Part shown: one piece after another, positions 1 through 64,000 of the stretch
Position numbering within the stretch: the first letter of the stretch is position 1
Layout of the letters: each line of letters opens with the position of its first letter
Source of the DNA: Natrinema salaciae
Lineage (GTDB): Archaea > Halobacteriota > Halobacteria > Halobacteriales > Natrialbaceae
Reading direction: 5' to 3'
DNA length: 64,000 nucleotides
Assembly: GCF_900110865.1 (NCBI RefSeq)
Contig: NZ_FOFD01000002.1
Coordinates: 62,001-126,000 of the forward strand
Made by a program: the position numbers and the translations under genes
Notes under the pieces: model-generated
Databases searched by the model: none
Told to the model about the DNA's origin: nothing
The model's input: the letters and a program-made list of their open reading frames with translations, nothing else

Positions 1-565
1 CGAGATCGCCGCCGGCGTCCGCGACGACCGTCACGGCGTCGATGAGCGCCACGTCGGTCTCCTCACCGAGGAACACTGCCACGTCGAGCGAGTCGTGCGC
101 TCCGAGCCGATCGTAGACCGCCGCCTGTGCGCGGAGCGCGGTCGCCCGCTGGAAGCCCGCGTACAGTCGGCCGGTACCGACGCGCCACGCTCGTTCTTCG
201 ATTTCACGAGAGGTGGCGATCATCTGCCGGCGATCGTACGACGAAAACAGCGTGTTCTCGAGGAATTCGAACAGGTCCGCCTGATCGTGATCGGTCTCGG
301 CGAGTTCCCACGGCGGGTGGCTCTCGGGGGAGAGGATCGCGTCGAACTGGTCGATCCCCAGTGCGCCCCGAAATTCGCCGTCGTCGTCCCTGACGATGAC
401 GAATCCCGTCCCGTCGAGCGCACCCAGCGCGCGGTGGGTCACGTCGACGTTCCGCGTGTCGAACTGGTGTCGAAACTCCGTGACGACCGACGCCTCGTCG
501 GCGTGGATCTCGAGCGTTTTTCGCCGTCGGTCGACGGCTTCGAAGACGTCTCGAAGCGAGTTCAT
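1..565 (-). CDS. DICT sensory domain protein (3' end cut by window edge)
   Basis: At least 188 codons are open on the minus strand from ATG at 565 to the window edge. The N-terminus ([20 protein letters not shown]) and the later YDRRQMIATSREIEERA stretch resemble the DICT sensory domain, which in haloarchaea often accompanies small HTH proteins. Its ATG overlaps the stop of the upstream HTH gene (ATGA), so the two are translationally coupled. A sensory role for the pair is inference. No DNA-binding or catalytic motif is visible in the part present. Confidence 0.7.
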   Translation of the reverse strand, partial: MNSLRDVFEAVDRRRKTLEIHADEASVVTEFRHQFDTRNVDVTHRALGALDGTGFVIVRDDDGEFRGALGIDQFDAILSPESHPPWELAETDHDQADLFEFLENTLFSSYDRRQMIATSREIEERAWRVGTGRLYAGFQRATALRAQAAVYDRLGAHDSLDVAVFLGEETDVALIDAVTVVADAGGDL

Positions 566-933
566 GCGGAGCAGTCGTCGATCCGCAGGTACTCCCTGAT
601 CGCTGCCGGAATCGTCGTCTCGGTGACCGCGTTCGCCTCGCTGTCGAAGGAGACGATCCCCAACTCCTCGAGCTGGGGGAGTATCACGTGGTACAGCCGG
701 ATGCGGATCCGCTCTCGATCGGACGGGGTGGCGATCGTCTCGTCGGTACTGGCGGCCGCGGCCGCGAGCGCGTCGGCGAGTTCGTCGAGCGTCGCCGTCG
801 GATGATCGTGGAGATAGATGACCGCGTTTCGAGCGTGATAGTTGCCGAATAGACGGATCACGTCGTCGACCGGAAGCCGACCGGCCGCTGCCCGGAGGGC
901 AACCAGATCGGGGGTAAACTGCTTGTTGCCCAT
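562..933 (-). CDS. Small winged-helix protein, DUF7344-like
   Basis: About 123 residues with the pattern of the haloarchaeal DUF7344 winged-helix family: [20 protein letters not shown] (helix leading into the recognition region) and [20 protein letters not shown] (the 'comes before wing' segment). A GTG one codon upstream of the chosen ATG could also serve. A weak TATA-like stretch near 962 is about 29 bases upstream, fitting leaderless transcription. It overlaps the DICT gene by ATGA, suggesting a transcription regulator with its sensor partner. Confidence 0.75.
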
Positions 934-1256
934 CACTCGGAGAGTATGCTACCACTGCACAAATACGTATGGCCGGCGACGGCGGCTGCGACCGCACTCA
1001 GACACGAACCCGCCGGTTCCGACTCCCGCGGAGCCGCGTCGCCGAGCCCGCTCGGCAGCGTGTCAGCCCGGTCCGGGCGACGCGCATACCGTCGAGCGGA
1101 CTCGAGACGAACGACACTGTTCCGATCTCGCTTCCGCACCCGACTCCGATTCTCCGTCGCCTTCTGATTCCGCTCCCGTCTCCGATTCTCTTTCACGCTC
1201 TGCAAACTACCGCCGCTTTCCAACCCTTTAATCGGATTAGTTCCCACACGATACGT
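934..1256. other. Intergenic, divergent promoter region
   Basis: About 320 bases separate the HTH/DICT pair (leftward) from the PH-domain operon (rightward). Open frames here are rich in Arg, Ser and Pro and look like out-of-frame readings of GC-rich DNA. A TATA-like CTTTAATC about 27 bases before the ATG at 1257 fits a leaderless start for the rightward operon. Nothing else is recognised. Confidence 0.5.
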
Positions 1257-1745
1257 ATGGAACGGCTCACTCCGCGAGTGCGAGTCGTCTGGCTCGGTCT
1301 CGCGATCGCGCGAGCCGCGATTCTCGGCGGGATTCTCGTGGGCGCGGCGATCGTTCTCACGCGCACCGGCGTCTGGGAATCCGCACCCGCGGCCCTCGTC
1401 CCGGCTGCCGCCGGAGTCGCGCTCCTCCTCGCTCTCCTGCGCGTGCTCGTGGTCTGGCTGCGCTACGGCGTCTGGCGGTTCGAACTCCGGGACGACGACC
1501 TCTACATCGAACGTGGCGTCTTCACCCGCGTCAAGACGGTCGTCCCCTACGTTCGGGTCCAGCACGTCGACTCCCGGCGCTCTCCGCTCGAGCGAACCAC
1601 CGACCTCGCGACGGTCGTCGTCTACACGGCCGGCTCCCGAAGTTCGGACGTCGCGATCCCCGGACTGACGCCGGAACGCGCCGAGGACCTGCAGGAATCC
1701 CTTCGCCGACTCGCGATCGAGAGCGCGGGTGAGGACGCGGTATGA
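1257..1745 (+). CDS. PH (bPH2) domain membrane protein, YdbS-like
   Basis: 162 residues. Two hydrophobic helices (about residues 12-38 and 46-66) are followed by a bPH2 domain beginning [19 protein letters not shown], with the characteristic [20 protein letters not shown]. This matches the YdbS half of the YdbS-YdbT pair found in many bacteria and archaea, whose role in membrane physiology is not well settled. The start was chosen for the TATA element 27 bases upstream and the absence of conserved sequence before it. The stop overlaps the ATG of the next gene (ATGA). Confidence 0.8.
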
Positions 1746-3325
1746 GGAAACTCCATCCGGCCTCGGTTGCCGTCCGGTCGCTCTCGCGCAGCCTCAACAC
1801 CGGATTTCTGTTCTTCGTCGTCGGTATCGTGGTTTCGCCCGGCGGAAACGGAACCGACCTGCTGTCGGTGTTCGCGCTCGTGGCGGTCGGGGTCGTCGTC
1901 GGAATCGTCTACGAGTTCGCGTACTACCAGCGATTCCGGTACGAGCTCACGGACGACACGTTCGACGTCACCTCGGGGGTGCTCGCGCGACGGGACCGCG
2001 AGCTCCCGTTGGGGCGGGTCCAGAACGTCGACATCAGGCAGAACGTCGTCGGCCGCGTCCTCGGGATCGCCGCCGTCCACGTCGAAACCGCTGGCGGCGG
2101 ACAGACCGAAGTCAGCCTGGAGTACGTCGACGAGGCGGAGGCTCGCCGCCTCAGGCGACAGCTCCGAAGCGGTGCGAGCGCTCCCGAAACCGACGCGGAC
2201 GGCCGCGAAACGGGGACGGACGCGACCGACGACGCGGCGGCCGACGACGAGGAACTCCTGTTCGAGATTCGTCCGCACGAACTCGCGATTCTGAGCGTCT
2301 TCACGATCGACCCGGGGGCGAGTCTGCTGGGCGGTATCGCGCTTTCTTTCGCCAGCGGGCTCGATCCGGTGGCGTTGGTTCCCACGGACCGGTTCGCGTG
2401 GATACCCGGTCCGGAAACTGGCCTGTTCGCGGTCGTGTGGGGTCTCCTCCTCTTTCTGCTCGCTGCCTGGGCCATCAGCGCGACCCTGACGTTCACCCGG
2501 TACTACGGGTTCCGCCTCACGCGCGTCGGCGACGAACTCTACTACGAGCGCGGCCTCCTCCAGCGCTACAGTGGGACGATCCCCCTCGAGAAGGTCCAAA
2601 CGCTGACGATCTCCGAGTCGGTCCCGTTCCGCTGGTTCGGTTACGCGGCGCTGAGCGTCGAGACGGCCGGCTACGCGCCCGGACAGTCCAACTCCCGTGG
2701 CACGGAGTCCGCGATTCCGCTCGCCGACGCCGATCGGGTCGCCGAACTCGCGCGCGCGATCGAACCGTTCGGTCCGGTCGACCTCGAGTCGCCGCCGCGT
2801 CGCGCCCGCGAACGGTACGCGATCCGGTACCTGCTCGCTGCGGCGGCTATCGTCGGCGGTGCGTACGCGGTGGCGCGGTACACGGCGGTCGGGGCCCGGT
2901 GGTACGTCGTCGCAGCGATCGCCGTCCTCGCCCCGATAGCCGCCCACCTGAAGTGGTCGAGTCGTGGCTACCGCGTCGGCGATCGATACTTCCTCACGCG
3001 CACGGGGTTCTGGCGACGGACCACCAAGGTCGTTCCGTACTACCGGGTGCAGGCCGTCCTCCATCAGGCGACGATCTTCCAGCGCCGCCGGCGGCTCGCC
3101 AGCGTGACGGCCGACACCGCCAGTTCGGCGACCCTCCTCGGACGAGCCGCGACCGCCCACGACGTGGACGCCGAGCGCGGCCTCGAGATGCAGGCCGTCA
3201 TCGAGGAGCGACTCCAGGACCGACTGCGGGCTCGCAAGCGCCAGCGAACGGTCGGCCGGTGGTTCCGGGACGCGAGCGAGTCGGCGGACGACGAATCGTC
3301 GAGGGGGACCGATAGTTCGACGTAG
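1742..3325 (+). CDS. Multi-PH-domain membrane protein, YdbT-like
   Basis: 527 residues with three repeats of helix pair plus bPH2 domain. The diagnostic phrases are [38 protein letters not shown] and [20 protein letters not shown]. An acidic linker lies around residues 145-180. It is co-transcribed with the preceding YdbS-like gene through an ATGA overlap. YdbS/YdbT pairs are usually predicted to act together at the membrane; the molecular role is unknown. The C-terminal tail is charged and probably disordered. Confidence 0.8.
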
Positions 3326-3471
3326 GGTCCGACACCGAATCAGACACGAAACCGCTCTCCGGCCGAAATCATCGGCCGGCGCACCGAACTCGACGGGACA
3401 CCGCCCTCGAGCGGGCCGATGCGTTCCTCGCCGAGTGGGGCCGCCGACTCGTTCCCGCTCCCGTTCGCGGA

Positions 3472-4347
3472 TCAGTAGGTCAGACTCATGCCGCCCTCGT
3501 GGGTCATGTCGCCGCCGTTGAGGTGCTTGCTGTGCGTCGACGATCCCATTACGAACAGGTTCGCGACCTCGAAGGGTTCCATCATCTCCGTGACCCGGGT
3601 GTGCTGGAGCATCACGTTCTCGACGACCTCGTCGACGGTCATCCCGCGTCGGTCCGCCGTGTCGGGGAGCTGTTTCGCGACGAGAGCGGTCTTGACGTAG
3701 GCCGTGCTGACGGTAAACGCCCGCACGTCTCCCTCGACCTCGGCGGCGATCGACTGCGTGAGCCCGCGCAGTCCGAACTTCGTCATGTTGTACGCCACCT
3801 TGTCCTGGGTCACGATGTGGCCGTGGACCGAGCACATGTTGCCGACGACCCCCGCGCCGTCGTCGTTGTCCCGGAAGTGTGGCATGCAGTGTTTCGCGAG
3901 TACCATCGGCGCACGCTGCATGACGTCGTGCATCAGGTCGTACTTCTCGAGGGGAAACGACTCGATCGGTGCCACGGTCTGGATCCCAGCGATGTTGGCC
4001 AGATACCGGATATTACCCCGTTCGGCCGCTTCCTCGACGATCCGCTCGAGATCAGCGTCGTCGGTCAGGTCCCCGACGACCGTGACGAGTTCGCCCGACA
4101 GGGACAGCGCGTCGGCCTGCGACTGCGTTTCGGCGAGCCCTTCCTCGTCGCGGTCCGTCGCGAGAACGGTCAGTTCGTTCGCCGCGAACGCCAGCGCGGT
4201 CGCCCGTCCGATCCCCGATCCGGCTCCGGTCACGATCGCGACGTTCTCGGGAGCGTAGTGTGGGTCCTCGAGCACCAGAAGGTCGTCGCGCGTGAGTTCC
4301 GACGGTCCGTACTTCGCCATCGCCTCCTCGACGGTCATATCAGCCAT
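3472..4347 (-). CDS. SDR-family dehydrogenase, 3-hydroxybutyrate-dehydrogenase-like
   Basis: 291 residues. The NAD(P)-binding TGAGSGIGRA motif is near residue 40. The catalytic Ser is in CSVHGH and the Tyr/Lys pair in YNMTK (YxxxK). The C-terminal YVKTALVAKQLPD and NGGDMTHEGG are reminiscent of D-3-hydroxybutyrate dehydrogenase, but substrate assignment rests only on that resemblance. A longer open frame extends upstream; MADMTVEE was chosen because conserved sequence starts there, with a second Met three codons in. It stands alone, convergent with the PH-domain operon. Confidence 0.75.
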   Translation of the reverse strand: MADMTVEEAMAKYGPSELTRDDLLVLEDPHYAPENVAIVTGAGSGIGRATALAFAANELTVLATDRDEEGLAETQSQADALSLSGELVTVVGDLTDDADLERIVEEAAERGNIRYLANIAGIQTVAPIESFPLEKYDLMHDVMQRAPMVLAKHCMPHFRDNDDGAGVVGNMCSVHGHIVTQDKVAYNMTKFGLRGLTQSIAAEVEGDVRAFTVSTAYVKTALVAKQLPDTADRRGMTVDEVVENVMLQHTRVTEMMEPFEVANLFVMGSSTHSKHLNGGDMTHEGGMSLTY

Positions 4348-4527
4348 ACCGGAGAGGACGACCACGAGCGGGGAATAACTACCGCCGCCGGTACCGGTGG
4401 GTCGCTCAGATCGGGAGAAAAGCGGTCGTGTCGCGTGATCACGGCGGTACCACGATCGGAGCGGAATCGTCTGCAACCGCACGGAAACTGCGAACGTACC
4501 GACGCGACGCGTTCCCGGGTTCGTCCG

Positions 4528-4561
4528 AATAGATATATCGATATGTGATTTATCCGTTCGG
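4528..4561 (+). repeat. AT-rich inverted repeat, left copy
   Basis: A 34-base element with the perfect palindrome ATATCGATAT followed by GTGATTTATCCG. It matches the reverse complement of 7197-7230 at 27 of 34 positions by eye, 25 of 28 in the inner part. The two copies face each other around the DUF5805/recombinase pair. Either terminal repeats of a small mobile element or two copies of a regulatory/promoter element (GATTTAT resembles a TATA box) would explain this. Confidence 0.55.
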
Positions 4562-5449
4562 GATGGGACGACAGCCGATTCCGAAACCGGAAGCGGATCG
4601 GGCGATATCACCCCGATACGCGCCGGTGACGGTCGGTATCGCGCTCACACCGGGTCCGGGGAACAGTGACGAGGCGTGCGCCGCTCCTGTGGCCGCCGGC
4701 CGGTCGCAGCGCCCCAAATCGCGACACACTGCGATTCTGAGCGGATTCGGATCGGGGTCCGGTTTTCCCCGCCACAGCGACGTATCAGCCTTCGAGAAAC
4801 CCGCTACAGGCCGAGTGAAGACGACGCTGCCCGAACTCTTCGACGTAACAGCAGGGATGGCGCGTACTTGCAGGGAGCCGATTCGGTCCGGCTCGACTCT
4901 CGACTCGCTGGAGCGTTGCTGCGTCCGGTTCACCGGCTCGAGCGATGGAGCCGACCCCCGAGGCCGTTCCGCGAGCCGAGACGCCGGCCTGGCATCTCGT
5001 CGGCACCGATCGACGAACCGCGCCTCGAGACGACCGCGTAGGAACCCGTCCGAACCGGACAGCGCCGCGCTGGAAGTGCCGACGACCGGACGGCGGACCA
5101 CGGGCGTCGACGCTACGAGAACTTGCCGGGTTCGAGCGCGTTCAGCGCAGCGGCGGTCCGCTCTGAGTGCTCGTCGGGCGATCGACGCTCGGACTCGGGA
5201 GTCCCTCGACCAGCCGAGGAACCACTCGTCGATACCGGGTCGGACGATCGGACTCGAGCGACCATCCGCGTCCGAGCGAGCACCGTTCGGGGGGACCGAC
5301 CGCCGACTCGCTCGAGCCGATGTGGCGGGCCCAGTCGAGCCGACGGTCGCCGATCGAGAGTAGACTCGGGCGCGTTCGTGGATCGGATTCGACGACTCGG
5401 TACCGTGGGCGAGGACGGTTCGTCGGTCGGCCGGTCGATATCGTCGATC

Positions 5450-5542
5450 AAATATCTCAGATTGTATCACCATTCGCTCCAACGTTAGATCTCGATGTAT
5501 GTCCCCACGAATGCCAAAAATATCTGATTATGGTGCCAATTC
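5450..5542 (+). repeat. Imperfect direct repeat upstream of DUF5805 gene
   Basis: AAATATCT-CA-GATTGT (from 5450) and AAATATCT-GATTAT (from 5518) are near copies 68 bases apart in an AT-rich stretch of otherwise GC-rich DNA. They could be tandem regulator sites for the DUF5805/recombinase operon. Judged by eye only. Confidence 0.3.
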
Positions 5543-5631
5543 TCGCAGTATAGTAGTCCACCAAATCGAGATAAACTCACTTAGCTCGAATAATGGGTAG
5601 ATTGAAGATCACCGCGTCTGATGGGTACGGT

Positions 5632-6027
5632 ATGAGCGATTCGGCGGACACATCTAGGACCGCTGTCAAAACCTACGTCCCGGCCTACCAGAAAGCGGCC
5701 TGGCAGGACCACGCCGACGAACTGGACATGAGCCAGAGCGAGTTCGTCCGAACGATGGTCCAGGCGGGGCGACAGGGGTTCGAACCCGGTTCAGCGGAAC
5801 CCGATTCCACCGACCCAGACCCCGGGGGTAACGGCCTCGAAACACAGGTCCTCGAATTACTCTCGTCTGACACGTACTCGTGGGAGGAGCTGCTCGAGGC
5901 GGTCTCCGACGACATCGAGTCCCGATTGGACGAGACGCTCGAGGAACTGCAGTCGACCAACCGAATTCGATACAGCGGACGCCACGGCGGATACACGACC
6001 GTCGAGGGTGGTGGCGATGGCGACTGA
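5632..6027 (+). CDS. DUF5805-type protein paired with recombinase
   Basis: 131 residues. The N-terminal half, SRTAVKTYVPAYQKAAWQDH then LDMSQSEFVRTMVQAGRQG, has the look of a ribbon-helix-helix-like DNA-binding module and resembles DUF5805. A Gly/Pro/Asp linker and a C-terminal winged-helix-like segment (SWEELLEAVSDDIESRLDET, then GRHGGYTTV) follow. The Met at 5632 was preferred to one 13 codons earlier because conserved sequence begins there. It overlaps the recombinase gene, suggesting that this protein regulates or assists the recombinase. Confidence 0.65.
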   Translation: MSDSADTSRTAVKTYVPAYQKAAWQDHADELDMSQSEFVRTMVQAGRQGFEPGSAEPDSTDPDPGGNGLETQVLELLSSDTYSWEELLEAVSDDIESRLDETLEELQSTNRIRYSGRHGGYTTVEGGGDGD

Positions 6028-7063
6028 GCCCACAGCCGATCCCCCCGCGGACGTGACTGACCCGATCGCGTACTTCCTCGACGACCAGCGGTACCACGGC
6101 AAGAGCGAACGGACGCTCGAGGCCTACGAGCGCGTGCTCCGACGGTTCGAGGCGTTCGTCCGGGCGGAGTTCGACGGAGACGCGGTCGGCGCGGCCACCC
6201 GACGGGAGTGTATGGCCTGGATCCACTCGCTGCGCGGGTCGTTCGAATCCAGCACGATCGCGACCTACGCCTCGTATCTCAACCGTTTCTACGATTACAT
6301 GACCCGCGTCGGCGTCTTCGACGACAACCCGATGGCGCTAGTCATGGAAGAGATGTCCGAATCGATCGATACGAACCCGACGAGACGCGACATCTCGGTC
6401 GGCGAGATGCGGTCGTTCGTCGACTCGATCGCCCATCCCCTCGAACGCGCCGTCGTCGTCACCCACCTGAAGACGGGAATGCGGGTCGGCGAGCTCTGCA
6501 ACCTCGATCTTCGTGACCTCCACCTCGAGATGCCGCCGCTCGAACTCGAGTGGACGCCACGCGTCGGACTCGAGCAGCGGCCGTCGTCGGTGTTCGTTTC
6601 CGCCGAACCGGCCCGCGGCACAGCCGTCAACGGCGAGGAACGGACGGCCTCGAACAAGCGAAAGCGGGACACGATCGTGCCGGTCGACGACGAACTTCGG
6701 CGGGTGTTGCTCGAGTGGCTGGCGATCCGTCCGGACGCGGTTTCGCCGGCGCGACCGCTCTTCCTCGACACGCGGGATTCGTGGGGCGAGCGGCTCACGC
6801 CGTCGGACGTCCGCTATATCGTCGCGAAACACGCTCGAGAGCGCGGCTGGTACCGGACCGGCGGCGGAACGCAGGAGAACGTCACGCCCCACTACTTCCG
6901 GCACTTCTTCACCACACATCTGCGGGATCGAACCGGCGACCGGGGGATCGTACAGTACCTCCGTGGCGACGTCGCCGGGGACGTGATCGACACCTACACC
7001 CACAACTGGGGCGACCGCGTTCGTGAGACCTATCTCGAGTGTATCTACGCCGTGACCCGGTGA
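6008..7063 (+). CDS. Tyrosine recombinase (XerC/XerD-like integrase)
   Basis: 351 residues if the GTG at 6008 is used; ATG at 6017 is equally possible. A SAM-like core-binding domain (SERTLEAYERVLRRFEAFVR, about residues 30-115) precedes the catalytic domain. Visible catalytic residues are Arg in TGMRVGEL, Lys in the RKRDTIVP turn, His-x-x-Arg in PHYFRHFFTTH and the nucleophilic Tyr in VIDTYTHNW. All are intact, so it should be active. It overlaps the DUF5805 gene by about 20 bases and lies inside the 4528/7230 inverted repeats. Confidence 0.85.
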   Translation: MVAMATEPTADPPADVTDPIAYFLDDQRYHGKSERTLEAYERVLRRFEAFVRAEFDGDAVGAATRRECMAWIHSLRGSFESSTIATYASYLNRFYDYMTRVGVFDDNPMALVMEEMSESIDTNPTRRDISVGEMRSFVDSIAHPLERAVVVTHLKTGMRVGELCNLDLRDLHLEMPPLELEWTPRVGLEQRPSSVFVSAEPARGTAVNGEERTASNKRKRDTIVPVDDELRRVLLEWLAIRPDAVSPARPLFLDTRDSWGERLTPSDVRYIVAKHARERGWYRTGGGTQENVTPHYFRHFFTTHLRDRTGDRGIVQYLRGDVAGDVIDTYTHNWGDRVRETYLECIYAVTR

Positions 7064-7196
7064 CGAGAAACCAACGACCGACGCGGTCGACGCCAGTCTC
7101 TTCGTCCGTTTCGCTGTCCGTTCGTCCAGACGTTTTGACCGGCACGCAACGATGGCCAGTGATTACTCCGTTCGAAGTAAATCTCGCTGCCTCAAA

Positions 7197-7230
7197 CCGA
7201 CCGTATAAATCATATATCGATATACGAATG
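7197..7230 (-). repeat. AT-rich inverted repeat, right copy
   Basis: Reverse complement counterpart of 4528-4561. Its core is the perfect 12-base palindrome TATATCGATATA followed, on the minus strand, by TGATTTATACGG. It sits directly against the end of the transposase-like remnant, as expected for an element boundary, but regulatory use cannot be excluded. Confidence 0.55.
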
Positions 7231-7232
7231 TT

Positions 7233-7358
7233 CCCGTCCCGCACCACCGTCTCGGAGGATAGGCTGAACGTCCGCTTGGGGATGAGGTACTCGACACCCA
7301 GATTCGAGAGCGTTTGAGAGACCGCCGTCACATCGAACGCTGCAGCACACAGGACCCT
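7233..7358 (-). pseudogene. Fragment of an IS transposase
   Basis: The minus strand reads FDVTAVSQTLSNLGVEYLIP then KRTFS, close to the 'FD..V...L...GV.YLIPKR' block of haloarchaeal DDE transposases. An in-frame stop lies just upstream and no intact N- or C-terminal domain surrounds it, so only about 40 codons survive. Sequence further upstream on the same strand may be more of the same decayed gene in another frame. Family assignment is tentative. Confidence 0.42.
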
Positions 7359-7600
7359 CTATCGGGACGTGTGTCTGCGCCCGCCGCACGAATCGTTGCA
7401 CTACTCAAAGCAACGCAATCGCTGTAGCCTCGTACGCCATACGCAAGAGTAAATCGAAGGACAAACGTCGACGCCGAGGTCGCCACCAATCCGCACACAC
7501 AGACTTACACAGTCGTTCGAAGCGACCACTTTCACCCACTAGAATTACGTATTTGGGCGGAGGAGCCGTCGACAGCACTACGGATAAGAACCAATGAACG

Positions 7601-7612
7601 CGAACGTATTCG
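7601..7612. promoter_or_regulatory. CGAACGTATTCG inverted repeat
   Basis: Perfect palindromic 12-mer identical to the site at 57360-57371, 73 bases before the hydrolase ATG. A single match of this kind is expected by chance about once per 64 kb, so this isolated copy is weak evidence compared with the cluster at 54-58.5 kb. Confidence 0.3.
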
Positions 7613-7685
7613 ACCCCGATAGACACCCACTGACGCCGATGCTCGACTCGAAGACAATCAGCCACGGCCGATCCCGAACCGAGCA

Positions 7686-8453
7686 ATGAATCGAGCGTTG
7701 TCAGAACAGGACAGCAACGTTGACAGTGAGGTGTCGTTCGTACTCGTTCCCGGTGCGTGGCTTGGGGGATGGTGTTGGAAACATCTCACACCCCTACTCA
7801 GCGAAGAGGGCCACGAGGTGCACACCCCGACACTGACGGGTCTTGGCGAACGAGTACACCTCGCTCGTCCTGACACCGATCTCGAAACACACGTTCGTGA
7901 CATCGTGAACGTCCTCGAGTATCGAGAGCTTGAGGACGTTGTCCTTGTTGGTCACAGCTACGCAGGGTTGGTGGTTTTGCGGGTGGCCGAGGAGATCCCG
8001 GAGCGACTCGCACACGTCGTCTACCTCGACGCACTGATCCCGATGGACAACGACCCCGTCGCAGCCTCCGACTTCTATCCACCGGCGGAGTGGACAACGA
8101 TGGAAGCAACTGCGGAAGGTAACGACGGCGGGTGGCCACTGCCAGACGACCATTCAGGCTGGGTCGGTATCTCGGACGAAGACACAGAGTGGATACGAAA
8201 AAAGGCGACACCCCATCCACTGAATACGTTCGAACAGACAGTGACCGCGGAGAACCCGGACACAACAAATATCCCACACTCATACATTCTTTGTCAAGAC
8301 AACGGCATGGATGATGACGTGTTGGAGATGATTCGACGGCTCTGTAACGAACGAGCGTGGGATTTGTACGAACTGGAAACCGGTCACTGGCCTATGGTGT
8401 CGGAACCCGATAGGCTCGCCCAGCACCTCCTTGACGTTCCACAGACCGGCTGA
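7686..8453 (+). CDS. Alpha/beta-hydrolase, plant-esterase-like
   Basis: 255 residues. The fold signature VLVPGAWLGGWCWKHLTPLL (oxyanion region), nucleophile Ser in VGHSYAGLV and catalytic His in TGHWPMVSEP resemble the esterase/hydroxynitrile-lyase branch. The acidic residue is probably in the segment following SYILCQDNGMDDD. Codon use is visibly less GC-biased than in neighbours (many TTT, GTT, ACA-type codons), and the gene sits next to a transposase remnant, both suggestive of transfer. The substrate cannot be told from sequence. Confidence 0.8.
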   Translation: MNRALSEQDSNVDSEVSFVLVPGAWLGGWCWKHLTPLLSEEGHEVHTPTLTGLGERVHLARPDTDLETHVRDIVNVLEYRELEDVVLVGHSYAGLVVLRVAEEIPERLAHVVYLDALIPMDNDPVAASDFYPPAEWTTMEATAEGNDGGWPLPDDHSGWVGISDEDTEWIRKKATPHPLNTFEQTVTAENPDTTNIPHSYILCQDNGMDDDVLEMIRRLCNERAWDLYELETGHWPMVSEPDRLAQHLLDVPQTG

Positions 8454-8707
8454 ATTACCCGAGAGCGGTTCAAAATTGACGGCTACACTGCTGTTCTGTG
8501 GGAGATAGTACTGCGTGTGGCTGCTCGTACCGGCGGCTCACGGACAGGTACCAGATACTCGCGGGTGCCGGACCCGACGTCATTCGACCGGAGTCGGGTT
8601 CGAGTCGCTGGTCAGGAACAGGACGCCGATGCCGGCGATCGGGATATTCGAGCGCGAGACGACGGCACATTCGACGGATTCTCGCCGGGCAGACGGTGCT
8701 GTGGAGC

Positions 8708-9634
8708 CTATCGGCCGACGACGAGCTCCGTCTCGAGGTCGCCGCCGTTCAGCAGCGATCGGACGAGGTCGACCGTGGGGGTCGTCTCCGCCGTGTTCTC
8801 GAGCAGTACGGTCTCGCTCGGGAACAGTTGCTCGCCGAGCAGGAGGCCGTGGTCGCGCGCGGTCGACCCGGTGACGGTCAGGTAGACACCCAGCCCCGCG
8901 TCGGCGATGGCCGCCTCCTCTTCGCGACCCTCGTCGGGGTAGTAAAATTCGATGTCGTCGAGCGCCCGCGTTCCGAGCACCGCCTGTACGAGCCGTTCGT
9001 ATCTGGGCTCGATACACAGCGGCCCCTCGTAGGACTCGAGGAAGTCCCGATCGATCGACCCCGCGGCCGGTGCGACTTCGGGCCCGGCCAACAGCGTGTG
9101 GTAGACCGTATCACCGAGCCCCGTGACGACCTGCACGTCGGTATCGGAGGGGTTGATCCGGGCGTTGATGTCTGCGATCCGGTCGAGCGGCTCCGGCCGG
9201 AGCTCGACGACCTCCTCGAGAACGAGATCGGCGCTGTCGAAGCCGAGTGCAAATTCGTGGGTCCGGAGGGAGCGGAACGGCTCCTCGCGACCGACGAGCT
9301 GGATCGCCGTGCCGTCGGGTGCGCCCTCGACGTCCGTCAACGGGATCGTGACGCTGTCGAAGACGATCCGGCGCGGTTTCCCCGCGCGGTCGTCCCGCAG
9401 CAGGGAGTACTCGGGTTCGGCCGGATCGTCGACGGCGCTGTAGTCGGCGAGACGATGGTAGACGTCCTCCTCGGCGGGATCGACGGTGCCCTTCGTGAGT
9501 GCCTTTTCGTGACGAAGCGTCGACGTGATGTCGTCCGCGAGGTCGGGGACGTCGAGGCGATCCGCGAATCGGTCGAGCACCGACTCGAGGGGTCGCCCCT
9601 TCCGTGGAACAGCGATCGGTATCGTCTCGCCCAT
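8708..9634 (-). CDS. HisG-like (ATP phosphoribosyltransferase family) protein
   Basis: 308 residues. The start IPIAVPRKGRPLESVLD resembles the HisG N-terminus (basic residues of the phosphate-binding first strand). The C-terminal half, RYERLVQAVLG..., IADAGLGVYLTVTGSTARDH and SETVLLENT, follows the order of HisG (GLAD, then TG.T.R..GL, then the final strand). The middle is divergent and longer, so this is probably a paralogue with another ligand rather than the histidine enzyme. hisF is in the window but 13 kb away. No operon partner is evident. Confidence 0.5.
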   Translation of the reverse strand: MGETIPIAVPRKGRPLESVLDRFADRLDVPDLADDITSTLRHEKALTKGTVDPAEEDVYHRLADYSAVDDPAEPEYSLLRDDRAGKPRRIVFDSVTIPLTDVEGAPDGTAIQLVGREEPFRSLRTHEFALGFDSADLVLEEVVELRPEPLDRIADINARINPSDTDVQVVTGLGDTVYHTLLAGPEVAPAAGSIDRDFLESYEGPLCIEPRYERLVQAVLGTRALDDIEFYYPDEGREEEAAIADAGLGVYLTVTGSTARDHGLLLGEQLFPSETVLLENTAETTPTVDLVRSLLNGGDLETELVVGR

Positions 9635-9712
9635 CGACCGGTTCTCGACCGGCGACGGATAAACGAGTTGCGTTTCCGGAATCCCCGTGTTCCGTGGGTT
9701 CGCGGCTCGAAT

Positions 9713-11401
9713 TCAGTCGGTGAACATCGAACCCAGCTGGTCGCGCCACTCCTGAATGTCCGTTACGTCAGCGCGCACGTCCTCGAGCTCGTCTTCGACG
9801 TCCGCGAGATCGTCCGCGACCGTTTCGACGTCCGCGTCGACCGCGCCGATGTCGTCCTCGAGTTCGTCGACGGTGTCCTCGAGCGCCTCGACGTCCTCGT
9901 CGACTGCGCTCAGATCGCCCTCGAGATCACCGTTCCAGTCGGCCAGCTCGTCGACGTCGTCGTCGAGTTCGTCGACCCGTGACGTCGTTCCCTCGAGCCG
10001 ATCGTCCATCGACGCGAACTCGTCCTCGAGCGCGTCGATATCGGTCTGGAGCTCCTCGATGAGCTGCGCGCCGGTGCCGTTCTCCTCGAGGAACGTCTCG
10101 AGCGCGTCGATGTAGGCGGCGACCTCCTCGACGCGGGACTGGAGGTGCTCGACTTTCGCGATTTCGGGGCCCGCAGGCTCGATATCCAGTTCGGACTGGA
10201 TCGCCTCGAGATCGTCGTCGTCGACCGTCCCCTCGCGAATCTCGGTCGCGAGACGGGCGGCGACCGAACCGCTGAATTCGCCGTCGCGGTTCGGCTCCGC
10301 ATCGGCGGCCGCGTCGGGCTCGTCGACGCCGTCGGCAGCCGTCGGCTCCACGACGCCGCGCGTCTCGGCTTCCGCGTCTGAGTCGGCTTCCGCGCCGGTC
10401 GTCACGCCGTCAGCAGCTGGCGACACGTCGATGGCCGGTTCGTCAGGCTCGTCGGGCTCGTCGGGCTCGTCGGGCACCCCGGACTCGGTGTCCACAGTCG
10501 TCTCGGATGCGTCCTCGTCGACGGCGGCAGCCGACTCCTCGAGATCGAGCTCGATCTCGGGTTCGGCGACGTCGTCCTCCTCGTCGTCGTCCACCTCGGT
10601 ATCGTCCGTCCCGGTCTCGAGATCGAGTTCGACGGCGGGTTGGTCGTCGCCGTCGTCTGCATCGTCCGTCTCGTCCGTATCGGCCGCACTCACGTCGATT
10701 TCGGGCGGGTCGCCGGGCTCCGGCCCCGGAATCTCCTCTTCCTCGAACCCGAGGTCGATATCCGGCGTGTCCTCCGCCTCGGTCTCGTCCACGTCGGCGT
10801 CTGTCGGGTCTGGTTCGGGATCGACGTCGCCGAGATCGAGGTCGAGTCCGTGGGCATCGTCTTCGCTTCCGACGGCGGTCTCGTCCGCGTCGGCGGCCTC
10901 CTCGTCCTCGAGCCCCGGGACGGCGTCCGAATCACCGGAGATCATGTCTTTGACGGCCTGGTTCCGGTCCTCGGAGACGATGTTTCCGATGACCTCGTCG
11001 TCGACCTCGTCGGCCTCCGAGGTGTCGTCGTCACCGGCACCACGTTCGGTGACCGTCGGCTCGGTCAGGAACGCCGCGGCTCGGCTCTCGTCGTCGATCT
11101 GGATCCCGTAGACCGTCTCGAGTCGCTCACCGGGCTCCAGCGTCGTCGAGAACTCGACGTGGTTGTCCTGAAACGCGGTCCAGTCATCGCTGTGATACTC
11201 CGGATGGAACCCGACCTTGTCCATCGGGAACGATTCGGGAATGATTTCCGAGAGCTGAAACGTAATCGGATCGTCGCGGTTCGATTCGATCTCGAACCGG
11301 ATCGCTGGGACGGGGAACTCGTCCGCTTCGAACGTCTTTCGGACGGCAATCCCGTCAGTACTGACCTCGATTACGTCGTCCGTGTCGGCGGTACTACTCA
11401 T
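9713..11401 (-). CDS. Very acidic protein with beta domain and C-terminal coiled coil
   Basis: 562 residues in three parts. Residues 1-120 form a compact beta-rich domain (VRKTFEADEFPVPAIRFEIE; ETVYGIQIDDESRAAAF). Residues 120-390 are low-complexity, rich in Asp, Glu, Pro and Ala with a repeated PDEPDEPDEP tract. From about 400 to the end it is a long coiled coil with Asp/Glu/Val/Leu heptads, VEALEDTVDELEDDIGAVDA being typical. No signal peptide or membrane span is seen, so it is probably cytosolic and structural or scaffolding. I do not recognise a characterised family. Confidence 0.75.
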   Translation of the reverse strand: MSSTADTDDVIEVSTDGIAVRKTFEADEFPVPAIRFEIESNRDDPITFQLSEIIPESFPMDKVGFHPEYHSDDWTAFQDNHVEFSTTLEPGERLETVYGIQIDDESRAAAFLTEPTVTERGAGDDDTSEADEVDDEVIGNIVSEDRNQAVKDMISGDSDAVPGLEDEEAADADETAVGSEDDAHGLDLDLGDVDPEPDPTDADVDETEAEDTPDIDLGFEEEEIPGPEPGDPPEIDVSAADTDETDDADDGDDQPAVELDLETGTDDTEVDDDEEDDVAEPEIELDLEESAAAVDEDASETTVDTESGVPDEPDEPDEPDEPAIDVSPAADGVTTGAEADSDAEAETRGVVEPTAADGVDEPDAAADAEPNRDGEFSGSVAARLATEIREGTVDDDDLEAIQSELDIEPAGPEIAKVEHLQSRVEEVAAYIDALETFLEENGTGAQLIEELQTDIDALEDEFASMDDRLEGTTSRVDELDDDVDELADWNGDLEGDLSAVDEDVEALEDTVDELEDDIGAVDADVETVADDLADVEDELEDVRADVTDIQEWRDQLGSMFTD

Positions 11402-11459
11402 ATGGGACCAACGTTACCATACCATTACTATAAATTGTGCGGACGGGCTCATGTCGGTT

Positions 11460-12305
11460 CTAGAATGTGTTCTCCAGGGAGACGCGGTCGCCGATCTCGA
11501 CGACCTCGAGTCGCCGCGGGTAGTCGAAGCTATTCGCGTGGTGCTGGAGCGCCGTCGGATCGGCCGTGAGCCCTTTCCACATGTCCCAGTGGCTCGGCAG
11601 GAGGCGGTCGCACTCGAGGGCCGCGGCGCACTCGATGATCTGGTTCTCGTCGTTGTACCAGCGGGTCCGCGTCGGCTCCCGGGTCTCTTTGTCGGGAATT
11701 CGTCCGACGGTGCCGAACGCGAGCGCCGCGAGGTCGATGTCGTACTCGGTGCCGATCCGTTCGAACTCGTCGCACGGTTTCGTGTCTCCGCCGTGGAAGA
11801 AGGTCCCCGCGTCGTGCTCGAACACGTAGCTCACGGGCTGGGTTGCGTCGGGATCGTTCGCCGCCTCGACGTGGACGGTGAACTCTCCGATTTCGAACGT
11901 GTCGCCCTCGGCGACTTCGGTCAGTTGGTCGTCCGTCACCGCCCACTGGTCGGTCCACGCCTCGTCCTCGCGGGCGACCGCGAGACTGTCGCCGGGCGCG
12001 TAGAAGGTCCCCCCCGTGTTTGCGAGGATCGGGGCCTGACTCGGGCCGTGGACGTGGTCGGTGTGTTCGTGGGTCGCGAGGACGGCGTCGGCCTCGTCGA
12101 CGTCCGCCGGCTCGAACGGAACCGGAATCATGCGGACCGTCCGCGGCGGATCGCCGAGGCCCAGATACGGGTCGACGAAGACCGTCGTTCCGCCGGTTCC
12201 CTTGAGGACAAAGCCGTTACAGCCGAGATACCAGATCGCCACGCCACCGGGGTCCGCGTCTTCGACGTCGCGCACGAGCCAGTCGCTCCAGTCGCTTCGG
12301 ATCAT
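11460..12305 (-). CDS. MBL-fold metal-dependent hydrolase, UlaG-like
   Basis: 281 residues from MIRSDWSDWLV. The metal-binding signature ATHEHTDHVHG (HxHxDH) is present, with later His/Asp ligands in FFHGGDTKP and the C-terminal His in LLPSHWDMWKG. The order and spacing match the UlaG/L-ascorbate-6-phosphate lactonase branch of the metallo-beta-lactamase fold. Substrate is unknown. An in-frame Met 13 codons earlier is less likely because the family begins near MIRSDW. It is a single gene between the coiled-coil protein and an HTH regulator. Confidence 0.8.
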   Translation of the reverse strand: MIRSDWSDWLVRDVEDADPGGVAIWYLGCNGFVLKGTGGTTVFVDPYLGLGDPPRTVRMIPVPFEPADVDEADAVLATHEHTDHVHGPSQAPILANTGGTFYAPGDSLAVAREDEAWTDQWAVTDDQLTEVAEGDTFEIGEFTVHVEAANDPDATQPVSYVFEHDAGTFFHGGDTKPCDEFERIGTEYDIDLAALAFGTVGRIPDKETREPTRTRWYNDENQIIECAAALECDRLLPSHWDMWKGLTADPTALQHHANSFDYPRRLEVVEIGDRVSLENTF

Positions 12306-12440
12306 ACTCGAGGATGCGGAGACGGGCTGGGTAAGTATTACCATCTCTCGTGGGATCGACGTGACGACGCCGAGGGACGCGACGTGGCGCGATCAACGGC
12401 GAAGCAGAGCGGGTACCGGGTGCGGGCGAGCGATCACGGC

Positions 12441-13229
12441 CTACAGCGGGAACTGCGAGCGACGGTTCCGAGGGCGGGGCTCGGGCCTCTCGAGCGTGTG
12501 AACGTCCGCGCGCTCCGAAGCGTCCGTGGCCGTGTCGGTAGTGTCGTCGGACGGCGACGTCCCGCCGATTGACTGGATCCATTCGGTGCGGACGACTGGG
12601 TGGCCCTCGTAAGAAACGTGGTCCCGTGCGTCGTCGTAGCCGACGAGATCGGCGTCGCACAACAGCGGCAGGTGAACGTGACCGAGCGACACCACCACCC
12701 GATCGACGCGCTCTTGCGAGACCGCGCGTTCGGTCGTGTCGGCCTCCCGCGCGGCGACGTCTCGAGCGAGCGTCTCGGTCGAGATCGGATGGGACTGCTC
12801 GCTGAGGACTGCGAGAATCGCCCGTCGGCGCTCGTCGGCGAGCGCCTCGAAGACGGCGTCGAGCGCGTCCGCATCGGCCGTCCGGTGGCCCGAGACCATC
12901 GCGTCGACCCCGAGTGCGTCGAACGCCCGGTGGTCGTCGGTTCGGATCGCGTTGCCGGTCTCTTCGAGCAACCCGGCGTCCGTCAGTCGCGGCACCAGCC
13001 GGTGGTGGAGTTCGACGAGCGCCTGTCGGTGGTCGTCCTCGGTGACATCGGCGAGCCGTTTATCCGTGGTTACCGCTGCGAGCCGAACCGCAAGATCGTT
13101 TTTCCCGATCCCCTGGGGGGATTCTTCGCCGACGAGCCGGAGGACGGTCCGGCTGCGGGCGTCGGCGAGGGCAGCGAAGAGTTCGTCCCGGGTCGCCGCC
13201 GCGGGTCCGCTCGAAGCTGGGTTACTCAT
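12441..13229 (-). CDS. Tandem winged-helix regulator with two DUF7344-like modules
   Basis: 262 residues with two related winged-helix modules: residues about 12-100 (DELFAALADARSRTVLRLVG; HHRLVPRLTDAGLLEE) and about 122-215 (AVFEALADERRRAILAVLSE; VVVSLGHVHLPLLCDADLVG). The tail is acidic and disordered. A TATA-like CTTATT about 27 bases upstream of ATG suggests a leaderless transcript. The internal duplication could let one chain bind as a pseudo-dimer. Targets are unknown. Confidence 0.75.
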   Translation of the reverse strand: MSNPASSGPAAATRDELFAALADARSRTVLRLVGEESPQGIGKNDLAVRLAAVTTDKRLADVTEDDHRQALVELHHRLVPRLTDAGLLEETGNAIRTDDHRAFDALGVDAMVSGHRTADADALDAVFEALADERRRAILAVLSEQSHPISTETLARDVAAREADTTERAVSQERVDRVVVSLGHVHLPLLCDADLVGYDDARDHVSYEGHPVVRTEWIQSIGGTSPSDDTTDTATDASERADVHTLERPEPRPRNRRSQFPL

Positions 13230-13512
13230 CGACTACTCGTCGGTGACTAGCGTCAATAAGAACTGCCCCAAACCACTTTGGAATCAGTTAGATATTATAG
13301 TCATTTAAGGACACAGTCAAACATATATTCTAGTAAGTGTGCGAACGTAGTTTGATATTGATTCGATATTTAGAAACATAAACTTCTCTCGGACCCTCTT
13401 CCGACCACGACGATCACGAGTTTGCGAGCGTATCGAGCGCGGAAAATTGTGCACCGAGCGAAGCGTTCACCGTGTGGAGGAGTGACGGAACGCGCGTCGG
13501 CACGTCGTCGGG

Positions 13513-14562
13513 CTACCAGGTCCCGTGGAACGTATCGAACGAGAGGCTATCGAGCGGCTCGTCCCCGACGGCGATCCGGTACTCGCCGGGCGTGAGCATC
13601 GGCTTGTGGAACTGCGGCCCGTCGTCGGTCGTGATCCGCGGACAGCCGGTGTTGACGAACGCGTCCATATCGAAGTTTCGCAGGCGGTCCGGCGTCACTT
13701 CGTCCATCGTGATGAGGTAGGCGTCGTCGTTGTCCTCGAGGATCTTCTGTGCGGTCTCCCAGCGACCCTGTCCGATCTTGGTACAGAAGATGACGCCCCA
13801 CTTCTCGGCGTCCATCGCGCGGTGGACGGCACCGTAGCGCTGTTTCATGAACTTGTCCGTGTCCGCGACGGTGACGACGTTGTTGACCGGGTCCGCGATG
13901 ACGACGTGCTTATCGGGGTGTTCCATCGCCAGTCCGAGCGGGTGGAACTTGCCACCGCCGACGTACAGGACCTGATCGGCGGGTACGTCCGCGCTCGCGT
14001 AGTTGCAGCCCAGCACCTGTCCCTCGTGGGTCAGCCGTTCGTCGCCGCGACGACTGTAGACTTCGTAGCCACGCGCCTCCAGGAACTCGCTCATCTCCTC
14101 GTACCGGTTCATGTGCTGGGCCGTCGTGACGAGACCGACGCCGCCGGTTTCCTCGGGGGGCTCGAGGGTGTCCAGGGCCTCCTCCATGATCGGCGTGACC
14201 TCGACGTTCGAGAACAGCGGCACGTAGATCACCTTGTCCGTGTCCTTCATCGGCGAGTGGCCGAAGTGAACGAACACGTCGGTGCGTTTCATCAGATAGG
14301 TGTCGAGGTCACAGGCGCCGTAACACGGCTGGCCCGAGAGCATGAACGTCACGTCGTCGCCGCTGAGTTCCCGGAGGTCGTCGGCGACGGCTGGACCGCG
14401 CCGTTTCAGTCCCTCGGGGAACTGCAGGCCGACCTTCGTCGCGTCTCGCTCCTCGATCGCCTCGACGATCTGCTCGAGTTCGTAATCCCATTCGCGATCG
14501 TGCTTGAGACGCATTCCGGTGTTCCGAAGGTCCCCCTCGGTGTACTCCGACTCCTGACTCAT
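13513..14562 (-). CDS. dph2: Diphthamide biosynthesis protein Dph2 (archaeal 2-(3-amino-3-carboxypropyl)histidine synthase)
   Basis: 349 residues. The three Cys that bind the radical [4Fe-4S] cluster are visible in SGQPCYGACD, VLGCNYASAD and FVNTGCPRITTDD, one in each repeat of the triplicated fold. It transfers the 3-amino-3-carboxypropyl group of S-adenosylmethionine to a histidine of elongation factor 2. The start at MSQESEY was chosen because sequence before it is not Dph2-like. Length is typical of archaeal Dph2. It is monocistronic here. Confidence 0.93.
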   Translation of the reverse strand: MSQESEYTEGDLRNTGMRLKHDREWDYELEQIVEAIEERDATKVGLQFPEGLKRRGPAVADDLRELSGDDVTFMLSGQPCYGACDLDTYLMKRTDVFVHFGHSPMKDTDKVIYVPLFSNVEVTPIMEEALDTLEPPEETGGVGLVTTAQHMNRYEEMSEFLEARGYEVYSRRGDERLTHEGQVLGCNYASADVPADQVLYVGGGKFHPLGLAMEHPDKHVVIADPVNNVVTVADTDKFMKQRYGAVHRAMDAEKWGVIFCTKIGQGRWETAQKILEDNDDAYLITMDEVTPDRLRNFDMDAFVNTGCPRITTDDGPQFHKPMLTPGEYRIAVGDEPLDSLSFDTFHGTW

Positions 14563-14691
14563 TGTCCGCGTTAGCGGCCACGGACGTATATACTGCACGC
14601 TGTCTCGATACGACAAATTCGCCGGACGGACCGCCTCAAACGTCAACTGAGCGTCGCCGAGTCACCGGGCGGCGACGAAGACGGACCGCCG

Positions 14692-15285
14692 TCAGGGGAG
14701 ATCGCTGGCCCGGTGGGATCGGCCGGGACCGGCGACCCGGCAGGCCTCGAACGCGGCTCGGAAGTCCTCGCCGTCGAACGTCGCCACCAGTTCGTCCAGT
14801 TCCGCGAGCAACTCGTCGAGTCGTCGCTGGAGCGTTTCCGGACGGTCCTCGGTCGCGACGATCGCCGCGTCCGCCTCGAGTGCGCCGCGTTTGGCGGCGA
14901 GGGCGGTACATTCCGCGAGTAGCTCGTCGTACCGGGCGCGGCGCAGTAACCGATCGACGCCCTCGAGGGCCGCGGATTTCGTGACGGGGGCAACCAGCGA
15001 GTCGTCGGGCCGGCGACGACCGGTGGGTTCGTCAGCGCTGTGAAGGGGGGCCATCGGCTGTGTCAACCCTCGGCGTTCGATCTCGTCGGCGACCACGGTT
15101 CCGGCGTCCGTCCGGAGGTCACGGTCGATCAGTACCGCGTCGACGTCCGCGGATACCGCCAGGGCGTCGTCGCCGTCCGTCGTCGCCTCGACCCGGTACT
15201 CCGTCACAAGCCACGACCGGAGCTCGGCGACCCTGTGCGGATCGTCGGCCGCGACGAGGACGGTCGTTCCATCACCAGTCATCAT
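14692..15285 (-). CDS. Response-regulator receiver with HalX domain
   Basis: 197 residues. The receiver-like domain TVLVAADDPHRVAELRSWLV has its likely phosphoacceptor Asp in DAVLIDRDLRTDAG. The C-terminal RYDELLAECTALAAKRGALE and the following helical segment match the HalX domain that follows receivers in haloarchaea. The receiver looks degraded after the Asp (APLHSADEPTGRRRPDDS replaces the usual conserved loop), but the terminal Lys-containing VAPVTKSAAL remains. No kinase gene is adjacent. A second Met one codon later could be the start. Confidence 0.75.
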   Translation of the reverse strand: MMTGDGTTVLVAADDPHRVAELRSWLVTEYRVEATTDGDDALAVSADVDAVLIDRDLRTDAGTVVADEIERRGLTQPMAPLHSADEPTGRRRPDDSLVAPVTKSAALEGVDRLLRRARYDELLAECTALAAKRGALEADAAIVATEDRPETLQRRLDELLAELDELVATFDGEDFRAAFEACRVAGPGRSHRASDLP

Positions 15286-15585
15286 TCGGGATGGTGGTAC
15301 GTGATGGCTCGACCGATATCAAGCTATGGTGAGATTCACCAGCGGTTACACGTTTCGAAACGCGCTCTCGATCCCCCGAGAACGGGATCGCGAGGATCGC
15401 AGTCGTCGTCTGGCTGTCGGTGTGACGGTCGACACCGGGCTGCTCCTGCCCTCGAGTCCGTTTCGGAGGCCTCACCTACTCGCGTTCCGCGCCCGCTCGA
15501 GCGCGTGCGAGCAGACGAGTACACTGCCGGTCCGATTTGTTTCCCGTCCCAACAGTCATAGTACTGGAGCGTAAACGGGGGGTTA
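15286..15585. other. Intergenic, divergent
   Basis: 300 bases between the HalX protein (leftward) and the membrane protein (rightward). A purine-rich GGGGGG run lies directly before the ATG at 15586 and could act as a ribosome-binding site. No coding sequence, RNA gene or repeat is recognised. Confidence 0.4.
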
Positions 15586-16506
15586 ATGCCAGCGGAACAG
15601 GCCGCGAACGGCTATCTCTTCGACCTCTATCGTCGATACATCGGTGAACCGGAGGACCGGACCGACGTCTACGTCGGCTTCGGTCTGTTTCTCGGCGGGA
15701 TCGGGCTCGCGATCATCGGACTGTTGCTCTTCGTCTGGGGCACGACGTTCGAGGCGCGATCCGCCGGGTACATCGCGTGGGTCGGCCCCGCGTATGCGAT
15801 CGCCATGGGTGCACTTCCCGTCACGATGCTGGGCATCGTCGTCCTCCTCCCCTCGGAACGGCGTATGCTGTACACGTCGATCGCCGGCGTCGCCGTGACG
15901 ATCGGCGCGATCGGCGGCTTTCTGTTCGCCTACCCGGACAACTGGAACGGCTACGGGAACGATTACACCGTCGAAGTGATCGCGATCTACGCCGTCGGAC
16001 TCGCCGGGATCACCGCCTCGACGGGCGCGGCGCTAATCGCCCACTACCTCGATATGGCACAGCAGGCCGAGGTCGTCGCGACCGAACCCGACGACGACGA
16101 GGAACCCGAACTCACCGACGCGGAGATCCAACAGGACATCGACGACGCCATGGAGGGCGTCGAACTCTCGTGGGGCGGCGTCGAAAAGACCGAGCACAAG
16201 CGACTGAACTTCTCGAGCAACGATCTCGACGACATCGACATCGACACCGACGCCGGCACGACGACCACCCGTTCCTCGGGCGTCGACGCACAGGTCGCCG
16301 GCCTCAAGGGACTGAAAGGCGGTGAGACGAAAGAGACGACCTCGAGTTCGACGGTCGACGACCAGACGGCGAAGCTGAAGGAACTACGCGAGCAACAGCG
16401 CGCGGAGGAACTGGCGACTGCGGACGACGGCGGTGCCGTCGAGACGGTGACGCGACCGGTCTCGTCCCTGCTCGAGCGGTTCCGGTCCCTTTTAAAAAGG
16501 AATTAA
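15586..16506 (+). CDS. Four-helix membrane protein with acidic tail (DUF7139-like)
   Basis: 306 residues. Four transmembrane helices (about residues 30-52, 62-85, 93-112 and 126-150) are followed by a long cytosolic tail that is very acidic (EPDDDEEPELTDAEIQQDID) and then Lys/Glu-rich with a predicted coiled coil near residues 255-275. No catalytic motif is seen. It lies directly upstream of the actin-like gene with less than 100 bases between them; this could point to a membrane partner of the filament, though the downstream gene has its own promoter. Confidence 0.7.
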   Translation: MPAEQAANGYLFDLYRRYIGEPEDRTDVYVGFGLFLGGIGLAIIGLLLFVWGTTFEARSAGYIAWVGPAYAIAMGALPVTMLGIVVLLPSERRMLYTSIAGVAVTIGAIGGFLFAYPDNWNGYGNDYTVEVIAIYAVGLAGITASTGAALIAHYLDMAQQAEVVATEPDDDEEPELTDAEIQQDIDDAMEGVELSWGGVEKTEHKRLNFSSNDLDDIDIDTDAGTTTTRSSGVDAQVAGLKGLKGGETKETTSSSTVDDQTAKLKELREQQRAEELATADDGGAVETVTRPVSSLLERFRSLLKRN

Positions 16507-16572
16507 AACGTATGGGCGGAAAGTAATAACTGCTTTCTACATAGTATCAGTTCCGAAAGTCGCGCACATAGA

Positions 16573-16615
16573 TTTATAATCCATCGGTGGCCTTGGCCAC
16601 ACATGGCCAAAGGCC
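16573..16615 (+). promoter_or_regulatory. Promoter and start-codon palindrome of the actin-like gene
   Basis: A TATA box, TTTATAAT (16573-16580), is centred about 27 bases before the ATG at 16603, so the mRNA should be leaderless. An inverted repeat, GGCCTTGGCCA (16589-16599) and TGGCCAAAGGCC (16604-16615), surrounds the predicted transcription start and runs through the first codons. In DNA it could be an operator. Confidence 0.5.
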
Positions 16616-17631
16616 TAGACGTTGGAACGATGAACATCCTGTCAGCACAGCAGGATGGGAACGATACGGTTTTCGTGCAACAGCGCAACTCCTTCGTAGA
16701 GATCGAGTACTCGGACATGGCCGAGCAGATGCTCTCGCGAAGTGAAGTACTTCACATCCGCAAAGACGACAAGGTCTACGTCGTCGGCGACGACGCTCTC
16801 AACTTCGCGAACATCTTCAACAAGGAGACTCGCCGACCGATGAAACACGGGATCCTCTCGAACGACGAGCAGAGCGCGATCCCGATGATGAAGCTCATCA
16901 TCGAGCAGGTCGTCGGCGAGCCCGCCTATCCCGACGAGAAGCTCTACTTCTCGTCCCCGGCGGACCCGATCGACTCGGACCTCTCGACGCTGTATCACCA
17001 GAAGACGATCGAGTCGTTCCTCGACGACATGGGGTACGACTCCGAGCCGATCAACGAGGGGATGTCCGTCATCTACTCCGAACTCGCGGACAACAACTTC
17101 ACCGGGCTGGGGATCAGTTTCGGTGCCGGGATGACGAACGTCTGTCTCTCCTACTACGCGGTGCCCGTCATGAAGTTCTCCGTCGCCCGCGGTGGGGACT
17201 GGGTCGACGAGCAGGCCGCCCGCGCGACTGGGACGCCGGTCGACAAGGTCACCTCGATCAAGGAAGACGACTTCGAACTCGACTTCACGACCGACGTCGG
17301 CGGCGTCGAGGGCGCGCTCTCGATTTACTACGAGAACCTGCTCGACTACGTCATCGAGAACATCGTCAAGGAAGTCGACGAGGAAGACGTCGAAGAAGGG
17401 CTGGACGTCCCCGTCGTCGTCACCGGCGGCACCTCGAGTCCCAGCGGCTTCGAGGCGCTGTTCCGTGACCACCTCGAGGAAGCGAACATTCCGTTCTCCA
17501 TCAGCGGCGTCACGCACGCGAACGAACCGCTGTACAGCGTCGCGCGCGGTGGCCTCGTCGCCGCCCGCTCCGACGAGGACGTCGATCACGACACGGAAGA
17601 CGAGGCGGAAGCGGCGGCCGCGAACGAGTAA
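16603..17631 (+). CDS. Actin/MreB-superfamily protein, salactin-like
   Basis: 342 residues. Actin-fold nucleotide motifs are in order: phosphate-1 [10 protein letters not shown] near residue 4, phosphate-2 [12 protein letters not shown] near residue 165, and adenosine motif [17 protein letters not shown] near residue 275. The C-terminus is acidic. The haloarchaeal actin homologue salactin, a dynamically unstable filament reported from Halobacterium salinarum, is the best candidate from memory; a ParM/MreB relative is certain, the orthology less so. It probably has a role in plasmid or chromosome distribution. Confidence 0.75.
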
Positions 17632-17737
17632 CCCGCCGAACCCGTCGGCGTTTCGACTCGCGATTTTTCGATCACCGTCCGAGAAGTGACGACGCGAGTA
17701 CCGGTGAGTGACTGCGCGCGACTGCGGGACCGTTGGT

Positions 17738-17923
17738 TCACTCCTCGTAAAATCGATTGAACGCGTCCCGCCAGGACTCGGGTTCCTCGCCGTGGGGCTG
17801 GTGTTCGGCGGGGATATCGGCGAACCCGCAGTGCGGACACGTGACCGTCGACACGTCCCCCAGCGAGAGTTCTTCGATGGATCCCCGACACCGCGGACAC
17901 TCGTCCATAACTGATACTTTCAC
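17738..17923 (-). CDS. Small zinc-ribbon protein
   Basis: 61 residues. Two CPxC knuckles (DECPRCRGSI and VTCPHCGFAD) form a treble-clef or ribbon zinc site, followed by an acidic tail ending in WRDAFNRFYEE. A Met five codons later (MDECPRC) could equally be the start. Such tiny zinc-finger proteins are numerous in haloarchaea, often regulatory, but this one has no assigned role. Confidence 0.75.
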   Translation of the reverse strand: MKVSVMDECPRCRGSIEELSLGDVSTVTCPHCGFADIPAEHQPHGEEPESWRDAFNRFYEE

Positions 17924-18002
17924 GGACCATCCTTAACTCTATTCGAAGTTATCACGGAGGAGAGACGTTCGGCGCGAAACTATTACTACTATGTATTCAA
18001 CA

Positions 18003-18014
18003 ACCTTTTTATAT
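18003..18014 (+). promoter_or_regulatory. TATA box
   Basis: CTTTTTATAT is centred about 27 bases before the ATG at 18037. It decides between several in-frame Met codons by pointing to a leaderless start there. Confidence 0.5.
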
Positions 18015-18036
18015 GCAAGCCATGTATGGTCCGGCA

Positions 18037-18432
18037 ATGAGTACGATGTCGTCTCACGCCCGCGCGATCGACCGCTGTCAACCCGCAGACGCCACTCCCG
18101 TCTCCCTCGAGGCCGCCGCCCTCGAGTCGACGGCACCGACGTACCTCCGCGACCTCAAGAGCGAGCTGACCACGGAGGGGCTGGTGCCCGCCGAACTGAC
18201 CGTCGAGGCCTGTTTCGACGAGGACTGCTCGCTGGCGACGCAGGAGGAGATCGACCGAATTCGGGGCTACGTGCGCGCCGGGTCCTTCCTCGGCGTCGGT
18301 GCCGTGACCGTCACCGTCGCCGCCGTCACGGACCCCGAGAAGGTCCGCCCAGCGCTGGCGGCCTGTGCCGAGCGGGCCGACCGCGAGGGGCTCGCGTTCG
18401 ACGTCGAAGGACCGATCGCCGTCGACGCCTGA
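18037..18432 (+). CDS. Conserved haloarchaeal protein upstream of METTL5-like gene
   Basis: 131 residues from MSTMSSHARA. The fold looks alpha/beta: YLRDLKSELTTEGLVPAELT, ACFDEDCSLATQEEIDRI and VTVTVAAVTDPEKVRPAL. I recognise no characterised family. An in-frame Met lies at 18013 but would precede the predicted transcription start. The stop is three bases before the methyltransferase start, so the two should be co-expressed and may act together. Confidence 0.65.
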   Translation: MSTMSSHARAIDRCQPADATPVSLEAAALESTAPTYLRDLKSELTTEGLVPAELTVEACFDEDCSLATQEEIDRIRGYVRAGSFLGVGAVTVTVAAVTDPEKVRPALAACAERADREGLAFDVEGPIAVDA

Positions 18433-18435
18433 GGG

Positions 18436-19092
18436 ATGGCCGGCCTCTCGCGACGTGCGCTCGCCCGCCAACTCGAGGCGATCGAGGACTTTTCCGAGCC
18501 CGCCGTCGAACTCGAGCAGTACCTGACGCCGCCGGAGTTGGCCGCTCACCTCTGTCACCTGGCGGGACTCCAGGGCGATCTCGAGGGACAGGTGCTCGAT
18601 TTGGGAACCGGAACCGGGATGCTCGCGATCGCGGCGTCGCTCGCCGGTGCCGACCGAGTTGCGGGGATCGACGTGGATTCCGGCGCGCTCGAGCTGGCGC
18701 GACGGAACGAACGGACGGTTCTGATGGACGTGGACGGGAGCAGCGACGGGGAGACCCCCGCGATCGAGTGGCTCCGCGGCGACGTGACTCGGCATCCGTT
18801 TTCGATCACCGAGGCGACCGTCGTCTCGAACCCCCCGTTCGGTGCCCAGCGCGGAAACCGGCACGCGGACAAGGAGTTCCTCGAGACGGCGAGTGCGATC
18901 GCGAGCGTCTCCTATACGATCCACAACGAGGGGAGCCAGGAGTTCGTCGAGTCCTTCGCCGCCGACGCGGGCGGCGAGGTGACCCACGCGTTCCGGGCCG
19001 CGTTTCCCATCGCGAAGCGCTTCGAGTTTCACACAGCAGCGCAGGAAACGCTCGAGGCGGAGGTCTTCCGGATCGAGTGGGCTCGAGGATAG
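18436..19092 (+). CDS. METTL5-like RNA/DNA N6-adenine methyltransferase
   Basis: 218 residues. S-adenosylmethionine-binding motif I is LDLGTGTGMLAIAASLAG, the acidic loop is IDVDSGALE, and the N6-adenine catalytic motif is SNPPFGAQ (NPPF). The order, length and YLTPPELAAHL N-terminus match the METTL5 family, which in eukaryotes modifies one adenosine of small-subunit rRNA; the archaeal target is inferred. It follows a small conserved gene with a 3-base gap. Confidence 0.85.
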   Translation: MAGLSRRALARQLEAIEDFSEPAVELEQYLTPPELAAHLCHLAGLQGDLEGQVLDLGTGTGMLAIAASLAGADRVAGIDVDSGALELARRNERTVLMDVDGSSDGETPAIEWLRGDVTRHPFSITEATVVSNPPFGAQRGNRHADKEFLETASAIASVSYTIHNEGSQEFVESFAADAGGEVTHAFRAAFPIAKRFEFHTAAQETLEAEVFRIEWARG

Positions 19093-19262
19093 CGGCCGCC
19101 GTCGCGTTACCGACGCTCGAGGCGACGGTCGGTGAAATCGGGAACCGATGGGGCTTCGCGGTCACTGCCTCTCGGGATATCGGGGCCAGCGCGAACGGCC
19201 CGTGACTGCGGTCATCGGCGTCGTCGGAGCGTCGCCGCGGGCGAACCCGTCTGTACGGCTAC

Positions 19263-21095
19263 TCAGTAGTCGTTGTACGTCTCCTCGCTCGCGACCGCGA
19301 CTCGCGTCCCGTCGGCGACCGCGTAGACCGTCTCGTTCTCGCGGTCGAAGACGAGCCCCCCCGCGGTCGCCGTCTCGTTTCCATCCGGAATCGGCGTCGT
19401 ATCGACGAGACCCGATTCGGTCGCCGCGACGTCGAGGACGAACTCGCCGTCGGCGGACCTGATCGTCACGTTCCGCCCGGCGACTCGGGCCTCCGCTCGA
19501 GACTCGTTGGATTCGTAAGCGAGTCGTCTCTCACCGCCGTCCTCGAGCCAGACCTGATAGACGGTGTCGTTCCCGACCGGTTCCCAGCCGGTGCGTTCGA
19601 CGTGGACCGTCTCCCGCCAGCCGGGACCGCCGACGGAGACCGTCTCCTCGCCCGTGAAGGAGAGCCGCTGTGCGCTGACCGCCTCGAGCCAGATGTCACG
19701 TCGCTCGCTCGCGACGATCACCCCGCTCGCTTCGAGACCGGCGTCGCTCTCGAGCGCGTCGATACCGATGCCGGAGACGTACTCGTTCTGCACGCCCTCG
19801 GCGTACTCGACGGTGTAGTCCTCGATCTCGACGGCCGCGTCGGAGGACGCCGTCGCGTCGTCGACGACGAGAAAGTTGGCGGGGACGGCGACCCCGGCGA
19901 CCATCGCGAGGACGGCGACGACGGCCAGAAACGCCACTGGTCCGATCGTCAGATTCGACAGCAACCGCGAGCCGCCCGAGCGCGTTCCCGTGACGATTTC
20001 GCGAACGCGATCGACGCGGGCAGCGACCGCTCGATCGCCGCGGCCGCCGCCTGCCAGCTCGAGCGACCGGTCGATCGACGACGGAGAGGCACCGTCCGAC
20101 CACGGAGTTACGCGCCCGGAGCCGCCGAGCAGGCGCTCGACCCGGCGCGGAACGATCGGCTTCTGGGAGCCGGTCACCGAGAGGGTGACCACGAGCGCGA
20201 GCACCGAGACGATGGCGACGCCGGGTCCCTGAAAGAGGATGTACGAGTTCTCGTCGCCGAACCAGTATATCGCCCACAGCCCCTTCGAAAAGCCAAAGAG
20301 GAGCACGGCGAGCCAGAGCCGGAATGCGTCGGGGCGGGTGCCCCGCCGCTCGAGGAGCACGATCCCGAGGACGAAGCCGAGGAAGAGACCGAGCGCGTGG
20401 CCCTGAATGGCGATCCCCGCCCAGGACGGCGGCGACGGCGGACTCGGCTGGGCGGTGTACACGTTGATCGGCTCCTGCAGCGCGTAGTAGAGGCGCAACA
20501 CGACGCTCTGGACGCCGAGGGTCCCGACGATCGTCACGATCGGGTAGTGGACGATGGCGAACCCGGCGAAGGCGAAGACGACGCCGGAGAATCCGATCAC
20601 GGGACCGAGCGCGAACAGACTCGTCAGCAGACCGACGGCGACGACGGCCAGCGGAAAGAGCACGACCGCTCGCACTCGCGGATCGGCGCGCCACGAGTCG
20701 GACCGCTGCGAATCCAGCTCGTCTGGATAGTGACCCCAGGCGTACTCGGCGAGCGGTGCGACGACGATCGTTCCGGCGAGATTGCCGACGAGATGGCCGG
20801 GTCCGGCGTGGGAGAAGGCCGCCGTGGCCATCCCGAGCGGATAGTAGTACGACCACGTCCGATAGGGGATCGTCACGGGGTCGTTGAAGTTCGTGATCCC
20901 GTCCTGCACGAAGAGGTAGACACAGACCACGAACGCGATGACCACGAGCGATCCCCACGGGACCCCGTACACGAGTCGGGACCGGAGCACGTCGCGCCAG
21001 CGCCGGTCTTGCCGGTGAACCAGTCTGACGATCGCGATCGACGCCACCAGCGTCCCGGCGACGACGACCGTCAGTAGGGCCGTGAGCAAGCGCAT
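19263..21095 (-). CDS. Rhomboid-family intramembrane serine protease with extracytoplasmic domain
   Basis: 610 residues. Rhomboid core: [13 protein letters not shown] (oxyanion-side His/Asn), catalytic Ser in [11 protein letters not shown] and catalytic His in [12 protein letters not shown], spread over six or more transmembrane helices. After a basic cytosolic linker, another transmembrane helix near residue 400 leads to a roughly 190-residue domain outside the cell with Asn-x-Ser/Thr sites and beta-rich sequence. The extra C-terminal domain makes it about twice the size of a minimal rhomboid. It diverges from rpoL. Confidence 0.82.
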
Positions 21096-21197
21096 GTCCC
21101 GTGGTTCGAACGGGCGCGTATAGTGATTTGCCTTCAGCGAACTGCAGTGAGCGGCGGCTTCGAAAGGTACAAGCGCCCGACGGCCGGACTGGATGAC

Positions 21198-21482
21198 ATG
21201 GAACTGCGGGTCACCGAGAGCACCGAGAACGAACTCTCGATCGAGATCGCCGGCGAGGACCACACCTTCATGAACGTGCTCAAGGGCGCGCTGCTCGAGC
21301 ACGACGACGTGAGTGCAGCGACCTACGACGTCAACCCAGAGCAGTCGGGCGGCCAGACCGAGCCCATCCTGACCATCAAGACCGAAGGCGGCGCGGATCC
21401 GCTCGAGGCGCTCGAGGAAGCGGCCGTGACCGTTCGCGAAAAGGCGACGTCGTTCCGGGACGCGTTCGAAGCGGCGGCCTGA
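21198..21482 (+). CDS. rpoL: RNA polymerase subunit L (Rpo11)
   Basis: 94 residues. [20 protein letters not shown] followed by [13 protein letters not shown] is diagnostic of RpoL, partner of RpoD in the archaeal polymerase assembly platform. The start MELRVTE was chosen over an upstream Met because the family begins there. Normal length. It is followed by a convergent zinc-ribbon membrane protein. Confidence 0.93.
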
Positions 21483-21568
21483 GGCCGGATTCGATATCGG
21501 TCCGCGACGATCGATTCTCTTCTCGTCCGCCTCGAGCGGCTCTCGCTCCCGTCAGACGCAGTCTGCGA

Positions 21569-22432
21569 TCAACACGCAGCGTAGCTGACGAAGACGTCTC
21601 CGTTCGCGACGTGTACGTCGACCCCCTCGGCGTCGTATCCGGTCCGCATCTCGTCGCCGTACAGTGAATCGAGTTTGTTCACGACGGCGTCGGCGAGGGC
21701 CGATTCGTTCGCGTACTCCCCGATCGACGCGTCGGTGAGCGTCGCCGGTGCGCCGACGACGCTGGCGTCACCGCACCCGTGATCGAACTCGTCCGGGTCC
21801 GCTCCGTCGGGTTCCCGCTCGCCGAACTCGACAGCGACGCGCATCCGGTTCTCGTACTCCGCGTACGCCGCGAGGCCGTCGTCGTACGTTCGGCTCTCGG
21901 ACGGCTCCCGCTCGGCCTCGAGCCGGTCGTGGATCTCCCCTTCCGTCGCTTCGAGATCGATCCCGGCCGCCTCGGACCCGTCGCCCGGCGCGTCGGGCGG
22001 TTCCGGCGGGCCGAGCCCCGGCAGTACCGATAGCGACACGATCCCGGTCGCGAACAGCGCGATAACGACGGCGATACCCGCGAAAATGGGCAGGTACGGT
22101 TTCGCGACCTCGAACCAGCTCGGCGTCTCGAGATCGCTCTCGAGCCCCTCGTAGGTCTGCTCGACCTTCTCGAGGTCGGGATTGCCACAGCGGGAACACG
22201 GCGGGGTGTTCCGGACGTGTTCCCGGCCGCAGTTCGTGCAGGCCCAGATGTACTCCGGGCCGGTTTCGACGGTTCCGGACGGGATCGGCTCGCCGTCGCT
22301 GTCGCCACCGCTCTCGACGTCGGTCTCGTCCGCCCGGACGATCGCCTTCTCGAAGGCGTTGTGACCGCACTCGTCACAGGGTGGGTCGTTTGCCGCGTGC
22401 GGTTTGCCACACCGCGTACACCGCCATTTCAC
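21569..22432 (-). CDS. Double zinc-ribbon membrane protein
   Basis: 287 residues from a GTG start. Two zinc ribbons (CTRCGKPHAANDPPCDECG at residues 4-22 and CTNCGREHVRNTPPCSRCG around residue 65) lie on the cytosolic side, then one transmembrane helix (IFAGIAVVIALFATGIVSLS) and an extracytoplasmic domain of about 130 residues. That domain contains ENRMRVAVEFGE and HGCGDASVVG. Zinc ribbons followed by a single span suggest a membrane-anchored adaptor. No known function. It is followed on the same strand by nothing in operon range. Confidence 0.72.
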   Translation of the reverse strand: MKWRCTRCGKPHAANDPPCDECGHNAFEKAIVRADETDVESGGDSDGEPIPSGTVETGPEYIWACTNCGREHVRNTPPCSRCGNPDLEKVEQTYEGLESDLETPSWFEVAKPYLPIFAGIAVVIALFATGIVSLSVLPGLGPPEPPDAPGDGSEAAGIDLEATEGEIHDRLEAEREPSESRTYDDGLAAYAEYENRMRVAVEFGEREPDGADPDEFDHGCGDASVVGAPATLTDASIGEYANESALADAVVNKLDSLYGDEMRTGYDAEGVDVHVANGDVFVSYAAC

Positions 22433-22505
22433 TGCTCGGAAAGGAGGACTGCGACGGAATAAACGTACTGGATACTCGATCGGCCCGCGTCCAGCGGTCG
22501 CCGAC

Positions 22506-23321
22506 TCAGAGACGGACCGGGACGCCCTTCTCGTCGAGAGACGCCTTCGTCTCCTCGATCGAGTACTCGTCGAAGTGAAAGATCGAGGCCGCGAGTCCGG
22601 CGTCGGCACCGGCCTGGGTGAACACGTCGTACATGTCCTCGGGGCCGCCACAGCCCGACGAGGCGATGACCGGCGTGTCGACGGTGTCACAGACCGCCTC
22701 CGTCAGCGGGAGGTCGTAGCCGTCTTTCGTGCCGTCCTTGTCGATCGAGTTGACGAAGAGTTCGCCCGCGCCGCGGGATTCGGCCTCCGCGGCCCACTCG
22801 AGGACGTCGATGCCGGTCCCCTCTCGGCCGCCCTTTTTCGTACACTCGAACCAGCAGGACTCTCCATCCACCTCGACGTAGTGTTCGCCCTGTTCGTCGA
22901 ACCGGCGTTTGGCGTCGACGCTGATGACGATACACTGGTTGCCGAAGGCGCGGGCTCCCTCGTTGATCAGTTCGGGGCGCTCGAGCGCGCCGGTGGTGAT
23001 CGAGACCTTGTCGGCACCGGCCCGGAGCGTCTCCTTGATGTCCTCGGTGGTGCGGATGCCGCCGCCGACGGTCAACGGAATGAAGACCTCGTCGGCGACG
23101 TCGCGGACGACGTCGAGCATCGTCTCGCGACCCTCCGCGGAGGCGGTGATGTCGAGGAAGACGAACTCGTCGGCACCGGATTCGTTGTACGACTTGGCCA
23201 TCTCGACCGGATCGCCGGTGTATTTCAGGTCCTCGAAGTTGACGCCGGTGTACACCGCCGGATTCCCGTCCTCGTCGAGATCCACGTCGATACACGGGAT
23301 GACTCGCTTTGTCAGTACCAT
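22506..23321 (-). CDS. hisF: Imidazole glycerol phosphate synthase subunit HisF
   Basis: 271 residues. TIM-barrel cyclase subunit that, with HisH, makes imidazole glycerol phosphate and AICAR in histidine synthesis. The catalytic Asp is in IPCIDVD (Asp near residue 12) and the second in [12 protein letters not shown]. The phosphate loops [11 protein letters not shown] and [11 protein letters not shown] are intact. No other his gene is close. The region's zinc-ribbon gene ends downstream on the same strand's opposite side with a short gap. Confidence 0.95.
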
Positions 23322-23406
23322 GTGGGTGTTACGCGAGTCTTTGCGCCGGGGATAGTAAAGGGGTCTGGATCAGGCGTTGAGCGCGCGCCCGATTGCGGGC
23401 CGGCTG

Positions 23407-24753
23407 TCAAGCGGCGAGCAGTCGCTCGCGAAACGCCGCGACCGCGTCGGGGAGGACCTCGAGCTGTCCCCGCAGGTGAGCGTACTTGGCGAACTCCGTC
23501 GTTAGCGAGACCGCGGTGGTCGAATCGTTGGCTGCCGCCCGCCGGACCGCGTCGTCGACCCACTCGATCGATTGCAGCGTCTCTGCGAAGACGTACGCAC
23601 CGATCGACGGCTCGGAGAGCGACTCGTCGGTCGACGCGGCAGCGTCGAGCGCGGCGGCCCGCTCAGCGCGGATCTCGTCGACCGATTCGACCGGCGGTAG
23701 TGCCCCGTCCGCAATCCGATCGCGGACGCGCTCGAAGGCACGATACGTCAGTTCGAACCGGAGGGACTCGTAGAGTCCGGTCCCCCGCGCCCCGTCCGCG
23801 ACGGCCTCCTCGAGAGCCCTCGACGACTCCGAGACCGGGTCCAGCACGCGCCAGAGCAGCTGTTCGACGGCTAAATCGTCGAACTCCTCGTCGACGACTT
23901 CCTCGTGCCAGTCCTCGTCGGTCTGGTCGGGGATATCGGCGGCGTCGGTGCGGTCGATCGACAGCTCGAGCGCGGCGTCGAAGGCCGGTGTCAGATCGGT
24001 CGCGTCGTCGGTCCGCTCCGCGTACCGGTCCGCGAGGTGGTCCCAGGCGGCCGTCGTTGCCGTCGCGGACTCGAGGGCTCCCGCCCCCTCGCCGATCTCT
24101 ACGACGGTCGACGTCGAATTGAGCGCCCACCGCGGCCGATGGAGCCGATGTGCCGCGTGCCGGAGGTCCGACTCGAGCCGCGAGTAGTACAGCGCCGCCC
24201 GGAGCCGTTCGTCGTCGGCGTCGCCGCCGCGGTACGCGATCGAGTCGCGTCGCTCGTCGACGCGACCACGGATGGCGTTGCGCTCCGCTCGCAGGTCCTC
24301 GACGAGCGTCTCGTCCTCGATTGCGGCGAGCGTGGTCGTCGCCGCCCGCGCCGCGTCACGTCCCTCGCGAGTCGTTCGCAGCGCGCCGTAGCGCCCGTCG
24401 CCGGTGGCCCCGGCGGCCTCCTCGCGGTGGTCGCGGGCCTCGTCGCGTCGTCGTTCGATCTCCTTCCGGATGACGCCGTTGGGTACCATCTCGGCCTCGA
24501 TCGGGTCCGGAACGTCCGCGAGCAAGGCGTCGATTCGCTCGAGTCCCTCGTCGACGGCGCTGGCGGCCGGGCGAACCGGAACCGGCCACTCGACCGGCGG
24601 CGCGCCGTCGTCGATGACGGCCGCCGCGTCAGCCGCGGTAAACGTCGGGCCGGCGTCGCGCCAGGGAAGCCCGGTGCAGCCGGCCACGCTGACGCCGCCG
24701 ACTGCGGCGAGTCCCACGAGGAACCGCCGGCGGCTGTTGGTTCCGCTCGTCAT
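23407..24753 (-). CDS. Tat-exported lipoprotein, helical
   Basis: 448 residues. Signal SRRRFLVGLAAVGGVSVAGC has a twin-arginine motif and a lipobox ending in the Cys to be lipidated, so the protein is exported folded and anchored outside the membrane. The mature part is mostly helical, acidic and Ala-rich, with no enzyme motif seen. Its ATG overlaps the stop of the preceding lipoprotein gene (ATGA), so the two surface proteins are made together. Function unknown. Confidence 0.75.
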   Translation of the reverse strand: MTSGTNSRRRFLVGLAAVGGVSVAGCTGLPWRDAGPTFTAADAAAVIDDGAPPVEWPVPVRPAASAVDEGLERIDALLADVPDPIEAEMVPNGVIRKEIERRRDEARDHREEAAGATGDGRYGALRTTREGRDAARAATTTLAAIEDETLVEDLRAERNAIRGRVDERRDSIAYRGGDADDERLRAALYYSRLESDLRHAAHRLHRPRWALNSTSTVVEIGEGAGALESATATTAAWDHLADRYAERTDDATDLTPAFDAALELSIDRTDAADIPDQTDEDWHEEVVDEEFDDLAVEQLLWRVLDPVSESSRALEEAVADGARGTGLYESLRFELTYRAFERVRDRIADGALPPVESVDEIRAERAAALDAAASTDESLSEPSIGAYVFAETLQSIEWVDDAVRRAAANDSTTAVSLTTEFAKYAHLRGQLEVLPDAVAAFRERLLAA

Positions 24754-25424
24754 CGACGGCTCACCCCGTTCGTCTCGTTTCGCCCGTCCGGTTCCCGTGT
24801 GTCGTTCGCCGCCGTCTCGTCACTGCTCGACGTTCGGGCAGGGCAGGAGCCGCTCTCGCTGCTGGCCCGACTCGAGGGGTGGTCCTCGTAGGGGCGGTTG
24901 ATGCGGACGAAAACGGCTTCCATCACCGTCTTCTCGGCCTCGCAGGGCGTCGTCGGAGCTTTTAGCTCCCGGCAGTAATCCGTGCGGACGGAATCGTCGT
25001 GCGCGCGGACGCCAAGCAGGTGCCGTCGATAGCAGTCGTCGATCGACCGCTGGTCGACGAAGACCGATTCCCGGTCGAAGTCCGTCGCCTCGACGAACGC
25101 TCGCGCGTCTGTCGCGTCGCCGTCGATCCGCATCGCCGACGCGGCGTCCGAGTCGATCACGAGGAACCTCGCGTTGAGCTGCGATTCCGGGCCGTCCCCG
25201 GTGTCCGCCGCGGCGTCGTCGTTCGGATAGACGAAGACCGTGTTCTCGGCGGAGCGGACGGAGAGCGATTCGTACTCGTGGGTCGACTCGACAGTGCCGC
25301 CGTCGACGCTTTCGCTCGCCGAGCCGCTGGTTCGGGTTTCGGCGCAGCCGGCGAGCGAAAGCGTCGAAAGACAGCCGCCGCCGGCGGTCAGCAACCGCCG
25401 ACGGGAGAAGGGCGCGGAGGGCAT
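24750..25424 (-). CDS. Tat-exported lipoprotein
   Basis: 224 residues. Signal SRRRLLTAGGGCLSTLSLAG is followed by Cys (lipobox LAGC). The mature domain has four further Cys (DDCYRRHLLG, TDYCRELK, TPCEAEK and SGSCPAR), unusual for a haloarchaeal protein and suggestive of disulfides outside the cell. It is the first gene of a two-gene operon with the lipoprotein at 23407-24753. No family recognised. Confidence 0.72.
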   Translation of the reverse strand: MPSAPFSRRRLLTAGGGCLSTLSLAGCAETRTSGSASESVDGGTVESTHEYESLSVRSAENTVFVYPNDDAAADTGDGPESQLNARFLVIDSDAASAMRIDGDATDARAFVEATDFDRESVFVDQRSIDDCYRRHLLGVRAHDDSVRTDYCRELKAPTTPCEAEKTVMEAVFVRINRPYEDHPSSRASSESGSCPARTSSSDETAANDTREPDGRNETNGVSRR

Positions 25425-25570
25425 CGATCCGCGATAGGTGGCTCCACTGTAAATATTTATTGACTGATCAAAACGGGCCGGACAAACGGACCGACCGAAA
25501 CGCGCGTCCCGCTCGCGACCCCGCGGCCTCGAGAGATGTCTTTAAGGGAGTGAGTCGGCAACACGCGAGT

Positions 25571-25759
25571 ATGGTAGACGATACGGACGCATCAGCGGAC
25601 GACGACACGGGGGCCGACGTCGGGCACGATCTCGAGGCCGAACGAACGACCGCACCGATGAGCGACTACTCGTCGCGAGCCGTGCTGGTCGGGGCGCTCG
25701 TCGCCCTGGTCGGTGCCGTGATCGCGTTCGGAATCCCGGTCCTCGCGGTCGGGGTTTGA
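25571..25759 (+). CDS. Single-span small membrane protein (DUF7550-like)
   Basis: 62 residues. The first 35 are acidic (DDTDASADDDTGADVGHD), followed by one transmembrane helix (AVLVGALVALVGAVIAFGIP). The Met at 25571 is preferred to one 37 codons upstream because a TATA-like CTTTAAG lies about 30 bases before it and acidic sequence begins there. Small, conserved-looking, no known function. Confidence 0.6.
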   Translation: MVDDTDASADDDTGADVGHDLEAERTTAPMSDYSSRAVLVGALVALVGAVIAFGIPVLAVGV

Positions 25760-26014
25760 GCTACCCACCCGCAAACGGGCCGTTCGCGGTAGTCGCCGTC
25801 TCGGGACTGTAGTTCCGCACCCGTCGCTTCGCGCACGTCGTCGTAAGTTCTCCGTCCAGCGCGGTCTTGCTGGTGGTAACGTAGTCGCTCTGGAGGGCGT
25901 GTCTCCGTCGAATGCAACGGGGACAGCGCGCCGCACTCCCAGATAGTCTCTGTAAAGGGTTGGGAATCGCCCTGCCATCGTCGCGTGAGTTGGCTCCCGG
26001 TCGTCGGCTCCATC

Positions 26015-26037
26015 CCACGGCTAAACCCGTGGTTTTT
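26015..26037 (+). terminator. Hairpin followed by T run
   Basis: CCACGG (26015-26020), loop CTAAAC, CCGTGG (26027-26032), then TTTTT. It could end rightward transcripts. The same sort of hairpin marks the ends of haloarchaeal IS200/IS605-type (IS1341-like) elements, so it may instead be a leftover element end. Nothing in 25760-26057 encodes a recognisable protein. Confidence 0.4.
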
Positions 26038-26057
26038 CGCCTCGCACGTTCTCTAAG

Positions 26058-26288
26058 CTAAAAGACGTACTCGTCGTCGTGGCCCATCATGCCGTCGTCT
26101 TCGAGGCCGGTTCCGCCGCCGGTGGCTCCCTCCTCTTCGTCCATCGGTCCGCTAGTCTTGTAGGCCTTGATGCCCGTCGAAAGGAGGTCCTCGATCGCCT
26201 CCTCGCGATTGACGAACTCGCCGCGTTCGACCATCTGGGCGATCTGCATCTCGAGGTGCTCCGGTATGGTGATCTCTACTTTCGGCAT
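26058..26288 (-). CDS. Ribbon-helix-helix (CopG-like) protein
   Basis: 76 residues. The N-terminal MPKVEITIPEHLEMQIAQMV strand-helix and the GEFVNREEAIEDLLSTGIKA helix form a CopG/MetJ-type RHH dimerisation and DNA-binding fold. The tail is Gly-, Asp- and Met-rich. It is probably a transcription regulator; RHH proteins also serve as antitoxins, but no toxin gene is adjacent. Confidence 0.75.
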   Translation of the reverse strand: MPKVEITIPEHLEMQIAQMVERGEFVNREEAIEDLLSTGIKAYKTSGPMDEEEGATGGGTGLEDDGMMGHDDEYVF

Positions 26289-26445
26289 CTGATTCGGCTT
26301 TCGGCGAGGGGGTATTTAGGTTTGACGGGGACTCAACGCGGCGCGTCCCGACGCGAGTCGCTCGTCGGACCGAGGGGCGACGATCGGTGGTCGTTCGATC
26401 GCCGCGGACGGGGCTGCCGACGAGAAGACGGCGTCCGGGGTCGAC

Positions 26446-26745
26446 TTACCGGCTGCCCATCATCGAGTCGAGCGCGTCCCGGAGTTTCGTCCCCGGCTGA
26501 GTCAGCGTCTGAAGCTGCTTGCGCATCTTTCGCTGGTTGAAGTAACTCGCGAACGCGAGTATCGTCGGGGGCCAGAGGCCGACGAACGTCCCGAGCTGGC
26601 GTTCACCCTGTACGAAGTAGTAGTACAGCGCGAGGCCGACCGACGCCGCCGAGGCGATGAATGCGGGGCCCATCGCCTGTTCGCCGACTTCCGCAGTTGA
26701 TTGTCCGGACATTTCGCGTTCCGTTAGCTGTTCTGTGCTTGCCAT
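26446..26745 (-). CDS. Small two-helix membrane protein
   Basis: 99 residues. Two hydrophobic segments (GPAFIASAASVGLALYYYFV and the region ending PPTILAFASYF) are followed by a basic tail NQRKMRKQLQTLTQP. A Met 11 codons into the frame could be the true start. No family recognised, and no operon partner within 150 bases. Confidence 0.6.
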   Translation of the reverse strand: MASTEQLTEREMSGQSTAEVGEQAMGPAFIASAASVGLALYYYFVQGERQLGTFVGLWPPTILAFASYFNQRKMRKQLQTLTQPGTKLRDALDSMMGSR

Positions 26746-27050
26746 GCATCGATAACTCTCGCCGAGACCGTACTAAGGGGTGACGAGGGTTTCGCTGGAA
26801 ATACCCGCGTTGTGATGCCGATCGAACCATTTCGATCAGTTTCGATCCCGACACCGTCGGGCTAATTCGACGCTTCTCGAGCCGATCGATCCCCATTCCC
26901 GTGACACTCACGAATCGTAGCTCGAATCGGCCGGTGAGAGCAGATTGCCGCAGGGCGGGGCGTGCGAGCGGTTGACGACTATCCAACCGGGAACTGGAAG
27001 ACGTCGGGCGGTGGCGTCACATCTACCTTCGTCGGGACGTACCCACGCAC
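26746..27050. other. Intergenic, divergent
   Basis: About 305 bases between the small membrane protein (leftward) and the molybdopterin protein (rightward). Open frames here look like shadows of GC-rich DNA. No repeat or RNA is recognised. Confidence 0.4.
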
Positions 27051-27647
27051 ATGGACACGACTGACGTGACTGACCTCTATCTGGAGTTCGGTGACGACCG
27101 GTTACCCCCGGGACAGCGAGAAACGGACGCGTTCCCCGTCCTCTCGAAGAGCGGAACCCCGGACTGGAACCCGGAAACGTGGGAGTTCACCGTCACCGGT
27201 GCGGTCGACGAGGAGCTGACGTTCTCTTGGGACGAGTTTCGAGAGCTGCCGACCGTTACACAGCGACAGGATTTTCACTGCGTGACCGGCTGGAGCAAGT
27301 TCGACTGCGCGTTCACCGGCGTCCCGTTTCCCGAACTCGCCGAGCGAGCCGGCGTTCACGACGACGCGGTCCACGTCATGTTCTCGGCGCTGGACGACTA
27401 CACAACGGACCTGCCTCTCGAGGACTGCATGCGCGAGGAGGTCCTGTTCACCTGGGCGTTCGACGGCGACCCGCTCCCGGAAGACCACGGCGGCCCGCTC
27501 CGGGTGGTCACGCCGCACAGATACGCCTACAAAGGTGCGAAGTGGGTCGACGGCGTCGAGTTCCTCACCGAGCCCCAGCGGGGCTACTGGGAACGGCGGG
27601 GGTACTCCCAGACGGCGGACCCGTGGCAGGAGGAACGGTACAGCTAG
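27051..27647 (+). CDS. Sulfite-oxidase-like molybdopterin protein
   Basis: 198 residues. The Mo-coordinating Cys is in RQDFHCVTGWSKFD, and LRVVTPHRYAYKGAKWVDGV matches the pterin-binding end of the sulfite oxidase fold. It lacks a signal peptide and heme domain, so it resembles the cytosolic single-domain YuiH/YedY-like proteins; the substrate is unknown. The start ATG is strong with conserved sequence close by. It sits just upstream of the menaquinone genes but a functional link is not implied. Confidence 0.85.
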   Translation: MDTTDVTDLYLEFGDDRLPPGQRETDAFPVLSKSGTPDWNPETWEFTVTGAVDEELTFSWDEFRELPTVTQRQDFHCVTGWSKFDCAFTGVPFPELAERAGVHDDAVHVMFSALDDYTTDLPLEDCMREEVLFTWAFDGDPLPEDHGGPLRVVTPHRYAYKGAKWVDGVEFLTEPQRGYWERRGYSQTADPWQEERYS

Positions 27648-27711
27648 ACCGGCCGACCCGTCGGTCGGCGAATAGTTAGGCTGAAGGTCGGGCGGTCCTG
27701 ACGTGGGGTCG

Positions 27712-29055
27712 ATGGAGCGATCGTCGGGCGACGGACGGCTGGCGGGTGAGACGGAGCCGGTGGGCGAGACCGTCGATCTCGTCGGCCGGAGTCGCGAACT
27801 CGAGGACGTCTCGTTCAGCGCGATTCTCGACGGAAGCGCCGAGTCGCGCGTCCAGTGGGCCACCCCCGACGGTCTCGAACTGGTCGGTCGCGGCGTCGCC
27901 GCCCGGTTTAGCGCTGGCGGCACGGAGCGATTCGACCGAATCCGATCGCAGGCGGCCCGGACGTTCGACGGGCTCGAACACGACGGCCCCCCGTCGGCGC
28001 GACCGCGGGCCGTCGGCGGGTTCTCGTTTCACGACGGCCACGGCTCGACCCCGCCCTGGACCGGTTTCGACGCGGCCTCGTTCGTCGTTCCACAGGTGCT
28101 CGTCACCCGGAGCGACGACGGGACGTGGCTGACGGCCGTCGGCAACCGAGCCGACGAGGCCGCAGATCGGCTCGAACGCTGGCACGAGCGCCTGACGGCG
28201 GCACCGGCGATGCGACCGAGCGGGTCGACCCCCGGCGTTACGGACACGCGACGGACGACCTCGCCGGCCGAGTGGACGGCGCAGGTCGAGACGGCGCTCG
28301 AGCGGATCGCCAACGGGGAGTTGACGAAAGTCGTCCTCGCACAGGCCCTCTCGGTCGAACTCGAGGGGGTCGTCGACGTTCCCGCGCTCCTCGAGCGACT
28401 GCGCCGTCAGTATCCGAACTGTTACCGATTTCTCGTCGATCACGAGACCGGCGGCACGTTCTTCGGTGCGCCGCCCGAGCGGCTGGTGTCGAAACGCGGC
28501 CCACGGCTCGAGACGGAAGCGCTCGCCGGCTCCGTGCCCCGCGGCGAGACGCCGGCCGAGGACGAGGAGTACGTCGAGCGGATGCGTGCGAACGCGAAGT
28601 TTCAACACGAACACGGGCTCGTCGTCGACGCGATTCGGGAGCAGCTCGGGCCGTTCGCGCGCGAACTCGTTATCAGCGAGCAAACGATTCGCCGGCTGGC
28701 CACGATTCAGCATCTGCAGACGCCGATCGAGGCGACGCTCGAGGGTGATCGCCACGTCCTCGAGCTCGTCGAAGCTCTGCACCCGACGCCCGCGGTCGGC
28801 GGCGTCCCGCCGGGCGCGGCCTGGGAGACGATCCGCGACACGGAGACGTTCGATCGCGGCTGGTACGCGGCACCGATCGGCTGGTTCGACGCCGCCGGCG
28901 ACGGCGAGTTCGCGGTCGCCATTCGATCCGGGATCGCGGCCGACGGGACGGTGACGCTGTTCGCCGGAAACGGGATCGTCGCCGACAGCGATCCGGACGA
29001 CGAGTGGGACGAAGTACAGCTGAAGTACCGACCGATTCTGGACGAATTGCGGTAG
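27712..29055 (+). CDS. menF: Isochorismate synthase MenF
   Basis: 447 residues from ATG (a GTG three codons earlier is an alternative). The chorismate-binding C-terminal half carries LAGSVPRGETPAEDEEYVER, KFQHEHGLVVDAI, STQHLQTP-like TIQHLQTPIEATL, HPTPAVGGVP and DRGWYAAPIGWFD, all typical of MenF/EntC/TrpE. It makes isochorismate for menaquinone. The gene is followed after 11 bases by menD, so pathway context supports MenF over the other isochorismate or anthranilate synthases. Confidence 0.93.
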   Translation: MERSSGDGRLAGETEPVGETVDLVGRSRELEDVSFSAILDGSAESRVQWATPDGLELVGRGVAARFSAGGTERFDRIRSQAARTFDGLEHDGPPSARPRAVGGFSFHDGHGSTPPWTGFDAASFVVPQVLVTRSDDGTWLTAVGNRADEAADRLERWHERLTAAPAMRPSGSTPGVTDTRRTTSPAEWTAQVETALERIANGELTKVVLAQALSVELEGVVDVPALLERLRRQYPNCYRFLVDHETGGTFFGAPPERLVSKRGPRLETEALAGSVPRGETPAEDEEYVERMRANAKFQHEHGLVVDAIREQLGPFARELVISEQTIRRLATIQHLQTPIEATLEGDRHVLELVEALHPTPAVGGVPPGAAWETIRDTETFDRGWYAAPIGWFDAAGDGEFAVAIRSGIAADGTVTLFAGNGIVADSDPDDEWDEVQLKYRPILDELR

Positions 29056-29066
29056 CATCTGATCCG

Positions 29067-30914
29067 ATGACTGCACCGAACCGCGCGACCCTGTGGGGCC
29101 GCGTCGTCGCCGACGAACTCGCCGAAAGCGGGCTCGAAGCCGTCTGTCTCGCGCCCGGCAGCCGGTCGACGCCGCTGACTGTCGCCGTCGCCGAACACCC
29201 GGACATCGACGTCTACTCGCACCTGGACGAGCGGTCGGCGGCGTACTTCGCCCTCGGCCGCGCCCGTCGAACGGGCGAGCCGACGGCGCTGGTCTGTACC
29301 TCCGGCACGGCGGCGGCCAACTTCCACCCCGCCGTGATGGAGGCCGATCGGGCTCGCGTTCCGCTGCTCGTTCTCACGGCCGACCGGCCGACCGAACTCC
29401 GGGACAGCGGCGCGAACCAGACCGTCGATCAGGTCAAGCTCTACGGCGATGCGGTCCGGTGGCACGCCGTGCTACCCGAGCCCGAAGCGGACGAGCGGAA
29501 GGTGCGGAGCCTTCGGACGACCGTCGCTCGAGCCCTCTCGGAAACGACCGGCGTTTCGCCCGGCCCGGTCCACCTCAACTGTCCGTTTCGCAAACCGCTC
29601 GAGCCCGTCGAGGTTCCGGGCGACGTGCCGGAATCGTTCGCCGAGACGGCGGCCGGACGCGGTCGCGACGGCCCCTTCGTCGAGACCGTCGACGGGACGC
29701 GGACGCTCACCGACGGCGAGCACCGATCCCTCCTGGCGGCCCTCGAAAACGCCGATCGGCCGTTGATCGTCGCGGGCCCCGCCGATCCGACGGCACTCGC
29801 CGGCCTCGAGCCCGCGGCCGTCACCGACCTCGCCGACCGACTCGGCGCGCCGATCCTCGCGGACCCGCTGTCGGGGCTGCGGTTCGGTCCGCACGTCGAC
29901 CGGGTGGACGTGGAAGCGGTCCGGGGCGACGGGACGCGTTCGGTCTACGGCGGCTACGACGCCTACGTCGACGAGCTGCCGGCTCCCGACGCCGTCCTCC
30001 GGTTCGGGGCCTCGCCCACGTCCAAACCGCTCCGCCACTGGCTCCGGGACGCCGACGCCAGGCAGTTCCTCGTCGATCCCGCGGGCGCGTGGCGTGAGGC
30101 GACCTTCACCGCGACGGATCTCCTGGCCGCCGAGCCCGGTGCCGTCGTCGACGGGTTGCTCGAGGCGCTCGCGGCGGGCGACGGCGAACGCGGGAGCCGC
30201 GACACGAGTCAGCGAGCGTCGGCCGACGACTGGCGCAGCCGGTTCGACGCGGCCGAACGCCGGCACTGGGGGGTCTGCGACGAGGCATCGAGCGCCGATG
30301 CGCTCGCGTCGATGCCGTTCGAGGGGGCGATTCTCGCGGCCGTCGTTTCGAACGCGCCGGACTCGGCGACCGTCTTCGTCTCGAACAGCATGCCGATCCG
30401 AGACGCCGATCGGTTCGGCCGGCCGCGGAGCGCCGATCTGACGGTCCTCGCGAACCGGGGTGCGAGCGGCATCGACGGGATCACGAGCACCGCCCTCGGC
30501 GCCGGGAGCGCGACGGCCGAGCCGCTGGTGCTCGTGACCGGCGATCTGGCCCTCTATCACGACTCGAACGGGCTGCTCGCACTCGATCGCTGCGACGTCG
30601 ACGCGACGATCGTCCTGCTGGACAACGACGGCGGCGGCATCTTCCACAAGCTCCCGATCGAGGGGTTCGATCCCCCGTTCACCGAGCAGTTCAAGACGCC
30701 CCACGGCCTCGAGTTCGAGGCGCTCGGCGATCTCTACGACCTCGAGTTCGAGCGGGTCGCGCCAGCGGCGTTCGCGGACGCCTACCGGCGATCGCTCGCG
30801 GCGGACGGGACGCAACTGCTCGCCGTCGAGTTCGATTCCGCGGCGAGCCACCGGCGGCGCGAGGCGCTCAGGGAACGCGTGCTCGAGGGACTCGACGGCC
30901 GGAGCGAAGGGTAG
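29067..30914 (+). CDS. menD: SEPHCHC synthase MenD
   Basis: 615 residues. The ThDP-dependent enzyme condenses isochorismate with 2-oxoglutarate. The N-terminal Glu that activates ThDP is in YSHLDERSAAYFALG, the CTSGTAAANFHPAV and LTADRPTELRDSGANQT blocks are typical, and the Mg-ThDP motif is VTGDLALYHDSNGL ending DNDGGGIFHKLP. Normal length and intact. Eleven bases separate it from menF, so they form an operon; an opposite-strand J-domain gene then separates it from menB. Confidence 0.94.
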   Translation: MTAPNRATLWGRVVADELAESGLEAVCLAPGSRSTPLTVAVAEHPDIDVYSHLDERSAAYFALGRARRTGEPTALVCTSGTAAANFHPAVMEADRARVPLLVLTADRPTELRDSGANQTVDQVKLYGDAVRWHAVLPEPEADERKVRSLRTTVARALSETTGVSPGPVHLNCPFRKPLEPVEVPGDVPESFAETAAGRGRDGPFVETVDGTRTLTDGEHRSLLAALENADRPLIVAGPADPTALAGLEPAAVTDLADRLGAPILADPLSGLRFGPHVDRVDVEAVRGDGTRSVYGGYDAYVDELPAPDAVLRFGASPTSKPLRHWLRDADARQFLVDPAGAWREATFTATDLLAAEPGAVVDGLLEALAAGDGERGSRDTSQRASADDWRSRFDAAERRHWGVCDEASSADALASMPFEGAILAAVVSNAPDSATVFVSNSMPIRDADRFGRPRSADLTVLANRGASGIDGITSTALGAGSATAEPLVLVTGDLALYHDSNGLLALDRCDVDATIVLLDNDGGGIFHKLPIEGFDPPFTEQFKTPHGLEFEALGDLYDLEFERVAPAAFADAYRRSLAADGTQLLAVEFDSAASHRRREALRERVLEGLDGRSEG

Positions 30915-31036
30915 TCGACTGCCCGGAACTGGATCGGGGTCGCGCTCTGTCGGCGTCGGTGACGGTCTTCGGTTCTTTGCCGTGGCTCGAATCGGAGCGG
31001 CGGGCGTCTCGGGCGTCGAGACGGAACGCGTGAGAC

Positions 31037-32032
31037 TCACGGCCGGAGGGCCCACCACAGCGCGACGGCGTAGCCGAACGGAACCCAAGCGAACCCGAGC
31101 AAGAGCAAGCCGTACAGGGACAGCGGATCGATCGACGAAACGGCCACCAGTCCGATCGGAAAGAGGACGCTCCAGCCGCCGAACGCGACCGTCGCGATCC
31201 GGGGCATCGTCAGCAGATAGCCGACCAGCACGAGGGTACACGCGACGACGACGGCGTTGATCGGCAGCGAAAACAGCGGCGTCAGACTCGCGGCGACGAA
31301 CAGCGGATACAAGAGGGCGACGGTACCGACCGAGATCGCCGTGTGCCGATCGATCCGCGGCCCGCGCCACTCGAGGTCGACCTCGCCGTCCCAGTCGTGG
31401 ACGGAGTACCGAAACTCCTCGTCGGCGTCCGTCTTCGTCGCAGCACCGGATTTCGTCGTCGTTTCCGTCGCGGCACCCGTCGTGCCGCCGGGAGTGGCGG
31501 TGTCGTCGTTGTCGAACGGCCAGTCGCCCGCCGCGCGCCGCTTCGCTCGCTGGCGTCGCCGGCGGGAGCGCTGTCGGGCGTGGTGACTCCTCGTCGACTC
31601 GGTATCGGTCGTCTCGGTTCGCGTCCACCCCGCCGTTCGGCCGCTCGTCCGTCGGCCGTCCGTCCCCGTTCGGTCGGCACCATCGGAGTCGCTCGTCCCC
31701 GTGCCGTCCGCCGTCTCCGATTTCGTCCGGGTATCCGAAACCGACCGATCGAACCCGTCCCCGTCGCCGTCGTCGCTCGAGTCGTCTCCGGTTGCTGCGC
31801 CCTGGGCGAGTCCGACGTACGTCTCGTGACCGAGGCGGTCGTAGCGGGCGCGCTCGGTCCCGTCGGTGAGCACCGACTTCGCGGTCGTGACCCGCTGGAA
31901 CTGCTCGGCTGCGTCGGGGTCGTCGGAGTGGTCCGGATGCGTCTCGAGGACGCGCTCCCGATACGCCGACTCGATCTCGTCCGCGGTCGCATCCGGATCG
32001 ACCTCGAGGACGTCGTAGTACGTCTCGCCCAT
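31037..32032 (-). CDS. J-domain membrane protein
   Basis: 331 residues. A J domain at residues 4-66 has the HPD motif in LETHPDHSDD (residues 32-34). A disordered Thr/Ser/Asp/Gly-rich middle carries one very basic patch (ARQRSRRRRQRAKRRAAGDW), and four or five transmembrane helices end the protein. It should recruit Hsp70 (DnaK) to the membrane; unlike DnaJ it has no zinc domain. It is inserted on the opposite strand within the menaquinone gene group. Confidence 0.8.
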   Translation of the reverse strand: MGETYYDVLEVDPDATADEIESAYRERVLETHPDHSDDPDAAEQFQRVTTAKSVLTDGTERARYDRLGHETYVGLAQGAATGDDSSDDGDGDGFDRSVSDTRTKSETADGTGTSDSDGADRTGTDGRRTSGRTAGWTRTETTDTESTRSHHARQRSRRRRQRAKRRAAGDWPFDNDDTATPGGTTGAATETTTKSGAATKTDADEEFRYSVHDWDGEVDLEWRGPRIDRHTAISVGTVALLYPLFVAASLTPLFSLPINAVVVACTLVLVGYLLTMPRIATVAFGGWSVLFPIGLVAVSSIDPLSLYGLLLLGFAWVPFGYAVALWWALRP

Positions 32033-32378
32033 CGCCTACGATCCTGTTGGCCGACTGAGTGAAAAATCAATCGGGTTCGACGACCGTCGTCGCTGGCGTC
32101 GTTCGAGAGCGCGAATTCGGTCGAGCGCGATCCGAGCGCAGGTTCGAACCGGCCGCCTCGAGACATATGAATCGTATATCGGTATATCAAATCCGGCTGG
32201 CCGGCCAGTTATCGAACTCGTCGACGTGCGGCCAGTGAGTAGCCGCTGACCCGACGGACGGAACGCCGCCGAACGGTCGCGTGCCGCCATCACGCCGTGG
32301 CCGCACCGACGGCACGAGTCGACGCGGTCGAACCACGACGCGAATCTATTTCACGTCCCGCGAACCAACGTCGACCAA
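32033..32378. other. Intergenic, divergent; carries third AT-rich element
   Basis: About 345 bases between the J-domain gene and menB. Apart from the element at 32170-32190 no coding sequence or RNA is recognised. It must hold promoters for both flanking genes. Confidence 0.4.
32170..32190 (+). repeat. Third copy of the TATATCGATATA-type element
   Basis: AATCGTATATCGGTATATCA matches the core of the repeat at 7197-7230 (minus strand) at about 16 of 18 positions but not its inner flank. Its presence away from the recombinase argues that the core may be a regulator site rather than only an element end. Confidence 0.35.
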
Positions 32379-33272
32379 ATGGTTTCGGAACTATTCGATC
32401 CGGAGCGGTGGGAGCCGGTCGCGGACCTGAACGACGAGTTCGACGACATCACGTACCACCGGGCGGTCGACTCCGGGACGGTTCGGATCGCGTTCGACCG
32501 ACCGGACGTTCGCAACGCGTTTCGGCCGGGGACCGTCGACGAACTCTACGACGCGCTCGACCACGCCAAGCGCCAGACCGACGTGGGTTGCATCCTGCTG
32601 ACCGGGAACGGGCCGTCCTCGAAGGACGGCGGCTGGGCGTTCTGTTCTGGCGGCGACCAGACGATCCGCGGCGAGGACGGCTACCAGTACGAGGGCGACG
32701 AGGAGCGCGCGTCGGAGCAGGGACGGCTGCACATTCTCGAGGTCCAGCGCCTGATCCGCCACATCCCGAAGGTCGTCGTCTGCGTGGTCCCGGGCTGGGC
32801 GGTCGGCGGCGGCCACTCGCTGCACGTCGTCTGCGATCTGACGATCGCGAGCGAGGAGCACGCGAAGTTCCTCCAGACCGATCCCGACGTGGCGAGCTAC
32901 GACGCCGGCTTCGGCTCGGCCTACCTCGCCAAGCAGATCGGCCAGAAGAAGGCCCGCGAGGTGTTCTTCCTCGGCAAGACCTACTCCGCCGCGGAGGCCG
33001 CGGAGATGGGGATGGTCAACGAAGCCGTCCCCCACGAGGAACTCGAGGAGACCGCCCTCGAGTGGGGCCGGCGCATCAATTCCAAGAGCCCGACGGCGAT
33101 GCGGATGCTCAAGTACGCGTTCAACATGACCGACGACGGGTTGGTCGGCCAGCAGGTGTTCGCCGGCGAGGCGACGCGGCTCGGTTACATGACCGACGAG
33201 GCCACGGAAGGTCGAGACGCCTTCGTCGAGGGCCGCGATCCGGAGTTCGACGACTTCCCGTGGCACTACTGA
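32379..33272 (+). CDS. menB: 1,4-dihydroxy-2-naphthoyl-CoA synthase MenB
   Basis: 297 residues, crotonase fold. FCSGGDQTIRGEDGYQYEGD is the MenB-specific active-site loop, VVPGWAVGGGHSLHVVCDLT forms the oxyanion hole region, and YDAGFGSAYLAKQIGQKKAR carries the Asp/Tyr of the MenB active site. It cyclises o-succinylbenzoyl-CoA. It starts a rightward run that continues through menA, menC and menE. Confidence 0.95.
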   Translation: MVSELFDPERWEPVADLNDEFDDITYHRAVDSGTVRIAFDRPDVRNAFRPGTVDELYDALDHAKRQTDVGCILLTGNGPSSKDGGWAFCSGGDQTIRGEDGYQYEGDEERASEQGRLHILEVQRLIRHIPKVVVCVVPGWAVGGGHSLHVVCDLTIASEEHAKFLQTDPDVASYDAGFGSAYLAKQIGQKKAREVFFLGKTYSAAEAAEMGMVNEAVPHEELEETALEWGRRINSKSPTAMRMLKYAFNMTDDGLVGQQVFAGEATRLGYMTDEATEGRDAFVEGRDPEFDDFPWHY

Positions 33273-33335
33273 GCGACCGGGACCGGGACCAGGTATCGAT
33301 CGCGATGCGTCTCCAGTCTCCAGGAGGGTACTGAC

Positions 33336-34544
33336 GTGGATCGACGAACGTTCCTTCGGCGGACGACGCTGCCGGCTGCCATCGCCGTCGCAGGCTGTTC
33401 CGCGCCGAGCGGCGGGGCCGACGAGCGTACCGGCGACCACAACGACGGTGGAACCGGGAACAGTAGCGGTAGCGGTGCCGCAGACGTCGAGGGGACTGCA
33501 CCGATTCCGCGGATCGACGACCCGCCGGCGGCGGTGTACCTTCCCGGTCACCGGAAGGCGATGCGGGTCCTCGACCCGGTCACGGCCGGCGAGTACGCGC
33601 TCGTCCCGATGCTCTCGTACCCGCATCCATTCTGGGTCGTCACCGGCACCGACCGCCAGGCCGTCGAGCCCGACGCGGGCCGGGGCGTCCACCTGATGCT
33701 CGTCTGCTGGGACCCCGAGACGGGGGTCGTCTTCCCCGGCGACGCCGAGCCCAGAGTGACGATTTCTCGGAACGGCGACCGAATCGCGTCGCGCCCGCTG
33801 TGGCCCATGCTCTCCCAGGAGATGGGCGTCCACTTCGGCGACAACGTCTCCCTGCCGAGCGACGGGACCTACACCGCACGGGTTGACCTCCCGCCGGTCC
33901 CGACGCGGCTGACCGGTTCCCTCGCGGGCCGGTTCACCGAGGGCGGGACCGCGTCGTTCGAGTTCACCTACGATCGGGCGTTCCGCGAGGAGGTCGTCGA
34001 CGGCATCGAGTTACTGGACCGAGAGCGCTGGGGGGATCGAGGGGCGCTCGAGCCGATGCACCACGGTGCCGGCGGAGGGCCGTCGCCCGAGATTCCGTAC
34101 TCTGCGCTCCCGCCTGCCGACGCCTATCCTGGGACCCATCTGGTCGACCCGGCCGCGGACGCCGATGGCGGGTCCGGCGACGGCCTCCCCGAGAGCGGCG
34201 ACGCAACGTTCGTCGTCACGCTGCTCGAGGCGGGGTCTCGGTTGGCCCCCGGGGACGACCGATCCCTGCTCGTCTCACCGCGGACGCCGTACAATCGCGT
34301 TCCGCTGGTGAACACGTCCATGCGCGCCGTCGTCGAGCGCGACGGCGAGCCGGTCGACGAGTCCCGCAAACTCGAGCGAACGCTCGACGGCGAGTTCGGC
34401 CTCTGGTACGGCCGACCGGTCGCGGACGTTCGGACGGGTGATACGGTTCGGATCACGATCGAATCGCCGCCGCAGGCGGCGCGCCATCAGGGGTACGAGA
34501 CGGCCTTTTTCGAGATGGAGCCGCTCGAGCTAGTCGTCCCCTGA
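33336..34544 (+). CDS. Tat lipoprotein resembling periplasmic iron-transport (P19-type) proteins
   Basis: 402 residues from GTG. Signal DRRTFLRRTTLPAAIAVAGC (twin-arginine, lipobox). The mature protein has two beta-rich domains; MLSYPHPFWVVTG, WPMLSQEMGVHFGDNV and EPMHHGAGGGP contain conserved-looking His and Met. I think it belongs to the haloarchaeal DUF7350 family, which resembles P19/Tp34 metal-transport proteins; that link is from memory. It sits between menB and menA and interrupts the pathway genes. Confidence 0.6.
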   Translation: MDRRTFLRRTTLPAAIAVAGCSAPSGGADERTGDHNDGGTGNSSGSGAADVEGTAPIPRIDDPPAAVYLPGHRKAMRVLDPVTAGEYALVPMLSYPHPFWVVTGTDRQAVEPDAGRGVHLMLVCWDPETGVVFPGDAEPRVTISRNGDRIASRPLWPMLSQEMGVHFGDNVSLPSDGTYTARVDLPPVPTRLTGSLAGRFTEGGTASFEFTYDRAFREEVVDGIELLDRERWGDRGALEPMHHGAGGGPSPEIPYSALPPADAYPGTHLVDPAADADGGSGDGLPESGDATFVVTLLEAGSRLAPGDDRSLLVSPRTPYNRVPLVNTSMRAVVERDGEPVDESRKLERTLDGEFGLWYGRPVADVRTGDTVRITIESPPQAARHQGYETAFFEMEPLELVVP

Positions 34545-34615
34545 GCGCCGGCATCCCTCCCGGTCACGACTCGCAATGCCAACGTTGACACTCTCTCGAG
34601 TGGGACACTCGAGCA

Positions 34616-35557
34616 ATGAGTTCGGCGGAGGTCGAGATATCACGGACGAAGGCGTGGCTGATGGCGGCCCGCCCCCAGACCTTGCCCGCGGCTGCGGCCC
34701 CGATTATCGTGGGGACGGGACTCGCAGCGCACGAGGGGGTGCTCGCGCCGCTACCGGCGATGATGGCGTTCGTCGGTTCGGCGCTGATTCAGATCGGGAC
34801 GAATTTCGCGAACGACTACTACGACGCGGTGAAGGGGGCCGACACCGAGGACCGCGAGGGGTTCACCCGGGTCACCCAGTCGGGGCTCATCTCCCCGGAA
34901 CAGGTCAAGCTCGCGACCGTCGTGACGTTCGGGCTGGCGATCCTCACGGGGACGTACCTCGTCTACGTCGGCGGGCTGCCGATCCTCGTCGTCGGGCTCG
35001 TGAGCGTCTTCTGCGGCTGGGCGTACACCGGCGGCCCGTACCCCCTCGGCTATCACGGACTGGGCGATCTCTTCGTCTTCGTCTTCTTCGGGCTGGTCGC
35101 CGTAACGGGGACGTACTACGTCCAGGCCGCTGCCGTCGTCGCCGATCCGCTCGCGACGACGATCCCCGACGGAACGGTCACACGCGAAGCCGTCGCGGCG
35201 AGTCTGCCCGTCGCGGGCCTCTCGACGGCGATCCTCGTCGTGAACAACATCCGCGACAGGGAGACCGACGCCGAGACCGGCAAACGAACCCTCGCGGTGC
35301 GGCTCGGCTACGGGTGGAGCCGCCTCGAGTACGTCGCCATGCTCGCGATCGCCTACGTCGTTCCGCTCTGGTTCTGGCGCGCGGGGTTCGGTCCCGGCGC
35401 GTTGTTGCCGCTGCTCACGCTGCCCTACGCGGGGCTGATCGTGCGGACCGTCTGGACGCGAACCGACGGCGAGGCGCTCAATCCCGCGCTCGAGCAGACG
35501 GGCAAACTGCTCGCGACGTACGCGCTCTGTTTCGCCGGAGGGCTGGTTCTGCTATGA
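34616..35557 (+). CDS. menA: 1,4-dihydroxy-2-naphthoate polyprenyltransferase MenA
   Basis: 313 residues, UbiA-type with eight or nine transmembrane helices. The two Asp-rich prenyl-diphosphate motifs are [15 protein letters not shown] and [35 protein letters not shown] is the typical N-terminus. It attaches the prenyl tail to dihydroxynaphthoate in the membrane. The stop overlaps the ATG of menC (ATGA). Confidence 0.94.
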
Positions 35558-36660
35558 GCGCCACCGAGGACCTCTCGCTCGAGTATCGCTCGTTCTCCCT
35601 GGAGCTGGCCGACCCGCTCGAGACGGCCGACGGGTCGATCGACTCCCGCGACGGCTTCCTCGTTCGACTCGTCGACGAGGGGAGCGAGCCCGCGTCCGGT
35701 GCGACCGAACCCGGCAACGAACCCGGCGTCGGCTACGGCGAGGCGACGCCGCTGCCGGGCTGGACGGAGTCCCGCGAGGACTGCGAACGGGCCCTCGAGC
35801 GGGCACGCGAGGCGATCCGAACGGACGGGCCGAGCGAGGCGCTCGAGGTCGTCGACCGACAGGTGGCGGCCCGACACGCGCTGGCGCTGGCACTGGCGGA
35901 CCTGCAGGCCACCCGCGAGTCGACGCCGCTGTACCGCTATCTCGGGCAAGGGCCGATGGTCGGTCGGGTCCCAGTCAACGCGACGATCGGCGACGGATCG
36001 CCGGTCGAAACCGCACGCGAAACGCGCCGGGCCGTCGACCGAGGGTTCGACTGCTGTAAGCTGAAGGTGGGGCTCCGGAGCGTCGAGGACGACATCGAAC
36101 GCGTTCGACACGTGCGCGACACCGTCGGCCCCGGCGTCGATCTGCGGGTCGACGCCAACGAGGCCTGGACCTACGAAGAGGCCGAATTCGCGCTCGAGGC
36201 GTTTGCAGGACTGGGCGTCTCGATCGTCGAGCAGCCGTTGCCCGCGGGGGCGCTCGAGGGACACGCCGACCTCCGGTCCGGGAACCCGGACGTCTCGATC
36301 GCGCTCGACGAGGGATTGCTCGAGCACGGCGTCGACGCGATCTGCGAGGCCGGTGCGGCGGACGTCGTCGTCCTGAAACCGATGGCGCTCGGCGGGGTCG
36401 ACGTCGCGCGCAAGGTCGCGGCCTGGCTGACGGAACTCGGTATCACGCCGCTGGTGACGACGACCATCGACGGGGTCGTCGCCCGAACGGGCGCGGTCCA
36501 CCTCGCGGCGGCGATTCCGGACGTTCCCGCCTGCGGGCTGGCGACCGGCGAACTGCTCGCGACCGACCTGGGCCGGGACCCCGTGTTGCTCGAGAAGGGG
36601 TCGGCAGTCGTGCCGCAGGCGAAGGGGCTCGGCGTCTCCGACGTGTGGAGAGACCAATGA
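35554..36660 (+). CDS. menC: o-Succinylbenzoate synthase MenC
   Basis: 368 residues, enolase superfamily. Catalytic Lys pair in CCKLKVG, metal ligands in LRVDANEAW, SIVEQPL and SIALDEGL, and the second catalytic Lys in VVVLKPMALGG. These match the MenC/muconate-cycloisomerase barrel. Short acidic insertion near residue 45 (SEPASGATEPGNEPG). Coupled by ATGA at both ends, to menA before and menE after, so the trio is one operon. Confidence 0.93.
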   Translation: MSATEDLSLEYRSFSLELADPLETADGSIDSRDGFLVRLVDEGSEPASGATEPGNEPGVGYGEATPLPGWTESREDCERALERAREAIRTDGPSEALEVVDRQVAARHALALALADLQATRESTPLYRYLGQGPMVGRVPVNATIGDGSPVETARETRRAVDRGFDCCKLKVGLRSVEDDIERVRHVRDTVGPGVDLRVDANEAWTYEEAEFALEAFAGLGVSIVEQPLPAGALEGHADLRSGNPDVSIALDEGLLEHGVDAICEAGAADVVVLKPMALGGVDVARKVAAWLTELGITPLVTTTIDGVVARTGAVHLAAAIPDVPACGLATGELLATDLGRDPVLLEKGSAVVPQAKGLGVSDVWRDQ

Positions 36661-38189
36661 ACGACCCGGTGGAGTGGCCGAGACGGGATCTCCTGTCCCA
36701 TCGCGCATCGGCGACGCCGGACGCGACTGCGCTCGTCGACGCCGACGCGGGCGACGAGTGGACGTACGGGGCGTTCGACCGCCGGGTCGATGCCGTTATG
36801 GAACGGCTCGAGACCGTCGTCGCCGACTCCGATTCCGACGACCGCGTCGGCGTGCTCGTGGAGACGCGAGTCGCGTTCGCCGAAGTCTACTTCGCCGCGA
36901 TGCGTCGTGGCCTCACTATCGTTCCGCTGCCCGTCCGCGAAACGGCCGCCGAACTCGCGTCGAAGGCGAGTCGAACCGCCCTCGACGCGATCGTCTGCGA
37001 GTCGGCGACGGAGCCGCTCGCGCTCGAGATCGCCGACTGCCCGGTCGTCTCCGTCGACGAACCCGAGCACGACGAGGTGGGCTCGCTGCAGCCGGTCACC
37101 GAAGCGGACGCGATTCCGGTCCCGCTCGAGCGGGATCGGACCCACTTGCTCATGTTCACCTCGGGTACCTCGGGAGAACCGAAGATCGTTCGGCTGACGG
37201 TCGGCAATCTCGTCGCCAGCGCGACCGCCTCGGCGTTTCGACTCGGCGTCCTGCCCGAGGACCGGTGGCTCTGTTGTCTCCCGATGTACCACATGGGCGG
37301 ACTGGCCCCGATCGTCAGATCGACGCTCTACGGAACGACCGCCGTGATTCAGCGCGAGTTCGAGCCGCGGGAAACCGCCCGCGTCATCGAGGAGTACGGG
37401 ATTACCGGCGTCTCGCTCGTTCCGACGATGTGTACGCGCCTGCTCGAGACCGGCTGGACGCCGCCCGAGACGTTGCGATTCGTGCTACTGGGCGGCGCGC
37501 CGGCCTCGCGGGAGTTGATCGCGCAGTGCCGGGAGCGGGGGGTTCCAGTCCACCCGACGTACGGCATGACTGAGACGGCGTCACAGGTCGCGACGGCGCG
37601 GCCGAACGACGCGTTCTCCCATCCGGGAACGGTCGGCCAGCCGCTCGGGTGCACCGACGTCTCGATCGTCGACGAGGACGGCGAGCTCGTCGACGCGGGC
37701 GAGACCGGCGAACTCGTCGTCTCCGGGCCGACGGTGACGCCGGGGTACCTCTCGAGCGACCGAACCGAGGCGGCGTTCGGCGAGCGCGGGTTCCACACCG
37801 GCGACGTCGGCTACCGGGACGCGGACGGTCGGCTGTGGATCTCCAACCGGCTCGACGACCGCATCGTCACCGGCGGTGAAAACGTCGATCCCGGTGAGGT
37901 CATCGATGCCCTCCGTGACCACGAGGGGGTCGTCGAGGCGAGCGTCGTGGGGCTCCCCGACGGAGAGTGGGGCGAACGGGTCGCCGCTCTCGTCGTCCCC
38001 GACCCGGCGGAGACGCTCGAGCGCCGGTCGCTCCTCGCTCACTGTGACGAGCGTCTCGCCGGGTTCAAGCGACCGAAAACGATTGGCGTCGCCGACGCCC
38101 TTCCGCGGACGGCCTCCGGAACTGTCGACAGGGATGCAGTTCGGGACCGACTGCTCGAGGACGGAACGGACGTGACCGAGTCGCCCTGA
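36657..38189 (+). CDS. menE: o-Succinylbenzoate-CoA ligase MenE
   Basis: 510 residues. AMP-forming ligase: phosphate loop LMFTSGTSGEPKIVRL, YGMTETASQ (adenine motif), LWISNRLDDRIVTGGENV hinge and C-terminal catalytic Lys in PRTASGTVDRD context. It activates o-succinylbenzoate for MenB. The ATG overlaps the stop of menC. It is the last menaquinone gene here: menH and the final methyltransferase are not in this window. Confidence 0.93.
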   Translation: MNDPVEWPRRDLLSHRASATPDATALVDADAGDEWTYGAFDRRVDAVMERLETVVADSDSDDRVGVLVETRVAFAEVYFAAMRRGLTIVPLPVRETAAELASKASRTALDAIVCESATEPLALEIADCPVVSVDEPEHDEVGSLQPVTEADAIPVPLERDRTHLLMFTSGTSGEPKIVRLTVGNLVASATASAFRLGVLPEDRWLCCLPMYHMGGLAPIVRSTLYGTTAVIQREFEPRETARVIEEYGITGVSLVPTMCTRLLETGWTPPETLRFVLLGGAPASRELIAQCRERGVPVHPTYGMTETASQVATARPNDAFSHPGTVGQPLGCTDVSIVDEDGELVDAGETGELVVSGPTVTPGYLSSDRTEAAFGERGFHTGDVGYRDADGRLWISNRLDDRIVTGGENVDPGEVIDALRDHEGVVEASVVGLPDGEWGERVAALVVPDPAETLERRSLLAHCDERLAGFKRPKTIGVADALPRTASGTVDRDAVRDRLLEDGTDVTESP

Positions 38190-38266
38190 TCCCGACTGCA
38201 ACGTCACTCGCCGCCCGGACTGCCGCTGGAGCCGGAGTTAAGGCGCTGGCATTCATACCACAACTC

Positions 38267-39052
38267 GTGTGTACGCTCGCGCTCGCCTGGCAGGTTTTCG
38301 ACGACGTACCGGTCGCCGTCGCCGCGAACCGCGACGAGGCCCTCGGCCGGGAGTCGGTGCCGCCCGCGATCTACGCCGAAGAGCCGCTGGTCGTCGCGCC
38401 GCAGGACGCGGAAGCCGGCGGCACCTGGATCGGCTACAACGAGCACGGCGTCTTCGCGGGAATTACGAACAAGTGGACCGACGTCGCCCTCGCCGGCGAC
38501 CGCTCTCGCGGACTGCTCGTCGCGGACGTCCTCGAGGCGGAGTCCGCCGCGGACGCCCGAGCGATCGTCGCGGACGCGACCGCGGACGACGAGTACAGCG
38601 GCTTCTACCTCGTCGTCGCCGACGCGGCGGACGCGTTCTGCTACCGATGGGACGGCGCGCTCTCCCTGACCGAGTTCGAACCGGGCGTCCACGTCGTCGT
38701 CAACGTCGCCGTCGACGACGACACTGACGTGCCGTCAGTTCGCGCCGAGGCCGGACGGGAACAGGCGGCGAACGCTCGAGCGGTGCGGGCGGCGCTCGCG
38801 ACCGATCCGGACGAGACGGACGAGACGGCGGCCGACTGGCTCGAGCGCGCGGGGGACGTGCTCGGCGACCACGAGTACGGCGTCTGCGTTCACGGGGACG
38901 GGTTCGGTACCCGATCGTCGTCGCTCATCGCACTCGGGCCCGAGACGAGGCGGTACGCGTTCGCGCCGGGGCCGCCCTGTCGAACGAGCTACGCCGACGT
39001 GGCCGTCGCCGCCGGCATCGGTGCCGATACCGCTCTCGATAGCGAGCGCTGA
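38267..39052 (+). CDS. NRDE/TANGO2-family protein
   Basis: 261 residues from GTG, chosen because the family begins MCTLALAW with a conserved Cys at position 2 that may become the N-terminal nucleophile. The name-giving motif is VAANRDEALGR; GGTWIGYNEHGVFAGITN and NKW follow as in TANGO2 proteins. Biochemical role is uncertain (heme trafficking has been proposed for eukaryotic relatives). It is monocistronic or the tail of the menaquinone run. Confidence 0.85.
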   Translation: MCTLALAWQVFDDVPVAVAANRDEALGRESVPPAIYAEEPLVVAPQDAEAGGTWIGYNEHGVFAGITNKWTDVALAGDRSRGLLVADVLEAESAADARAIVADATADDEYSGFYLVVADAADAFCYRWDGALSLTEFEPGVHVVVNVAVDDDTDVPSVRAEAGREQAANARAVRAALATDPDETDETAADWLERAGDVLGDHEYGVCVHGDGFGTRSSSLIALGPETRRYAFAPGPPCRTSYADVAVAAGIGADTALDSER

Positions 39053-39086
39053 CGGCGCTGCCCCGGCGCTCGAGCGGGAAGGGCAC

Positions 39087-39093
39087 ATTTAAG
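39087..39093 (+). promoter_or_regulatory. TATA box
   Basis: ATTTAAG centred about 27 bases before the ATG at 39118. It predicts a transcript beginning at or within a couple of bases of that ATG, ahead of the HTH gene's own start. Confidence 0.4.
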
Positions 39094-39117
39094 CGGCTCG
39101 CTCTCTCTCGTACTGAT

Positions 39118-39168
39118 ATGGACGCACTCCTGCCTGTAGCGACGCGCACGGCGAGGTGGTCACCGTGA
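39118..39168 (+). CDS. Possible 16-residue leader peptide coupled to HTH gene
   Basis: MDALLPVATRTARWSP then stop. The TATA box places the transcript start at this ATG, and its TGA overlaps the GTG start of the regulator (GTGA). A short upstream frame coupled this way could control translation of the regulator. The alternative is that homologues have a longer N-terminus and this one is frameshifted. Confidence 0.35.
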   Translation: MDALLPVATRTARWSP

Positions 39169-39515
39169 GCGTTTCCACGGCCGAAGCCGAACTCACCGAG
39201 GACGAGCGAGCGGGTCTCGAACTCGTCCGGGAAACCGGCGGCATCCACCAGAGCGACTTCTGGAAGGAACTGGACGTCTCCTCGCGCAAGGGCAGTCGGA
39301 TCGTCGAATCGCTCGTCGAAAAGGAGCTCGTCGATCGGGAGGAGACGGTCTACGACGGACACAATACCTACTATATCGCGCCGACCGCACGCGACCTCGA
39401 TTTCACGCTCCTGATGGCCGGCGACATGCTCTCGCCGTTCATCGGCGAGGAGGAGGTCGATCCCAACAGCGATGCCTTCTCGCAGTGGATCATGAACCTC
39501 GCGTACGAGGAGTGA
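39165..39515 (+). CDS. Winged-helix transcription regulator
   Basis: 116 residues from the GTG at 39165 (GTG at 39156 is possible). GLELVRETGGIHQSDFWKEL, then SSRKGSRIVESLVEKELVDR and YDGHNTYYI form a MarR/Lrp-like winged helix. The C-terminal 40 residues (DFTLLMAGDMLSPFIGEEEV) may bind a ligand or dimerise. No partner or target is evident. Translation may depend on the short overlapping frame upstream. Confidence 0.75.
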   Translation: MSVSTAEAELTEDERAGLELVRETGGIHQSDFWKELDVSSRKGSRIVESLVEKELVDREETVYDGHNTYYIAPTARDLDFTLLMAGDMLSPFIGEEEVDPNSDAFSQWIMNLAYEE

Positions 39516-39639
39516 CACCGCTGGTCTCGAGCGAGCGTCCGACGGAGCGCGGAGCGTCTTTTTGCTGGCCGTCACCGCCGGTAGCCGTTCGACCGACTCG
39601 ACCGAACGACCCGTTCCCGAGCGGTGGCGTCCCGACGCG

Positions 39640-40053
39640 TCACTCGTAGGGATCGAACTGCTCGATGAGAACGAAGGGGTCCCGTTCGCGGTTGTAGTAG
39701 GAGACGTCTCCGTCGAGGGCCTCGATGAGCCGTCGGTGGACTTCGCGCGCAGCACGGCCCTCGTCGGGCTCGAGGTGGTGTTCGCCCCGCATGTCGGTCC
39801 AGAACCCGCCGTCGAGCCAGAGCAGCGTTTCGCTGTTGGACTGGTAGACGACCTCGCCCTGTTCGGTCAGTCCATCTATCGCGAGCTGGCGGCCCGAAAG
39901 CTGTGCACGAGCGAGGACCGCGATGAGCTGGCGACGCGACACGGGCGCGTGAAGTGCGACGTTGTCGATCGTGTCGCCGAAATACGCCTCGACGAGGTCG
40001 CACGCTCTCGAGAACTCGTCGAATTCGACTTCCTGGTTCTGTGCGATCTTCAT
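39640..40053 (-). CDS. Conserved hypothetical protein
   Basis: 137 residues from MKIAQNQEVEF, with a GGGAG ribosome-binding-like sequence eight bases before the ATG and a TTTTTGTATAC box further upstream; a Met 18 codons earlier lies too close to that box. Mixed alpha/beta, with YFGDTIDNVALHAPVSRRQL and SNSETLLWLDGGFWTDMRGE. I recognise no family. It follows gatA on the same strand after 93 bases but seems to have its own promoter. Confidence 0.65.
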   Translation of the reverse strand: MKIAQNQEVEFDEFSRACDLVEAYFGDTIDNVALHAPVSRRQLIAVLARAQLSGRQLAIDGLTEQGEVVYQSNSETLLWLDGGFWTDMRGEHHLEPDEGRAAREVHRRLIEALDGDVSYYNRERDPFVLIEQFDPYE

Positions 40054-40146
40054 GAGAGTCTCCCTGACGGATCTATCAGTGTAGATAGTGTTGACAGACG
40101 TATACAAAAAGGTATCCGTTGGCGAACCGACGGGTGGCAGGTCCGC

Positions 40147-41424
40147 TCAGGCGAGCGCGCTCGCGGCGCGAATCAGCCGCTCCTCGCCGAACGCCGGGCC
40201 GACGAGCTGGAGGCCGACGGGCAGGCCGTCGGTTTCGCCCGCCGGGACCGAGATCGCGGGGAGGTCCGCGAGGTTGACCGGAACCGTGTTCGCGTCGGCG
40301 AGATACAGCTGGAGTGGGTCGTCCAGACGCTCCCCGAGTTCGAACGGCGGAACCGGCATCGTCGGCGACGCGAGCACGTCGGCCGCCGACAGCGCCTCGT
40401 CGAAGTCCTGCTTGACCCACGCGCGAGCGTCCTGTGCCTTCTTGTAATACTTGTCGTGGTAGCCGGCCGAGAGCGCGTAGGTCCCGAGCAGGATCCGACG
40501 CTTGACCTCGTCGCCGAAGCCCTCCTCGCGGGCCTTCGCGAAGGTCTCGTTCCAGTTACCGTCGTAGCCGCCCGAGTGACCGTAGCGGACGCCGTCGAAC
40601 CGCGCGAGGTTCGACGAGGCTTCCGACATCGCGATCACGTAGTAGGCCTCGACGGCGTGTTTGACGGAGGGCAGGGAGACCTCGTGGTACTCGGCGCCGC
40701 GATCCTCGAGATCACCCAGCGCGTCCCAGAACGTCTCGACGACGCCCTCGTCGGCCCCGTCGAGGAGCTCCGTGGGAACGCCGATCGAGAGCCCGTCGAC
40801 GTCGCCGGTCGCGGCGTCGGCGTAGCTCGAGTCGTCACCGGCGCGTGGCGGCTCGCGCGTCGTCGCGTCGCGCTCGTCGCTGCCGGCGATCACGTCGAGC
40901 AGCCGTGCGGCGTCTTCGACCGTCTCGCCGAAGGGGCCGATCTGCTCTAAGCTGTTCCCGTAGGAGACCAGACCGTACCGCGAGACCAGGCCGTACGTGG
41001 GCTTGATGCCGACGACGCCACAGAAGGCAGCGGGGCAGCGGACCGAGCCGCCGGTGTCCGAACCGAGCGCGAGGTCGGCCTCGCCGGCGGCGACCGCGGC
41101 CGCGGACCCCCCCGAGGAGCCGCCGGGGACGTGACCCGGCGCGGCGGGATTGTCCGTCTCGCCGAAGTAGGAGGTCTCGGTGGTGGTCCCCATCCCGAAC
41201 TCGTCCATGTTCGCCTTGCCGACGATGGTCGCGCCGGCCGCCGTCAGGCGCTCGACGACCGTCGCGTCGTAGGGCGGGACGTAGTCCTCGAGCATTCTCG
41301 AGCCGCAGGTCGTTCGGACGCCCGCCGTCGAGATGTTGTCCTTGACGGCGACGGTCGTGCCGGCCAGTGGCCCCTCCTCGGCACCCTCGATCCGCTCCTC
41401 GGTGATGAAAATGGTGTCCGACAT
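40147..41424 (-). CDS. gatA: Glu-tRNA(Gln)/Asp-tRNA(Asn) amidotransferase subunit A
   Basis: 425 residues, amidase signature. Catalytic Lys in TVAVKDNIST, cis-Ser in GGSSGGSAAAVAAGEADLAL and nucleophilic Ser in GSDTGGSVRCPAAFCG. It supplies ammonia to mischarged tRNA, making Gln-tRNA(Gln) or Asn-tRNA(Asn). The start MSDTIFITEER is two bases after gatC. Length is slightly short (usually about 480), mostly because the N-terminus is compact. Confidence 0.94.
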   Translation of the reverse strand: MSDTIFITEERIEGAEEGPLAGTTVAVKDNISTAGVRTTCGSRMLEDYVPPYDATVVERLTAAGATIVGKANMDEFGMGTTTETSYFGETDNPAAPGHVPGGSSGGSAAAVAAGEADLALGSDTGGSVRCPAAFCGVVGIKPTYGLVSRYGLVSYGNSLEQIGPFGETVEDAARLLDVIAGSDERDATTREPPRAGDDSSYADAATGDVDGLSIGVPTELLDGADEGVVETFWDALGDLEDRGAEYHEVSLPSVKHAVEAYYVIAMSEASSNLARFDGVRYGHSGGYDGNWNETFAKAREEGFGDEVKRRILLGTYALSAGYHDKYYKKAQDARAWVKQDFDEALSAADVLASPTMPVPPFELGERLDDPLQLYLADANTVPVNLADLPAISVPAGETDGLPVGLQLVGPAFGEERLIRAASALA

Positions 41425-41426
41425 GA

Positions 41427-41705
41427 TCACGAGACGTTCGGCCCTTTGAAGTAGCCGTCCTCGGTTTCCGGCGCGTTCCGCAGCGCCGCCTCGGTGTCGA
41501 GCGAGGCGCGCTCCTCGTCCGGTCGCATCACGTTCGCGAGGTCGGCGTCCCGATCGACTTCCGGCACCTCGTCTAACGTCTCGAAGTACTCGAGGATGTC
41601 CGCGAACTGCCCGGTGAACCGGTCGACCTCGTCGTCGTCGAGGTCGATGCGAGCCAGCTCCGCGACGTGACGGACCTCCTCGGGACTGACGGCGTCGTCG
41701 CTCAT
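41427..41705 (-). CDS. gatC: Amidotransferase subunit C
   Basis: 92 residues. VSPEEVRHVAELARIDLDDD and FADILEYFETLDEVPEVD are typical GatC sequence, ending ETEDGYFKGPNVS. GatC stabilises the GatA-GatB complex. The gene precedes gatA by two bases and diverges from tfb. Confidence 0.93.
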   Translation of the reverse strand: MSDDAVSPEEVRHVAELARIDLDDDEVDRFTGQFADILEYFETLDEVPEVDRDADLANVMRPDEERASLDTEAALRNAPETEDGYFKGPNVS

Positions 41706-41842
41706 ACGTGTCCGCACCGGCCTCCGGAGAGTAAGCGTTTCGATACCGTCGGCAGACCCACGATCGCACTCCCGCGTCGTCGACGTCTCCGCCCCGCCGC
41801 GCTCCCGTAATCCCAACAGTTAAGTGACAGTAATATAGTACT

Positions 41843-42880
41843 ATGAGTCGAGAGAGCGTTTTCCAGCGACTGGTCCCCGATACGCTGACAATGACTGAGA
41901 CTCCCACTCGAACGCAGACCGACGAGCGACACCAGACCGAGCCGAAAACCGACCCCGAAACGCCGACCGAAACGACCCGCGAGCGAGAGCAGTGTCCGGA
42001 GTGTGACGGTCGGCTGGTCGCAGACGACGAACACGCGGAGACGGTCTGTGTCGACTGCGGCTTGGTCGTCGAGGAAGCCGAGATCGACCGCGGCCCCGAA
42101 TGGCGCGCGTTCGACGCCGCCGAGAAAGACGAGAAGTCCCGCGTCGGTGCGCCGACGACGAACATGATGCACGACCAGGGGCTGTCGACGACCATCGGCT
42201 GGCAGGACAAGGACGCCTACGGGAACTCGCTGGGGTCGCGCCAGCGCCAGAAGATGCAGCGCCTGCGCACCTGGAACGAGCGCTTCCGGACCCGCAATTC
42301 CAGGGAACGCAACCTGAAACAGGCGCTGGGCGAGATCGACCGGATGGCCTCCGCGCTGGGGCTCCCCGAAAACGTCCGCGAGACCGCCAGCGTCATCTAC
42401 CGCCGGGCACTCGAGGACGACCTCCTGCCGGGCCGCTCGATCGAAGGCGTCGCGACCGCGTCGCTGTACGCCGCCGCCCGTCAGGCCGGCACGCCGCGCA
42501 GCCTCGACGAAATCTCGGCCATCTCCCGCGTCGAGAAAAACGAGATCGCCCGCACCTACCGCTACGTGGTCCGCGAACTCGGCCTCGAGATGGAGCCGGC
42601 CGATCCGGTGAGCTACGTGCCGCGGTTCGCGAGCGACCTCGAGCTCTCCGACGAGACCGAACTGCGGGCGCGGGATCTGCTGGCGACGGCGAAAGCGGAG
42701 GGCATCCACAGCGGCAAGTCGCCGGTCGGCCTCGCGGCCGCCGCGGTCTACGCCGCCGCGCTCCTGACCAACGAACAGGTCACCCAGAACGACGTCAGCG
42801 ACGTCGCCAGTATCTCCGAAGTCACCATCCGGAACCGGTACCACGAACTCCTCGAGGCCGAGGACGGAGCAACGAGCTGA
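41843..42880 (+). CDS. tfb: Transcription initiation factor IIB (TFB)
   Basis: 345 residues. Zinc ribbon CPECDGRLVADDEHAETVCV plus DCG, B-reader region (GAPTTNMMHDQGLSTTIGWQ), then two cyclin folds ending DVASISEVTIRNRYHEL. A TTAAGT box about 24 bases before the ATG supports the first Met; a Met 16 codons in is the alternative and would remove an unconserved N-terminus. Haloarchaea carry several TFB paralogues; which one this is cannot be told here. Confidence 0.92.
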   Translation: MSRESVFQRLVPDTLTMTETPTRTQTDERHQTEPKTDPETPTETTREREQCPECDGRLVADDEHAETVCVDCGLVVEEAEIDRGPEWRAFDAAEKDEKSRVGAPTTNMMHDQGLSTTIGWQDKDAYGNSLGSRQRQKMQRLRTWNERFRTRNSRERNLKQALGEIDRMASALGLPENVRETASVIYRRALEDDLLPGRSIEGVATASLYAAARQAGTPRSLDEISAISRVEKNEIARTYRYVVRELGLEMEPADPVSYVPRFASDLELSDETELRARDLLATAKAEGIHSGKSPVGLAAAAVYAAALLTNEQVTQNDVSDVASISEVTIRNRYHELLEAEDGATS

Positions 42881-43017
42881 GCGCCCGCGAACCGCGTCCC
42901 GGCTCGGCCGTTCAATACGAAATTACCTCTCCTAATCACTTACTACCGGATCGATCGCTGCAGCACAACGGTCGCAATCGGTTCATACTCAAGGCCGTTT
43001 CCGTCGACCCCGGTCGT

Positions 43018-43143
43018 ATGCACTGCGATAACTGTGACGCCGACGAGGTCGCGTACACGTTGACGACCCACGTCGAACCCGACGGAACGGACCACGTCGA
43101 GCTTCACTTCTGCTCGACCGACTGTCTCCGCGTCTGGACGTGA
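43018..43143 (+). CDS. 41-residue zinc-finger protein (DUF7576-like)
   Basis: MHCDNCDADEVAYTLTTHVE at the start and LHFCSTDCLRVWT at the end give four Cys in CxxC and CxxxC pairs, enough for one zinc. The Met at 43018 begins immediately before the first Cys pair. Downstream of tfb by 137 bases. Small zinc-finger proteins of this kind are common in haloarchaea; function unknown. Confidence 0.65.
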   Translation: MHCDNCDADEVAYTLTTHVEPDGTDHVELHFCSTDCLRVWT

Positions 43144-43328
43144 CGGAGCGGGGCCGTCCGAGACGGACCAATCGATCGACGAGTCGCGAGCGGGGTACTC
43201 GGCAGTTCATGTCGTCCGCGAGCGGACCGCTGGCTCTGCTCGAGCGACATCGATTTGCGAACGCCGAACAGTACGGGCCGCGAACGACCTCGAGCGGAAA
43301 AAGCGAATTATCAGTTGGTCGATCCCGC

Positions 43329-44417
43329 TCACGGATCTTCGTCGTAGACGTCTCGGGTCGGTTCGCCTTCGACGTTGACGACGGCCAGTGCGCCCCGACG
43401 GGTCGCACGCGTCAGTGCGTGGTCGACGATCTTGACCGGGCCAGGGACCGGGAACTCCATCTCGGCGGCGGTGGTCGTCCCGGGCGCGACGGGCGCGGTT
43501 TCGATGTTCTGGTCGGGCTCGCTCAGGAGGTCGCCGTCGCGGTAGTAGCGGCTCCAGACGTTCCCGATTGGGTGGAGCGAGCTCAGCAGGTTCGGCCCGC
43601 CGTTGGCGAAGTACACTCGGGCGGTCTCGCCGGTTTCCGCTTCCATCGGCCCGACGCCGTTACCGGTGAAGCCGTAGGCCTGGCCGTTGAACACGACGTA
43701 CGTGGGCTCTTCGGCCATCATGGCGTCGAAGTCGAAGCTGTGGTGGCCCTCCTCGCCGACGTCGCCGTCGGTGTAGATCTCGTGTTGGCCGAGATAGTAC
43801 TCGTTGTCGACCTCGGGGAGGCCGTCTTCGGGCTCGACGAGGATCGAGCCGAACATGCCGCTGCTGATGTGCTGGTCCATGTTCGGGATCGCACAGTGAT
43901 AGATGAACACCCCCGCGTAGTCGGCGGTGAAGCTGATCTCCGCTGGATCGTCGCCAGGCCCGATCGTCGTCGCGTCGGCGCCGCCGCCGGGGCCGTAGAC
44001 CGCGTGGAAGTCCATGTTGTGCGCGGCCACGTTCAGATCATCCGGGACCTCGAACGTGAGGTTGACGCGGTCGCCGCGGCGGACCCGAATCATCGGCCCC
44101 GGCACCTGTCCCTCGAAGGTCATGTACTCGAACGTGACGCCCGGCTCGATCTCGGCGGTCAGCCGCTCGGTCCGCACCGTCACGTCGTGTTCGCGTGGCT
44201 CGTCCCAGTCGACCGGCGCTGGGATATCGGTCGGATCCCGCGCGATCCGGTCGACGTCGACGGCCTTCGCCGCCGGCAGTCCTTCCTCATCCGCCGTCTC
44301 GTCGGTTTTACCGCTGTTCTCCTGCGTGTCGCCCTCGAGACAGCCGGCCACCGCCAGCGCGCCGGTCGCCCCGATCGCCTGTATTACCTGCCGTCGGTTG
44401 AGATTGGATTGGGTCAT
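43329..44417 (-). CDS. nirK: Copper-containing nitrite reductase NirK
   Basis: 362 residues. Tat lipoprotein signal NRRQVIQAIGATGALAVAGC. Two cupredoxin domains with type 1 copper ligands in VAAHNMDFHAV, FIYHCAIPNMDQHISSGMFG (His, Cys, His, Met) and type 2 ligands in NMDFHAV, YHC and the C-terminal VDHALT; catalytic Asp in NMDFH and His in SSLHPIG. It reduces nitrite to NO at the outer face of the membrane. It is the nearest denitrification gene to the heme-copper cluster. Confidence 0.93.
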   Translation of the reverse strand: MTQSNLNRRQVIQAIGATGALAVAGCLEGDTQENSGKTDETADEEGLPAAKAVDVDRIARDPTDIPAPVDWDEPREHDVTVRTERLTAEIEPGVTFEYMTFEGQVPGPMIRVRRGDRVNLTFEVPDDLNVAAHNMDFHAVYGPGGGADATTIGPGDDPAEISFTADYAGVFIYHCAIPNMDQHISSGMFGSILVEPEDGLPEVDNEYYLGQHEIYTDGDVGEEGHHSFDFDAMMAEEPTYVVFNGQAYGFTGNGVGPMEAETGETARVYFANGGPNLLSSLHPIGNVWSRYYRDGDLLSEPDQNIETAPVAPGTTTAAEMEFPVPGPVKIVDHALTRATRRGALAVVNVEGEPTRDVYDEDP

Positions 44418-44649
44418 CGTCCTATCTGAAGATAGTAGTGAACATATGATCAAGTATGGAGACGGTTCTCGGAGGATAGTAATCGAATCGGCCGATCCCG
44501 CTATACCGTGGGCAGTTAAGTACCCTCCCCCGGCCATCGTGATTGGTGCGGGTTCTGAGTCCCGTTGCCCGCTCGTCGCCGATCGTCGCTCGGCCTCCTG
44601 CAGGTGATCGTCCACAACCGGTATTGCGTCTCGCGGTCCAGTCCGAGAC

Positions 44650-45567
44650 ATGAGACCGAATCCACGAGCGACGGCCGCTGGTTCCGGGGTCGAGGTCGCC
44701 GTTCCGTCGGTCGAATTGGATTCACATCGACGAACCGTCAACGGGGTCGCGTTGCACGTCGTCGCCGCCGGCGATGAAGCGGACCCGCTGATCGTCCTGC
44801 TGCATGGGTTTCCCGAGTTCTGGTACGCCTGGCGGGCACAGATTCCGACGCTCGTCGAGGCCGGGTACCGCGTACTGGTCCCCGACCTGCGCGGATACAA
44901 CCTGAGCGAGAAACCCGACGGAGTGAGATCGTACCGGGTTCGCGAATCTTCTCGAGACGTCGTCGATCTGATCGCGACGGAGAACCGTGACGTCGCACAC
45001 GTCGTCGGGCACGACTGGGGTGGCATGGTCGCCTGGGACCTCGGGCTCCGACACCCGGAGACGGTCGACCGGCTCGCCGTCGTCAACGCTCCGCACCCGA
45101 CCGCCTATCTACAGCAGCTCGCCGCAAACCCCGAGCAACTGTTCCGGAGCCTGTACGCCGTCTTCTTTCAGCTTCCGTGGCTGCCCGAGCACGTCTGTCG
45201 ATACGGCGACTACCGCATCCTCGAGCGAGGGCTTCGCAAAACGGCTGCACCGGGAACGTTTAGCGGAGACGACTTGGCTCGCTATCGTCGGGCCTGGGGT
45301 CGAGACGGGGCGCTCACCGGAATGCTCAACTGGTACCGTGCGGCGGCACGGTATCCGCCGATTCCGAGAACCGAACGGGTCGAGGTACCGACGCTGATCG
45401 TTTGGGGAGAAAACGACAACGCACTCGTCCCCCAGCTGGCCGTCGACAGTGCGGACTGTTGTGACGAGAGTCGACTCGAACTACTGCCGGAGACGAGCCA
45501 CTGGGTGCCACACGAAGCACCGGCGCGGTTGACGTCGTTGCTCCTCGAGCACGTCGATCGTGAGTAA
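44650..45567 (+). CDS. Alpha/beta-hydrolase, epoxide-hydrolase/dehalogenase-like
   Basis: 305 residues. LLHGFPEFWYAWRAQIP (HGxP oxyanion motif), nucleophilic Asp in VVGHDWGGMVAWD, and catalytic His in SHWVPHEAP. An Asp nucleophile marks the epoxide hydrolase/haloalkane dehalogenase branch rather than esterases; the cap-domain Tyr residues cannot be assigned by eye. It lies between nirK and the Cu ATPase, divergent from nirK, without clear functional connection. Confidence 0.8.
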   Translation: MRPNPRATAAGSGVEVAVPSVELDSHRRTVNGVALHVVAAGDEADPLIVLLHGFPEFWYAWRAQIPTLVEAGYRVLVPDLRGYNLSEKPDGVRSYRVRESSRDVVDLIATENRDVAHVVGHDWGGMVAWDLGLRHPETVDRLAVVNAPHPTAYLQQLAANPEQLFRSLYAVFFQLPWLPEHVCRYGDYRILERGLRKTAAPGTFSGDDLARYRRAWGRDGALTGMLNWYRAAARYPPIPRTERVEVPTLIVWGENDNALVPQLAVDSADCCDESRLELLPETSHWVPHEAPARLTSLLLEHVDRE

Positions 45568-45692
45568 CGGAGTCGTATCCGTCGTCGGGTCGAGACTCGG
45601 CTTGCCGTTCGTGAGCCACAGTGATCGCTGCCCGTCGCTGGCGATCTGATCGTCGGTGAATCCGGAGCAAGTCCGGCGACCGAATAGGACCC

Positions 45693-45704
45693 CGAACGGG
45701 TTCG
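45693..45704. promoter_or_regulatory. CGAACGGGTTCG operator-like site
   Basis: Perfect CGAAC-N2-GTTCG inverted repeat, 42 bases before the Cu ATPase start codon, the same spacing as at three DUF2249 genes and the HTH regulator. The repeat extends to CCCCGAAC/GTTCGGGG. The TATA region between site and ATG is weak, as expected for an activator-dependent promoter. Confidence 0.6.
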
Positions 45705-45746
45705 GGGGTACGGCTACCCGCCGCGTGGACGACTATCGATCGTGGA

Positions 45747-48236
45747 ATGAGTTCCTGCTCGCTCTGCGGGCTTCCGATTCCCGACCGACCGGTAACGGCG
45801 GCGGACGTAGAGGGAATCTTCTGCTGTCGCGGCTGTCTCGAGGTGAGCGCGAGCCTCGCGGAGGTCGACGACCTCGACCGAAACGCGGTCGTCGACCGTG
45901 CGACGGAACCGGACGATCGCGAGCTGCCCGAAGGGGGTGAGGAGGCGTTTCTCGCGATCGATGGGATGCACTGTTCGACCTGCGAGGGGTTCGTTTCCCT
46001 GCTTGGCGAACGAGCGCCCGGTATCCTGACGGTCGAGGCGAGTTACGCGACCGACACTGCCCGCGTCGTCTACGACCCCGACCAGTTGGACGAGTCTGAG
46101 CTCCCCGAGACGCTCTCAGGGTACGGTTACGAGGCCCGGTTCCGCGACGACGACGGCGAGACGGCCCGTGCCGACGAGGAATTGGTCCAGCGGCTGCTGG
46201 CCGGTGGGTTCCTGGCGATGCTCGTCATGCCGTGGTACCTGTTCTACCTCTACCCGAGCTACGTCGGGATCGAGACGGGAATTCTGACCGTCGACGCGAC
46301 CTCGCCCGTCGGCGTCTACTTGCCGATGGCGATGATCGGTGTGTTGACGAGCGGCGTGTTGTTCTACACCGGCTATCCGATCCTGCGGGGGGCGTACGTC
46401 AGTCTGCGGGTCAGACAGCCGAACATGGATCTGTTGATCGCGATCGCGGCCGTCTCGGCGTACGCGTTCAGCACTGTCGCGCTAGCGATGGGGAGCACGC
46501 ATCTCTACTACGACGTGACCGTCGCCGTGATCCTGATCGTCTCGCTCGGAACCTCCTACGAACGCCGGGTCAAGCACCGGGCGACCGACCTGCTCGCCGA
46601 CGTGACCGCCGCACGGGTCCGCGAGGCAACTCGTCGAACGACGGAGGGGACGGAAACAGTCCCGGTCGATCGGCTCGCCGCGGGCGACGAGGTACTCGTC
46701 AGACCCGGTGAACGGGTTCCGATCGACGGCGCGGTCCTGGAGGGGACGGCGGCCGTCGACGAGTCCGTACTCACCGGCGAGTCGGTGCCGGCCACGAAGC
46801 GACCGGGGGATCGGGTGGTCGGCGGGTCGATCGTGACCGACAGCGCGCTCGTCCTCGAGGTCGGCGAGGACGCCGAGAGCACGCTCGACCACATCGCGAC
46901 GCTCATGTGGGAGATCCAGAGCGCGACGCCGGGCGTCCAGCGGTTGACGGACAGGCTCGCAACGATCTTCGTTCCGTTCGTGCTGACGCTGGCGCTCGTC
47001 GTGACGGGCTGGCGTCTCGCCGCAGGAACGGGGGTGGGAGACGCGGTACTCACGGGGCTGACGGTGCTCGTGGTCTCCTGTCCCTGTGCGATGGGGCTGG
47101 CGACGCCGCTGGCGGTCGCCTCGGGTCTTCGCGACGCCCTGACGCGCGGGATCGTCGTCGCGAACGCGACAGTGTTCGAATCGGCACCGACCGTCGAGAC
47201 GGTCGTCTTCGACAAGACGGGGACGCTGACGGCGGGCGAGATGACGGTCCTCGAGGTCCACGGAGACGACGACGCGATCGATCTCGCCGCGGCCGTCGAG
47301 CGCCGTTCGGAACACCCGGTCGCCGATGCCATCGTCGCCCAGGCCGCGGCCGAAAGAGCGGACAGAGCGGAGACGGACGCACGCATCGCGTCCGACGGCG
47401 GCCGCCTCGAGTCGGGGACGAACGGGGACTCGAGCGCTGGGCTCGAAGTCCGTGACTTCGAACGGCATCCCGGCGAGGGCGTCAGCGCGACGGTCGAGGG
47501 GGCGGTGCCGTCCGCCGTCGGCCCAGATTGCGCCGATGAGACGCGAGGCGGTGATCGGGTCGTCGTCGGCACGCCGGGGCTCGTCGAGCGGCTGATCGGC
47601 CCGGTGCCGGCCGACCTCGAGGCGGCGCTCGACGACGCTCGAGACCGGGGGCGACTCCCCGCGGTCGTCGGCTACGACGGCCAGGCGAGAGCCGTCGCCG
47701 TCGTTGGCGACCGGACGCGCGCCGAGTGGCGGGACGTCCTCGGGTCGTTCGCCGACCGAGAGGTGGTCGTGTTGACGGGCGACGACGCGGCCGCCACCGA
47801 GACGTTTCGAGACCATCCGTCGGTCGATCGCGTCTTCGCGGGCGTCCCGCCGGACGGGAAAGTCGAGACCGTCCGGCGGCTCTCCGGCGAGGGCGTGACC
47901 GCGATGGTCGGCGACGGAACGAACGACGCGCCCGCGCTGGCCGCGGCGGATGTCGGGATCGCCCTCGGCAGCGGGACTGCCCGCGCGACCGACGCGGCCG
48001 ACGCGGTCGTCACCTCGAGTGACCTCCGCGCCGTCCGTTCGGTGTTCGATCTGGCGGACGCCACCCGGCGGCGTATCCGCGAGAACGTCTGCTGGGCGCT
48101 CCTGTACAACGCCGTCGCGATCCCTCTCGCCGCGGTAGGGATCATCAATCCCCTCTTCGCGGCCGTTGCGATGGCGGCCAGTAGCGCCATCGTCGTCGTC
48201 AACTCCGCGCGGCCGATACTCGACGACGACCGGTGA
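45747..48236 (+). CDS. Copper-transporting P1B-type ATPase, FixI/CopA2-like
   Basis: 829 residues. The N-terminus has a Cys-rich motif (CSLCGLPI and FCCRGCLEV) as in FixI/CcoI, then an HMA metal-binding domain (IDGMHCSTCEGF), eight transmembrane helices, CPC in VVSCPCAMGLATP, phosphorylated Asp in FDKTGTLTAGE, the RRSEHPVADAI motif and MVGDGTNDAPALAAADVGIA. The FixI-type N-terminus suggests copper export for oxidase/reductase assembly rather than detoxification. The gene lies beside NirK and the CuA enzyme and shares the CGAACNNGTTCG promoter element. Confidence 0.9.
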   Translation: MSSCSLCGLPIPDRPVTAADVEGIFCCRGCLEVSASLAEVDDLDRNAVVDRATEPDDRELPEGGEEAFLAIDGMHCSTCEGFVSLLGERAPGILTVEASYATDTARVVYDPDQLDESELPETLSGYGYEARFRDDDGETARADEELVQRLLAGGFLAMLVMPWYLFYLYPSYVGIETGILTVDATSPVGVYLPMAMIGVLTSGVLFYTGYPILRGAYVSLRVRQPNMDLLIAIAAVSAYAFSTVALAMGSTHLYYDVTVAVILIVSLGTSYERRVKHRATDLLADVTAARVREATRRTTEGTETVPVDRLAAGDEVLVRPGERVPIDGAVLEGTAAVDESVLTGESVPATKRPGDRVVGGSIVTDSALVLEVGEDAESTLDHIATLMWEIQSATPGVQRLTDRLATIFVPFVLTLALVVTGWRLAAGTGVGDAVLTGLTVLVVSCPCAMGLATPLAVASGLRDALTRGIVVANATVFESAPTVETVVFDKTGTLTAGEMTVLEVHGDDDAIDLAAAVERRSEHPVADAIVAQAAAERADRAETDARIASDGGRLESGTNGDSSAGLEVRDFERHPGEGVSATVEGAVPSAVGPDCADETRGGDRVVVGTPGLVERLIGPVPADLEAALDDARDRGRLPAVVGYDGQARAVAVVGDRTRAEWRDVLGSFADREVVVLTGDDAAATETFRDHPSVDRVFAGVPPDGKVETVRRLSGEGVTAMVGDGTNDAPALAAADVGIALGSGTARATDAADAVVTSSDLRAVRSVFDLADATRRRIRENVCWALLYNAVAIPLAAVGIINPLFAAVAMAASSAIVVVNSARPILDDDR

Positions 48237-48357
48237 GCCCGTGTGGGAGGCGATCCGTCTCACCGCCGCGCCAGTCGGGTTCGAGTATCGTCTCGTGAGC
48301 GCACAGTCGAGTTCGTTCAGCACCCGAACCGCGCTTCATCCCGTGCCCTTATTGGTG

Positions 48358-48372
48358 AGTGTTGCTAACACT
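48358..48372. promoter_or_regulatory. Inverted repeat before the small lipoprotein
   Basis: AGTGTT-GCT-AACACT, a perfect six-base inverted repeat ending four bases before the ATG at 48377. Placed over the predicted transcription start, it could be a repressor site. It does not resemble the CGAACNNGTTCG element. Confidence 0.4.
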
Positions 48373-48376
48373 ACGC

Positions 48377-48538
48377 ATGGCCATGGATCGGAGACGGGTC
48401 CTCGTGTCGTCTGCCGCCCTCATCACGGTCGTACTCACCGGCTGTGGCGACCCGGAGGACGATCCCGATGATGAAGACGGCGGTGGCGGATACACGCTCG
48501 ACGAACCGGCGCAGTCGAGGCCTCGAGGCGACACCTGA
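48377..48538 (+). CDS. 53-residue lipoprotein
   Basis: MAMDRRRVLVSSAALITVVL then TGC: arginine-rich start, hydrophobic segment and a lipobox with Cys. The mature part is only about 30 residues, acidic and Gly-rich (GDPEDDPDDEDGGGGYTLDE). Codon choice is typical for the genome. Tiny surface lipoproteins of this kind are usually unannotated. It follows the Cu ATPase gene by 140 bases on the same strand. Function unknown. Confidence 0.6.
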   Translation: MAMDRRRVLVSSAALITVVLTGCGDPEDDPDDEDGGGGYTLDEPAQSRPRGDT

Positions 48539-48886
48539 ATGCTGAGCCGACAGCGTGCCTCTCACGGGGAGCACCCGTATCCCCGATGAGAGACTCGGAG
48601 ACGCATCAGAAAAATTCACGACAGTGTCCGGGTGATATCGTTCACGACGCGGATACGTACTCTGCGAACCGCTTTTCGTTCGTTCGGTGCTCACGAATCT
48701 CTCTTTCGACCGTGCGTATCACTGGCTCGTCTCGGTCTCGACCCCACGTGATCAGGATCGCGCTGTCGGACTGTCGTCTCGGAATCGTCACGAGATCGTC
48801 ACTCCCTGGCTGCCGACTGGTGATTTCCCGCGACTGTCGGCCTGAGAGTCACGCAGTACCGTCGTTCGGGAACGACGGAATCGAGT
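48539..48886. other. Intergenic, convergent
   Basis: About 350 bases between the small lipoprotein (rightward) and the membrane protein (leftward). Lower GC than neighbours. An open frame exists on the plus strand but its product is rich in Ser, Arg and Cys with no recognisable feature; I treat it as non-coding. Confidence 0.4.
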
Positions 48887-49609
48887 CTACGCCTCCGGAA
48901 CTGACGACACGGACCGACGGTACCGTCGCAGGGTTTCGTCGTCCTCGTCGCGGAGTTCGACGATGAACTCCGTCTGGCCGACCACCTCCTCGAGTTCGTC
49001 CTCGCGGACGGAGAACTCGAACGGCGGCTCCTCGACGCGCGTGAGCCGACGGTTCCCGCTGGTTACGACGACGCTGTCGATCCCCTCGGACTCGGAGAGT
49101 TCACAGGAGACGACGCCATCCGACCGGGTACAGGAGAGATCCGGATCGACGTCCGAGTCCGAATCGCTCTCGAGTGGCGACTGGAAATCGAGCAGCATGG
49201 GGGAGATGGGGGCCGTCCCGAGGATCAGGACGATGGCCAGAAAGACGGAGAGATTGATCTTCGAGCCGTTCCGGGCGATCGTCCGCACCACCGGGTGCTC
49301 GGCGGTCCGTCGAAGCCGGATCACGAGCGGGACGATCACGGCGTGGGTCAACGGCCCCCAGAGGATGAGGACGAACCCGTAGGCCCTCGTGTACTTCAGA
49401 ATCGTCCAGTCGATACCGTAGGAGAGGACGAGACTCGAGGCCGACCAGCAGAAGAACCCGAAGAAGAGCAATCCGGCGCTCTTGAATAGCCGCCAGATCG
49501 GCGTGTTCGCGTAGTAGACGCTCAGCAAGTCCCGCCATGCCCGTCCGAGGAGGTACTTGATCGACTCGAGCGGCGATGCGGTCGCGTCGGCGTCGGAGTG
49601 TGATGGCAT
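48887..49609 (-). CDS. Membrane protein of the heme-copper cluster, with extracytoplasmic beta domain
   Basis: 240 residues. Three or four transmembrane helices (LLFFGFFCWSASSLVLSYGI, FVLILWGPLTHAVIVPLVIR, LSVFLAIVLILGTAPISPML) then an outer domain of about 90 residues with SCTRSDGVVSCELSESEGID and repeated beta strands, possibly an Ig-like fold with one disulfide. It starts 29 bases after subunit I in the same direction, so it is likely an accessory subunit or assembly factor of that enzyme. No characterised homologue recognised. Confidence 0.7.
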   Translation of the reverse strand: MPSHSDADATASPLESIKYLLGRAWRDLLSVYYANTPIWRLFKSAGLLFFGFFCWSASSLVLSYGIDWTILKYTRAYGFVLILWGPLTHAVIVPLVIRLRRTAEHPVVRTIARNGSKINLSVFLAIVLILGTAPISPMLLDFQSPLESDSDSDVDPDLSCTRSDGVVSCELSESEGIDSVVVTSGNRRLTRVEEPPFEFSVREDELEEVVGQTEFIVELRDEDDETLRRYRRSVSSVPEA

Positions 49610-49638
49610 GGGTAGTGATCAGTGAAGCGGGTGGTCGA

Positions 49639-51384
49639 TCAAGCGCCGATCGACCAGAGCTGGGTCAGCAGATACCAGTTCAGCAGATAGGTTATCGCGA
49701 ACGCAGCGAGGAAGACCAGACAGAGGACGAACGTGCCCCGCATTTCGTAGGCGTGGACGGGATCGTCCGGATCTTGAGCCATCCCGAGCCCACCGTCGGC
49801 GACGAGATCTGCGTTGTCGTCCCCGTTCTCGATCCGGTCGCCGAAGACGAGCGAGCCGACCGCCACGAGGACGAAGAGTACCCCGCCCGCGATCGCGAGG
49901 AGGGCGAAGATCCCGAAAATCGCGAACAGCGGCGCCGCAGCCGAGAGGCTGAACTCGGTGCCGGGGATGTTCTCGACGACCTCGGCGGTTCGGCGCGGGA
50001 CGCCGTAGAGAATGCCGACGTACATCATCATCAGGACGGCAATGCCCATCGCAGCCGAGTAGAAGAACGGCTGGATCGACGCGAGCCGTTCGGAGATGTA
50101 CTGGCGCATGAACATCGTCCGGATCACGAAGAAGACCAGACCCATGAACGCGACCGTCGTCCCGAGGACGACCGTTGCGTGGAAGTGACCGACCGTCGCG
50201 AACGTGTTGTGCCAGGTCATGTTGAGTTGGAGCTGTCCCATCATGACGCCCGTGATCCCCCCGAGGAATCCGAAGAGGATGATCGAGAAGATCGTCGATG
50301 AGAACACCGGGTTCGACCAGGGCGCGGACGTCAACCAGCCGAACAGGCCGCCGCCTTTCCCGCGCTTGCGCCGCCCGGCCTCGATCCCCGCTGGGATGGC
50401 GAACGCGTGGATCAGACTCGCGAAGGTCGCCCCGTAGAACGCGTACGACGTGTTCCAGAGCCGCCAGCCTGTCGACACTGCGGGGTCGGAGAGCAGGTGG
50501 TGTGCCGCCCCGAGGTTGATGAAAAAGAGATAGAGGATGAAAGCCGTTCGCGAGACCTTCTCGCTGACGACCTCCGCGCCGGCGACGACGTGGGTCAGGA
50601 AGTACCAGACCGCGATCATCGCCACGAGGTTGATCTGCTGGGTCCCGTGGCCGATGATCCAGTACATCTGGCGGTACCAGGCCGCGTCCCACCACTCGAT
50701 CATCTCGAGTCGCCAAAACAGGGTGGGGACGAAGGCGAACAGGCCGCCGACCAGCGCCTCGACGGCGATGATCGACGTGACGAACGCAGCGAAGCTGACG
50801 AGCGGGAGCGTCTTCCCCGGATTCTCGCGCTTCTCGTACCACATCGTGACGAAAAAGGGCAGCGCCGCGACGACGGTGCCCAGGATGAAGACGATCGCAC
50901 CCGCGTAGAACAGCGGTGAGACGGGCATCGGGACGTAGGCGGTCAACAGCGGTGCCTCGTTGGGTGGTTCGGTGGTCCAGATGGCGTAGTTGACCAGTAC
51001 GGCTCCCCCAACCATGACGGTCCATCCCGCCTTCGCGACCGTCGTGATCGGTAGCCGTCTGCCGAGCACCATCGGGCCGCCGACGTAGAGGATGGCGATC
51101 TCCATGAACACCATCCAGAAGATCAGCAGGTTCCACGCGTGCATGCTGAGGTGCGTGTAGAAGTCGGCGGGCTCGAGCAACCCGACCACTTCCCAGCGGG
51201 TCATCGCGACGGTAACGGCGAAGACGCCGCCGAACAGCAGGGCGACGACCGCCGTGAGTCCGAACAGTTTGACGAAGTTGTCGACGGAGCGGTGGACCTC
51301 GAGGCCCGTCACGGAACAGGTCCGGAACCCGTCGTCGCGATACTCGTTGTCGAACAGGCCGAGAACGTCGAGCGTGTGTGCCAT
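49639..51384 (-). CDS. Heme-copper oxidoreductase subunit I; probable NO reductase
   Basis: 581 residues, about 14 transmembrane helices. Heme and copper ligands: His in HLSMHAWNLLIFW (helix II), His246 in WIIGHGTQQINLV, His295-His296 in LGAAHHLLSD and His400/His402 in TVGHFHATVV. In oxygen reductases the residue four after His246 is the cross-linked Tyr (HPxVY); here Gln250 takes its place, and the usual Pro after His is Gly. Loss of the Tyr is characteristic of NO reductases of this superfamily. It is followed by a CuA subunit, and nirK is 5 kb away. Automatic annotation would call it cytochrome c oxidase. Confidence 0.8.
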   Translation of the reverse strand: MAHTLDVLGLFDNEYRDDGFRTCSVTGLEVHRSVDNFVKLFGLTAVVALLFGGVFAVTVAMTRWEVVGLLEPADFYTHLSMHAWNLLIFWMVFMEIAILYVGGPMVLGRRLPITTVAKAGWTVMVGGAVLVNYAIWTTEPPNEAPLLTAYVPMPVSPLFYAGAIVFILGTVVAALPFFVTMWYEKRENPGKTLPLVSFAAFVTSIIAVEALVGGLFAFVPTLFWRLEMIEWWDAAWYRQMYWIIGHGTQQINLVAMIAVWYFLTHVVAGAEVVSEKVSRTAFILYLFFINLGAAHHLLSDPAVSTGWRLWNTSYAFYGATFASLIHAFAIPAGIEAGRRKRGKGGGLFGWLTSAPWSNPVFSSTIFSIILFGFLGGITGVMMGQLQLNMTWHNTFATVGHFHATVVLGTTVAFMGLVFFVIRTMFMRQYISERLASIQPFFYSAAMGIAVLMMMYVGILYGVPRRTAEVVENIPGTEFSLSAAAPLFAIFGIFALLAIAGGVLFVLVAVGSLVFGDRIENGDDNADLVADGGLGMAQDPDDPVHAYEMRGTFVLCLVFLAAFAITYLLNWYLLTQLWSIGA

Positions 51385-51386
51385 CG

Positions 51387-51929
51387 TTATCCCTCCTCCA
51401 CGACGATCGTGCCGTGCATACTCCTGTGGCCCTGCCCGCAGAACTCGTTACAGATGATGTGGTAGGTCCCGGGTTCGTCGAAGGTCATCGGGACGACCCA
51501 CTCGTAGCCCGGCAGCACCTGCAGATTGATCTGTTTGCTGAGCGCATCCTCCGGCCGGAGGGAGAAGCCATGCTGGACGTCGAAAGAGTTCAGGTGAATG
51601 TCGTACTCCGTTCCTGTCTCGAGCACGACCGGCGCGCCATCCCACTGGAAGCGCATTGCCTGCAGGTACACGTCTCGATCCGGGGGGACGAGCCCGTCGT
51701 CGGTCTCGGTCGCCCGTTCCTTGTAGTCGTTTAGCTTGTCGCGGTACTCCTCACCCCCGATCCGGAACGTTTCGCCGATGGGATTCTGGTCGCCGATGCG
51801 CGTCCAGGCGCTCATCCAGCCGAAGAGGACGAGCGACCAGCCGACACCGAGCCCGAGCCAGATGGATTCGCGTCTGTTGACCGGTTGATTCCACCAGTTT
51901 CCGTCGGGGGGTTTGATCGGTGACGTCAT
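51387..51929 (-). CDS. Heme-copper oxidoreductase subunit II with CuA site
   Basis: 180 residues. One N-terminal transmembrane helix (ESIWLGLGVGWSLVLFGWMS) and an outer cupredoxin domain. The CuA ligands are in NSFDVQHGFSL and CNEFCGQGHRSMHG (two Cys, Glu backbone, His, Met), all intact. It would accept electrons from halocyanin and pass them to subunit I. It lies two bases before subunit I and five bases after the small subunit, so all are one operon. Confidence 0.9.
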   Translation of the reverse strand: MTSPIKPPDGNWWNQPVNRRESIWLGLGVGWSLVLFGWMSAWTRIGDQNPIGETFRIGGEEYRDKLNDYKERATETDDGLVPPDRDVYLQAMRFQWDGAPVVLETGTEYDIHLNSFDVQHGFSLRPEDALSKQINLQVLPGYEWVVPMTFDEPGTYHIICNEFCGQGHRSMHGTIVVEEG

Positions 51930-51933
51930 GGAA

Positions 51934-52083
51934 TCAGCCCAGTGGAACGGAGAACACGTCTATCCAACCCCACGCGACGTACGACAGGGCGAAGAACACC
52001 AGCGCTGCCGCCGCGAGCAACCAGATGCGGTCGTACAGTCGTTGCATCACCGGCGCCGATTCGCTCGAGGATGATTCAGCCAT
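51934..52083 (-). CDS. 49-residue single-span subunit of the heme-copper enzyme
   Basis: MAESSSSESAPVMQRLYDRI, one transmembrane helix (WLLAAAALVFFALSYVAWGW) and a short tail. First gene of the operon with the CuA subunit. Its size and topology resemble the small subunit IIa found with ba3-type oxidases, but there is too little sequence for assignment. A degenerate CGAACNNGTTCG-type site lies 48 bases upstream. Confidence 0.65.
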   Translation of the reverse strand: MAESSSSESAPVMQRLYDRIWLLAAAALVFFALSYVAWGWIDVFSVPLG

Positions 52084-52131
52084 CGTTTCGTTCAGTCGGG
52101 ACTCATTTTGATATCTGCATATCCGTTGTCC

Positions 52132-52143
52132 CGCACATATTCC
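52132..52143. promoter_or_regulatory. Degenerate operator-like site
   Basis: CGCACATATTCC matches CGAACATATTCG at 10 of 12 positions and is 48 bases before the small-subunit start. Weak on its own; reported because of its place before the enzyme operon. Confidence 0.3.
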
Positions 52144-52226
52144 CGTGAAACGTAGATCGCGCTGGGTCGAGTGGAGTCCCGTGGCTCGTCGGCCCGATCG
52201 AGCAAAACGAGGGGCAGTGGTCGGCG

Positions 52227-52898
52227 TCAGACCGCAGCGACGTACAGTTGGCCGACGCCGGCAACCACCAGTACGACGCCCGCGATGCGGACGACCCGTT
52301 CGACGTAGCCCGCGATACGACCGGCCCCGAGGGCGAACCCGAACGCCGTGGCGACCGTCATCGCGACCGTCAGGGTGCCGAACCCGAACGCGTACGTCCC
52401 CAGCACCAGCGCCGTCTCGAGCGGCGGCATACTGAGCGAGCGGAGCGCGAGCCCCAGAAACAGCGGCAGGACGCAGGCCGTCGCCGCGAGGGCGTACATC
52501 GCGCCGAAGAGGCCGAACCCCAGGACGGTCGAGCGCCGCTCGGGCAGGAGGACGTGGACGGCACCGCTCCCACCGAAGACCACCCACAGACCGAGTCCGA
52601 TCAGTGCGATGCCGACGCCGTACTCGAGCAGGGGCAGCGCTCGCCCGACCGTCTCGCCGGCCGCGATCGCGGCGAGCGACAGGACGCCGAGCACGGCCAT
52701 TGCGCCGGTGGCTGCCGCGAGTCCGCGGACGAGCGTTCCCGACAGCGGAGGTTTCGTCTCTTCACCGGTCGCGGCGACGTAGTACCCGACGTACCCCGGG
52801 AGCAGCGCGTACGCACACGGAGAAAAAAACGTGGCGACGCCGATGCCGAGGGCGAACAACATAGTGCCGAGCAGTCCGCCGCTCGCCACGTCACTCAC
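52227..52898 (-). CDS. ccdA: CcdA-family thiol/disulfide membrane transporter
   Basis: 223 residues, six transmembrane helices. The two reactive Cys are in FFSPCAYALLPGY and ATACVLPLFLG, positions typical of CcdA/DsbD. It carries reducing equivalents across the membrane, probably to the thioredoxin-like protein whose gene overlaps its start by eight bases, and on to the SCO or CuA cysteines. No c-type cytochrome gene is nearby, supporting a copper-site rather than a heme-maturation role. Confidence 0.85.
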   Translation of the reverse strand: MSDVASGGLLGTMLFALGIGVATFFSPCAYALLPGYVGYYVAATGEETKPPLSGTLVRGLAAATGAMAVLGVLSLAAIAAGETVGRALPLLEYGVGIALIGLGLWVVFGGSGAVHVLLPERRSTVLGFGLFGAMYALAATACVLPLFLGLALRSLSMPPLETALVLGTYAFGFGTLTVAMTVATAFGFALGAGRIAGYVERVVRIAGVVLVVAGVGQLYVAAV

Positions 52899-53421
52899 CC
52901 CGCGAAGCGTCGATCGCCGTTCGGATCTCGTCGGCGGATTTCGCCCCTCGACCGGACCAGGTCACGGCGTTCGTCTCGTCGAGGACGAACGCGTAGGGAA
53001 CGCCGGAGGCGTCGAGCGCCTCCGTCAACTCGAGGTCGGTGTCGAGGGCGACGGGCCAGTTCCCGTCGTGGTCGCGCCACCAGGTCGCGACGTCTTCACG
53101 GGTGACGGTATTCCCGACCGGCTCGCTCGTCGCCGAGACGAACTGTACGTCCCCGCCGACCTCGGCGTGGACGTCCGCGAGGGGCTCCATCATCCCCTCG
53201 CAAACGGTACACCAGGTGGCGAACAGTTCGACGAATGTCACCCGCCCGCGTTCGGGAACCATCGCAGTGCCGGCGTCGCTTCCCGGCGCGTCGATCGTCT
53301 CGAGTTCGATCGGTTCGATAGCCGTGTCGCTCTCGAGGGGGGTCCACTCGCCGATCGCGACCGCGCCGCCGCCGAGGACGGCGAGGCCGGCGGCACCCGC
53401 GAGTACCTCGCGACGGCGCAT
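52891..53421 (-). CDS. Exported thioredoxin-like protein (TlpA/ResA-like)
   Basis: 176 residues. An N-terminal hydrophobic stretch with a twin Arg start (MRRREVLAGAAGLAVLGGGA) anchors or exports it. Thioredoxin fold with active site FATWCTVCEGMM (CxxC), then VPYAFVLDE with the cis-Pro loop. It should reduce disulfides outside the cell, here most likely of SCO or the CuA subunit. Three bases after the SCO gene and overlapping ccdA. Confidence 0.85.
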   Translation of the reverse strand: MRRREVLAGAAGLAVLGGGAVAIGEWTPLESDTAIEPIELETIDAPGSDAGTAMVPERGRVTFVELFATWCTVCEGMMEPLADVHAEVGGDVQFVSATSEPVGNTVTREDVATWWRDHDGNWPVALDTDLELTEALDASGVPYAFVLDETNAVTWSGRGAKSADEIRTAIDASRGE

Positions 53422-53424
53422 GGG

Positions 53425-54174
53425 TTACCACCCCTCGACGACGGCACGTGCGTCCTCGACGATCTCGTTCCCGCCGGGGGAGCCACCGGTGTAGGCCCGC
53501 TCGACGCGCCCGTCCTTGTTGACGAGGAGGATCAACGACGTGTGGACGAAGTGGCGGGCGTGGTCGCCATCCTCGTCGTGGTCGTCCCCCATGCGACCAT
53601 CGTCCGACTCGTTACCCTGCTCGAACGCCACGCCGTACGTGTCTTCGACGATCGTCCTGGCGTCGTCCGGCGTCTCCGGCCGCAGGAAGTACCAGTTGCC
53701 AGGGTCGAAGTCCACCCCGAGCGTCTCGCCGTAGGACTCGAGGACCTCGGCGGTGTCGTACTCGGGGTCGAAAGTAAACGGGAGAAACGCGACCTCGTCC
53801 TCGTAGCCCCGCTCGGTCGCGTCGGCCTGGACGCGCCGTAGGGCCGCGGTTAGACCGGGGCAGACCGTCGTACAGCTGGTGTAGATGAACGTCAGCATCG
53901 AGTGACGCTCGCCGGCGAACTCCGTGGTCGTGACCGCCCGGTCGTGCAGCGGGGCCGGGACGGTCACCTCCGGTATCGATTCCCCGTAGATCGGGTGTGG
54001 GAGGTCCGCGTTCTCGATCCGATCGTGGTTCTCCGGCGGCGAGAGGACGAGTCCGTCGTCCGAGTCGTCGGTCCGATTCAGTTGCGAACACCCTGCGAGG
54101 GAGGCAGCGACGGTCGTCGCACCCGCCACACGCAAGAACGTCCGCCTGTCGAGGGGTACGTCTGTAGGGGTCAT
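53425..54174 (-). CDS. SCO1/SenC-family copper chaperone
   Basis: 249 residues. Tat lipoprotein signal DRRTFLRVAGATTVAASLAG then Cys. The copper-binding CxxxCP motif is YTSCTTVCPGLTAAL and the His ligand is in HFVHTSLILLVNKDG. An acidic insertion (DDGRMGDDHDEDGDHARH) precedes it. SCO proteins load or reduce the CuA site of subunit II. First of the SCO-thioredoxin-CcdA operon, with a CGAATATGTTCG site 69 bases upstream. Confidence 0.9.
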   Translation of the reverse strand: MTPTDVPLDRRTFLRVAGATTVAASLAGCSQLNRTDDSDDGLVLSPPENHDRIENADLPHPIYGESIPEVTVPAPLHDRAVTTTEFAGERHSMLTFIYTSCTTVCPGLTAALRRVQADATERGYEDEVAFLPFTFDPEYDTAEVLESYGETLGVDFDPGNWYFLRPETPDDARTIVEDTYGVAFEQGNESDDGRMGDDHDEDGDHARHFVHTSLILLVNKDGRVERAYTGGSPGGNEIVEDARAVVEGW

Positions 54175-54243
54175 CGTCTCGTCGAGAGATCGGCGCTGTA
54201 CGAGCTAAAGCGATCTTTGGATTCCCATCCGCTTAGAAATCAT

Positions 54244-54255
54244 CGAATATGTTCG
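54244..54255. promoter_or_regulatory. CGAATATGTTCG operator-like site
   Basis: Perfect palindromic member of the island's motif family, 69 bases before the SCO start, leaving room for a TATA box and a short leader. The same 12-mer occurs at 58480-58491. Confidence 0.5.
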
Positions 54256-54319
54256 GTACGATCTCCGGTGTTCGACGCCGGTGAGCCGATTCGAGCCGCG
54301 TCGTCGCGACCGCCACTTT

Positions 54320-54907
54320 TCACGGCCCGGCCTCGAGGACGGGGCGGCTTTCCTCGTTGAAGAGGGTTATCGCCTTGGCGACCTGCGACGGCAGCTCTGA
54401 CTGCGGTTCCGTCATCGCGGGTTCCGAATCGGGATCGGGCCAGCCGACGACGACGCGGCCGACGTTCCCGGCGACTTCGTGGGACGTACAGACCTGCTGG
54501 GTGTCGACGTAATCGTAGACACCCTCGCTGTCGAAGGTGTGTTCGTAGGCCGAGCCCACGCCGGTGAGCCGGTCGCTTCCCCAGGGCTCGGTACCCTCGG
54601 GGGATCGGTGAGGGCCGTGACCGTCGGCGTGGTACGCGGTGACGTCGTGGCGCCCCGTCTCGACGAGCCACTCGACGGTACCGCCCGGGACGATGTGTAC
54701 GATTTGGGGCTCGAACTCCGGATACGGCCGCGAGTTCGCCGTAACGGTGATTCCCTCGGCAGGGGTGCCCAGCTCCCCGGCGTCCTCGGGCGGCGTTTCC
54801 TCCCCGTCGCTCGAGCGACCGGGGATATCGTCGAGACAGCCCGCGAGTGCGAGGCCGATCGCACAGGCGGACGACCGAAGCGCAGCACGGCGGGAGATGG
54901 GTGTCAT
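54320..54907 (-). CDS. Halocyanin-like blue copper protein with altered axial position
   Basis: 195 residues. Signal SRRAALRSSACAIGLALAGC (Tat, lipobox). Cupredoxin domain with His in TGRHDVTAYH, and Cys and His in DTQQVCTSHEVAGNVGRVVV. In halocyanins the fifth residue after that His is the axial Met; here it is Asn. The fold and the other three ligands are intact, so copper binding is expected but with a changed potential or geometry. It probably supplies electrons to NirK and the CuA enzyme. The C-terminal 25 residues extend past the domain. Confidence 0.85.
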   Translation of the reverse strand: MTPISRRAALRSSACAIGLALAGCLDDIPGRSSDGEETPPEDAGELGTPAEGITVTANSRPYPEFEPQIVHIVPGGTVEWLVETGRHDVTAYHADGHGPHRSPEGTEPWGSDRLTGVGSAYEHTFDSEGVYDYVDTQQVCTSHEVAGNVGRVVVGWPDPDSEPAMTEPQSELPSQVAKAITLFNEESRPVLEAGP

Positions 54908-55062
54908 GATTTTAGTCGTGACGGGGTCGGGAGACGATTCACTCGCCATCGAGTTCGACGAGGTTGGCAGTGCCGGCTGGATCGGGTCGTGATCCTCACG
55001 AATGTCTCTGTGGGGACACTGGTTCAATGGAAACGATGATTCTCGGTCGGTGGATGTGCGAC

Positions 55063-55089
55063 TGTACGTGTTCGGACGGGCGTATAAAA
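55063..55089 (+). promoter_or_regulatory. Orphan promoter: motif plus TATA box
   Basis: TGTACGTGTTCG (9 of 12 to the consensus) followed eight bases later by a strong TATAAAA. This spacing equals that of the island's other promoters and predicts a rightward transcript from about 55113. No convincing gene lies to the right: the transcript would run antisense into the 3' end of the CtaA-CtaB gene. Confidence 0.4.
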
Positions 55090-55174
55090 GGGACGTCGCT
55101 GCACTCTCGGGCGGCGTTACGCACGACCGGGACGTCAGTGCGGCGAAAGACGGCACCGTGCGCTCGCGGCCCGG

Positions 55175-56632
55175 TCAGGCGGCGACGACGAGCGTCTCGA
55201 GGACGATCGCGAGGAGGATCGCCCCGAGGTAGTAGTTCGAGACGTAGAACGAGCGGAGCGCGACCTCGTCCGTCGGTGTGCGGTACTGACTGATCACCGA
55301 CCGCAGGAAGACGCTACCCAGAGCGATGGACGTGACCGCGTAGACCCAGCCCAGCCCGGCAACCCAACCGAGAACGCTCGCGGCCAGCAACGTCGCACCC
55401 AGATAGAACGCGACGTGTCGACGTGCCGCCGGGACGCCTTCGACGACGGGGTACATCGGAAAGCCGCCGCGCGCGTAATCGTCGCGAAATGCGATCGCGA
55501 GGCTGTAGAAATGCGCGGGCGTCCACAGGAAGATCACCGCTGCGAGTGCGAGCCCGGGCGCGCCGACGGTTCCGGTGACGGCAGCCCACCCGATAACTGC
55601 GGGGAGTGCTCCAGCACCGCCGCCGAGAACTGTGTTCCAGGCAGTGTTGGGTTTCAGCAGGACCGTGTAGAGGACGGCGTAGTAGACGATCGCCGCGAAG
55701 GTAAGCGCCGCCGCCAGCGCGTTCACCCACGTCACGAGTACCAGCATCGACGTCGCCACGAGTGCGACCCCGAACACGATGGCGTTCCGGGCCGGGACGA
55801 TGTCGTGAACCAGCGGCCGGCCGTTCGTTCGGTTCATCCGCCGATCGCGGTCGCGCTCGTGGACGTGATTGAACGTTCCGCTCGCGCCGATGGCGAGGAC
55901 GCCACCGGCGAGGGTGGCGATCGCAGTCGTCGGTTCGAGCGACGCGCCGGTAAGCGTCGCCAGTCCCATCCCGGCGAGTGCGACGAGGCAGAGCAGCCAC
56001 ATCAACCGCGGTTTGGTGAGCGTCAGGTACGCGCCGGCCGTCCGCCGGAGACGGGCGAACGACCCGTTCGGCCGCTCGCTCGAGATCGTCGTCTCCCCGG
56101 GATCGTCGTCGCCGGTCGCCGAAACGGGTTCCGACCGGTCCCCCGCGATCGAGAGCGCTGCGTTCCCACCCGGTGCCGCTTCCTCGCGTGGGTGGTCCTC
56201 GAGCGTTCGGACGAGCGCGACGAGGAGGCAGGCGAAGATGAGCATCGCGAGTGCGAGATGAACCGTACTCGCGATGGCGGGGCTCCCGACGAGAATAGCG
56301 GCTCCGATCACGATCTGGACGGGGAAGAGAACGACGACGCAGCCGACGAGCCGGGCCACGCGGCGATCGACTGCGGTTCGCCTGACGGCGAGTCCGGACG
56401 CGGCGACGAGGGCGCCGGTGACGAGGGCCGCGACACGGTGGCCCCAGAAGAGCAGCACCTCGCCAGTCAGCGAGCCGAGGCCCGAATCGGACGAACACGT
56501 CAGTAAAGTCGAACAGTTCGCTGCACTATCGGTCGTCGAGACCGCAGTCCCGAGTGCGACGAGAACGTACGCTGCGACGGTCGTCGTTGCGAGCAGGTCT
56601 GCAAATCGTCGTCGGTTTGTAACAGCTCTCAT
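55175..56632 (-). CDS. ctaB: Fused CtaA-like and CtaB heme O synthase
   Basis: 485 residues. Residues 1-150 have four transmembrane helices resembling half of heme A synthase CtaA/COX15 (WGHRVAALVTGALVAASGLA with a conserved His; STVHLALAMLIFACLL with another). A disordered linker leads to CtaB, protoheme farnesyltransferase, with NHVHERDRDRRMNRTNGRPL and the second Asp-rich DDYARGGFPM. Heme O is made by the CtaB half; whether the half-size CtaA part oxidises it to heme A is unknown. Upstream lies a CGAAC-N5-GTTCG repeat. Confidence 0.88.
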   Translation of the reverse strand: MRAVTNRRRFADLLATTTVAAYVLVALGTAVSTTDSAANCSTLLTCSSDSGLGSLTGEVLLFWGHRVAALVTGALVAASGLAVRRTAVDRRVARLVGCVVVLFPVQIVIGAAILVGSPAIASTVHLALAMLIFACLLVALVRTLEDHPREEAAPGGNAALSIAGDRSEPVSATGDDDPGETTISSERPNGSFARLRRTAGAYLTLTKPRLMWLLCLVALAGMGLATLTGASLEPTTAIATLAGGVLAIGASGTFNHVHERDRDRRMNRTNGRPLVHDIVPARNAIVFGVALVATSMLVLVTWVNALAAALTFAAIVYYAVLYTVLLKPNTAWNTVLGGGAGALPAVIGWAAVTGTVGAPGLALAAVIFLWTPAHFYSLAIAFRDDYARGGFPMYPVVEGVPAARRHVAFYLGATLLAASVLGWVAGLGWVYAVTSIALGSVFLRSVISQYRTPTDEVALRSFYVSNYYLGAILLAIVLETLVVAA

Positions 56633-56665
56633 CTGTCGAAGATCACTACACTCACGGTCACCCTG

Positions 56666-56680
56666 CGAACTGGCGGTTCG
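56666..56680. promoter_or_regulatory. CGAAC-N5-GTTCG inverted repeat
   Basis: Same half-sites as the island motif but with a five-base spacer, 33 bases before the CtaA-CtaB start. The different spacing may mean weaker binding or coincidence. Confidence 0.3.
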
Positions 56681-56722
56681 GGGCGACGGGTCGCCGATCG
56701 GATCGGCAGACGGGAATCGGCG

Positions 56723-56986
56723 CTAGTCACGCCAGATGACGGTCACGACGTCGTCGTCGCGCTCGATCGTCTCGTAGCGGTACCCGCGATCGTCCAGTTT
56801 CGGGAACAAAAACTGGGGAACGCGATCGTTGCGCTGGACTAGGACCGTGTCGTCGGGCAGTTCGACGAGCAACTCGAGGGTCTGCTGGAGGGGGTTCGGC
56901 GGCCCGAGCGATCGCACGTCGAGGGTCTCCTGCGATCGATCGCTCGGTGCATCGGTGCGGTCGACGACAGTGACGGGTGACGACAT
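56723..56986 (-). CDS. DUF2249 protein 1
   Basis: 87 residues. LDVRSLGPPNPLQQTLELLV followed by ELPDDTVLVQRNDRVPQFLF and a C-terminal GYRYETIERDD strand is the DUF2249 pattern, a small alpha/beta domain related to SirA/TusA folds but without the Cys. DUF2249 genes recur in denitrification and NO-stress neighbourhoods. It has its own motif site 38 bases upstream, so it is probably transcribed separately from its two paralogues. Confidence 0.8.
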   Translation of the reverse strand: MSSPVTVVDRTDAPSDRSQETLDVRSLGPPNPLQQTLELLVELPDDTVLVQRNDRVPQFLFPKLDDRGYRYETIERDDDVVTVIWRD

Positions 56987-57024
56987 GCGTGCTGATTCGG
57001 CTCCTCGGTAGCTATCTTTCGTCC

Positions 57025-57036
57025 CGTACGTGTTCG
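57025..57036. promoter_or_regulatory. CGTACGTGTTCG operator-like site
   Basis: One of five sites at a nearly constant distance from the start codon (38 bases here, before DUF2249 protein 1). One half-site has a single mismatch. Confidence 0.5.
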
Positions 57037-57085
57037 GTTGTAGTCCGGCTGTGCGAGGAGCGACGAGGCGTACTCGTCCTCGACG

Positions 57086-57319
57086 CTACGCGTCCACTTT
57101 CGGGAACGTTGCGACGAACTCGTCGGGAGCGACCTGTTCGACCTCGTAGCCGTCGGCGTCGAAGCTGTCGACCTCGGCTTCGAACTCGTAGAACAGCGGT
57201 TTGGGTTCGTGGTCGTTGACGATGGTCAGCGTCTCACCCGGCTCGAGGGCCTCGAACTCGTCGTGGATGGTCGGGTGGCGATTCACCGGCGGGATGTCCC
57301 TGACGTCGAGTCGTGTCAT
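57086..57319 (-). CDS. DUF2249 protein 2
   Basis: 77 residues from MTRLDVRDIPPVNRHP; a Met 11 codons earlier would overlap the promoter. HDEFEALEPGETLTIVNDHE then PKPLFYEFEAEVD is close to the DUF2249 consensus (PxPL motif after the ND/HEP turn). A binding role for a small ligand or a partner metalloprotein is possible; no catalytic residues are evident. Motif site 40 bases upstream. Confidence 0.82.
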   Translation of the reverse strand: MTRLDVRDIPPVNRHPTIHDEFEALEPGETLTIVNDHEPKPLFYEFEAEVDSFDADGYEVEQVAPDEFVATFPKVDA

Positions 57320-57359
57320 GCAGTTCGAGTTCGGGATGGGCGCTGCATGCACGTTTGGG

Positions 57360-57371
57360 CGAACGTATTCG
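57360..57371. promoter_or_regulatory. CGAACGTATTCG operator-like site
   Basis: Perfect palindrome 40 bases before the start of DUF2249 protein 2. Confidence 0.55.
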
Positions 57372-57395
57372 GGTGGTGACCGATCGACTCCTCGA

Positions 57396-57623
57396 TTACG
57401 TCTGTTCGATGCGCACGTGCCAGACGCCGCCGTCGCGCTCCTCGCTCTCGTGGACGAACCCGCGGTCGTCGAGAACGTCGTAGAGCGGCTCCGGTTCGAA
57501 CGGGGCGATCAGCCGCAGTCGTTGCTCGGCTCTCAGGTCCTCGAGCGCGGCCACGATGAGGTCGAACGGCGGACCGTCGATCTCCCTGACGTCGAGGGTT
57601 CGTTCCGTCGTTTCGGTTGCCAT
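57396..57623 (-). CDS. DUF2249 protein 3
   Basis: 75 residues. TLDVREIDGPPFDLIVAALE and RLRLIAPFEPEPLYDVLDDR match the family; the C-terminal strand is GGVWHVRIEQT. Divergently transcribed from the HTH regulator across a 135-base region that holds two perfect motif sites, one for each direction. The three DUF2249 proteins differ enough to be old paralogues. Confidence 0.82.
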   Translation of the reverse strand: MATETTERTLDVREIDGPPFDLIVAALEDLRAEQRLRLIAPFEPEPLYDVLDDRGFVHESEERDGGVWHVRIEQT

Positions 57624-57662
57624 CGGTTTCGTCTTCGATCCGCCGCCGGTTGGGCGTTCGTC

Positions 57663-57674
57663 CGAACCTGTTCG
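57663..57674. promoter_or_regulatory. CGAACCTGTTCG operator-like site
   Basis: Perfect inverted repeat 39 bases before the start of DUF2249 protein 3 (leftward). Confidence 0.6.
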
Positions 57675-57708
57675 CGACTGTCGGACTTCCCGGCCGACGG
57701 GAATTCGG

Positions 57709-57720
57709 CGAACATATTCG
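57709..57720. promoter_or_regulatory. CGAACATATTCG operator-like site
   Basis: Perfect palindrome 38 bases before the HTH regulator ATG (rightward). A second, partial copy, GGAACACGTTCG at 57746-57757, touches the start codon and could give negative feedback. Confidence 0.6.
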
Positions 57721-57758
57721 TAGCCATCGGTACGTAGTGTCGACCGGAACACGTTCGT

Positions 57759-58433
57759 ATGGCCCAAGCGACTCTTACCCTCACGATGCCCGAGGAGGTC
57801 TGGATTCAGCAGATATCGACGGACTATCCCGAGTCTACCTTCCGGGTGCTCGCGGCCGTCCCCGGTTCCGAGACCGGCTTCGCCCTCGTCCGAATCGCCG
57901 GCTCGGCGGTCCCCGAGGTGGTCGAAGCCATGGACGATCACCCCCAGCTCACCGAACTCTCGCTGGCACAGTGGAGCGACAACGAGGCGACGGTCCACTT
58001 CGAGACGACCGCACCCCTCCTGATGTTCTCCTCTCGGGAGTCGGGGATGCCGATCGAACTCCCGGTCGAAATCCGGGACGGCGAGGCGACGATCGAGGTC
58101 ACCGGCTCCCGGGAACGGCTCGCCGAACTCGCCGAACAGCTCGAGCACTTCGGACTGCAGTACCGGATCGAACACGTCCGCGAGCGCCTCCACGAGAGCC
58201 AGCTACTCTCGGAGCGCCAGCTCGAGGTGATCGCCGCGGCGGTCGAAGAGGGGTATTACGACACCCCGCGACGATCCTCGCTAACCGAACTGGCCGACCA
58301 CCTCGGCATCGCGAAATCGACCTGTAGCGAGACCCTCCATCGGGCCGAGGAGGCGATCGTCAAGCGATTCGTCGAGGACCTGCCGAACATCGACAACGAC
58401 GAACCGCTCGAAGAGCAGCTCGCGAGCACCTGA
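57759..58433 (+). CDS. Bat-type HTH_10 transcription regulator (DmsR/NarO-like)
   Basis: 224 residues. The N-terminal 150 residues form a Bat-type regulatory domain (WIQQISTDYPESTFRVLAAV). The C-terminal HTH_10 is LSERQLEVIAAAVEEGYYDT then LTELADHLGIAKSTCSETLH. Haloarchaeal regulators of DMSO and nitrate respiration (DmsR, NarO) have this HTH; a Cys-rich sensor like that reported for NarO is absent. Its place among genes sharing one motif, and sites on its own promoter, suggest that it binds CGAACNNGTTCG, by inference. Confidence 0.85.
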   Translation: MAQATLTLTMPEEVWIQQISTDYPESTFRVLAAVPGSETGFALVRIAGSAVPEVVEAMDDHPQLTELSLAQWSDNEATVHFETTAPLLMFSSRESGMPIELPVEIRDGEATIEVTGSRERLAELAEQLEHFGLQYRIEHVRERLHESQLLSERQLEVIAAAVEEGYYDTPRRSSLTELADHLGIAKSTCSETLHRAEEAIVKRFVEDLPNIDNDEPLEEQLAST

Positions 58434-58479
58434 GCAGTTCCTGCTGTGCGGCGTCTGCGCCACCCGATACTTGTAGTAC

Positions 58480-58491
58480 CGAATATGTTCG
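58480..58491. promoter_or_regulatory. CGAATATGTTCG operator-like site
   Basis: Same 12-mer as at 54244-54255. It is 153 bases before the Fe-S protein start, implying a leader of about 115 bases if the usual site-to-TATA-to-start spacing holds. Confidence 0.5.
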
Positions 58492-58644
58492 CATTGATTC
58501 TCATGTGCTGGAAATCGACTCCATACTTCATCCGAGTTCGGTTGTGAGACGCGGAGTGAGGACTACAAATGAACGACTTCAAGTGCATGCTTTCGAGTAC
58601 AACCAGCATGGCACCAACGTCATATTCAGAGGTGTTCTGATCTA

Positions 58645-60318
58645 ATGAGTACGGACGACGAATCATTCCACCCGCTCGGCGAGGAGTGGGAAGACGAACT
58701 CGAGACGATGCTCGACGATACCGAGTACGACAGCGATCTCGGTATGGAAATGGCTCAGGACGCGATGCGGGTCACCAAGGGCGAGCTCTCCGAGGCCGAA
58801 TTCCACGAGCGCTATCACGAGGACGTGATGGAGGAGTTCGGCGAGGACGAGCGCCCGACCAAAGAGGCCTACGAGGCAGCCCAGGAGGAGGCCAAGGGAA
58901 CCGCCTCCAGGATGCTCGACGCCTTCGACGGCGACGGCGAGGAGACCCGCCGCGAGACGATGAAGAAGATGGGCGTCGGCGCGGCGGCCGTCGGGATGGG
59001 TGCGTTTGGCACCGTTTCGGACGGTCCCGAGCAGAGCCTCACCGCGGCCGAAGGTGGTCACGGGCCCCGCCAGGAGACGACCGAGGAACGCGACCTCCAG
59101 TGGGGGATGACGATCGACCTCGAGCGCTGTGACGGCTGTCTCTCGTGTATGAAGGCCTGTTCCGATGAGAACGACCTCGACGCGGGGGTCAACTGGATGT
59201 ACGTCATGGCCTGGGAGGACGAGCTCAACCACTCCCCCGAGGGCGGCGCCGGTGTGCCTGAGTCCGGTGGGTATACCGACTTCAACATGGGGAGCGACTT
59301 CAACATGCTCGTGCGGCCGTGCCAGCACTGCACGGACGCACCCTGTGAGAAGGTCTGTCCGACCACAGCACGTCACACCCGCGACAAGGACGGGCTGGTG
59401 CTGACCGACTACGACGTCTGTATCGGGTGTCGGTACTGCCAGGTCGCCTGTCCCTACGGCGTCAACTACTTCCAGTGGGACGAACCCGACGTGGCGTACG
59501 AGGACATCGACGGTCTCGAAGACCCCGAGAACCCGGATCAGATCACGCACGCCGAGTACGAATACGGGAAACGGTGGGTCGACAGCCGCGCCCCCCGCGG
59601 CACGATGAGCAAGTGTACCATGTGTCCGTCCATGCAGGACGGTAAACAGGGCGAGGAGAAAGTCGGGACGACGGCGTGTGAAAGCGCCTGTCCGCCGGAC
59701 GCGATTCAGTTCGGCAACGTCAAAGACGAGAAAAGCGATCCGTCGCAGCACCGCGAGCACCCGAGCAAGAGTCGCGCGATCGTCCACCTGACGAACGGGA
59801 CGGAAAGCAGCAAATCCGCACCGTCGGCGGACGCCATCGACAGCGCTCTCAGCGACGGCGACGACCTCGAGACCGCGATCGGGAACGTCGAAGGCCTCGA
59901 TGAGGACATCCTCGCGGTCATGAAGGCGATCGAAATCGTCAGCGAGGGGACCGAGCCCGGCGACGAAGAGAACAACACGATTCTCAGTAGCGAACAGGAC
60001 ATCATCGCCGCCGTCGAAGCCTTCGAACAGTACGTCGACCTCGAGAGCGAGGAGGCCCTCGACGAACTGCAACTCGGCGACGGAAGCGAACAGCAGGCGC
60101 AGTTCCGACTCCACCAGTACACGGGCAAGCCGTCCTCGTTCCAGCTGCTCGAGGACATCGGGACGAACCCGAACGTCACGTACCTCGGGCAGGAGCCCGG
60201 ACCGGAGGCCCAACAGGTCCCCGGTCCGACCAAGTACGAGGACATGGAACTGCTCGATAAGCGGCAGGAGTACCTCGACGAGGAGACCGTCGGTCGCGTC
60301 GACGGGGTGTCGCTATGA
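58645..60318 (+). CDS. Fe-S subunit of a membrane redox complex (PsrB/HybA-like) with N-terminal extension
   Basis: 557 residues. Four [4Fe-4S] Cys clusters: CDGCLSCMKAC (from residue 162), CQHCTDAPCEKVC, CIGCRYCQVAC and CTMCP with ACESACPPDA. A twin-arginine-like segment RRETMKKMGVGAAAVGMGAF begins at residue 102, after a 100-residue acidic helical domain, instead of at the N-terminus. About 170 acidic residues follow the clusters. It partners the NrfD-like subunit encoded four bases downstream (ATGA overlap). No molybdopterin subunit is encoded nearby. Confidence 0.88.
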   Translation: MSTDDESFHPLGEEWEDELETMLDDTEYDSDLGMEMAQDAMRVTKGELSEAEFHERYHEDVMEEFGEDERPTKEAYEAAQEEAKGTASRMLDAFDGDGEETRRETMKKMGVGAAAVGMGAFGTVSDGPEQSLTAAEGGHGPRQETTEERDLQWGMTIDLERCDGCLSCMKACSDENDLDAGVNWMYVMAWEDELNHSPEGGAGVPESGGYTDFNMGSDFNMLVRPCQHCTDAPCEKVCPTTARHTRDKDGLVLTDYDVCIGCRYCQVACPYGVNYFQWDEPDVAYEDIDGLEDPENPDQITHAEYEYGKRWVDSRAPRGTMSKCTMCPSMQDGKQGEEKVGTTACESACPPDAIQFGNVKDEKSDPSQHREHPSKSRAIVHLTNGTESSKSAPSADAIDSALSDGDDLETAIGNVEGLDEDILAVMKAIEIVSEGTEPGDEENNTILSSEQDIIAAVEAFEQYVDLESEEALDELQLGDGSEQQAQFRLHQYTGKPSSFQLLEDIGTNPNVTYLGQEPGPEAQQVPGPTKYEDMELLDKRQEYLDEETVGRVDGVSL

Positions 60319-61667
60319 GCACCAAGACGCCGACGGAGGAGGACATCCTCCGCCCGATCAACACGCTCACGAAGAAGTACTTCATCCTGTACGGCGCGGC
60401 TGCACTGGGCCTCGTCGCGTTCCTCGTCGCCTGGGCCTACCAGCTCCAGAAAGGCCTGATCGTCACCGGCCTCGGCGACTGGGGCAGCGGTGGCGGTTCG
60501 ACGTGGGGGCTGTACATCGGCGCGTTCATCTGGTGGGTCGGCGTCGCTCACGGCGGCATCATCCTCTCGGCCGCCGTCCGCCTGCTCAATATGGACCGGT
60601 ACATGCCGGTCGCCCGGCTCGCGGAGATGACGACGATCGGCGGCCTCTCAGCCGCCGGCTTCTACATTCTGGTCCACATGGGCCGTCCGGACCGGATGGT
60701 CACGAGCGTCATCGGCCACTACCACATCACGGTCAACAACTCGCCGCTGGTGTGGGACGTGACCGTCATCACGGCGTACTTCGTGCTGTCGGCGACCTAT
60801 CTCGGCCTGACGCTACGCTACGACGTCAACCGCCTGCGAGACGATCTGCCGGACATGTTCGAGCCGGTCTACAAGGTGATGACGATCGGCTACACGGAGA
60901 AAGAAGATCAGGTCATCGATCGGATGGTCTGGTGGCTCGCCGCCGCAGTCATCATCATGGCCCCGCTCTTGCTCCACGGCGGCGTGATCCCGTGGCTGTT
61001 CGCGCTCCTGCCGGCGATGCCCGGCTGGACCGGTGCGATTCAGGGACCGATGTTCCTCAGTATCGCCCTGATGTCGGCGATCAGTGGCATAATGATCATC
61101 TCCTACGCGTTCCGTCGTGCCTACGATTGGGACCACATCATCACCGACGACATCTTCCGCGGGCTGCTCCTGTGGCTCGGGTTCTTCACCCTGTTGTTCC
61201 TGTGGTTCCAGCTTCAGACGATCATCAACGGCGTCTTCCTCGGACCGACCAACAAGGCGGTCGCGATCGAGGCGAAGATCGCCCACCCCGTCTACCAAGT
61301 TGCGATGGCGATGATCTTCGGCACGCTCGTGTACATCTTCCTGCAGGGGATCCGTCCGGCCCTGTTCAGCAAGAAGCGAGCGCTCGTCGCCAGCAGCATC
61401 ATCCTCATGGGGACCCTGACCGAAAAGATCCTGTTCGTCGTCGAAGGATTCCTGCACCCGACGTTCGACATCTACGCCAATACGCCCGGGACCTACTTCC
61501 CGAGCGCGATCGAGTGGCTCTCGCTCGTTGGGACGGTCGGATTGGTGGCACTTTTATTCCTCAACCTCTCGAAGCTCGTCCCGGTGGTCGAACTCCACGC
61601 GATCGAACACCTGCGCGGCGACCACGAGCACAGTGAGGAAGCGACCGAACCGGAGGTGGAAGCATGA
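60315..61667 (+). CDS. NrfD/PsrC-family membrane quinol-oxidising subunit
   Basis: 450 residues, nine or ten transmembrane helices. WGLYIGAFIWWVGVAHGGII and FYILVHMGRPDRMVTSVIGH are typical NrfD/PsrC helices; the latter bears residues near the quinone pocket. It exchanges electrons between menaquinone and the Fe-S subunit. The ATG overlaps the upstream stop and its stop overlaps the next ATG, so the three genes form a tight operon. No cytochrome subunit is present, unlike alternative complex III. Confidence 0.88.
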   Translation: MSTKTPTEEDILRPINTLTKKYFILYGAAALGLVAFLVAWAYQLQKGLIVTGLGDWGSGGGSTWGLYIGAFIWWVGVAHGGIILSAAVRLLNMDRYMPVARLAEMTTIGGLSAAGFYILVHMGRPDRMVTSVIGHYHITVNNSPLVWDVTVITAYFVLSATYLGLTLRYDVNRLRDDLPDMFEPVYKVMTIGYTEKEDQVIDRMVWWLAAAVIIMAPLLLHGGVIPWLFALLPAMPGWTGAIQGPMFLSIALMSAISGIMIISYAFRRAYDWDHIITDDIFRGLLLWLGFFTLLFLWFQLQTIINGVFLGPTNKAVAIEAKIAHPVYQVAMAMIFGTLVYIFLQGIRPALFSKKRALVASSIILMGTLTEKILFVVEGFLHPTFDIYANTPGTYFPSAIEWLSLVGTVGLVALLFLNLSKLVPVVELHAIEHLRGDHEHSEEATEPEVEA

Positions 61668-61975
61668 GTTCAGCACTGACAACCATTCCGTTGGAACTAC
61701 TCTACCACGGCTACGACGGTACCACCGGCTTCACCGGCTTCGCCAACGAGGGGACCTGGATCATCTTCGCCGTCATTCTGGTCCCGGTCTACATCATGCT
61801 CGCGGCCTGGTTCCTCGGTGAACCCCGCGACACGAAGTCCGGACTGCTCGGTGTGAGCTACCTCGTCGGCCTGACGACGTCGATGTGGGTCGGGATGTTC
61901 GTTCTGACAGTCCTGATCGGCATCGTCTTCTACGGTGGCCCGCCGGAGCCGATCAGCAGCGTCGGCCCGCCGTAA
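61664..61975 (+). CDS. Small membrane subunit of the Fe-S/NrfD module
   Basis: 103 residues with two or three transmembrane helices (WIIFAVILVPVYIMLAAWFL and LLGVSYLVGLTTSMWVGMFV). Coupled to the NrfD gene by ATGA overlap, so probably a third subunit. No motif or family recognised. Confidence 0.7.
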   Translation: MSSALTTIPLELLYHGYDGTTGFTGFANEGTWIIFAVILVPVYIMLAAWFLGEPRDTKSGLLGVSYLVGLTTSMWVGMFVLTVLIGIVFYGGPPEPISSVGPP

Positions 61976-62101
61976 CCGTCGTCGTATCGCGTTCGAACAC
62001 CCGGTTTCGTTTTTTCCGCTCGCTGCTGTAACGACGCTCGAGTTCCGAACCATCACACGTATGCCGTTCCGGGCCCTCCATTCGGCTAGCACACAGTCAC
62101 T

Positions 62102-63193
62102 ATGAGTCTCACAGAACACGAACTCGAAATCAAACTCGAGGAGGTCGAGGACCCGGACATCGGCGAGGACATCGTCTCGCTGGGACTGGTCAACGACGTC
62201 ACGATCGACGACAAGACGGCCCGGATCTCGCTCGCGTTCAACGCGCCGTACGCCCCCTCGGAGCTCGAGCTCGGCAACCGGATCCGCGACGTCATCGAGG
62301 ACGCCGGTCTCGAGGCCGACCTCCGGGCACACGTCGGCGAGGAGCACGGCTTCGACGACGAGGTTCTCCCGCGAGTTCGCAACGTAATCGCCGTTTCCTC
62401 GGGGAAAGGCGGCGTCGGCAAGACGACGGTCGCGGCGAACCTCGCGGCCGGCCTCGAGAAACGCGGTGCGATGGTCGGCCTGCTCGACGCCGACATCCAC
62501 GGCCCCAACGTCCCGCAGATCCTCCCCCCCGAGAGCGATCCCGGCGTCACGCCGAACGAAGAGATCGTCCCGCCCCGCTCGGACGGCGTTCGCATCATCA
62601 GCATGGGCATGATGATGGAAGAAGACGACGATCCCGCCATCCTCCGCGGTCCGATGGTCAACAAGTTCATGATGAAGTTCCTCGAGGGCGTCGAGTGGGG
62701 TCGTCTGGACTACCTCATCGTCGACCTGCCGCCGGGGACCGGTGACGCGACGTTGAACCTGCTGCAGTCGATGCCGGTGACGGGGTCGGTCGTCGTCACG
62801 ACGCCCCAGGAGATGGCCCTGGACGACACCCGGAAGGGGATTCAGATGTTCAACAAACACGACACGCCGGTACTCGGCGTCGTCGAGAACATGAGTTCCT
62901 TCATCTGTCCGTCCTGTGGCGACCAGCACGGGCTGTTCGGGACCAGCGGTGCGGACTCCATCGTCGACAAGTACGACGTGCCGCTGCTGGGTCGGATTCC
63001 GATCCACCCCGACTTCGGGGCCGACGGCAGCCAGGGCGCGCTCGTCAAGGACGACGACAGCGAGGTCCAGAGCCACCTCGAGGACGTCGTCGGCGAGGTC
63101 GCCGACCGGATCGGCGAGCAAAACCGACGGACGGTCTCGGAGAACGTCACGCACGAACCGGCGAACAAGCTGCCGACCGAGACGGAAGACTGA
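62102..63193 (+). CDS. Mrp/NBP35-family Fe-S carrier ATPase
   Basis: 363 residues. N-terminal MIP18/DUF59 domain (VEDPDIGEDIVSLGLVNDVT), then the deviant Walker A AVSSGKGGVGKTTVAANLAA, LLDADIHGPNVPQIL and IVDLPPGTGDATLNL. The Cys pair that holds the transferable cluster is in SFICPSCGDQHG. It loads [4Fe-4S] clusters on target proteins; the many-cluster Fe-S subunit upstream would be one client, though the gene is housekeeping in archaea. Separate promoter. Confidence 0.93.
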   Translation: MSLTEHELEIKLEEVEDPDIGEDIVSLGLVNDVTIDDKTARISLAFNAPYAPSELELGNRIRDVIEDAGLEADLRAHVGEEHGFDDEVLPRVRNVIAVSSGKGGVGKTTVAANLAAGLEKRGAMVGLLDADIHGPNVPQILPPESDPGVTPNEEIVPPRSDGVRIISMGMMMEEDDDPAILRGPMVNKFMMKFLEGVEWGRLDYLIVDLPPGTGDATLNLLQSMPVTGSVVVTTPQEMALDDTRKGIQMFNKHDTPVLGVVENMSSFICPSCGDQHGLFGTSGADSIVDKYDVPLLGRIPIHPDFGADGSQGALVKDDDSEVQSHLEDVVGEVADRIGEQNRRTVSENVTHEPANKLPTETED

Positions 63194-63417
63194 CCGAGTC
63201 AGGGGGTCGGACCCGAACCCGTCGCAGCCGCTCTCGTTTCTCTTTTACAGTCACCGAACCCCGTATGCGGCCGGTTTCGACACGCGACCCCCTCGAGATC
63301 CCCGGAACCTGCGACCCGCGGCGCAAACTGATCGCGTCTCGTCGGCGTCGCCGCGGTGTCCCCCGTCAGTCGCCGTCTCCCCCGACGTTATAGTGCGACC
63401 CGTCGAACCAACTCGAT

Positions 63418-63744
63418 ATGCTCGATACGTACGCCGATTCGATCGCCGGCCTCGAGCCGGCCGACGGTGAGGTCGAGACCGCGGAACTGGTCGTCAGCGA
63501 CGACGTCCTCGTGAAAGCCTTCGCCCTCGGACCGGGTGCGGAACTCGAGCCCCACGAGCACGGGGAGAGCACGAACGTCTTCCACGTGCTCGAGGGGAGC
63601 GTGACCGTGATACGGGGCGGGGAGAGCGAAGCGATCGACGCGCCGGGCGTCGTCCACCACGAGCGCGGCGTCAGCCACGGCGCGAGAAACGAGACCGAAG
63701 AGCCCGCGATCTTCACGGCGAGCCTCTGTCCGCTGCCGTCCTGA
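63418..63744 (+). CDS. Single-domain cupin
   Basis: 108 residues. Cupin motif 1 is PGAELEPHEHGESTNVFHVL EG-type (His, His, Glu ligands) and motif 2 is APGVVHHERGVSHGARN. Binds one metal; ligand or substrate unknown. No operon partner. Confidence 0.8.
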   Translation: MLDTYADSIAGLEPADGEVETAELVVSDDVLVKAFALGPGAELEPHEHGESTNVFHVLEGSVTVIRGGESEAIDAPGVVHHERGVSHGARNETEEPAIFTASLCPLPS

Positions 63745-63786
63745 GCCGAACGGCGAGACGGTCGATCAGCGATAATCGGTCACCGG

Positions 63787-64000
63787 TCAGTCCGCCCGGC
63801 CGTTCGCGTCCGCGAGCAGCGACGAGACGTACTTGATGACGTGATCGTCGATTCGGCGCTTGTAGCCCGCTTGCCGCGCGAGCCGGTCGAGCTCGCGGGC
63901 GACGAGGCTGCCGTACTGGACCGCCTTCTTGTCCCTGCCGGCGACCTCGTCCGGCAGGTGCCGGGCAGCCACGCGTCGGAAGCCGCGCTTCCGTTCGTCC
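63787..64000 (-). CDS. C-terminal end of asparagine-synthase-like protein (cut by window edge)
   Basis: The last 70 residues are present: FRRVAARHLPDEVAGRDKKA, VQYGSLVARELDRLARQAGY and KRRIDDHVIKYVSSLL. The R.KKAxQYGS stretch matches the end of the AsnB-type synthetase domain in haloarchaeal asparagine-synthase-like proteins. The catalytic parts lie outside the window, so activity cannot be judged. Confidence 0.65.
   Translation of the reverse strand, partial: DERKRGFRRVAARHLPDEVAGRDKKAVQYGSLVARELDRLARQAGYKRRIDDHVIKYVSSLLADANGRAD

Follow-up and report, generated by a model that had tools for sequence, protein, structure and literature searches.

The stretch of Natrinema salaciae DNA analysed here (the window: 64,000 nucleotides of contig NZ_FOFD01000002.1) carries an inverted pair of short repeats around a tyrosine recombinase gene, raising the question of whether the pair delimits a compact mobile or invertible unit, as a first sequence-only reading proposed, or represents a regulator site, an alternative which that reading left open. 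The pair is real and lies far beyond chance. The reverse complement of 4528-4561 is identical to 7197-7230 at 27 of 34 positions when counted by hand, the inverted-repeat search of the window reports it as repeat I2 (28 nt, 89%), and a 19-bp core pattern with at most 3 mismatches matches three times in the window and 0 times in 100 dinucleotide shuffles. The left element has its 27-bp core at 4527..4553 on the minus strand (46-bp profile match at 4526-4571, 51.4 bits) and faces outward, with an SDR gene on its outer side. The right element, with its core at 7205..7231 on the plus strand (profile match at 7187-7232, 55.0 bits), is likewise outward-facing, and the recombinase stop falls about 140 bp before it; both sites are members of the training set of the profile.

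As originally described, a DUF5805 gene (5593..6027, plus strand; PF19121, E 7.8e-30) and the open frame of an Xer-like tyrosine recombinase, here called REC (6008..7063, plus strand; PF00589, E 1.4e-14), sit inside the pair. Translation of DUF5805 likely starts at Met 14, which is almost invariant and lies at about position 5632. Its predicted fold combines a ribbon-helix-helix (RHH) with a winged helix (pLDDT 72), the RHH call being based on the prediction, the helix layout and Foldseek probabilities, with weak Foldseek matches of the model to CdbA and CopG, all at E above 0.4. No paper on DUF5805 was found in the open-access literature searched. REC is related to XerA (PDB 4a8e, 5hxy) and scores 113.6 bits against XerA_Arch NF040815, below the cut-off of 220. 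Its catalytic R, H, R and Y are kept in 117 of 119 sequences, the remaining two being gapped at these positions, and at the catalytic Lys 117 sequences have K, one has W and one is gapped. The usual His/Trp (H/W) catalytic position is occupied by Asp in all 117 informative sequences, a replacement by which REC departs from the full Xer set R-K-H-R-(H/W)-Y.

The remainder of the interior, from the left element to DUF5805 (4562..5592), has no counterpart found by blastn in relatives as far as about position 5500. The description of an 'empty' stretch holds for the part inside the pair, within a span (4401-5500) that lacks blastn similarity in 32 relatives, while the 'broken transposase fragment' reported beside the right copy is not borne out, the three ORFs there having no Pfam match at E<=1. 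In four genomes of the genus (L057, L067, L072, L076) a second, divergent DUF5805-REC pair, with REC 57-60% identical, occupies the left half of the module, and three of these also carry a third recombinase-like stretch. In one genome the left element and SDR gene lie about 40 kb from the recombinase (L080, G008:C1:1070330, and L069); from these coordinates, the module interior can therefore grow greatly.

A pair of inverted repeats flanking a recombinase is the arrangement expected of crossover sites of an invertible segment, of the phiCh1/phiH1 type, or of the terminal repeats of a mobile unit. Comparison with related genomes makes this explanation very improbable. REC is matched in 58 of 61 genomes searched, with 81-92% identity in 28 same-genus relatives, and the recombinase is present order-wide, while the element recurs at other loci. 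The flanking markers, a PH-domain gene and the gene at 8708-9634, each kept its side wherever found in all 28 same-genus relatives, and the module has a single orientation relative to them in 28 of 28; what emerges is the same segment in the same place, not an empty site. At the family level, the orientation to the neighbouring gene does vary, being tandem in some clades and convergent in others, but a quick tree of the family places only one main switch, the tandem arrangement being the early state within the family and the convergent one a single change on the branch leading to Natronococcus, Natrialba and Natrinema. The orientation of the module relative to its neighbours has thus changed at least once in evolution, but rarely. 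An apparent orientation flip in Halorussus was traced to a paralogue, and apparently inverted interiors between relatives (L102/L108, L103/L148) to contig orientation.

The paired sites also lack the matched centres that crossover would call for. Central identity is 61.7% against 61.2% for permuted pairs (30 pairs). Among 71 pairs the central 6 bp (columns 30-35) are slightly raised, at 66.9 versus 63.8% (p 0.018), with no excess over the whole core (all 27 columns, 66.2 versus 65.3%, p 0.105), and identical centres occur in 7 pairs where 3.9 are expected. Because the paired centres are not alike beyond chance and orientation changed rarely, ongoing inversion is unlikely; the mobile or invertible unit was rejected on the combined grounds of genus-stable orientation, unmatched centres and order-wide conservation. 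From the original interpretation, the association of pair and recombinase stands, and does so throughout the order; the compact mobile or switching unit does not, and the regulator-site alternative fits better.

One further observation, which speaks for an invertible or mobile unit, is that 12 close locus pairs have unrelated DNA from the outer edge of the element onward. Counted as ordered pairs, so that pairs repeat, 28 of 42 alignment breaks between close relatives that fall outside the site (within 200 bp) lie within 20 bp of it, and 4 of 22 do so on its inner side; at the left REC site 8 of 10 inner breaks lie within 40 bp, where its conserved inner flank ends. Taken as unordered pairs, the 12 with breaks keep 92% identity in the outer arm, and identity of the outer 45 bp falls to 33%, compared with 65% in 19 continuous pairs. 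These outer-edge breaks are compatible with a limit of selection as well as with an exchange boundary, and they do not demonstrate crossover within the core.

The element itself is a conserved intergenic sequence of about 27-28 bp forming an imperfect dyad, with the consensus RTAAAYYNYATatcGCTATAYNRAATc derived from 83 sites that were taken from fetched loci and chosen by profile. The 46-bp profile was trained on 54 REC-flanking sites and the core profile on 63, from loci of the genus and family (alignment A1); evidence from outside the training set comes from loci of other families, RIO2 loci, a fixed pattern and viral sites. The fixed pattern RTAAAYYNNATNNNGCTATAYNNA occurs exactly in 203 of 243 genomes of the order, and the reversed pattern gives one match in one genome. 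With one mismatch allowed, 93 sites are found in 13 genomes against one control match; among further genomes, sites occur in 11 of 12, with two control matches, both in a single genome (G021). Sites of related species are not independent in these counts. Neighbouring sites less than 6 kb apart follow a strict orientation rule: of 31 such cases in 13 genomes, 29 are outward, one is --, one is ++ and none is inward. The search for further copies, suggested at the outset, thus revealed many other loci carrying the element. The third core copy noted in the window is also genuine (32168-32186); its 27-bp core at 32167..32193 on the plus strand scores 39.3 bits with the profile and stands singly between DnaJ (minus strand) and menB (plus strand). 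An orthologue lies near the same genes in other genomes of the genus, with a variable downstream gene, making this copy a conserved menB/DnaJ site. Both copies of the inverted pair are instances of an order-wide haloarchaeal DNA signal, not ends of mobile DNA. No description of the element was found in the open-access literature searched.

The loci bracketed by outward pairs are diverse. The profile search recovers an outward-facing right copy at all 32 REC loci of relatives and a left copy at 31 of them, figures that are partly circular, as the training sites come from the same genus and family. Of 16 REC loci from other families, none of which contributed to the training, 15 have the right copy and 13 the left. 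Across 80 named genomes, training genomes included, REC has the right site in 79, the left in 72 and both in 71; wrong-way matches occur at six loci only, mostly overlapping a true site. The RIO2 kinase gene is bracketed as well. With a profile built from REC sites only, 30 loci were examined, of which 29 belong to the window's genus, its own genome included, and one to its family; 29 of the 30 have an outward site at the low end and 28 at the high end. Among 24 RIO2 loci outside the genus, sites flank both sides in 17, one side in four (L129, L200, L205, L208) and neither in three (L193, L207, L209), the upstream site lying mostly 48-76 bp ahead of the start. A mononucleotide shuffle of 544 kb yields no match at the same threshold.

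Of 150 exact sites listed from 48 genomes, 45 are less than 6 kb from REC and 5 are 6-12 kb away, one lies at RIO2, and the other 99 belong to further loci. A sample of 40 from this last group was fetched and inspected, with genes near sites called by a simple ORF script. Among these 40, outward pairs surround genes of several kinds: a DHH/DHHA1 gene, one for a DUF7838 zinc ribbon, one for a fumarylacetoacetate hydrolase, an operon of aspS and DUF5783, and members of a family of about 420 aa similar to Phage_integrase; a recombinase lies within 2.5 kb of 9 of the 40. Pairs confined to particular lineages surround such further genes or, in some cases, only non-conserved, non-coding intergenic DNA. 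Pair interiors at 16 loci gave no Rfam match to a structured RNA, and no conserved small gene was found in the interiors of the GNAT and DUF7551 pairs.

Similarity to ParA appears within the fetched stretch at 5 of the 40 sites and beside several more. Element copies near ParA-like genes include L103, L107, L111, L140 and L353, several of them followed by a small partner gene. The ParA proximity bears on a further explanation, in which oriented pairs of the element would be bound as an architectural or partition site, be it a loop anchor, a domain boundary or a centromere. The strict orientation rule and the presence of the site on nearly all counted secondary replicons agree with such a role, but genomes hold only a handful of sites, and the accessible text of the Haloferax loop literature mentions no motif at loops. 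An architectural role is rated as improbable, though less so than inversion or mobility.

Extrachromosomal elements carry the site too. At least one site is present on 21 of 23 secondary replicons from 11 multi-contig genomes, a count that omits G008, G014, G018, G022 and G024, several of whose contigs are without a site. Of 15 loci on secondary replicons, 10 have a tyrosine recombinase gene at a distance of 110-410 bp from the site, the recombinases belonging to several families and several of them being identified by eye from N-terminal sequences once representatives had given Pfam matches. One plasmid recombinase family, of about 379 aa, has an additional and weaker element inside the coding sequence (L125, L126, L136, L142, L152, L157). 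The pattern is further found in 63 viral contigs, of which 12 exceed 50% GC. In 7 of these 12 (L210, L222, L242, L244, L259, L261, L263) a start codon lies 0-6 bp beyond the outer edge; L210 and L222 represent one virus type, and the start codon of L261 is on the strand opposite the predicted genes. The viral sites stand at gene junctions, with no match to the recombinase queries used.

The reading ranked first, held tentatively and at somewhat less than even probability, is that the order-wide element is recognised by one host factor and serves as an outward promoter/operator, the pair forming a boundary of control. It is favoured by the viral geometry, by the promoter-like layout and by start codons being over-represented just outside the element. 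Before that edge, a BRE-like CGAAC lies at about 30-34 bp, a TATA-like RTAAAYY at about 21-27 bp and a second TATAY at about 7-11 bp, in the position of a -10 element. At 384 chromosomal and plasmid sites, ATG or GTG occurs 0-9 bp outside in 136, compared with 76 at 30-39 bp and 83 at 60-69 bp. Under the promoter/operator reading, transcription would start at the outer edge and run outward, and a single host DNA-binding factor would occupy both ends and govern this outward transcription, while the bound pair could insulate or repress the bracketed gene. The leading candidate for the postulated factor is DUF5805, given its predicted RHH and winged helix and its location inside the REC bracket. 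Several features count against the reading. The conserved block exceeds a generic promoter in length, about two-thirds of chromosomal sites lack a start codon at the outer edge, and close relatives often have unrelated DNA beyond it. In many genomes the right element lies between convergent genes, and the bracketed genes form no evident regulon, some pairs enclosing only non-coding DNA. The adjacency of plasmid copies to recombinases is explained more directly by a recombination site.

A recombination site is the substance of the main rival, ranked second and judged possible with distinctly lower probability. Here the element would be an Xer/dif-like core site for REC or its relatives, the outward pairs would be dif modules, and single sites would serve multimer resolution of chromosomes and plasmids. 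The 28-bp imperfect dyad can be read as 11-6-11, an operon encoding an R-K-H-R-Y recombinase is almost always in cis, and both the wide occurrence on secondary replicons and the nearby plasmid recombinases are in keeping with such a role. Against it, chromosomes carry several sites rather than one per replicon, a single consensus spans unrelated recombinase families, RIO2 is bracketed order-wide, and most sampled sites away from REC and RIO2 have no recombinase close by. The outer arm retained at the break points of close relatives, the invariant Asp at the H/W position and the recombinase-free viral junctions speak in the same direction.

A broader and more speculative possibility, rated a little below the dif-like site, is that the element is an ancient paired bracket which, read by the enclosed DUF5805/Xer-like module, marks off single genes through an oriented bridge or synapse. 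Such a system would be chromosome-wide, covering RIO2, recombinases, the aspS operon and others, and would have been adopted by plasmids and viruses. A strictly oriented, gene-bracketing signal found throughout the order should be directly testable in tractable haloarchaea. Haloarchaeal dif sites are posed as an open question in the accessible part of a Haloferax review (PMC7776575), and the element offers a concrete candidate site or regulator for haloarchaeal Xer-like enzymes; otherwise, it would be a boundary or promoter element common to cells, plasmids and viruses.

Comparison with known systems, made from the accessible text of each source, places the element near several of them. The intergenic repeats of halovirus HF2 carry promoters with a TATA box from -26 (PMC8707807), a precedent that counts for the promoter/operator reading. 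Like the element they are AT-rich, and under that reading the TATA box about 26 bp before a start close to the 3' edge would be common to both. They differ in that the only class II substring quoted there, CCCTTTAC, is absent from the element consensus, which led to rejection of the element as an HF2 class II repeat, and in that the element is mainly cellular and arranged in outward pairs. The phiCh1/phiH1 Int1 invertible region (PMC6210493) is set apart by the unmatched centres, the lack of tail-fibre partners and the genus-stable orientation seen here. Archaeal XerA/dif (PMC2958812) shares the AT-rich 28-bp imperfect dyad and a XerA-related recombinase, but the element has several sites per chromosome, and its recombinase falls short of the XerA_Arch cut-off and carries Asp at the H/W position; the accessible main text of that paper contains no word beginning 'halo'. 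The nearest published arrangement to the dif-like reading is that of the Acinetobacter pdif/xrs sites (PMC11705084), where single, varied genes lie between oppositely oriented dif-like sites, the xrs pairs being often inverted with divergent central regions. The haloarchaeal pairs present a similar layout, enclosing different genes between inverted sites whose centres diverge, and they too occur on plasmids, with the difference that the haloarchaeal element is chromosomal, order-wide and archaeal, its Xer binding is putative, and it brackets the housekeeping gene RIO2 as well as the recombinase operon.

Follow-up and report, generated by a model that had tools for sequence, protein, structure and literature searches.

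Within the window, by which we mean the whole 64,000-nucleotide stretch of Natrinema salaciae DNA analysed here, three overlapping genes encode a four-cluster Fe-S protein, an NrfD-type quinol subunit, and a small membrane protein (Table 1). A preliminary description of this DNA had proposed this arrangement, and it is borne out by the open reading frames (ORFs), the domain matches, and the conserved cysteines: all three ORFs lie on the plus strand, and each overlaps the next by 4 bp. With an NrfD-family membrane subunit and a four-cluster Fe-S subunit encoded together, the locus belongs to the class of Fe-S/NrfD dimeric redox modules. The full unit is a conserved four-gene operon, in which the genes for the Fe-S protein, NrfD, and the two-helix protein are followed by one for an Mrp/NBP35-type Fe-S carrier. 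This fourth gene stands downstream of the module in nearly all loci, and an HTH_10 regulator is conserved upstream in Natrialbaceae loci; the preliminary description had overlooked both. The Mrp/NBP35-type ATPase is presumed to be the Fe-S cluster carrier for the operon. The 103-aa two-helix protein has no match in Pfam or NCBIfam, and its gene is kept after NrfD in all lineages and relatives compared.

Table 1. Features of the module and of its surroundings in the window (nucleotide positions are those of the window; aa, residues of the Fe-S subunit)
Feature	Position	Strand	Remarks
Halocyanin domain protein of the NOR-like/CuA cluster	54320..55156	-	PF00127; TIGR03102 below cut-off
Palindrome CGAACATATTCG	57709..57720	.	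Upstream of the HTH_10 regulator
HTH_10 (bacterio-opsin-activator type) regulator	57759..58433	+	PF04967
Palindrome CGAATATGTTCG	58480..58491	.	165 bp before the Fe-S start
Fe-S subunit	58645..60318	+	557 aa; Ferredoxin_N (PF16947) and 4Fe-4S dicluster domains
Ferredoxin_N domain of the Fe-S subunit	aa 9-73		
Tat-like signal TRRETMKKMGVGAAAVG inside the Fe-S subunit, from aa 101	58945..59013	+	R102-R103, KK, hydrophobic stretch
Four-cluster ferredoxin domain of the Fe-S subunit	aa 152-357		16 Cys
NrfD-type quinol subunit	60315..61667	+	450 aa; PF03916, E 4.5e-22
Small two-helix membrane protein	61664..61975	+	103 aa; two predicted transmembrane helices
Mrp/NBP35-type P-loop ATPase	62102..63193	+	PF10609, E 3e-89

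On the minus strand, window positions 48887-56632 hold a NOR-like/CuA cluster with a NOR-like subunit, a CuA subunit, CcdA-like, TlpA-like, and SCO1 proteins, a halocyanin, and a fused heme A/heme O synthase (55175-56632). The NOR-like heme-copper subunit (49639-51384) is without the oxidase HPEVY motif and reads GHGTQQ. Between this cluster and the operon's regulator lie three DUF2249-type genes in a row (56723-57581, minus strand), a trio conserved in many Natrinema loci; the third (57396-57581) is a Pfam-confirmed DUF2249. The shared promoter element of the preliminary description exists as the palindrome CGAAYRTRTTCG, found at 54244, 57360, 57709, and 58480. In 13 of 20 Natrialbaceae loci it precedes the Fe-S start by 165-167 bp, and the copy at 58480..58491 is a presumed operator.

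The window's genome also has a second module copy, which is split between L033:8374-9987 (minus strand) and L032:9718-11037 (plus strand); the Fe-S2 gene stands alone at C1:768.7 kb and NrfD2 alone at C3:67721-69049. In the lone Fe-S2 protein one cluster cysteine is replaced by aspartate (CxxD), and its neighbourhood, comprising isopropylmalate synthase and a 65- to 73-aa membrane protein, is common to L028 and L030. The NrfD gene of the main module appears as two pieces in Natrinema limicola (L017:11686-13013) and in G135 (G135:C20:153231-154558), which may be the same genome; G135 also has a whole second NrfD copy, and petB is absent from it. Another divergent set of Fe-S, NrfD, small-protein, and Mrp genes without a molybdopterin subunit occurs in G078 (L152:5515-9803, minus strand), which keeps petB; this set groups with a MopB-linked NrfD (L153).

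Across 16 module copies from seven families, neither the 16 cluster cysteines of the Fe-S subunit nor its twin arginine R102-R103 varies, and both arginines are invariant in an alignment of 17 Fe-S proteins. The C-terminal part of the protein is variable and acidic. The internal Tat-like signal predicts, at the level of sequence, that the Fe-S domain would be exported to the outer side. The Ferredoxin_N-like domain may serve as a Tat-escort or maturation domain. It also occurs on its own, as a 77-aa ORF that immediately precedes a molybdopterin gene (L153:3591-3824, plus strand) and as proteins of about 85 to 96 aa in other genera. In a profile search against the PDB, the best match of the Fe-S subunit was the Fe-S half of ActB from alternative complex III (ACIII) (6lod_B 674-913, E 1e-33), with ArrB (6cz7), the Fe-S subunit of arsenate reductase, a close second. 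A search of the module against NCBIfam gave DsrO and DsrP as the best matches, below threshold. Predicted structures were too poor to use (mean pLDDT of 52 for NrfD and 42 for the Fe-S subunit).

For the NrfD profile, the sole relatives in the PDB were ACIII subunits C of four species (E 2e-25 to 5e-21). The alignment of the module NrfD with ActC covers 410-430 residues, and identity of the NrfD to bacterial ActC is about 22%; the module Fe-S subunit aligns with B2, the Fe-S half of ActB. We took the list of ActC quinol-pocket residues from PMC5928083 and found H139, D169, W82, I86, F89, and L166 kept in the module NrfD as H121, D148, W64, I68, F71, and L145, respectively. D253, the third charged residue of the quinol site, corresponds to L228, and Pro136 and Val250 are also not identical. 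The subunit is an ActC-like NrfD with quinol-site residues, including the histidine and one aspartate of the three charged positions. The cytoplasmic half-channel of ActC is mostly kept, and the outer proton half-channel mostly is not. We rejected a direct archaeal ACIII, since ActA, ActE, ActD, ActF, and the B1 domain are all missing. The module Fe-S protein corresponds to the B2-like part only, without a fused degenerate MopB-like (B1) domain, and in all loci inspected the operon is without heme c subunits, including multiheme ActA and monoheme ActE, without ActF, and without a recognisable adjacent ActD (DUF3341), whereas bacterial ActC clusters found by similarity carry the full ActA-F set. 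ACIII is a functional stand-in for bc1, and in Chloroflexus it acts as a menaquinol:auracyanin oxidoreductase, reducing a blue copper protein (PMC3150298 and its reference 34).

A small tree of NrfD sequences places the haloarchaeal clade with bacterial ActC (support 92). Within it, the module clade (support 71) is nested in a haloarchaeal group (support 100); the remaining members of this group come mostly from arsenate-reductase-like molybdenum operons. Known Fe-S/NrfD dimeric modules hand electrons to heme proteins (NrfB, DsrJ). Modules of the NrfCD/DsrOP type resemble the operon in having a four-cluster Fe-S protein with its own Tat-like signal together with an NrfD, encoded without a catalytic subunit; they differ from it in that the carrier linked to the haloarchaeal module is halocyanin and that the module has an extra Ferredoxin_N domain, the two-helix protein, and Mrp. 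There is precedent for Fe-S/NrfD pairs that work by themselves with soluble partners in the periplasm (PMC6303296).

About one third of haloarchaea, mainly Natrialbales, are without petABC (complex III), and the path of their electrons is a published open question (PMC8305020). We therefore compared the distribution of the module with that of petB, a comparison the preliminary description had proposed, in 391 genomes of the order, scoring the module by the NrfD profile A1 (E <=1e-100) and petB by PF00033 (E <=1e-36). The two proved complementary: 96 genomes have only the module, 249 only petB, 33 both, and 13 neither. Among the 106 Natrialbaceae genomes the corresponding counts are 84, 11, 11, and 0, so that all petB-less genomes have the module and all module-less genomes have petB. 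The two also swap within one genus-level group, f2 g28 (module only in six genomes, petB only in five, both in one). Absence of petB is seen in single-contig genomes as well (e.g., G015, G067, G088, and G034), and the window's genome, including the operon, has no cytochrome b (PF00033) of a bc or b6f complex. A looser search of 155 genomes left 32 without any bc-type cytochrome b, and 30 of these carry the module; no heme-copper oxidase was found in the other two (G024 and G079). Most of the remaining petB-less, module-less genomes retain a Nar-type cytochrome b, and G308 is an assembly that is 91% complete. The petABD cytochrome b/Rieske complex has the same presumed reaction, from menaquinol to halocyanin (PMC8305020), but has no sequence relation to the module, and each replaces the other across genomes. 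Since many haloarchaea are without complex III and nearly all of these have the module, the module is probably a replacement.

Because relatedness among haloarchaea inflates the raw association, we built an rpoB′ tree of 79 genomes and used it to compare two-trait models, one independent and one dependent. The fit was better for the dependent model (LR 22.8, 4 df, p 1.4e-4), with a p-value that is indicative only, since the tree is based on one marker gene and has long branches (G006 and G111) and the genomes were hand-picked to include contrasts. The fitted rate of module loss was 12.7 with petB present and at the lower bound (about zero) without petB. When petB was treated as loss-only, 10 of the 14 inferred losses fell on module-bearing lineages.

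A halocyanin gene adjoins the Fe-S gene in 6 of 19 module loci, representing four families; it is directly upstream on the same strand in L046, L059, L060, and L061 and divergent in L047 and L049. RefSeq annotation of the Natrononativus copy agrees with this adjacency. Given the nine halocyanin-like domains of the window's genome, chance adjacency would be well below 1% per locus, as a rough estimate with a gene number assumed from the size of the genome. This genome also encodes six COX2 subunits, each of which carries the CuA motif, and therefore needs a one-electron donor despite the absence of a bc-type cytochrome b. Quinol oxidases are not known to have the CuA motif. The halocyanin of the NOR-like/CuA cluster is a possible electron acceptor of the module in this genome. 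G006 (L047) has the module and a divergent halocyanin gene, and no heme-copper oxidase was found in it; the acceptor can therefore differ.

On comparative genomic grounds, we consider it likely that the operon encodes a menaquinol:halocyanin oxidoreductase that takes over from complex III in haloarchaea where the cytochrome b/Rieske complex has been lost. The preliminary description had suggested that the module may be a quinol:halocyanin oxidoreductase that takes the place of a bc1-type complex in NO or nitrite reduction. The first part of this reading is supported by the complementarity with petB, the tree test, the adjacency of halocyanin, the CuA acceptors in a genome without bc cytochrome b, and the homology to ActC, which oxidises quinol in ACIII; NO or nitrite reduction as its specific role is not supported.

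In the mechanism we infer, NrfD would bind and oxidise menaquinol near the outer membrane face, as its ActC-like site residues suggest. Electrons would enter the exported Fe-S subunit at its proximal cluster, move along its four clusters, and leave one at a time to a lipid-anchored halocyanin. Reduced halocyanin would then feed heme-copper oxidases through their CuA subunits, as well as NOR-like enzymes in genomes that have them. The two-helix protein would be a membrane companion of NrfD, and Mrp would load the Fe-S clusters; any proton translocation would likewise be putative. In the 33 genomes with both systems, the module may have a narrower role.

These same 33 genomes would also fit an alternative in which petB-less haloarchaea respire directly through terminal oxidases of the quinol type and the module serves, for example, as a halocyanin:quinone reductase for another donor or in redox balancing. 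Direct quinol oxidases were proposed for natronoarchaea, in which no complex III or alternative homologues were found (Sorokin et al. 2018, PMC6176080). We regard this alternative as unlikely, given that every COX2 subunit of the window's genome bears the CuA motif and that the module is almost never absent where petB is absent and an oxidase is present.

The preliminary description had noted that no molybdopterin, hydrogenase, or cytochrome subunit accompanies the module. We found none beside it in the window or in the named Natrialbaceae loci, nor in a further 19 module loci that we fetched from seven families for inspection of neighbours; the operon is without the MopB catalytic subunit of a CISM enzyme. 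The module could instead form the quinol side of a molybdenum enzyme, with the gene for the catalytic subunit at another place in the genome, a reading we hold to be somewhat less probable still than direct quinol oxidases. It would fit the nearest NrfD paralogues (38-46% identical), which are mostly in molybdenum-enzyme (MopB) operons, including arsenate-reductase-like ones (L149, L048, and L151), the RefSeq label of the module NrfD, "molybdoenzyme membrane anchor subunit," and the presence in the window's genome of NarGH without a bc- or Nar-type cytochrome b. However, a search for an orphan partner in this genome found just four molybdopterin proteins. These are NarG, which comes with NarH, the assimilatory NasA, and two formate-dehydrogenase-like proteins, and none is an obvious orphan lacking Fe-S/NrfD partners. 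NarGH as an obligate partner was rejected, since Natrinema altunense and N. versiforme, reported to be without NarG/NarH (PMC8400030), carry the module (L011 and L021). Furthermore, none of the 19 module loci has an adjacent MopB gene, whereas all close MopB paralogues have theirs adjacent, and half of a molybdenum enzyme would not predict complementarity with petB. The NarG-NarH-NarJ-like genes of the window's genome (L037:8355-13955, plus strand) have no accompanying cytochrome b, and there is no PF00033 match genome-wide.

That the module serves specifically to supply electrons for NO or nitrite reduction, as a partner of the adjacent NOR-like/CuA cluster, is very improbable: the cluster adjoins it in the window, L010, L011, and L022, and the palindrome is common to the upstream regions of the module, regulator, DUF2249, and SCO1 genes, but these few Natrinema loci are the only ones with the cluster beside the module, which occurs in nearly all Natrialbaceae and in other families without a NOR-like cluster nearby. 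The cluster was thus rejected on synteny as an obligate partner, and the module is unlikely to act in NO or nitrite reduction alone. In strains with the NOR-like cluster beside the operon, the shared palindrome suggests common regulation.

The closest NrfD paralogues of the presumed menaquinol:halocyanin oxidoreductase belong to haloarchaeal ArrABC-type enzymes (e.g., on a Natronorubrum bangense plasmid), which also have a small membrane protein after NrfD. Unlike the module, those enzymes keep an adjacent molybdopterin subunit and a TorD chaperone. The simplest history we infer is loss of the molybdopterin subunit from an arsenate-reductase-like enzyme. Tentatively, and with somewhat more doubt than confidence, we suggest that an ArrABC-type enzyme minus its catalytic subunit became an archaeal complex III analogue. 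This would be a second, heme-free CISM route parallel to ACIII and, in most Natrialbaceae as well as several other lineages that have abandoned the bc complex, the main link from quinol to halocyanin. In the open-licence literature, which leaves most subscription journals and preprints outside, we found no earlier report on a haloarchaeal NrfD/halocyanin system or a haloarchaeal alternative complex III. For the gap named in 2021 (PMC8305020), the operon offers a specific candidate that has both a signature across genomes and, in halocyanin, a partner that can be tested. If the proposal is true, two corrections would follow, one to the annotation as a molybdoenzyme membrane anchor subunit and one to the view that natronoarchaea are without an alternative complex III homologue (PMC6176080), and the operon would encode a heme-free, pterin-free analogue of complex III.
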